DNA from: a virus
Reading direction: 5' to 3' (one strand)
IMG/VR virus record: IMGVR_UViG_3300038701_002631
Coordinates: 1 to 21,888 of that record
Length of the DNA: 21,888 bases
The stretch's first letter is position 1; every line of letters starts with the position of its first letter. Below the pieces are notes generated by a model. The model did no database searches. It worked only from the letters and a program-made list of their open reading frames with translations, and was not told where the DNA came from. Positions 1-21,888 of this stretch are shown one piece after another. Both the position numbers and the translations under genes were made by a program.

Positions 1-1100
1 GCGGCGCGCCATTCGTTGACCGTGAACGCCCACGGGGCGGTCTTCATGACCTCGCGCCTGCCCTCGACGTCCTCGGGGATGGTCGAGACGAACCCGAGCG
101 ACGTGCCGCGCGAGACGCCCAGGCGTTCGAGCAGCGGCACGAGCTTGGCGTTGTACTCGTCGGCGAGGTAGGAGACGCGCGGCTCGACGCACATGCTGTG
201 GTAGATGTCGAGCGCGGCGGTGATGGTCGCCCGGTTGCTCGACTCGAGCTGACCGATGACCTCGGGCGGGACGCCGTAGAGGGTGCGGATGACGTCGGCG
301 AGGTGCTTGCGAACCTCGAGCACGCCCGAGTTCGGCGCGCTGTCGCCCAACTTGTGGACCTTCCAGTCGCCCGAGATGAAGCTCGTCGCGTGCGCCTTGC
401 GGAAGCCGCGGTGCTTCTCGTCGTACTTCGCCTTGGCGGCCTTGGCCTGTGCCTCGGTGAGGCCGTTCGCCGAGAAGATCATGCTCGGCGTGGCGTCGTT
501 GTAGAAGTAGGCCTTGGTGTGCTTGGCGGCGTACTCGACGGTTTCGACCTCGTCGGCCGCCGCGCCCCCCAGGCCCAGGCCACGCCCATACGGGTTGGAG
601 GGGTTGGGCGTCTTGTACCAGACCACCTCATCCTCACCGAACCGCCAGTCGCGCGACCCCATCGTGATGATGAAGGGCAGCTCGGCGCCCTCGTCGACCT
701 GCACCCATGTCGGCGGGACGACGGTGTAGTAGGTGCGCCCACCCTCGACGGAGACGACGGCGAACGACTCGCCGAGCGTGTCGATGTAGAGCTGCTCGAG
801 GAACCGGACGGCCTGGCCGGAGAGCTGCGTGCTCGGGCGCTCGAGCACGTCGGTGAGCCCGCGCGTGTTTGCGCCTCGGGCCTCGACCGCGTAGAACTGA
901 GCCGTGCCGACCGATTTTGCGACCCGGAGCGCCACCCGCGTGTACTCGGGGGTGCTCATGACGAGTTGTAAGAGCTGGTCGTTGCCACGCTCCGGTGGCG
1001 TCCGCCTGTTCGGCTGCGTCACACCGAGCACCCCCGCCTCCTCAGACGGGATGCTCGAGCCGAAGCCGAACCAGGATTTGATAGACGCCAGAAACGACAA
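1..1100 (-). CDS. Phage portal protein (HK97-type), 3' part cut by window edge
   Basis: The portal forms the dodecameric ring at the capsid vertex through which DNA enters and leaves. The frame runs open from a TTG at 1100 to base 1, so the C-terminus lies outside the window. The first residues read MSFLASIKSWFGFG, a typical short amphipathic portal start. Family-like blocks follow: QLVMSTPEYTRVALRVAKSV near residue 40, a PTWVQV/YGRGLG region in the middle, YGVPPEVIG near residue 275, and MKTAPWAFTVNEWRA at the edge, matching the conserved end-of-core 'NEWR' segment of HK97-like portals. The only in-frame stop upstream is at 1130-1128, and no ATG or GTG lies between it and 1100, so TTG is the probable start. 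It lies directly after a hairpin (1102-1128). Gene order terS-terL-portal supports the call; a reverse-oriented gene separates portal from terL. Confidence 0.9.
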   Translation of the reverse strand, partial: MSFLASIKSWFGFGSSIPSEEAGVLGVTQPNRRTPPERGNDQLLQLVMSTPEYTRVALRVAKSVGTAQFYAVEARGANTRGLTDVLERPSTQLSGQAVRFLEQLYIDTLGESFAVVSVEGGRTYYTVVPPTWVQVDEGAELPFIITMGSRDWRFGEDEVVWYKTPNPSNPYGRGLGLGGAAADEVETVEYAAKHTKAYFYNDATPSMIFSANGLTEAQAKAAKAKYDEKHRGFRKAHATSFISGDWKVHKLGDSAPNSGVLEVRKHLADVIRTLYGVPPEVIGQLESSNRATITAALDIYHSMCVEPRVSYLADEYNAKLVPLLERLGVSRGTSLGFVSTIPEDVEGRREVMKTAPWAFTVNEWRA

Positions 1101-1101
1101 A

Positions 1102-1128
1102 ACGCCGCCCTCGTGAGAGGAGCGGCGT
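1102..1128 (-). terminator. Strong hairpin with terminator-like T-rich tail, immediately before portal start
   Basis: Plus-strand bases ACGCCGC (1102-1108) pair with GCGGCGT (1122-1128), and inner CCTC (1109-1112) pairs with GAGG (1117-1120) around GTGA, leaving one bulged A. Read on the minus strand the stem is followed by TTTTGTCGTTT, like an intrinsic terminator. The T-run overlaps the proposed TTG start of the portal gene and the stem contains its possible GAGG ribosome binding sequence. It could be a terminator after terL, a translational control hairpin for portal, or both. Confidence 0.5.
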
Positions 1129-1181
1129 CATGCACACTCGTGTGATGCGCCAACAGTAGTGGCGTGAAGGGAGGGAGTCAA

Positions 1182-1685
1182 GTGGATGTCAAGAAGATTC
1201 TGACGGGGTGGGTGGTGCTCATCGTCATCAGCGGATGTTTTTGCGGAGACGGCCGAGGTCCGGCGCTCGACAACTTGGGCGCACCCCCGACGGACGGAGG
1301 TGTCCTCAACGGCTCATGCGACGGCACTACAGACACGCTGCCTGCCTGCGTTCGCGATGGCGACTACCTGTTCTACACGTGCAGCGAGGGACGGACTGAG
1401 CCCACATGGGTCGAGTGCACGGAAGGCGAGGTGTGCAACGGGTTACGCGACACCACGCCCGCGCTGTGTGTCGACCCGGATGACATTCTGTATGAGAGCG
1501 GGTCCGGCATGGAGCCTGGCTCAGACTGGTGGCTCGACGAAAAGGCGCGTCAGGAGGCCGAAGACCAGGGCGGCGGCTCGCCCTCGTGCTGCAAGGTATG
1601 CCGCTCATCAAGGGCATGCGGCGACTCGTGCATCAGCCCCTCGAAGTCATGCAACGTAGGCCGCGGCTGCGCCTGCAACGGCTAG
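1182..1685 (+). CDS. Cys-rich lipoprotein, likely lysogenic-conversion 'moron'
   Basis: The 167-residue product is a predicted secreted lipoprotein. MDVKKILTGW is followed by a hydrophobic stretch and the lipobox ISGC, with lipidated Cys near residue 20. GTG at 1182 is preferred over GTG at 1164 because GGAGGGAG (1169-1176) sits at correct spacing before it and the signal peptide then has normal length. After a Cys-containing middle (SCDG, ACVRDGDY, YTCSEG, ECTEGEVC) comes a compact C-terminal module of roughly 32 residues with nine cysteines: CCKVC, ACGDSC, SC and CACNG. I have the impression this pattern recurs at the C-terminus of small secreted proteins from deltaproteobacteria, but I cannot name a family. 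The gene is transcribed opposite to terL and portal, which flank it, and its TAG stop overlaps the terL stop. An independent insertion expressed in the lysogen is inferred, not shown. Confidence 0.8.
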   Translation: MDVKKILTGWVVLIVISGCFCGDGRGPALDNLGAPPTDGGVLNGSCDGTTDTLPACVRDGDYLFYTCSEGRTEPTWVECTEGEVCNGLRDTTPALCVDPDDILYESGSGMEPGSDWWLDEKARQEAEDQGGGSPSCCKVCRSSRACGDSCISPSKSCNVGRGCACNG

Positions 1686-3046
1686 AGGAAGAAGAACGGC
1701 GCCGTCTTGCACAACTTGTAGAGCCCGCTCGTCGCGTCCACGCGGTCTCGCTTGCCGTGCGGGAACGCCTCGAGGTCCGCCTTGTACGCCGCCCACCACT
1801 CCGGCCACGCGCCCGACGCGTCGCCGACGACGACCACGCGCCCGCGCTCGGCCAAGCCAAGCCAGCGCGCCGCACGCGCGACCTTGTCGCCGGTCGGGTT
1901 GTCGATGGTGACGTGATAGCCGGCGAGGTGGGTCGTGACGTAGTCGTCGGCGGCCTCACTCCCCGTGGCGCCGCCCTCACGCTCAATCCCTATCTCGACG
2001 TCGCCGTGGGCGTGCTCGTCGGCCTCGGCCACGTTGCGCATCCATGAGCGCTTGGCCGACCCGCTCACCCGGCGCGCCGCGCAGTCGAACAGGTAGAGCG
2101 TCTCACCCTCGACCTCGTCGGTGTGCAGCGCGCCGAGCACGCCCGCCGTCCAGTCCGGGTTGGGGTTCTTCGCGCTGACCTCGGTGTTGGCGAGGTCCCA
2201 GTAACGCTTCATCGTCAGCCCCTCGGGGACCTGGTCGGGTCGCACGCACCGGATGCGGTGGTCGGCAAACATGCCCCGGGCGTAGCTCACATCCCAGTTG
2301 CCCCCGAGCAGGCGCTCACGCTCGACGCGCGGCAGCATCTCGAGGTTGGTGAGGTACTCGGGGTTGGCCTCGAGCAGCGCCGGGTTGTCGAGCGCGCTCG
2401 CGCGGATGAAGGTGAAGCTGAGCGCGCCCTCGACCGGCTCGTCGAACCACTCGAGTGCATCGCCCGCGCGCTTCATCCACCGCACTACCCCAGACCTTTC
2501 AGGGATGGCGAGCCCGTCGGGGCCTATCCACCAGTCGATGAGGCGGCGCACCCAGCTCGACGAGTCGGGATTGGTGGTCGCCCTCATGCACGGCCTGAAC
2601 TTCGAGCCCGGCGAGCGCATGCGCGAAAGCAGATACCAGAACTGCCCCTCTTCGAACTCGGTGAGCTCGTCGAACCCCACCCAGGTGTACTGCGCGCCCT
2701 TGTGGTCGAGCTTGGTGCGTTCGTGCTGCATGTGCGTGAACGTGAAGCTCGCGCCCGACGGCCAGGCCACCCGCATCGGCGCGGCGAGCCGGGGCACCCC
2801 GCCGAGCGGCTCATACATCGCGCGCGCTTCCTCCCACAGACCGCCCTCGTTTGTGAGGCTGGGCACCGACCGTCGGAAGAAGACGGCGCGGTAGTGCGGG
2901 TCATGCACGCCGCGCAGCGGGTCGAGCAGGAGCGCAAAGGACTTGCCGCCTCCCGCCGCGCCGCCATACAGCGCGATGTCGGCGGGGGTCGAGAGAAACG
3001 CCTCCTGCGGCCCAGGCTGCGCGCGCAGAACCTCAGTCACGGCCAC
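1682..3046 (-). CDS. terL: Terminase large subunit (packaging ATPase/nuclease)
   Basis: This is the motor that pumps DNA into the prohead and cuts the concatemer. The protein has about 454 residues, a normal length. The N-terminal ATPase has Walker A GGAAGGGKS (about residues 28-36) and a Walker B-like QYTWVGFDELTEF (D126, E127). The C-terminal RNase H-like nuclease shows YWDLANTEV with its acidic residue, IEREGGATGS in the middle, and GKRDRVDATSGLY near the end, where the final acidic metal ligand is expected. The start is GTG at 3046 (MAVTEVLRAQ) or GTG at 3040; either overlaps the end of terS, as is common for terS-terL pairs. The frame continues further upstream inside terS, but that part is a shadow. 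Confidence 0.93.
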   Translation of the reverse strand: MAVTEVLRAQPGPQEAFLSTPADIALYGGAAGGGKSFALLLDPLRGVHDPHYRAVFFRRSVPSLTNEGGLWEEARAMYEPLGGVPRLAAPMRVAWPSGASFTFTHMQHERTKLDHKGAQYTWVGFDELTEFEEGQFWYLLSRMRSPGSKFRPCMRATTNPDSSSWVRRLIDWWIGPDGLAIPERSGVVRWMKRAGDALEWFDEPVEGALSFTFIRASALDNPALLEANPEYLTNLEMLPRVERERLLGGNWDVSYARGMFADHRIRCVRPDQVPEGLTMKRYWDLANTEVSAKNPNPDWTAGVLGALHTDEVEGETLYLFDCAARRVSGSAKRSWMRNVAEADEHAHGDVEIGIEREGGATGSEAADDYVTTHLAGYHVTIDNPTGDKVARAARWLGLAERGRVVVVGDASGAWPEWWAAYKADLEAFPHGKRDRVDATSGLYKLCKTAPFFFL

Positions 3047-3410
3047 GCCCGTTGTCGGGCAGCACGACGCGCACAGGCACGTCCACGGCGCCGGAGTGCT
3101 CGACCCGGTCGAGGAACATGCCCTTAGAGCGCGCCGCGTCACGCAACGCCGCCAGCCGGTGCTTGACCTCGACGGCATCCCGCGCAATCTCCGCCCACGC
3201 CTCCTGTATTTCCTCGGCGGTCAGCACCCCCGGACGCTTCGCGAGCTCGGCGCTCCGGTCGGCGATGGCCTGTAGAATCTTAGGATTTCGCATGTTGTCG
3301 GCGGCGCTCCCCTCAGGCGATGAATACCCCGCTACGCGCGCCGCCTGGGTCGCGTTGCCCCTTGCCACGCCACAGTATGCCTCAACGTAGGCACGTTGCT
3401 TCGGCGTCAT
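3033..3410 (-). CDS. terS: Terminase small subunit
   Basis: TerS recognises the pac/cos site and hands DNA to TerL. The 125-residue product starts MTPKQRAYVEAYC, followed by GNATQAARVAGYS and ADNMRNPKILQAI. This is the standard Terminase_2 N-terminal helix-turn-helix pattern (TxKQxxFVxxY...NATxAAxxAGYS...NPKI). The C-terminal half is helical with a basic tail. ATG at 3410 has a GAGGAGGG ribosome site and overlaps the stop of the preceding gene as TGATG, which fixes the start. It precedes terL with a short overlap. The length is slightly below typical TerS, but the domain is complete. Confidence 0.9.
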   Translation of the reverse strand: MTPKQRAYVEAYCGVARGNATQAARVAGYSSPEGSAADNMRNPKILQAIADRSAELAKRPGVLTAEEIQEAWAEIARDAVEVKHRLAALRDAARSKGMFLDRVEHSGAVDVPVRVVLPDNGRGRD

Positions 3411-3643
3411 CACACCCTCCTCACGACCTCGGGCGACTCCACGCACACGGTCACCCGGCTCGGCTGCACCCTGGTCAGCTTGATCGTCGTCTCGCCCACG
3501 GTGAGCGAGTCACCCGGCCACCCGAGCAACACGACCCCACCATCCGAGCGCAGGGCCGCCTGGCCGTCACGCACACCCACGAGTTCGAGCTCGAGGCCGC
3601 CGACGACGGCGAGACCGCCCACCTTGAGCGTAATGCACTTCAC
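3410..3643 (-). CDS. Small beta-rich protein resembling two tandem CsrA-like units
   Basis: This 77-residue protein starts at GTG 3643 through a GTGA overlap with the gene before it and ends in a TGATG overlap with terS. By eye its two halves each follow the CsrA strand pattern. Residues 4-24 read ITLKVGGLAVVGGLELELVGV (compare LTxxVGExxxIGDxxxxxVxGV). Residues about 43-75 contain GDSLTVGETTIKLTRV and RVTVCVESPEVVRR (compare GExxxIGDxIxxxxxxV...VxxGIxAPxxVxxxR). CsrA proteins bind GGA motifs in mRNA leaders. The second half keeps the GxxxxxGxxxI and xxPxxV landmarks, but the first-strand Arg is absent and the end is short. RNA binding is inference only; it could be an unrelated small beta barrel. 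Confidence 0.6.
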   Translation of the reverse strand: MKCITLKVGGLAVVGGLELELVGVRDGQAALRSDGGVVLLGWPGDSLTVGETTIKLTRVQPSRVTVCVESPEVVRRV

Positions 3644-3825
3644 TCGTCCACCTCCACCCGCACCCGCCCAACCCCACGCACCTCGAGCACCCGCACCATT
3701 CGCACCTGCCCCCTGCACTCGACGCGCAGCCGGTGACCAGGCCCCACGCTCGCGCGCACCCGCAGCGTGATGGGCGCGCCCTCGTCGAGCAGCATGAGCT
3801 GTGTGGGGTCGATGGTATAGGTCAC
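3640..3825 (-). CDS. Small beta-rich phage protein, 61 aa
   Basis: Starts at GTG 3825 by GTGA overlap with the upstream gene and ends by GTGA overlap with the CsrA-like gene, so the reading frame is well fixed by its neighbours. The second half (GHRLRVECRGQVRMVRVLEV, then RVRVEVDE) alternates hydrophobic and charged residues as in a small beta barrel. It resembles the last part of the 76-residue protein at 5200-5430 (GDRLTVHRG, VRVVEV, RVWVVVRE), suggesting paralogy. No function is recognised. Confidence 0.65.
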   Translation of the reverse strand: MTYTIDPTQLMLLDEGAPITLRVRASVGPGHRLRVECRGQVRMVRVLEVRGVGRVRVEVDE

Positions 3826-4058
3826 GGGTCACCCCCCAGGCTGAAACCCTTGAGCGTGCCCATGCAGATGTCGCAGGCGGTGGCGAGGTCGAGCGCCCCG
3901 TAAGCGCGGTTGATGACGCCCATGGTCACGTCGGGTGGAAGACCGGCGACGCGTGCCATGGCGAGCATGTCGCGCGCCTGCTCACGGCTGTAGAGCGTCG
4001 TGGTGGCGATGTGCTGCGCCGTGTCTGCAACCTTCTTGTCGTCGTCGTTCGCCTTCAT
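3822..4058 (-). CDS. Unknown 78-aa helical protein
   Basis: ATG 4058 overlaps the stop of the upstream gene (ATGA) and its own stop overlaps the next GTG (GTGA). The sequence MKANDDDKKVADTAQHIATT is polar and probably helical. The rest, including YSREQARDMLAMARVAGLPP and a C-terminal ATACDICMGTLKG with two Cys spaced CDIC, looks like a small alpha-helical domain. No family is recognised. Its place just upstream of the terminase genes does not by itself assign a role. Confidence 0.65.
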   Translation of the reverse strand: MKANDDDKKVADTAQHIATTTLYSREQARDMLAMARVAGLPPDVTMGVINRAYGALDLATACDICMGTLKGFSLGGDP

Positions 4059-4681
4059 GCCGCCCCCTGGTCACGTCCACCCCGCGCAAACAGGATGCTC
4101 TCGTCACCCTGCTCAACCCACATCGCCTTGGACCACCAGACAGGCTCAAGCCCGCTGGGCTGGTGCCACGAGGCGAACCACTCCCCGTCTCGCGGGTGTA
4201 CGCCGCCAGTGGGATTGAGCCAGCCCGCGTACAATGTCGACCCATGGAACGACACGTTCGGCGGACGTCCGAGGAGCAGGGAGGCAGCCCACCCCGCGAT
4301 GAGTTGGGGCACGACTTCGATCGCCGCGGCGAGCTCGGCCTCCTGCTCCTCGTAGTACCGGAGTTCCTCCCACGGTCGCTCCGAGGCTCGCCACGGCAGC
4401 GCGCGCACTTCTCTCGGCCGAGCCCGCAGCGCCCACGCGCTCGCCGCGCGGAGCTGCCGCACGAACCCCGGCGCTCCCCTAGTCGCCACGTAGTAGTAGT
4501 CGCCCACCTCACCGTGTCGCCTGAGCAGGTCGGTGAGGTAGGCGTCGACGTCAGGTCGCAGCAAACCATGAAACGCCATCCAAACGACGTGCTCAAAGAA
4601 CTCGTAGAGCGCCCGCGGTTCCCCTTCGATGGCCATGTGCGCCAGTGAACGCACGTTGCCGAATGCCTCATCGCCCGCCAT
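4055..4681 (-). CDS. Unknown 208-aa phage protein
   Basis: The start is ATG 4681 (MAGDEAFGNVRSLAHMAIEG), which overlaps the stop of the previous gene as TGATG; the stop overlaps the next ATG (ATGA). The protein is rich in aromatic and small residues (YYYVATRGAPGF, PWEELRYYEEQEAELAAAIE, GEWFASWHQPSGLEPVWWSK) and has a hydrophobic helix around IEVVPQLIAGWAASLLL. No known motif was recognised. The frame is open up to 4750, but that extension overlaps the neighbouring coding region and lacks a better start. Confidence 0.65.
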   Translation of the reverse strand: MAGDEAFGNVRSLAHMAIEGEPRALYEFFEHVVWMAFHGLLRPDVDAYLTDLLRRHGEVGDYYYVATRGAPGFVRQLRAASAWALRARPREVRALPWRASERPWEELRYYEEQEAELAAAIEVVPQLIAGWAASLLLGRPPNVSFHGSTLYAGWLNPTGGVHPRDGEWFASWHQPSGLEPVWWSKAMWVEQGDESILFARGGRDQGAA

Positions 4682-4965
4682 CACTCCACCCCGCTCAGGT
4701 CGCCGCGCTGCGCCGCCCGTTTCTGAGCCTTCGCCTTGGCGTCGTCCCACCTCGAGCTGCCGGGGCCGAGACGGTCACCGAACGCCCACATGCACCCGCA
4801 CAGCGTGAGCCCAGACCAGCAGCCCGCACCCACGATCAGTGCGGACACCGGCTCGACCTCGAGCCACACGAGCAACAACGCCACGGGCATGGCCAGACAC
4901 GCCATGAGCACCCCGAGCACGAGCACGGGCAGCAGCTCCCGCATCAACTCCCTCACTGCACCCAT
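4681..4965 (-). CDS. Small membrane protein with two transmembrane helices
   Basis: The 94-residue product has two clear hydrophobic segments, LLPVLVLGVLMACLAMPVAL (about residues 11-30, continuing) and ALIVGAGCWSGLTLCGCMWA (about 42-61). A basic, hydrophilic tail follows (RWDDAKAKAQKRAAQRG). ATG 4965 has a GGGAGAAG ribosome site. The topology would suit a holin-like or other inner-membrane phage protein, but it sits in the early/middle operon far from the endolysin, so a lysis role is not favoured. Confidence 0.65.
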   Translation of the reverse strand: MGAVRELMRELLPVLVLGVLMACLAMPVALLLVWLEVEPVSALIVGAGCWSGLTLCGCMWAFGDRLGPGSSRWDDAKAKAQKRAAQRGDLSGVE

Positions 4966-4996
4966 AACTTCTCCCTCGAACTGTCATTTCTTGCAG

Positions 4997-5203
4997 TCAC
5001 GGTACAACCTCCCTGTAGACATCGACGGGGTCGGGCGCCTCATACACCCGCTCCCCGAGTTCGCCGCGCACCTCGATGAGGTCGAGCTCGTTATCACGCT
5101 CGATGCGTTTCACCTCGAGCACACGGCCGCCGTGACGGTGGGCGACGATGTCTCCCTTGCGCAGTTCTTCGGCGCGCACGATCTGGTGCGTCACTTCACT
5201 CAC
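4997..5203 (-). CDS. Small beta-rich protein, 68 aa
   Basis: GTG 5203 (MSEVTHQIVRAEELRKGDIV) overlaps the preceding stop as GTGA and is preceded by GGGAGGTG. The pattern RAEELRKGDIVAHRHGGRVL followed by VKRIERDNELDLIEVRGE suggests a small SH3-like barrel of the kind seen in many phage accessory proteins. It shares the GD-hydrophobic-RV-EV register with the genes at 5200-5430 and 3640-3825. No enzymatic residues are visible. Confidence 0.65.
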   Translation of the reverse strand: MSEVTHQIVRAEELRKGDIVAHRHGGRVLEVKRIERDNELDLIEVRGELGERVYEAPDPVDVYREVVP

Positions 5204-5430
5204 GACGACACCTCCCGCACCACGACCCACACCCGCGACGCCGTGAACGGCTTGACCTCCACCACGCGCACCGACCGCACTATCGCGCCCCGATGCACCG
5301 TGAGCCGGTCGCCCACGGCGACCTCATCAGGCGGGGCGAGCAGCTCGACGGTGCGTCCCTCGGCCAGCTTGCCGGGGTCGTGTGGACCGAGTTCGCGCCA
5401 GTCGAAGGTGTGACCAGGGACGGTGGTCAT
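5200..5430 (-). CDS. Small beta-rich protein, 76 aa
   Basis: ATG 5430 overlaps the preceding stop (ATGA) and the gene ends in a GTGA overlap. The N-terminus MTTVPGHTFDWRELG is followed by strands in VGDRLTVHRGAIVRSVRVVE and SRVWVVVREVSS. The last 40 residues align by eye with the 61-residue product of 3640-3825. Function unknown. Confidence 0.65.
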   Translation of the reverse strand: MTTVPGHTFDWRELGPHDPGKLAEGRTVELLAPPDEVAVGDRLTVHRGAIVRSVRVVEVKPFTASRVWVVVREVSS

Positions 5431-5789
5431 GATGCCCTCCGCAACCTGCGGCGCAGACGCCCGAGCGCTTCGCGCACCGATGGCCAGCCGGGCTCATGCC
5501 CTTCGAGCGTGAATGCCGACACGTAGCCCATCGACAAAACACCACGCTCGATGTTCTCCCATCGGCGCTTCGGCCACCCGAGCGCGTGCGATGCCTGCAT
5601 CGGACTCAGGCCGCCGCGAATGTCGGCCATGTGCTTTCGCTCCGAATAGTGCTCGACACCCTTCGCGCCGTGACACCTCGGACACCCCTTCTGGACCCCC
5701 GTCGCGCCGGGGTAGTCGACCATCAACACGTTGACCACACCACGACCATTGCACGTCGAGCACGGCACCCACTTCCATCCTGGCCTCAT
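5427..5789 (-). CDS. Zinc-finger plus HTH protein (DnaJ-type CxxCxG motifs)
   Basis: The 120-residue protein has two CxxCxGxG-type half sites, CSTCNGRG (about residues 10-17) and CPRCHGAKG (about 36-44), which together can form one DnaJ-like zinc centre. The C-terminal part, GLSPMQASHALGWPKRRWEN followed by IERG, looks like a Cro/XRE-type helix-turn-helix. A small zinc-binding regulator or a replication-associated accessory protein is plausible. ATG 5789 overlaps the helicase-loader stop as TAATG, and the stop overlaps the next ATG, so it is translationally coupled to the replication genes. Confidence 0.75.
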   Translation of the reverse strand: MRPGWKWVPCSTCNGRGVVNVLMVDYPGATGVQKGCPRCHGAKGVEHYSERKHMADIRGGLSPMQASHALGWPKRRWENIERGVLSMGYVSAFTLEGHEPGWPSVREALGRLRRRLRRAS

Positions 5790-6649
5790 TACCTCACCCC
5801 CTCGAAGCTGTAGCTATGCCTCATGTGAACCCAAGCGAGCGTGCCGTCCTGGCGGCCCATGTACCCGCCGCACATGTCGAAGATACGCCGCAGGATGCGC
5901 TCGTCGTAGGCGTTCGAGCTGTCGCCCATGAGCGCCTTGGGCGTCACGTTCGACGTGATGACGGTCCGCAGGCCACGGCCCCACCTCGCGTCAAGCACCT
6001 CCCAAAGCTTCTCGGCGGCCCACTCAGTCGACTTCGCCACACCCAGGTCATCGATGATGAGTAGCTCGGCGCTGGTGTACGTCTCGAGCTCGGCGCCCCC
6101 GTTCGGGCGCAGGCTGCGCAGCATCCCCGGCTCGCTCACCCGCACCACGCTCGGCAGCGGCGGCGCCGCCCACTCGAAGCGCTCGGCGTCGAAGGCGGTG
6201 TAGCGCTCGAGGCGCGCAGCGAGGAAGCCGCGCACGAGCTCGGCGGCCTGCTGGCTCTTGCCGGTGCCTGCCGGGCCGTAGAGGTACGCGCCGCACCGCT
6301 CCCGGCTCGACCCGGCGAGTAGGTCGAACAGGCACGAGAGCAGCTCGACGCCCTGGCGATGCCAGTGGACGTCGGCGACGTCGACGCGGCAGTGCTTACG
6401 CCAGACGTTGAGGGCCTCGAGCCGCCACGCGGTCATACGGTCGGCCGCCGCCCGCGCCTTGCACGGCTGACAGTCGATGACGAGCCACCGCCCCGAGGGG
6501 CGCCGCACGAGCTCGCGCTCGGCGCCACACGTCGGGCATGTCGGGTCGGGCTCGTCCTGGCCGAGGTGGTCAGGCATCGCACGGTCGACCCACTCCTCGA
6601 GCTCGGCGAGCGCGGCGCTCTTGTCTTCCGGTTTGCGTTGGTGGGTCAT
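5789..6649 (-). CDS. DnaC/IstB-type helicase loader ATPase
   Basis: The predicted role is loading the replicative helicase at the phage origin, as lambda P or DnaC do. The roughly 286-residue protein has an N-terminal zinc knuckle (CPTC near residue 38, CQPC near 60) typical of phage DnaC-like proteins. An AAA+ core follows: Walker A GPAGTGKS (about 125-132), Walker B LLIIDDLG (about 195-202), sensor I TVITSN, and a C-terminal DERILRRI carrying the Arg finger/sensor region. The start is ATG 6649 or GTG 6652, inside a GTGATG overlap with the stop of the initiator gene. Initiator followed by loader reproduces the lambda O-P arrangement. Confidence 0.9.
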   Translation of the reverse strand: MTHQRKPEDKSAALAELEEWVDRAMPDHLGQDEPDPTCPTCGAERELVRRPSGRWLVIDCQPCKARAAADRMTAWRLEALNVWRKHCRVDVADVHWHRQGVELLSCLFDLLAGSSRERCGAYLYGPAGTGKSQQAAELVRGFLAARLERYTAFDAERFEWAAPPLPSVVRVSEPGMLRSLRPNGGAELETYTSAELLIIDDLGVAKSTEWAAEKLWEVLDARWGRGLRTVITSNVTPKALMGDSSNAYDERILRRIFDMCGGYMGRQDGTLAWVHMRHSYSFEGVR

Positions 6650-7611
6650 CACGCCACCCCCTGCACGCCAAAGCGCGCTGCGTCGCGGGCCTCGACCTCG
6701 TTACAGACTTCCTCGAGGAAGTCGAGCACGTTGGTGTTGACCTCGAGCGTATTGGCGAGCTTCTTCGGTGCGCGGCCCGGCTTGGTGCCATAGTCCGGTG
6801 CGGCCATGTCCTCGAGCAACGCGCCAACGGCGCGCTCGGGACGACGCCCGAACCGAGCGCGGATGCCGGGGAGCGCTCGCTTGACCTCGGCCTTGATGGC
6901 CTCGACGTCCCAACGGTTCTGCTCGAGCAGTCTGGCGAGCAGCGGGGCGAGCACGCTGGAGCGGTGCCCCGTCTCACAGTGCTCGCGCTCCATGTATCCA
7001 ACCAGCCCGATGGCGAGACGTCTCGCGTCCTCTCCCACCTGGCTCACTCCCCAGCCCTGAACCAGGGGAGGGGGCGCCGACTCGTCGCTTCGCGCGGCCG
7101 CGTCGCTCGCGCGAGGCACCACCGTTGGAACCCCCTCTTGTTCTTGGTGGGTAGGTTCTTGGGTAGGTTCTTGGGTAGGTTGGTGGAACGTCGTTCCGGT
7201 CTGGGTGGCATATGGTTCCGGTCTGACTGGAACCTCGTTCCGGTCTGCCTTCGGAGTGACTGGAACCTCGTTCCGCTCCTGACTGGAACGTCGTTCCGGT
7301 CTGAGTGGCATATGGTTCCGGTCCCACTCGAGCAGGTACGGGAGCACCCGGAGGCGGTAGTTGTAGCCGAGCTGGTGCCTCTTGAGCTCGACCAGGCCGA
7401 CCCACTCGAGCACGGGGCGCCACTTCCTGACGGTCCGCTCGGTCACGCCAGCGGCGGCGGCGAGTTGGGGGTCACTCGGGTAGCAGCTCGAGCCGTCGCC
7501 GTCGGCGAACGTCCCGAGCGCGAAGAGGATGGAGCGCGGCGCCGCGCCGAGCGCGTGGGGCGCCCGTACGCAGCGCAGGAACGCCATCGTGTCGAAGGGG
7601 GTGCTGGTCAT
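6649..7611 (-). CDS. Replication initiator-like winged-helix protein (lambda O-like role)
   Basis: The 320-residue product has an N-terminal helix-turn-helix. SCYPSDPQLAAAAGVTERTV followed by RKWRPVLEWVGLVEL (residues about 42-77) is the pattern of phage replication proteins that bind origin repeats. A low-complexity linker follows (RNEVPV twice, PTQEPTQEPT), and then a helical C-terminal half that could contact the loader or helicase. The linker-coding DNA contains the iteron-like repeats at 7184-7327. ATG 7611 overlaps the previous stop (ATGA), and the helicase loader follows directly. The function rests on domain type, position and the embedded repeats. Confidence 0.82.
   Translation of the reverse strand: MTSTPFDTMAFLRCVRAPHALGAAPRSILFALGTFADGDGSSCYPSDPQLAAAAGVTERTVRKWRPVLEWVGLVELKRHQLGYNYRLRVLPYLLEWDRNHMPLRPERRSSQERNEVPVTPKADRNEVPVRPEPYATQTGTTFHQPTQEPTQEPTHQEQEGVPTVVPRASDAAARSDESAPPPLVQGWGVSQVGEDARRLAIGLVGYMEREHCETGHRSSVLAPLLARLLEQNRWDVEAIKAEVKRALPGIRARFGRRPERAVGALLEDMAAPDYGTKPGRAPKKLANTLEVNTNVLDFLEEVCNEVEARDAARFGVQGVA
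7150..7182. repeat. 12-bp tandem repeat beside the iterons
   Basis: The unit GGTAGGTTCTTG occurs at 7150 and 7162, with a truncated third copy at 7174. It encodes the PTQEPTQEPT linker of the initiator. It is locally richer in T on the plus strand than the surroundings and abuts the iteron block, so it could be part of a melting region or just a coding repeat. Confidence 0.75.
7184..7327. repeat. Six iteron-like repeats, candidate phage replication origin
   Basis: Six imperfect copies of a 22-bp unit start at 7184, 7206, 7228, 7261, 7284 and 7306. Consensus on the plus strand: TGGAACSTCGTTCCGGTCTG, with two copies reading TGGCATATGGTTCCGGTC. Spacing is 22, 22, 33, 23 and 22 bp, close to whole helical turns. 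Copies 1-2 and 5-6 are near-identical blocks exactly 100 bp apart. The core GGAACGTCGTTCC is itself a dyad. Location inside the initiator gene matches the lambda ori-in-O arrangement. Origin function is inferred from this analogy. Confidence 0.75.
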
Positions 7612-8519
7612 TGCATCACCTCCTTCTCCATCCAGATGGTTCGACGGATGGCCGCCAGGTCAACCCCTTGCCCCTTCTCCAGCCGCCACTCCAGCACGTT
7701 GAGTTCGGCGAGCTCGTCGAGCAATGCGGCGACATCCTTTGGATTGACGTCGATGTGGCTGGCGAGGAGGTCGATACGATAGTGCCAATACCCCCTGCCG
7801 AGGCAGCCAAGGTAGATCCCCTCCGCCAAACGTTGTGCCGGGGGCGATGCCTTGGTTGTGCGGCGCACCATGAGCACACGCGTCCGCCATGCGCGCTCAT
7901 CGAGGGGAAGCCCTTCAACGTTGCCAGTCGGTGCCTCGTGAGACTCACCGACAATATCGAACCTGTAGAGGTTCGCCTTCGCGCCGCCCGTAACCTTGTC
8001 CACCTCGCCTGCGTCGCGCGCAGCGTAGACGACCTCCTTCACCGCACCTTCTGGCCAGTGATTCGCACGCTCGAGCTGGGTGACGTTGGTTACCTTGAGG
8101 CGAGAGTTTCCGGCGTCGAGCGCTTCGGACGCGGCCATGATGACGCACAGTCGCGCCGCGTACGGTGCACGCGAACGCGCCAGTCTGCGCATATAGTCGC
8201 GGCGCACATCCGTGATGCGCACTACGCCAACGCTCTTGAGCCAGTCCTCGCTCAGAATGCGTTCGACGTCCTCGTCGGCCAGCTTGTACCACTCGCCATC
8301 GATGCGCTTGCCCGCCAAGAGCTTGTGTAGTCGCTTCTCGGCGTACATGTTGCCCGCCTTGACGCTGCCCACCACGGTAAGCGTGTACGGCTGGCTCTGT
8401 GCGATTTGAGCCGCCCTTCGACTGGCTGAATGCGTCGTGAACCCGACCCTGTAGACGCCGGTCATCTGCTCGTTTCTCAGGACGTAAATCACGCCCGGTT
8501 GTCTGTGTGGCTTCTTCAT
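7608..8519 (-). CDS. GIY-YIG-superfamily (MUG113/T5orf172-type) protein
   Basis: The 303-residue product starts MKKPHRQPGVIYVLRNEQ; ATG 8519 has GGAGGTGA upstream. Residues about 9-80 show the MUG113/T5orf172 variant of the GIY-YIG nuclease fold: VIYVL, VYRVGFTTHSASRRAAQI, AEKRLHKLLAGKR and GEWYKL. The usual GIY and YIG are replaced by VIY and YRVG, as is common in this branch, and the E of GEWY is kept. About 220 residues follow with winged-helix-like segments (VTQLERANHWPEGAVKEVVY; LLASHIDVNPKDVAALLDEL). It heads the initiator-loader operon and overlaps the initiator by ATGA. A DNA-nicking or DNA-binding role in replication or host takeover is possible; activity is unproven. Confidence 0.75.
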   Translation of the reverse strand: MKKPHRQPGVIYVLRNEQMTGVYRVGFTTHSASRRAAQIAQSQPYTLTVVGSVKAGNMYAEKRLHKLLAGKRIDGEWYKLADEDVERILSEDWLKSVGVVRITDVRRDYMRRLARSRAPYAARLCVIMAASEALDAGNSRLKVTNVTQLERANHWPEGAVKEVVYAARDAGEVDKVTGGAKANLYRFDIVGESHEAPTGNVEGLPLDERAWRTRVLMVRRTTKASPPAQRLAEGIYLGCLGRGYWHYRIDLLASHIDVNPKDVAALLDELAELNVLEWRLEKGQGVDLAAIRRTIWMEKEVMQ

Positions 8520-8569
8520 CGCGTCACCTCCATTGCGGCCGTGACGCATCGCTCTTGACTGTCTGGCAT

Positions 8570-8607
8570 GGATGCCTCATCGTGCCTGTGTGCTTGATGA
8601 GGCGTCC
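8570..8607. other. Intercistronic inverted repeat, 12-bp arms
   Basis: GGATGCCTCATC (8570-8581) pairs with GATGAGGCGTCC (8596-8607), with one G-T/A-C position and a 14-nt loop. It lies between the stop of the 96-residue gene and the start of the GIY-YIG gene. No T-tract follows on the minus strand, so it is not an obvious terminator. It may be a processing, pausing or protein-binding site. Confidence 0.6.
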
Positions 8608-8619
8608 CCGGGCTTGCGG

Positions 8620-8910
8620 CTATGGGGGCGCCTCGCTTGTTTCTTGCGGCGTCCGAAGCGTGATGCGCACCCCCTCCTTGGTCTCCTTGAGCCCCACGAG
8701 ACCGAGCCTCGCGACCTCCCTGAGCAGCTCGACATACTCTCCGCTCGTCGCCTCAATGCGACTCGCGTGACGCTCGACTTGCTGCCAGTTCAGGTCCGTC
8801 ACCTCGCCCGTAAGGGCCGACGGCAGATAGAGAACGAGGTCGCGTGCCCGAGCGTGTTCGCTCGACCACTTCGCCACTTCCCCCATCGCCCATGAAGACC
8901 AACGATTCAT
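8620..8910 (-). CDS. Unknown 96-aa protein, first gene of the leftward early operon
   Basis: The preferred start is ATG 8910 (MNRWSSWAMGEVAKWSSEHA), with GGAGAAG upstream; ATG 8925 would add five residues. The frame is open to 9057, but that extension runs across a candidate promoter and toward the terminator. Residues from about 45 (QQVERHASRIEATSGEYVEL, then LREVARLGLVGLKETKEGVR) look like a helix pair and a wing, suggesting a small winged-helix DNA-binding protein. No named family was recognised. Confidence 0.6.
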   Translation of the reverse strand: MNRWSSWAMGEVAKWSSEHARARDLVLYLPSALTGEVTDLNWQQVERHASRIEATSGEYVELLREVARLGLVGLKETKEGVRITLRTPQETSEAPP

Positions 8911-8946
8911 TGCGCTTCTCCGCATCGACTCACCGCTGTGCAGTAA

Positions 8947-8952
8947 ATCATA
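8947..8952 (-). promoter_or_regulatory. Candidate -10 element for the leftward early operon
   Basis: On the minus strand these bases read TATGAT, a good -10, about 37 bases before ATG 8910. No convincing -35 lies 16-18 bp upstream, so an activator or a weak promoter would be needed. The region lies after the regulator's terminator and before the first operon gene, where a promoter is expected. Confidence 0.35.
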
Positions 8953-9054
8953 CTGTGTAGAGTAGAGCAAGGCGATTCGGGCGCAGTACATGTCCCCTCC
9001 ATGGGTGTGGGTCGACTTCACTTTTTTAGAGGTCGCGGCGCCATCGTATTGACG

Positions 9055-9082
9055 CAAAAAACCCGCGCCAAAAGGCGCGGGT
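9055..9082 (-). terminator. Rho-independent terminator of the regulator gene
   Basis: A perfect 9-bp stem, ACCCGCGCC (9061-9069) with GGCGCGGGT (9074-9082), closes an AAAA loop. On the minus strand it is followed by a run of T (complement of 9055-9060). It lies about 30 bases after the stop of the regulator gene at 9111 and separates it from the leftward operon. Confidence 0.92.
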
Positions 9083-9110
9083 CATGACTCAAAAGCGGCC
9101 GGGCTGGTCG

Positions 9111-9458
9111 CTACTCCCCCTGCTGCTCCTTGATGCGTCGTTCGATCTCGGCTTCGGCGCGAGCAACGAAGACGGACAGCTTGATACCCAAGCCGTCTGC
9201 GACCTTCCACATCATGAGCAGGTTCAGTGAGCGTTCGTTGACGACGTCGGAGACGTTCCACGCCTTGAGCCCCTGCGCGGCGCGCTCGGCGACCTTCGCG
9301 TGCGAGAGGTCTTGCCAGTTGACCTCATCCTTGAAGCGGCTGGCGAGCGCCTTCTTGCGCAGCTCGTCCAGGTCGTCGGGCAGTCGTTTTTTCTCGACCT
9401 GCCCTTGTTCCTTCTCCTCGCTCACCTTTCGCACCTCGGTTGGTGGTCTCGCTTCCAT
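9111..9458 (-). CDS. Cro/CI-like HTH regulator (lysogeny-switch repressor candidate)
   Basis: The 115-residue protein has a charged N-terminus (EEKEQGQVEKKRLPDD). Residues about 48-97 then match an XRE helix-turn-helix by eye: LSHAKVAERAAQGLKAWNVS, DVVNERSLNLLMMWKVADGL, GIKLSVFV. The recognition region carries an unusually spaced turn (GLKAWNVSDVVNE). A basic-acidic C-terminal helix may dimerise. ATG 9458 follows GGAGAGGAG. It is monocistronic, ends at a strong terminator, and is divergent from the long rightward operon, whose promoter is buried in a large dyad. A peptidase (LexA-type) domain is absent, so induction would have to work otherwise. Repressor versus Cro identity cannot be settled here. 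Confidence 0.78.
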   Translation of the reverse strand: MEARPPTEVRKVSEEKEQGQVEKKRLPDDLDELRKKALASRFKDEVNWQDLSHAKVAERAAQGLKAWNVSDVVNERSLNLLMMWKVADGLGIKLSVFVARAEAEIERRIKEQQGE

Positions 9459-9505
9459 CCTTGAACTCCTCTCCGTTGTAGCCCAGCCCGTCTCTGATCC
9501 GCAAG

Positions 9506-9548
9506 CTAAGTAGAAATTACTTGTTGACGTACAGTAATCTCTACTTAG
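9506..9548. promoter_or_regulatory. Large operator dyad overlapping the rightward promoter
   Basis: The left arm CTAAGTAGAAATTACT (9506-9521) and right arm AGTAATCTCTACTTAG (9533-9548) are complementary at 15 of 16 positions around an 11-bp centre. The dyad is AT-rich against a very GC-rich background and sits between the divergent regulator and the early operon. It is the natural binding site for the regulator at 9111-9458; binding is inferred. Confidence 0.82.
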
Positions 9549-9551
9549 AAT
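9524..9551 (+). promoter_or_regulatory. Rightward early promoter embedded in the operator
   Basis: TTGACG at 9524-9529 (-35, five of six to consensus) is followed after 16 bp by TAGAAT at 9546-9551 (-10, five of six). The -35 lies in the centre of the dyad and the -10 begins within its right arm, so a bound dimer would exclude RNA polymerase. Expected transcription start is near 9558, about 42 bases before ATG 9600. Confidence 0.82.
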
Positions 9552-9558
9552 AGTAATC

Positions 9559-9575
9559 GTACCGGCTGGCGGTAC
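9559..9575. promoter_or_regulatory. Second small dyad near the transcription start
   Basis: GTACCG (9559-9564) and CGGTAC (9570-9575) flank GCTGG. It falls at the expected start of the rightward transcript and could be a second operator or a short leader hairpin. Its sequence differs from the main dyad. Confidence 0.45.
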
Positions 9576-9599
9576 AGTCAAGCACACGGAGCAGAGAAA

Positions 9600-10487
9600 A
9601 TGCAGATCACCACCGACACGCGGGACCGCAAGCCCGCCGTCAGCAACCTCCCCACCTCGCTCATCCACGCGATCGAGGTCCTCGGCCTCGAGCACGCCCT
9701 CGACGTCGCCACCATCAACCGCGACTGCGCCCGCGACGACCTCGCCGCGCTCGAGGACACCTACTGCGAGATGGTCGAGCGCGGCGCGCAAGAGTCGCGC
9801 CTCATCATGGCCGAGCGCAACGTCGACACCGCGCGCCGCCACCTGCTCGCCTGCGAGGACGCCCTCCAGGCGCTCGAGCGCGAGCAGGACGCTCGCACCT
9901 ACGCCGAGCGTCTCGACGACGTGCACGCCGAGGTGCTCGAGGTCATCGAGGACGCCACCGCGCGTGGCGAGTACGCCGACCCGCACGCGCTCACCAAGTA
10001 CCTCGTGAGCTACTTCACGGCGCGGGTCCGCAGGTTCACGCGTGAGCTGGCCCGCCAGCGCGCCGAGGGCATGAGCACCGACCACCTCGCCGACGCGCTC
10101 ACGCTGATGCGTTGCGGCCTGTATGTCGCGATGGAGCGCCCCGACGTCGTCGCGCGCCTCACACGCGGCATGTTCGCCGCCGAGGTCGAGCCTGCGCCCG
10201 CGCCGGAGGGTTGGGGTCGCCGCGTCGCTCCGCCCGTGGCCACGCTGCCCGAGGGGGTCGAGGTCGCCGCCGTCGTCGAGTCCGCACGCGTCGAGCTGCT
10301 CGAGAGGGCGCTCGAGGAGGTCACGGCCGTCGAGGAGTGGGAGCGTGATGTGTCCGTGGCGATGCCGCCGCGTGAGCTGCGCGCGAAGTGGTGCAGGCAG
10401 TGGGCGCGCGACGGGGCGACCGAGGCGCGGCCCGGTCTGCGCACGCTCGTGGAGGTGCGGGGTGAAGGCGACGGGGAGGTGGCGTGA
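9600..10487 (+). CDS. Unknown 295-aa coiled-coil protein, first gene of rightward operon
   Basis: ATG 9600 has GGAG nine bases upstream and lies about 42 bases from the proposed transcription start. The protein is highly charged and helical: DCARDDLAALEDTYCEMVER, LMAERNVDTARRHLLACEDA-like repeats, ALQALEREQDARTYAERLDD. Long Leu/Glu/Arg-rich segments predict coiled coil, with a Pro-rich break (VEPAPAPEGWGRR) near residue 200. As the first product after the switch it may be a regulatory or host-takeover protein, but no family was recognised. Confidence 0.75.
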   Translation: MQITTDTRDRKPAVSNLPTSLIHAIEVLGLEHALDVATINRDCARDDLAALEDTYCEMVERGAQESRLIMAERNVDTARRHLLACEDALQALEREQDARTYAERLDDVHAEVLEVIEDATARGEYADPHALTKYLVSYFTARVRRFTRELARQRAEGMSTDHLADALTLMRCGLYVAMERPDVVARLTRGMFAAEVEPAPAPEGWGRRVAPPVATLPEGVEVAAVVESARVELLERALEEVTAVEEWERDVSVAMPPRELRAKWCRQWARDGATEARPGLRTLVEVRGEGDGEVA

Positions 10488-10783
10488 TGACGCGCACGGA
10501 GTACGAGAACAAGCTCGCGCGCGCCGCAGATCCCAAGACACCGGACCGCCTCAAGCTCGCACTGCTCGAAGCGGCCGCCTGGAGCGCCTTCTGTCGCCCC
10601 AGGTCCTACTGCCCCATGAGGTGGTGGGAGGCCAAGGAGGAGGTGTGGGGGATGGCGCTCGGTGCATGGGAGCGACTGCCTAACGCCAAACGTACGCAGA
10701 TGGCCTGGAGCGACATCGAGCACATCCGGTGCGCATGCTCCCGCCCCATTGGGGAGGTGTCGCGCTGGGAGGTGGAAGCGTGA
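10487..10783 (+). CDS. Unknown 98-aa protein with a Cys/Trp-rich middle
   Basis: ATG 10487 (or GTG 10484) overlaps the preceding stop. The sequence contains AAAWSAFCRPRSYCPMRWWE and IEHIRCACSRPIGEVSRWEV; four Cys (two spaced CRPRSYC, two as CAC) could bind a metal. The stop overlaps the next GTG as GTGA. No family was recognised. Confidence 0.65.
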   Translation: MTRTEYENKLARAADPKTPDRLKLALLEAAAWSAFCRPRSYCPMRWWEAKEEVWGMALGAWERLPNAKRTQMAWSDIEHIRCACSRPIGEVSRWEVEA

Positions 10784-10977
10784 ACGAAAGCGAACTCAAC
10801 GAAGCGCTGCTCTACGCCGAGGAGCACCTGAAGGACGCCAAGCGCGCGCTCGTCGTCGCCGTGGGAACCGCCTGGGTCGATGAGGACGAGCCCAAGACCA
10901 AGCGGGCACGCGAACTCGCCTCGGAGGCTGAGGCGCTGCGCAAGCGTGTCGGCGCCTTCCGTAAGGAGGTCCAATGA
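10780..10977 (+). CDS. Unknown 65-aa helical protein
   Basis: GTG 10780 (MNESELNEALLYAEEHLKDA) overlaps the upstream stop by GTGA, and GGGAGGTGG lies upstream. The whole protein is charged and helical, ending in ELASEAEALRKRVGAFRKEV, so a small coiled coil is likely. Its stop overlaps the next ATG. The frame is open further upstream, but that part is a shadow of the previous gene. Confidence 0.6.
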   Translation: MNESELNEALLYAEEHLKDAKRALVVAVGTAWVDEDEPKTKRARELASEAEALRKRVGAFRKEVQ

Positions 10978-11558
10978 CACCTGAACAAGCCATCAGGGGT
11001 GCGATGGAGCGCACCCGCAACACCATCACGCTGGACCCGAGCGCCGTCCAGGGGCCAGGCCCCGCCGAGCTCGACCACCTCGCCGATCTCGCCGACGCCG
11101 TCCTCGATCAGCTCGAGGCAATTGAAGGCGTCGACGCGGCGCGGGCGCGCAAGCTCGCGCACCACCTGTGTCGCAAGGCGCGGGTCGAGAGCAAGACGAC
11201 CGTGGCCGGGGTGCGCGCCGGGCTGATGCGCTTGGGTGCTGACCACCTCGTCGTACTCATCGAGTGGTGCGAGCTGCTCGGGCCGAAGGGTCTGCGCCAT
11301 CGGCTCGTGGTCGAGTACCGGCAATGGGTCGAGGCCAAGAAGGCGCTGTACGGCGCGGTGTCGGGCGTGCTCGCCGCCGAGAGCGTGGGCGAGCGCGAGG
11401 CCGTCGGCGCCGTCGTCGAGGCGCTCAAGGCGCGCTGGGGCGTGGAGTCGTTGCACGAGATGAGGCCCGCGCGGCTCGAGGAGGCGGCCGGCCAGGTCGC
11501 CGCCGACGGGTGGGCGCTGGTGGGCGAGCTGTACGGGAGCGGCGCCGACGAGGCGTGA
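10974..11558 (+). CDS. Unknown 194-aa helical protein
   Basis: ATG 10974 forms an ATGA overlap and is preceded by AAGGAGG. Helical segments include ELDHLADLADAVLDQLEAIE, ARARKLAHHLCRKARVESKT and LEEAAGQVAADGWALVGELY. The middle has DHLVVLIEWCELLGPKGLRH. No motif allows a functional call. About 90 bases without a gene follow before the next start. Confidence 0.65.
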   Translation: MTPEQAIRGAMERTRNTITLDPSAVQGPGPAELDHLADLADAVLDQLEAIEGVDAARARKLAHHLCRKARVESKTTVAGVRAGLMRLGADHLVVLIEWCELLGPKGLRHRLVVEYRQWVEAKKALYGAVSGVLAAESVGEREAVGAVVEALKARWGVESLHEMRPARLEEAAGQVAADGWALVGELYGSGADEA

Positions 11559-11650
11559 ACCACACGAACTACGGAGCGCGGGCCCTGACGCAGGAGCGGC
11601 AGGCCACGGACCCACAGACGGGCGCGCCCACAGATACGGAGCGAGAGACG

Positions 11651-12829
11651 ATGAAGATTGAGAGCATGGAAGCCGAGGGCATGAGCTGGACGGTGCACAC
11701 CGATGAGGCGGGCGAGACGTTCTGGGAGCGCCAGGACATGGTCGCCAACCTCGGGTTGCAGGTTGACCGGCGCGTGCTGAACAGGCGCGGTGAGGACCTC
11801 GTCGAGTGCCCGAAGACCGGGTGCCTGCTCGTCGCGTCGAGCACGCTGCGCTGGTGGCTCGGGTTGGGTCGCTCGGCGGACAAGAAGGCGGTTATGCGGC
11901 GCGTGCTCTACACGTGGACGACGCTCAACGCGCCCGCCAAGCTCGCGCCCGTCGAGCTGATGCCTGAGCCGGTGCCCGTCGAGCAGGTCGGCCCCACGAC
12001 CATCGACTGGCGTCGGTTCGCCTACGACGACGGCGACGTTCGGGGCATCTCGCTTCGTGCCATGGTCGAGGCGGGGTTGTATGCCAGAATGGACCATGCG
12101 GTTCGGGCGCTGCGTGCGGCAGGGTTGCCAAGCTCCCCCGTTCGGGGGACGCACACACACGGGCAGGAGGTCGCCGACTACATCCTCACGTTGCTCGACG
12201 CGCAGCGGTTCGCGGCGCGCGCGAGGACGGAGGTTGGCGCGGCCATCCTCGACACCATCCTCGAGCACCACGCCGAGTTTCAGCGGCTGCTCGAGGGCGA
12301 CCAGGCCGCCCACGACAGGCTCGCCGCCCACCGGCGCCCGACTCCCGCGAACGACATGCCCGAGTGGGCGGGGCAAATCATCGCCCAGCTCGCCGCGCTC
12401 GGCGCGACGAACAAGGCGCGTGTCGACGAGATGGCGCAGGGTGTCGAGTTCCTGCGCGAAGACAACGTGCTCATGCGTCAGGAGCTCGAGGACACGAGGC
12501 TCTTGCACCGCATGAGGCCGGGTGAGGTCGACACGACGTGGATGGCGCTGCGCTTCGACCTGTTCAGCTCGACGGGGCGCGTCCACATCAACGCCGTCAT
12601 CGCGCTCGGGTTGAGCTGGGGGCTCGCCGAGGTCGGCTACATGCGACAGGTCGAGGTCGAGGCGGGCGCGGGGCAGGACCGGGCCACGAACCCGAAGTGG
12701 GTGTTCACGGCCGACGGGTGGCAGCGCTTCGGCGAGTTGCTCGAGCAAGCGCATGGCGGCGACGACTTCCAGGTCGTCACGCTGCGCCGGACCTACCGCG
12801 TGGTGCGCAAAAAGGCGGTGGCATCATGA
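11651..12829 (+). CDS. Unknown 392-aa protein, possible antirepressor-like organisation
   Basis: ATG 11651 (MKIESMEAEGMSWTVHTDEA) follows GGAG about nine bases upstream; the frame is open well upstream but overlaps the previous gene there. The N-terminal part, FWERQDMVANLGLQVDRRVL, recalls a small DNA-binding or BRO-type domain. A helical middle follows (HHAEFQRLLEGDQAAHDRLA; ELEDTRLLHR). The C-terminal INAVIALGLSWGLAEVGYMR followed by PKWVFTADGWQRFGELLEQA resembles a winged module such as those ending phage antirepressors. That comparison is by eye and weak. It ends in an ATGA overlap with the next gene. Confidence 0.65.
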   Translation: MKIESMEAEGMSWTVHTDEAGETFWERQDMVANLGLQVDRRVLNRRGEDLVECPKTGCLLVASSTLRWWLGLGRSADKKAVMRRVLYTWTTLNAPAKLAPVELMPEPVPVEQVGPTTIDWRRFAYDDGDVRGISLRAMVEAGLYARMDHAVRALRAAGLPSSPVRGTHTHGQEVADYILTLLDAQRFAARARTEVGAAILDTILEHHAEFQRLLEGDQAAHDRLAAHRRPTPANDMPEWAGQIIAQLAALGATNKARVDEMAQGVEFLREDNVLMRQELEDTRLLHRMRPGEVDTTWMALRFDLFSSTGRVHINAVIALGLSWGLAEVGYMRQVEVEAGAGQDRATNPKWVFTADGWQRFGELLEQAHGGDDFQVVTLRRTYRVVRKKAVAS

Positions 12830-13176
12830 GGTGGGAGCAGGAGCACCAGGCTGCGCTCAACCGCATCCGTCGCCACCACCTCGAGCCTTCAGGGGAGCGC
12901 GAGCAGCGGGAGCGCGCCGAGACCGCCGAGCGCGAACTCGACGAACTACGCGCCGCACTCACAGGCGGCGAGGAGGCGCTCGCCGACGCGCTCATTTTCG
13001 CCGAGCGCCGGGTCGCCCACCTCGAGCGGCAGGTGACCGCGCTCGAGCTGCGCGCCGCGCGCGCAGAGGCCGAGCTTGGCCTGGTGCTGCGTGCGCAGGA
13101 GGCGGCGGCGCGAGCCAGGGCGGCACGTAGGCGTGACAGCCAAGCCGAGATGTTCTCGGGGGAGGTGGTGGCGTGA
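12826..13176 (+). CDS. Unknown 116-aa coiled-coil protein
   Basis: ATG 12826 overlaps the preceding stop (ATGA). Almost the whole length is heptad-like: REQRERAETAERELDELRAA, LIFAERRVAHLERQVTALEL, RAARAEAELGLVLRAQEAAA. Basic residues cluster toward the end (ARARAARRRDS). It is probably a dimeric coiled coil. Its own stop overlaps the next GTG. Confidence 0.65.
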   Translation: MRWEQEHQAALNRIRRHHLEPSGEREQRERAETAERELDELRAALTGGEEALADALIFAERRVAHLERQVTALELRAARAEAELGLVLRAQEAAARARAARRRDSQAEMFSGEVVA

Positions 13177-13328
13177 GGGACACAGCCCTTGAAGACACGC
13201 GCGTTCGTCTCGCCCGAGAGCGGCGCGAGCGGCGCGCTCGTGATCGAGCGCTCGTAGAGGCTCAGATCGCCATGCTCGAGCGCAGACGTGAGACGTGGTG
13301 GGAGCGGTTGAGGAGGTGGTTTCGATGA
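13173..13328 (+). CDS. Tiny 51-aa Arg-rich ORF inside the operon
   Basis: GTG 13173 overlaps the upstream stop (GTGA) and the stop TGA 13326-13328 overlaps the next ATG (ATGA). The frame therefore exactly fills a gap in an otherwise seamless operon. GGGGGAGGTGG lies before the start. The protein reads MRDTALEDTRVRLARERRER, then a helix QIAMLERRRETWWERLRRWF: amphipathic, very basic, with a Trp-rich end that could bind nucleic acid or membrane. Coding is inferred from overlap geometry. Confidence 0.65.
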   Translation: MRDTALEDTRVRLARERRERRARDRALVEAQIAMLERRRETWWERLRRWFR

Positions 13329-13561
13329 GGACGCAACGCCGGTACGAACTCGCCGTGAAACACATCTCCGACGCACGCCGCTGCCACAACGAAGGCATGC
13401 GCTTCGTGGCCGACCTCTACCTCCTGTGGGCGCGTCAGCATATGGAGAAGATGCACGAGGGTCACGCGCGTGAGGACGTCGTCGCCAAGCTCGAAGCGGC
13501 CGCGGCGTGGAAGTCCGGGGTTGTCGCCGAAGACCCCCGCGGGCAGGGCGAGTTGCTGTGA
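13325..13561 (+). CDS. Unknown 78-aa helical protein
   Basis: ATG 13325 is coupled to the tiny upstream ORF by ATGA overlap, and GAGGAGG precedes it. The sequence YELAVKHISDARRCHNEGMR followed by FVADLYLLWARQHMEKMHEG suggests a two-helix protein. It is the last gene before a 235-base non-coding, structured stretch. No family was recognised. Confidence 0.65.
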   Translation: MRTQRRYELAVKHISDARRCHNEGMRFVADLYLLWARQHMEKMHEGHAREDVVAKLEAAAAWKSGVVAEDPRGQGELL

Positions 13562-13796
13562 GAGGACGGCGCCGCCGGTCCCTTGCGGATGCGGCACGAG
13601 GTCAGACCCAGGCGCCGAATCAGTGCTGCGTTGACGACTCACCGGGTGGTCCGGTGAGCGTCGCAACGAAACCCTCGGTGCGCCCTGGGTTGAGTGGGGT
13701 GCGCAGTACGCCAGACGACACGGTCTAGCCAGGAGGCGAGGGCCGAACGGGGTCCGTGTCCCGGTGTCGTCTTGGATTTTATGAGGAGGTGAGGTC
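13562..13796 (+). other. Non-coding, strongly structured intercistronic region
   Basis: This is the longest gap inside the rightward operon. A long hairpin has CTCACCGG (13638-13645) pairing CCGGTGAG (13651-13658), extended outward through ACG/CGT and CGTTG/CAACG. A second dyad has AGACGACACGG (13713-13723) and CCGGTGTCGTCT (13761-13772), followed by TGGATTTT, terminator-like but with a long loop. A strong GAGGAGGTGAGG ribosome site at the end serves the gene at 13797. It may be a terminator/attenuator or a small structured RNA. Confidence 0.5.
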
Positions 13797-14075
13797 GTGA
13801 GGAAGGATGAGAACGGCGAGTCGTGCCCGTCGACGTTGGGTGAGTATCGGGATCTGTGCTGGGCACTCGCGCGCGAGTGCCGCGCCGTCGAGCTGCTCGA
13901 CCACCACATCCTGAAGAACGAGGATGGCCGGGACGCGGTCGTCATCGCGCACGACTCGCAGATGCGATTCCTGTTGATGCCGGCGTTGGCTGAGCCACCA
14001 GAGGACCCCGAGCACGACTTCTTGAACCCGGCGTGCGCGAGCGAGAGAGCGCTCGAGAGAGGGGCGGAAGGATGA
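13797..14075 (+). CDS. Unknown 92-aa protein
   Basis: GTG 13797 follows GAGGAGGTGAGG. The N-terminal half is polar/helical (MRKDENGESCPSTLGEYRDL, CWALARECRAVELLDHHIL), followed by DGRDAVVIAHDSQMRFLLMP and an acidic Pro-rich stretch. It restarts the operon after the structured gap. Its stop overlaps the next ATG (ATGA). No family was recognised. Confidence 0.65.
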   Translation: MRKDENGESCPSTLGEYRDLCWALARECRAVELLDHHILKNEDGRDAVVIAHDSQMRFLLMPALAEPPEDPEHDFLNPACASERALERGAEG

Positions 14076-14503
14076 GCATCCAGCCCGACGAGATGGTTTC
14101 GCCCGAGGCGTACCGCGTGGCCCTCGACCGTATCGAGGAGCTCGAGGCGCGCCTCGGTGGAGCGCAGACCGAGGCGACGCGCTACCTCGAGCTGATGGAG
14201 CGACTCCAGTCCCGCATCTGCGACCTGGAGCGCGACCGCGAAGATGCGCTCGATCTCGCGTGCGAGTGGCAGGAACGATACGAGGCCGAACGCACGCTGA
14301 AGCCTCCCACGCCTGCCGCCGAAACCGTCGACCCTGAGATGGAGGGGGTCATCAGACGCCAGCTCCTTGAGCAGGCGCAGCGCGGCGCGATCCCCTCGGA
14401 GCTCCATCTGGCGGAGTGGAGGCAACTCGAGGCGAGGGGGGTCGTCGAGCTTCGTGACGGGAAGTACTGGGCAAAGCGGAAGGGAGTGAGCAATGCGGGT
14501 TGA
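14072..14503 (+). CDS. Unknown 143-aa protein: coiled coil plus small C-terminal domain
   Basis: ATG 14072 is in an ATGA overlap. The first 75 residues are coiled coil (RVALDRIEELEARLGGAQTE, YLELMERLQSRICDLERDRE). After a Pro hinge (LKPPTPAAETVDPEM) comes a compact module, IRRQLLEQAQRGAIPSELHL followed by WRQLEARGVVELRDGKYW, that looks like a small winged helix. A DNA-binding role is possible. It overlaps the next gene by 11 bases. Confidence 0.65.
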   Translation: MSIQPDEMVSPEAYRVALDRIEELEARLGGAQTEATRYLELMERLQSRICDLERDREDALDLACEWQERYEAERTLKPPTPAAETVDPEMEGVIRRQLLEQAQRGAIPSELHLAEWRQLEARGVVELRDGKYWAKRKGVSNAG

Positions 14504-15047
14504 ACGAGACGAGAACTACGGCGCGCTCCTGCGCGCCCTCACCGTCGACGGCGCGCCCGAGGTCCGGATGCCGTTGTCACACGAACAGCTCAAGGCGTTG
14601 CATCAGGATGCCGGGGAGTTGCTCAGGGAGATCGCCGAGGAGCGCGACGAGCACTTCTTCGCCCATGGTGGTCAGCATTGTTGGAGGTGCGGCGCTGGCG
14701 ACGTGACCTGGGAGCGGGGCGGTGCATGGTGCCCCAACTGTGGACACGAGTATTTGCCTGAAGACGAGCGATTCGATGACTGGAGCAGTCCGGTTGCCCC
14801 CGGCCTTTTGGGTTCGGACGACATGTGGATTTTGGACGTTTATCAGGGCGACCCGCGAGGCCGTATCGTGACCTTCCATGGGACCACCAAAGATGGGCAC
14901 ATGCATCGGTATGCGGCGAAAGGGTTGGTGTGCGCGTCGTCGTTGGGTGAACGAGGGACGACCTGGAAGGCAACGCCGGAGGGGCTTGAGGTCATCAGGC
15001 GGACGGACGAGCGCATGTCGGCGGTCGCGGCCGCAGAAGAGGAGTAG
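14493..15047 (+). CDS. Zinc-ribbon protein, 184 aa
   Basis: ATG 14493 lies inside the end of the previous gene, with GGAAGGGAG upstream. Residues about 62-90 form a four-Cys zinc ribbon: HCWRCGAGDVTW and AWCPNCGHEYLP. The flanking N-terminal helix HEQLKALHQDAGELLREIAE and a C-terminal beta-rich region (MWILDVYQGDPRGRIVTFHG) complete it. Zinc binding is strongly suggested; the substrate or partner is unknown. Confidence 0.7.
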   Translation: MRVERDENYGALLRALTVDGAPEVRMPLSHEQLKALHQDAGELLREIAEERDEHFFAHGGQHCWRCGAGDVTWERGGAWCPNCGHEYLPEDERFDDWSSPVAPGLLGSDDMWILDVYQGDPRGRIVTFHGTTKDGHMHRYAAKGLVCASSLGERGTTWKATPEGLEVIRRTDERMSAVAAAEEE

Positions 15048-15051
15048 AGCC

Positions 15052-15252
15052 ATGGTGGGTGATTGGGAGGCGCTGATTGCTCGACTTGAGCAGCTCGAGG
15101 AGCGCGTCGAGGAACTCGAGCGCGAGCGCGAGGAGCGGGGCGAGACCAGGACCAAACGGGACGCCGCCGTCAGAAAGATGATGAGCGCATACGACGAACG
15201 GATGGCGAAGATCCGCGCGGAGTTCGAAAGCGGAGGGCGTGGCGGTGAGTAG
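15052..15252 (+). CDS. Unknown 66-aa coiled-coil protein
   Basis: ATG 15052 sits five bases after the previous TAG, with GAGGAG upstream. The sequence MVGDWEALIARLEQLEERVE continues with Glu/Arg heptads to the C-terminus. The end overlaps the start of the excisionase-like gene. No function was recognised. Confidence 0.6.
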   Translation: MVGDWEALIARLEQLEERVEELEREREERGETRTKRDAAVRKMMSAYDERMAKIRAEFESGGRGGE

Positions 15253-15706
15253 TGCATGGGAAAGGTACGATCGCGAGCTCCCCCTCTCCTATGAGGACGT
15301 CGCCGAGATCACCGGCCTGGCGGTCTCGACGCTCCAGAGCTGGAAGAGCGCGGGGAGGATCGAAGCACTCACGACCACTTCCTCGGCGGTGGTGCGCTTT
15401 GCGCCCGCTGAGGTCCGCCGTATCCTCGGAGCGCAGACAGCGGCCGAGGGAAAGGAGCTGACGCATGGACATGCGCAACATCAAGGCCCTGGGTCCGAAC
15501 AAGTACCGGATCCGGTTCAAGTACCGAGATCCCCTGACGGGAGAGCAGGTGGTCTACCAGAAGACACTCAGCGGCGTGACGCTCGTCGCCGCGCGCGCTC
15601 ACCGCGACGAGGCCCGCGCCGCCGCGTTGCGGAAGGCATGGGAACCGGCGCCTCGGCGCGCGAGCTCGTTCGTGGACTCATATCTCGCGACCCGGGCGAG
15701 GCGTGA
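15239..15706 (+). CDS. Excisionase/MerR-type HTH protein overlapping integrase
   Basis: GTG 15239 (or GTG 15245) starts a protein whose first 70 residues are a MerR/Xis-like helix-turn-helix: LSYEDVAEITGLAVSTLQSW, KSAGRIEAL, VVRFAPAEVRRILG. Excisionases direct integrase toward excision and usually sit next to int, as here. The frame stays open to 15706, 242 bases into int in another frame. From about residue 76 on it reads a low-complexity Arg/Pro tail that looks like the shadow of int. The tail may be translated, or the real stop may be an assembly or sequence difference. Confidence 0.7.
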   Translation: MAVSSAWERYDRELPLSYEDVAEITGLAVSTLQSWKSAGRIEALTTTSSAVVRFAPAEVRRILGAQTAAEGKELTHGHAQHQGPGSEQVPDPVQVPRSPDGRAGGLPEDTQRRDARRRARSPRRGPRRRVAEGMGTGASARELVRGLISRDPGEA

Positions 15707-16691
15707 CCCCGGACGACGCGGGCGCCCTATCACCGCGTCCACTCTCGAGCGCGACGCCTTCGCGCTCGACCTCCACATCATCCCTGAGATCGGCGACTGG
15801 ATCGTCTCGCGCATCACGCTCGAGGACCTCGACGAGCTCGTCGACCGGTGGTGCGTGAAGGAGCGCGCGAACGGGAAGCTCTACGCGGCCAGTTCGATCA
15901 ACGTGTGGATCAAGGTCCTCAAGCTCTTCCTCAAGCACGCGGCGCGCGCCGTGGGCGTCGAGTCGCCAGCCGAGGGCCTCGAGGTCCTGCCGCTGACGGG
16001 CGAGAGGAAGGGGAGGGCGCTCTCACCCGCGGAGGTGGGCGCGTTGCTCGAGTGGGTCGAAGAGTCGGCGCCTCAGCACCTCGCCATGGTCTGGCTCGCG
16101 GTGACCACGGGGGCGCGCTTCTCCGAGCTCGCCGCCGTCCACTGGGACCAGGTCGACGAAGAGGCGGGCGTAATCGAGTACACCCACAGCGTCTACAAGG
16201 GACGGCGCCGCCGCGGCTCGAAGACGGGGGCGGAGGTGCGCGCGCCGCTCGCCCCGAACGTGGTCGAGGCGCTCGCGCGACATCGCGAGCGCCTCGTTCA
16301 GACGCGGCATCCCCTGGCTGGCGGTGACATCGTCTTCCCGGCGCGCGTGCTCAGCACGTCGCGCGCGGAGTATGCAGGGTACCAGACCCGTACGGGACTG
16401 GCGAAGACGCTCGCGCGCGCGGCGCGCGAGTTGAAGCAGGACCCAATCACTCCCCACGACCTGCGACGTACCTGCAACACCCTCATGCTGGGCGTGGCGC
16501 GCGAGCACGTCGTTCAGGCGATCACCGGCCACTCCACTTCGGAGATGACCCACCATTACACCTTCGTCGACGACGACGCGAAGGCGACCGCGGTGGGGAG
16601 GATGTTGACCCTCATTGAAGGGGGTAAGGGTCAACGAAGGGTAAACGACTCAGTGGACGCGGAAGTGGAGGGCCGCATAGAATCAGCGTGA
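15465..16691 (+). CDS. int: Tyrosine recombinase (phage integrase)
   Basis: The integrase catalyses strand exchange between attP and the host tRNA site. The 408-residue protein starts at ATG 15465 with AAAGGAG upstream; an in-frame TGA at 15459 rules out an earlier start. The N-terminal arm-binding region (residues 1-60) contains NKYRIRFKYRDPLTGEQVVY. A SAM-like core-binding domain follows (about 66-165: SFVDSYLATR, TLEDLDELVDRW). The catalytic domain shows R218 in TTGARFSELAAVHW, H331 and R334 in HDLRRT, H356 in GHSTSE and Y365 in HHYTF. All catalytic residues are present. The 3' end of the gene carries left-arm attP repeats, and the tRNA-like core lies 15 bases downstream. Confidence 0.95.
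   Translation: MDMRNIKALGPNKYRIRFKYRDPLTGEQVVYQKTLSGVTLVAARAHRDEARAAALRKAWEPAPRRASSFVDSYLATRARRDPGRRGRPITASTLERDAFALDLHIIPEIGDWIVSRITLEDLDELVDRWCVKERANGKLYAASSINVWIKVLKLFLKHAARAVGVESPAEGLEVLPLTGERKGRALSPAEVGALLEWVEESAPQHLAMVWLAVTTGARFSELAAVHWDQVDEEAGVIEYTHSVYKGRRRRGSKTGAEVRAPLAPNVVEALARHRERLVQTRHPLAGGDIVFPARVLSTSRAEYAGYQTRTGLAKTLARAARELKQDPITPHDLRRTCNTLMLGVAREHVVQAITGHSTSEMTHHYTFVDDDAKATAVGRMLTLIEGGKGQRRVNDSVDAEVEGRIESA
16604..16648. repeat. attP left-arm repeats (integrase arm-type sites)
   Basis: Inside the end of int, GGGTCAACGA (16628-16637) and GGGTAAACGA (16639-16648) are direct repeats 11 bp apart. An inverted GTTGACCC stands at 16604-16611. The same pair of repeats, also 11 bp apart, recurs on the other side of the core, as expected for arm-type integrase sites. 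Binding is inferred. Confidence 0.7.
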
Positions 16692-16705
16692 GAGTAGCTC
16701 GGGCG

Positions 16706-16752
16706 CTTCCCTCACACGGAAGAAGTCCCTGGTTCAATCCCAGGTACGCCCA
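16706..16752 (+). other. attP core: 3' half of tRNA-Val(CAC)
   Basis: The sequence folds as the 3' half of a tRNA. Anticodon stem CTTCC/GGAAG (16706-16710, 16718-16722) closes loop CTCACAC with anticodon CAC (Val); then come AAGTC, T-arm CCTGG-TTCAATC-CCAGG (16728-16744), acceptor strand TACGCCC and discriminator A (16752). No CCA is encoded. A matching 5' GGGCGTA acceptor and a D-arm are not found upstream, so this is not a complete gene. It restores the host tRNA gene on integration. Location just after int supports an att site. Confidence 0.88.
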
Positions 16753-16800
16753 TTAAAAAACAACAACTTACAGCCCCTCGGGTTGCCGTTGTCTGCCTAC

Positions 16801-16844
16801 GTTGACCCCTCGTTGCCCTCCTTAGGGTAAACGAGGGGTCAACG
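16801..16844. repeat. attP right-arm repeats in a 14-bp perfect inverted repeat
   Basis: GTTGACCCCTCGTT (16801-16814) and AACGAGGGGTCAAC (16830-16843) are perfect inverted arms, with CCCT/AGGG pairing inside. They contain GGGTAAACGA (16825-16834) and GGGTCAACG (16836-16844), again 11 bp apart, plus inverted copies at 16801 and 16810. They mirror the left-arm sites across the tRNA core. As RNA the dyad could also act as a structured end for the int transcript, but no T-run follows. Confidence 0.7.
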
Positions 16845-17006
16845 CGTTCTTGGGGCGATCGCTGTCTTGGGCCCAGAGGGGAACGAGTAGCTCGAATATC
16901 TCCCATCGCAGTGCATTGAGGGAGATGAGTCGGCGGGGTGGGTTTCGCGAAAATGACAGGGGTTGGTTTGTAAAAATGCAGGGTGAACAAATGTATACGC
17001 GTTTCG

Positions 17007-17034
17007 TTGATCGTTATGAGTGAAAGGACAGAAT
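17007..17034 (+). promoter_or_regulatory. Weak candidate promoter for the accessory module
   Basis: TTGATC (17007-17012) and CAGAAT (17029-17034) are separated by 16 bp, each four of six to consensus. It is the best of several weak candidates upstream of the gene at 17155. A start near 17041 would give a leader of about 115 bases containing the hairpin at 17081-17127. Confidence 0.3.
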
Positions 17035-17080
17035 TTGTCATTTTGTGGAAGCAAATCTGTGCCGTGCGTACTATTTGTAC

Positions 17081-17127
17081 TGTGAGATCCACTCGCGCCA
17101 CATGGATGTCGTTGAAGTGGACTCACA
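17081..17127 (+). promoter_or_regulatory. Leader hairpin/dyad before the 71-aa gene
   Basis: TGTGAGATCCACT (17081-17093) pairs with AGTGGACTCACA (17116-17127), a 12-bp stem with one bulge. It ends 15-20 bases before the GCGGAGGA ribosome site. It may be an operator or a translational control hairpin. Confidence 0.5.
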
Positions 17128-17154
17128 CCGTTTCACCACAAGCGGAGGACGAAC

Positions 17155-17370
17155 ATGAAAGACACTCAGCTCACGGAAAACTTGAACGATTTTGAGAGGA
17201 TGGTCATTGAGCGCGAGCAGCGCTTGGCGGAGTCCAGTCAGGACTGGCGTCGGTTTGAGCAGCGTTGGGGTAAATACGCGCAGCGTGACTCAGCTCCACT
17301 GCCGCAGTTTACTCCTGACCAGCAGACTGACCCTCCCCTGCGCGTCGTGATCAGCGGCGACATCATCTGA
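17155..17370 (+). CDS. Unknown 71-aa protein of the accessory module
   Basis: ATG 17155 with GCGGAGGAC upstream. The sequence MKDTQLTENLNDFERMVIER is followed by EQRLAESSQDWRRFEQRWGK (helical, charged) and a Pro-rich, likely flexible end, FTPDQQTDPPLRVVISGDII. The composition and codon choice (more A/T third bases) differ from the phage core and match the protease gene 25 bases downstream, so the two probably form one transcription unit. No family was recognised. Confidence 0.65.
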   Translation: MKDTQLTENLNDFERMVIEREQRLAESSQDWRRFEQRWGKYAQRDSAPLPQFTPDQQTDPPLRVVISGDII

Positions 17371-17375
17371 AACTC

Positions 17376-17394
17376 AAAAAAAAGGGGGGCCCCC
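17376..17394 (+). repeat. A8-G6-C5 homopolymer tract before the protease start
   Basis: Eight A (17376-17383), six G (17384-17389) and five C (17390-17394) run directly up to the ATG at 17396. The G-run is part of the ribosome binding site, and GGGGG/CCCCC is self-complementary. Length changes by slippage would alter the spacing to the start codon. Confidence 0.8.
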
Positions 17395-17395
17395 A

Positions 17396-18343
17396 ATGCC
17401 CAACTGGAGAGAAATTTCAGCGCGGTTTGGGGGCTTCCCCACGCCTGAACTCGTCATCCCGTCCGAGTACATCGAGAAACTTACGTACATCACGGGACGA
17501 CATACCATTATCTACTACTCGGATTTCCTTGAGCCGACACCAGGGGTGCCAGGCGAAGCGTACTCCATCACAGACAGTGACATGAATGCGTTCATGGCAA
17601 CTGTCCACAAGTTGGATTCTACCAAGGGACTCGACCTGATCTTGCACACACCTGGGGGTCGCGTATCTGCAACAGAGGCCATCGTCAGATACCTCAAGTG
17701 CAAGTTCGACCACATCCGGGTGATCGTCCCCCACCTGGCTATGAGTGCTGGGACGATGATTGCTTTGTCTGCAAACAAGGTGTTGCTCGCCAAACACGCC
17801 AGTTTGGGAGCAATTGATCCGCAGATTGCCAACCGGTCTGCCCATGCGTTCGTGGAAGAATTCGAACTGGCAGTTGAAGCAATCAGGAACAACGAGCCGT
17901 CAGCGTTGCTCTATCGTGACATGGTCGCGAGGCACCCCGTTGCGTTCATTGAAGACTGTAGGCGCGCCATCAAGTGGTCGGAGGAACTCGTAACGGAGTG
18001 GCTGACCGATCGCATGTTCTCTCATCTGTCGCGCAGTCAAGCGAAACGGAGGGCCAAGAAGATTGTCGACGCTCTCGGGGATCACGACAGAACTCGCGCA
18101 CACGATCGGCACGTAAACTTCGAGAGCGCCCGCAAGATGGGGATCGAGATGGAGCTCATCGAAAACATTGGTGCGGATCCTCAGCTTCTCTTGGATGCCC
18201 AGTTGGACGATTTCCAGGATGGGGTTTTGTCAATCCATCATGCGATGATGAACCTCTTGGCCAGAACTTCTGTGGTCAAAATCGTTCAAAACGACCTTGG
18301 TGTACGGGTGGTGCAACAGGCCCTCCCTCCCCAACGCTTTTGA
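17396..18343 (+). CDS. SDH-type Clp-fold serine protease
   Basis: The 315-residue protein resembles the serine dehydrogenase proteinase (SDH) group of the ClpP/crotonase fold. LDLILHTPGG (about 79-88) is the glycine-rich oxyanion strand. IVPHLAMSAGTMIALSA places the nucleophile at S117 in the MSAGT context. LAKHASLGAIDPQI (about 131-144) is the loop that normally follows in SppA/SDH proteases. There is no signal peptide or TM helix, so it should be cytoplasmic. The C-terminal half (RDMVARHPVAFIEDCRRAIK; SHLSRSQAKRRAKKIVDALG) is helical. The gene has lower GC than the phage core and sits beside attP, as cargo genes often do. Substrate unknown; a role in defence or superinfection exclusion is speculation. 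Confidence 0.85.
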   Translation: MPNWREISARFGGFPTPELVIPSEYIEKLTYITGRHTIIYYSDFLEPTPGVPGEAYSITDSDMNAFMATVHKLDSTKGLDLILHTPGGRVSATEAIVRYLKCKFDHIRVIVPHLAMSAGTMIALSANKVLLAKHASLGAIDPQIANRSAHAFVEEFELAVEAIRNNEPSALLYRDMVARHPVAFIEDCRRAIKWSEELVTEWLTDRMFSHLSRSQAKRRAKKIVDALGDHDRTRAHDRHVNFESARKMGIEMELIENIGADPQLLLDAQLDDFQDGVLSIHHAMMNLLARTSVVKIVQNDLGVRVVQQALPPQRF

Positions 18344-18405
18344 ATCCAACGCAACGCCACCCACGCCTCCGCCGACAACCTCCCCAACCACAACGGGAGG
18401 TGCAC

Positions 18406-18639
18406 ATGCGAGACGGATTGTTCGAGATGGTGAGGGATGCGGCGGCGGGTCACGCGGCCGCGGAGCTGAGGGTAGAGGCGGCGCGAGTGCTGCTGTCGGA
18501 AGCGGCGGCGCTCGCGCTCACCCCTTGCACAACGCCACCCCTACCCCGCATCGTGGACGCACTCACACCTGAGAGCCCACCATGCACGACGACCCCATCA
18601 ACCGACTCGGCTTGGAGCCGAACGCGCAACGCGTCCTGA
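18406..18639 (+). CDS. Small Ala-rich ORF, 77 aa
   Basis: ATG 18406 has a good GGGAGGTG site immediately upstream. The first 45 residues (MRDGLFEMVRDAAAGHAAAE, LRVEAARVLLSEAAALAL) are a plausible amphipathic helix pair; the remainder is Thr/Pro/Ser-rich and overlaps the next ORF by 58 bases out of frame. The high GC returns here, so it belongs to the phage core. Coding is likely for the first part, but the end is uncertain. Confidence 0.45.
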   Translation: MRDGLFEMVRDAAAGHAAAELRVEAARVLLSEAAALALTPCTTPPLPRIVDALTPESPPCTTTPSTDSAWSRTRNAS

Positions 18640-18788
18640 GCGTGCTGCTCGAGCGTGCAATGCGTGAGCTACCTGACGCGGAGGCCGCGGCGCTCGAAGG
18701 CGGTGACCTGGAGCGTCGCACACTCGCTGCGTTGCGAGAGCAGATCGTGCGCTTGGAACGTCGACTCGCCGAACGACAGCGGGTCTAA
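18582..18788 (+). CDS. Small helical protein, 68 aa
   Basis: ATG 18582 has only a weak GAG upstream. The product MHDDPINRLGLEPNAQRVLS continues with ERAMRELPDAEAAALEGGDL and a C-terminal coiled coil EQIVRLERRLAERQRV. Its TAA stop overlaps the stop of the convergent minus-strand lysis-region gene. It could be translated through coupling with the preceding ORF. Function unknown. Confidence 0.5.
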   Translation: MHDDPINRLGLEPNAQRVLSVLLERAMRELPDAEAAALEGGDLERRTLAALREQIVRLERRLAERQRV

Positions 18789-19174
18789 CGAACCGCCAGC
18801 CACCACACGAGCGCGACGACACCGGCCCCCAGCACGGCGCCCACCCCACCCACGAGGATGGGGTCAGGCGCGCGGTCGAGTTTCAACGCGAGCCGGTCGC
18901 CGCGCGCACGTTCGTTCGCGACGTCCACGCGGAGCCCGGCGACTACGGTGGCGTGGGCGGTGGCCTGCCCGCTCGTCTCGCCGCGCGCCCGCGACCTCCC
19001 GAGCATGCACTCGGCGAGCTCGGTAGCGAGGTCCTCGGCCTCGGCTTCGGTGTCGCGGCACTCAGTCGTCGCGGTGGCGTCGGGCTGTGTCGAGGATTGT
19101 GCGGCGGCGTCGGGCGCGCCGCTCAGGAGCGCGAGGATCGTCAGGGTCATCAGGAGGCAATGGCGGTGGTGCAT
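18785..19174 (-). CDS. Secreted protein with C-terminal TM anchor, spanin-like position
   Basis: ATG 19174 follows AGGGAGAC. The 129-residue product has a cleavable-looking signal peptide (MHHRHCLLMTLTILALLSGA, cleavage near DAAAQ), no lipobox, and a helical periplasmic part (ECRDTEAEAEDLATELAECM, two Cys). A final hydrophobic helix ILVGGVGAVLGAGVVALVWW is followed by basic residues. This topology can bridge the envelope like some spanins, but no family was recognised. Its 5' end overlaps the upstream gene by 113 bases in another frame, a layout reminiscent of Rz/Rz1. Confidence 0.6.
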   Translation of the reverse strand: MHHRHCLLMTLTILALLSGAPDAAAQSSTQPDATATTECRDTEAEAEDLATELAECMLGRSRARGETSGQATAHATVVAGLRVDVANERARGDRLALKLDRAPDPILVGGVGAVLGAGVVALVWWLAVR

Positions 19175-19385
19175 CGGTGGTCTCCCTGAGGTGGTCGCGC
19201 GGGGGTGGGTCGGGGTAGGTGGGTTCGTCGAGCCCCGTTGGCCCGGTCGGATCGTGTGTCCCATGGGACACATCGTCGTCCGAGCCCGTGGGTACGCTCC
19301 GGTCGCGGTGGACCCACAGGACGGCGGCGAGCGCGCCGCCAAGCACGCCCACGATGAGCACGAGACCGGTGGTGATGAGCGTCAC
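19062..19385 (-). CDS. Membrane protein with Pro-rich tail, overlapping lysis-region gene
   Basis: GTG 19385 overlaps the upstream stop as GTGA. Residues 1-26 are a TM helix (MTLITTGLVLIVGVLGGALA, AVLWVHRDRS). The remainder is hydrophilic and Pro/Asp-rich (PTYPDPPPRDHLRETTDAPP), ending in a basic segment. The last 113 bases overlap the start of the secreted protein gene. An overlapping TM gene and exported gene near an endolysin suggest a spanin pair; this is inference from architecture only. Confidence 0.55.
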   Translation of the reverse strand: MTLITTGLVLIVGVLGGALAAVLWVHRDRSVPTGSDDDVSHGTHDPTGPTGLDEPTYPDPPPRDHLRETTDAPPPLPPDDPDDPRAPERRARRRRTILDTARRHRDD

Positions 19386-19894
19386 GAGTCGTCCTCCTCA
19401 ACCTCCCCCGCGGCGATGGCGTCGGCGATCTCGGCGAGGTCGTGCTCGTCGTAGGAGATCGGGCCAACGTCCGATGCGGCGTCGTCGGCGTCTGAGATCT
19501 CGGCGAGCACGCGCGCGGCGGTCATGGACGGGTTCGAGGACTCACCCCGTTCGATGCGGTTGAGCTCGGCTGCGTAGGCGTTGCGCTGGCGGCGAATGCG
19601 AGCGTTGTCACGCTCGAGTTGCTCGCGCTCGGCGGCGTCCACCTTGCGGTCCCCCTCGAGCGCTCCGACCCGGTTCTTGAGGTCGGAGATCGCCTCGCGG
19701 AGTTCCTGGTTCTCGTCGCGCAACTCGCGGTTCTCCCCCTTCAATTCCCTGATCAGCCTGAGTTGGTCCTCGGAGAGTTGGGCCTCGCGCTGCGCGGTGG
19801 TCGACTCGCTCTTGCCCCTCGCCTCGAGCACGGTCTTGATGATGTAGCCGAGCGCCCCTCCGCTCACGATCTGCATGAGGTCGATCTCACTCAT
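19382..19894 (-). CDS. Coiled-coil protein of the lysis region, 170 aa
   Basis: ATG 19894 overlaps the end of the holin-like gene. After a short hydrophobic patch (MQIVSGGALGYIIKTVLEAR) comes a long coiled coil: LIRELKGENRELRDENQELR, EAISDLKNRVGALEGDRKVD, REQLERDNARIRRQRNAYAA. The C-terminus is strongly acidic (DEHDLAEIADAIAAGEVEED). If the N-terminal patch inserts in the membrane, it would resemble an i-spanin; otherwise it is a structural or scaffold-like protein. The stop forms a GTGA overlap with the next gene. Confidence 0.65.
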   Translation of the reverse strand: MSEIDLMQIVSGGALGYIIKTVLEARGKSESTTAQREAQLSEDQLRLIRELKGENRELRDENQELREAISDLKNRVGALEGDRKVDAAEREQLERDNARIRRQRNAYAAELNRIERGESSNPSMTAARVLAEISDADDAASDVGPISYDEHDLAEIADAIAAGEVEEDDS

Positions 19895-20123
19895 CGGCGC
19901 GCCTCACGGTCTGGCGTGTGATGGCGGCGTCGGCGCCCGCCTGGACTCCTGCGAGCGCGACCAGGCCGCCCACGGCGATGGCGCCCTCGACGCTCCCGTG
20001 TAGGGTGAGGCCGATCACCCCGCCCATGCCTATGAGCGCGAGCAGGAACTTGCGAGAGAGCAGGTTGAGAAGGCGGTCGCCAGCGCGCGCGCGCCAGCTC
20101 CGCTCGGGTGTGTGCTCGGTCAT
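19887..20123 (-). CDS. Holin-like small membrane protein
   Basis: ATG 20123 overlaps the endolysin stop (ATGA). The 78-residue product has a basic N-terminus (MTEHTPERSWRARAGDRLLN) and two closely spaced hydrophobic segments, FLLALIGMGGVIGLTL and AIAVGGLVALAGVQAGADAA, joined by a short turn, with a charged C-terminus. Size, topology and direct coupling to the endolysin suit a holin that permeabilises the inner membrane. The family was not identified. Confidence 0.65.
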   Translation of the reverse strand: MTEHTPERSWRARAGDRLLNLLSRKFLLALIGMGGVIGLTLHGSVEGAIAVGGLVALAGVQAGADAAITRQTVRRADE

Positions 20124-21082
20124 AGGTCGAGTCCTCCCACGAAGGTCACCCACCATGGCGACCGGTTGTAGACACGCCATCGGCGCGGCCTGCGCGCCTC
20201 GGGCAAGGTGTTGATGAGGTCGTTGACGTCGAGGCGCCCGCCGCGCGCGGCCTGCCTCATGCGCTTGCGACACCCGCCACCGCCGTACTGGACGGCGATG
20301 TCGAAGATGACGGCGAGCGTGGCGGCGTCCTTGACCCTGAGCTCGTTGGCGAGTTCGAGTTGGGGCCGCATGTAGACCTCGATGGCCACCCGCTCGAGGG
20401 TGCGCGCGGCGAGTTCGGTGCGCGCGAGCGCGCGCAGGCGATCGACCCATGGGTCTTCCCACAGGTCGGCGCCGTCGACGGGTCTCACCCGCGCCGAGCG
20501 CTTGCCAGGACCCTCACCGGACACCACGCGGCGTGACCTGCCGCCACGGTTCGTGAGCTCGACGATGTGCGAGGCACGCTCCCCGAGGTGTTCCTCGACG
20601 GTGGCGCGGTCCTGCACCCACATCAGCTTGAGCCACAACCCGAGGTTGCCGCCGTCCTGAGTGACCTGAATGCGCCCGAGCGAGAGGCCGACGTGCGTAC
20701 CGCCGTCGGGCTGGTGCTTGCTCGCCCAGTGGATGCGTTCGTCGGTGTCGAATCGCCCCTCGTACTCACCGTCACGGTTGGCGGCGTCGTCGCGCCCGCC
20801 CGACTCGTGCTGAATGGTCGGGCGCGCGAGTTCGAGGACGCCCAGGTCGGTCAGAACGCGTTGCTCGGCCCACTGCACGCCGAGCACGCGGCGCGTCGCT
20901 GGCCCCGCCTTGCCATCCGGGTCGAGCCCGTGGCCATCCTGCCAGGCGGCGAGCGCGGCGCACGTGAGCGGACCCCACTCGCCGTCCACCTTCGTGAGCA
21001 CTTCGGCCTGAAGGCGTCGCACGGTCTCGTTGGGGTAGCGCTGGTGCTGGTTGTACCTGATGGCCTTTTCCCACCTGCTCAT
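20120..21082 (-). CDS. Endolysin: peptidoglycan-binding domain plus lysozyme-like domain
   Basis: ATG 21082 follows GGAGGGTGAG. The 320-residue protein begins with a PG_binding_1-type domain (about 18-68: VRRLQAEVLTKVDGEWGPLT, CAALAAWQDGHGLDPDGKAG). A lysozyme-superfamily catalytic domain follows: IQHESGG places a likely catalytic Glu at 93, and GLSLGRIQVTQDGGNLG (about 132-148) corresponds to the conserved GxxQ strand of lytic enzymes. YGGGGCRKRM lies further on. There is no signal peptide, so it needs a holin for release. Cleavage specificity cannot be read from sequence. It is flanked on both sides by small membrane proteins and coupled to the holin-like gene. Confidence 0.78.
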   Translation of the reverse strand: MSRWEKAIRYNQHQRYPNETVRRLQAEVLTKVDGEWGPLTCAALAAWQDGHGLDPDGKAGPATRRVLGVQWAEQRVLTDLGVLELARPTIQHESGGRDDAANRDGEYEGRFDTDERIHWASKHQPDGGTHVGLSLGRIQVTQDGGNLGLWLKLMWVQDRATVEEHLGERASHIVELTNRGGRSRRVVSGEGPGKRSARVRPVDGADLWEDPWVDRLRALARTELAARTLERVAIEVYMRPQLELANELRVKDAATLAVIFDIAVQYGGGGCRKRMRQAARGGRLDVNDLINTLPEARRPRRWRVYNRSPWWVTFVGGLDL

Positions 21083-21083
21083 C

Positions 21084-21443
21084 TCACCCTCCTCGACTGA
21101 GGGGCCACAGCACGGCCCCGAGTACGGCGCCCACTGCGCCGAGAATCCACCACACCCACCAACCCGAGACACGCCGCCAGTCGAGCGCGCCGAGGACGAC
21201 TCCGCCGACGCCGAGCAGCCCGAGCACGTAGTCTGTCCAGGTCGGCCACCACTCAGGCATGACCGGCCCCCACCAGTGCCCAGCGAGCGCGAACCACGCG
21301 GGCGGGATGACCCACCAGCGCCGAGCCCACCTCCGCATGGTCTCGCTCACGGTGTCGCCCGGCGCATCGTTGCGTGAGGCGACCCACGTGTAGACCGAGA
21401 CGACGGCGACGGTGGCGACGATGAGTAGCTCGGTGGTCGTCAT
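21084..21443 (-). CDS. Trp-rich multi-pass membrane protein, 119 aa
   Basis: ATG 21443 overlaps the upstream stop (ATGA). Hydrophobic segments are LLIVATVAVVSVYTWVA, WWVIPPAWFALAGHWWGPV, YVLGLLGVGGVVLGAL and WWVWWILGAVGAVLGAVL, suggesting four helices with a striking number of Trp. It could be a second holin/antiholin. Its stop lies two bases before the endolysin ATG. Confidence 0.65.
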   Translation of the reverse strand: MTTTELLIVATVAVVSVYTWVASRNDAPGDTVSETMRRWARRWWVIPPAWFALAGHWWGPVMPEWWPTWTDYVLGLLGVGGVVLGALDWRRVSGWWVWWILGAVGAVLGAVLWPLSRGG

Positions 21444-21888
21444 GTCCCATCCCCCTCGACGACTTCGAGCTCGAGCGCGGCCGCCTGCTCGATGGCCTCG
21501 GCGCGCTCTCTCTCCGTGGCCTGCTCATCGGGTGTGCCCGAGAGCTCCGCCAACCCGAACGCCGTGAGCATGTCGCGCCAACTCAACAGCGCCTCCATCC
21601 CACCGGACTCGACGTCCCACCGCTGCGTGATGACGTATCCGACACCGCGCGTGCGGTTCTCGGAGTCGGCCTGTGTGGGGTAACGCACCCAGTGCAGCGG
21701 GGACCGATGGTCGACCGTCAACGGCGTCGACGGCGTCATGTCCTCCATGAGCAGCGAGAGGATGGGGCCATAGACGTCGGCGCGCGCCTCGGTAGAGCAG
21801 CCCCATGCGACGATGCGGCCGGGGAACCCGACGCGCTCGAGCGGACGATCGAGGCGCACGACGGGTCGCCCGTCGGCGAGCTTGCCGA
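21440..21888 (-). CDS. Unknown late protein, 5' end outside the window
   Basis: The frame is open to the right edge; a GTG at 21859 is internal-looking because coding character (GKLADGRPVVRLDRPLERVG) continues to base 21888. Visible sequence includes VAWGCSTEARADVYGPILSL, YVITQRWDVESGGMEALLSW and an acidic C-terminus (ERERAEAIEQAAALELEVVE). It sits at the junction between the off-window tail region and the lysis genes. No family was recognised. Confidence 0.65.
   Translation of the reverse strand, partial: GKLADGRPVVRLDRPLERVGFPGRIVAWGCSTEARADVYGPILSLLMEDMTPSTPLTVDHRSPLHWVRYPTQADSENRTRGVGYVITQRWDVESGGMEALLSWRDMLTAFGLAELSGTPDEQATERERAEAIEQAAALELEVVEGDGT

What the first reader, a model, noticed from the sequence alone, without database searches (positions are those of the whole stretch)
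16845..18343. Low-GC accessory module with SDH-type Clp-fold protease beside attP
Just after the right arm of attP, base composition drops and a two-gene plus-strand unit appears: a 71-residue helical protein with its own leader hairpin and a 315-residue cytoplasmic SDH-type serine protease (S117 in MSAGT). Composition, position and separate regulation mark it as cargo. A small protein paired with a protease could be an undescribed lysogen-expressed system such as superinfection exclusion, host-protein turnover or a regulated toxin.
Basis: partly seen in the sequence, partly recalled or inferred. Interest (0 to 1): 0.7.

Follow-up and report, generated by a model that had tools for sequence, protein, structure and literature searches.

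The report
Mobile two-gene protease module in phages
Next to its attachment site this phage carries a gene for a protein-cutting enzyme and a gene for a tiny partner protein; relatives of the pair travel together through phages, bacteria and at least one archaeon, and most likely form an undescribed exclusion (self-defence) system made by dormant phages.

Summary
A low-GC (about 53% against 69%) plus-strand pair, a 71-aa ORF and a 315-aa SDH-type ClpP-fold protease with Ser117 in MSAGT, lies inside a phage between integrase/attP (3' part of a tRNA-Val) and the lysis genes. The 'leader hairpin' is not significant.

The stated refuter, that the pair never co-occurs elsewhere, fails. Among 120 testable non-redundant loci with relatives of the protease, 105 have a small ORF just upstream and 12 have one just downstream. 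About 97 of these partners resemble another locus's partner in sequence; third-codon-position changes show five partner groups are coding.

The pair is a stand-alone, patchy cassette (86 of 5,426 E. coli genomes; 2 of 81 Paracoccus). In E. coli it moves between unrelated prophages with its own promoter-like site and terminator. It sits in moron slots; a distant relative occupies the rexAB slot behind cI.

No Pfam or PADLOC model covers the partner, and I found no paper on the pair. Best reading: a lysogen-expressed exclusion or toxin-antitoxin-like module, with the protease gated by the fast-evolving small protein. Function is untested, and the window's own partner is assigned by position and layout only.

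The parts
15465..16691 (+). tyrosine integrase (context)
   Evidence: Pfam Phage_integrase 9.2e-19, PHROG_1 1.4e-45
16695..16752 (+). attP core: 3' part of a tRNA-Val(CAC) gene (anticodon arm, T arm, acceptor 3' strand)
   Evidence: read from sequence; ARAGORN finds no whole tRNA
16800..16844 (.). 15-nt perfect inverted repeat holding an AGGGTAAACGA arm-type repeat (integrase arm site and/or terminator)
   Evidence: (z -6.5)
17144..17148 (+). GGAGG ribosome-binding site of the small gene
   Evidence: sequence
17155..17370 (+). small partner protein, 71 aa, C-terminal strand-like LRVVISGDII
   Evidence: ORF with Shine-Dalgarno site (2% by chance); same position as partner genes at relatives; no sequence homologue found
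17396..18343 (+). SDH-type ClpP-fold serine protease, 315 aa, nucleophile S117, oxyanion GG 87-88
   Evidence: (pLDDT 93.7)
20120..21172 (-). endolysin (context: phage DNA right of the pair)

Best explanation
The two genes are one module: a cytoplasmic ClpP-fold (SDH-type) serine protease and a fast-evolving 50-90 aa partner. It travels as a promoter-to-terminator cassette in the moron slots of temperate phages and, less often, on chromosomes. Shown by computation: near-obligate pairing, order swap, cassette exchange, moron position. Inferred: it is made in the lysogen, and the partner, with a short N-terminal helix and a mostly disordered tail holding a strand plus an S/T cluster, binds the protease as an inhibitory pseudosubstrate or sensor. 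Infection by another phage would disturb this complex, and the freed protease would cleave a host or phage protein and abort the infection, so the module acts as an exclusion or toxin-antitoxin-like system.
For: Partner upstream at 105 and downstream at 12 of 120 testable non-redundant loci; permissive control for other long ORFs 39% against 86%. Downstream partners homologous to upstream ones (HMM down to 1.7e-9). Coding: 732/625/1586 changes at codon positions 1/2/3. Partner evolves faster (protease 62% identical, partner 27%), as antitoxins and sensors often do. No constant third gene. Integrase adjacent at 12 of 55 virus/phage/plasmid loci (PHROG); Q-lysis and lysis-terminase slots in E. 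coli. Cassette edges 8385-9787 of L172 shared with the differing prophage L175, with own promoter-like site and terminator. A distant relative plus 56-aa ORF follows cI where other prophages with the same flanks hold rexAB or a DUF1828 pair; that slot is known for lysogeny-expressed accessory loci (PMC7067206). Patchy: 86/5426 E. coli, 2/81 Paracoccus. One E. coli copy has a frameshifted protease with the partner intact.
Against: No expression, toxicity or phage-challenge data. The read-through fusion model shows no confident docking: partner tail pLDDT below 50. P0001 has no detectable sequence homologue. The partner in the rex slot is not detectably similar to the others (E 0.06). No PADLOC model hits. 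E. coli copies in late-region slots could be expressed in lytic growth instead. Three loci (L046, L162, L168) have no recognisable partner. About 20 partners rest on position alone.
Confidence: 0.5

Rival explanations
1. Counter-defence or host takeover: the protease is made in lytic growth and destroys a host defence or regulatory protein; the partner is its specificity adaptor.
For: Late-region slots Q-lysis in E. coli and Klebsiella-type prophages; fast-evolving partner fits a target-recognising adaptor; S/T-rich tail disordered in model.
Against: Cassette carries its own promoter-like site and terminator; also on chromosomes beside housekeeping genes; distant relative in the rex slot.
Confidence: 0.2
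2. Plain addiction (toxin-antitoxin) module that stabilises the prophage or plasmid, without a defence role.
For: Two-gene coupling, order swap as in some TA families, rapid partner evolution, protease frameshift with intact partner in EcN_Sk.
Against: Integrated prophages need little post-segregational killing; rex-slot position points to exclusion. Toxicity untested.
Confidence: 0.15
3. The small protein is the substrate: the protease processes it to release an active peptide or signal, as in pro-protein/protease pairs.
For: Conserved short strand + S/T motif in the partner's C-terminal half, 31 of 117 against 2.6 in shuffles; tail disordered.
Against: No secretion signal or membrane segment evident by eye; very low conservation apart from the motif.
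Confidence: 0.1
4. Ordinary unlinked cargo: a housekeeping-like SDH protease picked up by phage, the small ORFs being chance neighbours typical of phage genomes.
For: 39% of other long ORFs also have some short ORF in front by the permissive rule; window's own 71-aa ORF has no homologue.
Against: 86% against 39%; codon-position bias; homologous partner on the other side where order is swapped.
Confidence: 0.05

Closest known systems
SDH_protease, Pfam PF01972 / NCBIfam NF047768 Clp_like_SDH
   Same: ClpP/crotonase fold, MSAGT nucleophile, G(P)IDPQ motif; PF01972 well above cut-off (87.5 against 31.3 bits)
   Different: Below the NF047768 equivalog cut-off (100.6 against 250 bits); conserved MPNW start, extra helices, near-obligate small partner
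Lambda rexAB and other prophage exclusion pairs (CarolAnn 43/44, Sbash 30/31)
   Same: Two genes in prophage accessory slots; a distant relative occupies the same slot behind cI (PMC6426606)
   Different: No RexA/RexB homology found; protease plus soluble small protein rather than a pair with a membrane protein
Type II toxin-antitoxin modules
   Same: Small, fast-evolving, often overlapping gene beside a larger enzyme gene; order can swap; mobile
   Different: No known antitoxin family; toxicity and neutralisation untested; a protease rather than the usual toxin classes
ClpP and SppA/NfeD (1510-N) proteases
   Same: Fold (TM by target 0.5-0.63 to ClpP), Ser nucleophile and GG oxyanion aligned to 1510-N
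   Different: The ClpP His position (IHQP) appears to read IDPQ here (by eye); no ATPase partner gene; no membrane segment seen

Membership tests
PF01972 SDH-type ClpP-fold proteases | profile match above curated cut-off | tested here: met
   87.5 bits against 31.3
PF01972 SDH-type ClpP-fold proteases | conserved Ser nucleophile and GG oxyanion region | tested here: met
   S117, G87, G88 invariant in 108 sequences; aligned to 1510-N nucleophile region
NF047768 Clp_like_SDH equivalog | score above equivalog cut-off | tested here: not met
   100.6 against 250 bits
Prophage exclusion systems (rexAB-like) | sits in lysogen-expressed accessory slot | tested here: inconclusive
   rex slot occupied by a distant relative; window copy is att-adjacent
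Prophage exclusion systems (rexAB-like) | reduces infection by other phages | not testable with these tools
   needs plating assays
Type II toxin-antitoxin | two adjacent genes kept together | tested here: met
   117 of 120 testable loci
Type II toxin-antitoxin | one product toxic, the other neutralises it | not testable with these tools
   needs expression assays
Known defence systems (PADLOC 2.0.0) | match to a defence model | tested here: not met
   none for P0001 or P0002

The most novel reading that the evidence does not exclude
A previously undescribed, widespread immune module in which a ClpP-fold protease is held inactive in trans by a hypervariable pseudosubstrate protein that acts as the infection sensor.
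Probability: 0.3. Interest if true: 0.9.

Novelty: new variant of a known kind. Interest (0 to 1): 0.72.

Why it matters
The PDB search found no solved structure close to this protease over its whole length, and I found no paper on its function. A near-obligate small partner, two gene orders, and placement in exclusion slots turn an orphan protease family into a testable two-component system. E. coli prophage copies, one with a natural broken protease, and an allelic rexAB alternative allow direct tests in laboratory strains. If it is an exclusion module, it adds regulated cytoplasmic proteolysis with a hypervariable gate to prophage defence.

Tried and rejected
Protease-only and partner-only pattern searches in viral and genome contigs found nothing; an alignment query was needed. 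The integrase and the att core gave no related phage, so an empty att site could not be shown. A partner HMM did not detect P0001 (E 1.4). The read-through fusion model gave no confident interface. The right-hand DNA as host flank was rejected because endolysin follows. The leader hairpin was rejected. Head-maturation protease (weak PHROG hits) was rejected because PHROG 11747 is far stronger and no capsid gene is adjacent in the window. The multiubiquitin-E2-ThiF-DUF6527 operons with a distant SDH protease were considered as a shared Ub-like tagging mechanism, but no E1/E2 genes were found with the pair. Literature searches found no description of the pair; the library is open-access only.

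Full report
What is there. The window is a whole IMG/VR virus record. Terminase, DnaC-like and O-like replication genes, excisionase, integrase and endolysin mark it as a temperate tailed phage. Directly after integrase lies the 3' part of a tRNA-Val(CAC) flanked by AGGGTAAACGA repeats, which is read as attP. From 16.75 to 18.25 kb GC drops to about 0.53. The drop covers a 71-aa ORF (P0001) and a 315-aa protease gene (P0002). Phage lysis genes follow, so the pair is phage cargo, at the prophage end opposite integrase once integrated.

The protease. P0002 matches Pfam SDH_protease (1e-24) and PHROG 11747 of unknown function (4.6e-64). AlphaFold2 with 108 aligned sequences gives pLDDT 93.7, pTM 0.92. 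The best Foldseek hits in the PDB are all ClpP, at E from 2.5e-4 and TM about 0.5-0.6 by target; in BFVD they are 'serine dehydrogenase proteinase' models of giant viruses. S117, G87, G88, D62, H84, D141, H236, E256, Q274, H281, H282 and K295 are invariant. The catalytic base is not established; the ClpP His position appears to be Asp (by eye).

The pair is real elsewhere. Alignment-based scans gave 80 viral and 80 genomic loci across many phyla and one methanogen. After removing near-duplicates, 126 loci remain (window, phage and plasmid records included): 1 outgroup (L009), 5 cut at the contig edge, 120 testable. Of these, 105 have a partner ORF upstream (median 67 aa, often overlapping the protease start). 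Of 15 without one, 12 have a small ORF directly downstream, and several of those match an HMM built only from upstream partners (L094 1.7e-9, L113 2.4e-8, L122 2e-5). L046, L162 and L168 lack a clear partner. Single-linkage phmmer joins 87 upstream loci; with the downstream ones about 97 partners are supported by sequence, the rest by position only. The permissive positional rule also finds a short ORF before 39% of other long ORFs, so some positional calls may be wrong. Five groups of partners show coding constraint. Partner and protease similarities correlate (Mantel 0.31, permutation maximum 0.12), and the partner changes much faster.

The window's own partner. P0001 is not detectably similar to other partners. 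Its membership rests on position, a Shine-Dalgarno site, size, and a C-terminal strand (LRVVISGD) resembling those of loci with the nearest proteases, such as L100 (YRVVLTGST) and L096 (VFIRIESTT). This is a weak point and is counted as such.

Mobility and place. No third gene is constant. Integrase is the adjacent gene at 12 of 55 virus, phage or plasmid loci. In E. coli, 86 of 5,426 genomes carry relatives, in the copies read between Q and lysis or between lysis and terminase. Two prophages that differ around it share a 1.4-kb block that runs from a promoter-like TTGTCA-N17-TATAGT to an intrinsic terminator past the protease. A distant relative with a 56-aa ORF sits behind cI where other E. 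coli prophages hold rexAB or, behind an identical cI, a DUF1828 pair. That slot is a known site of lysogeny-expressed accessory loci (PMC7067206). Two of 81 Paracoccus genomes carry the protease.

Mechanism. Shown: pairing, order swap, cassette behaviour, moron position. Inferred: lysogenic expression, gating of the protease by the partner, activation by infection, abortive outcome. The read-through fusion model (L060) shows two short helices and a disordered tail without confident docking, so the pseudosubstrate step is a hypothesis resting on the enriched strand-plus-S/T motif (31 of 117 against 2.6 in shuffles). That pattern was chosen after looking at the sequences.

Verdict. An apparently undescribed, widespread two-gene protease module. 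Exclusion or TA-like function is likely but unproven.

Noticed in passing
L009:2601-5900; L177:186-3321: Distant SDH proteases at the end of multiubiquitin-E2-ThiF operons (with DUF6527 in L009) on Methylocystis and Microbacterium plasmids.
   Followed up: partly
L179:2236-3542: UTI89 prophage holds a hypothetical + DUF1828 pair in the rex slot behind an identical cI; possibly another exclusion pair.
   Followed up: no
L174:8424-9334: E. coli EcN_Sk copy has a one-base deletion in a G run that frameshifts the protease near codon 50 while the partner stays intact.
   Followed up: partly
17182-17195 and 18276-18289: 14-nt perfect inverted repeat (TTGAACGATTTTGA) between the start of the small gene and the end of the protease gene.
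   Followed up: no
BFVD hits: Giant viruses (Hyperionvirus, Klosneuvirus, Marseillevirus and others) encode SDH-type proteinases of similar predicted fold.
   Followed up: no
L170:5105-6157; L171:10119-11171; L175:7846-8898: A DNA methyltransferase gene lies close to the pair in several E. coli prophages.
   Followed up: no
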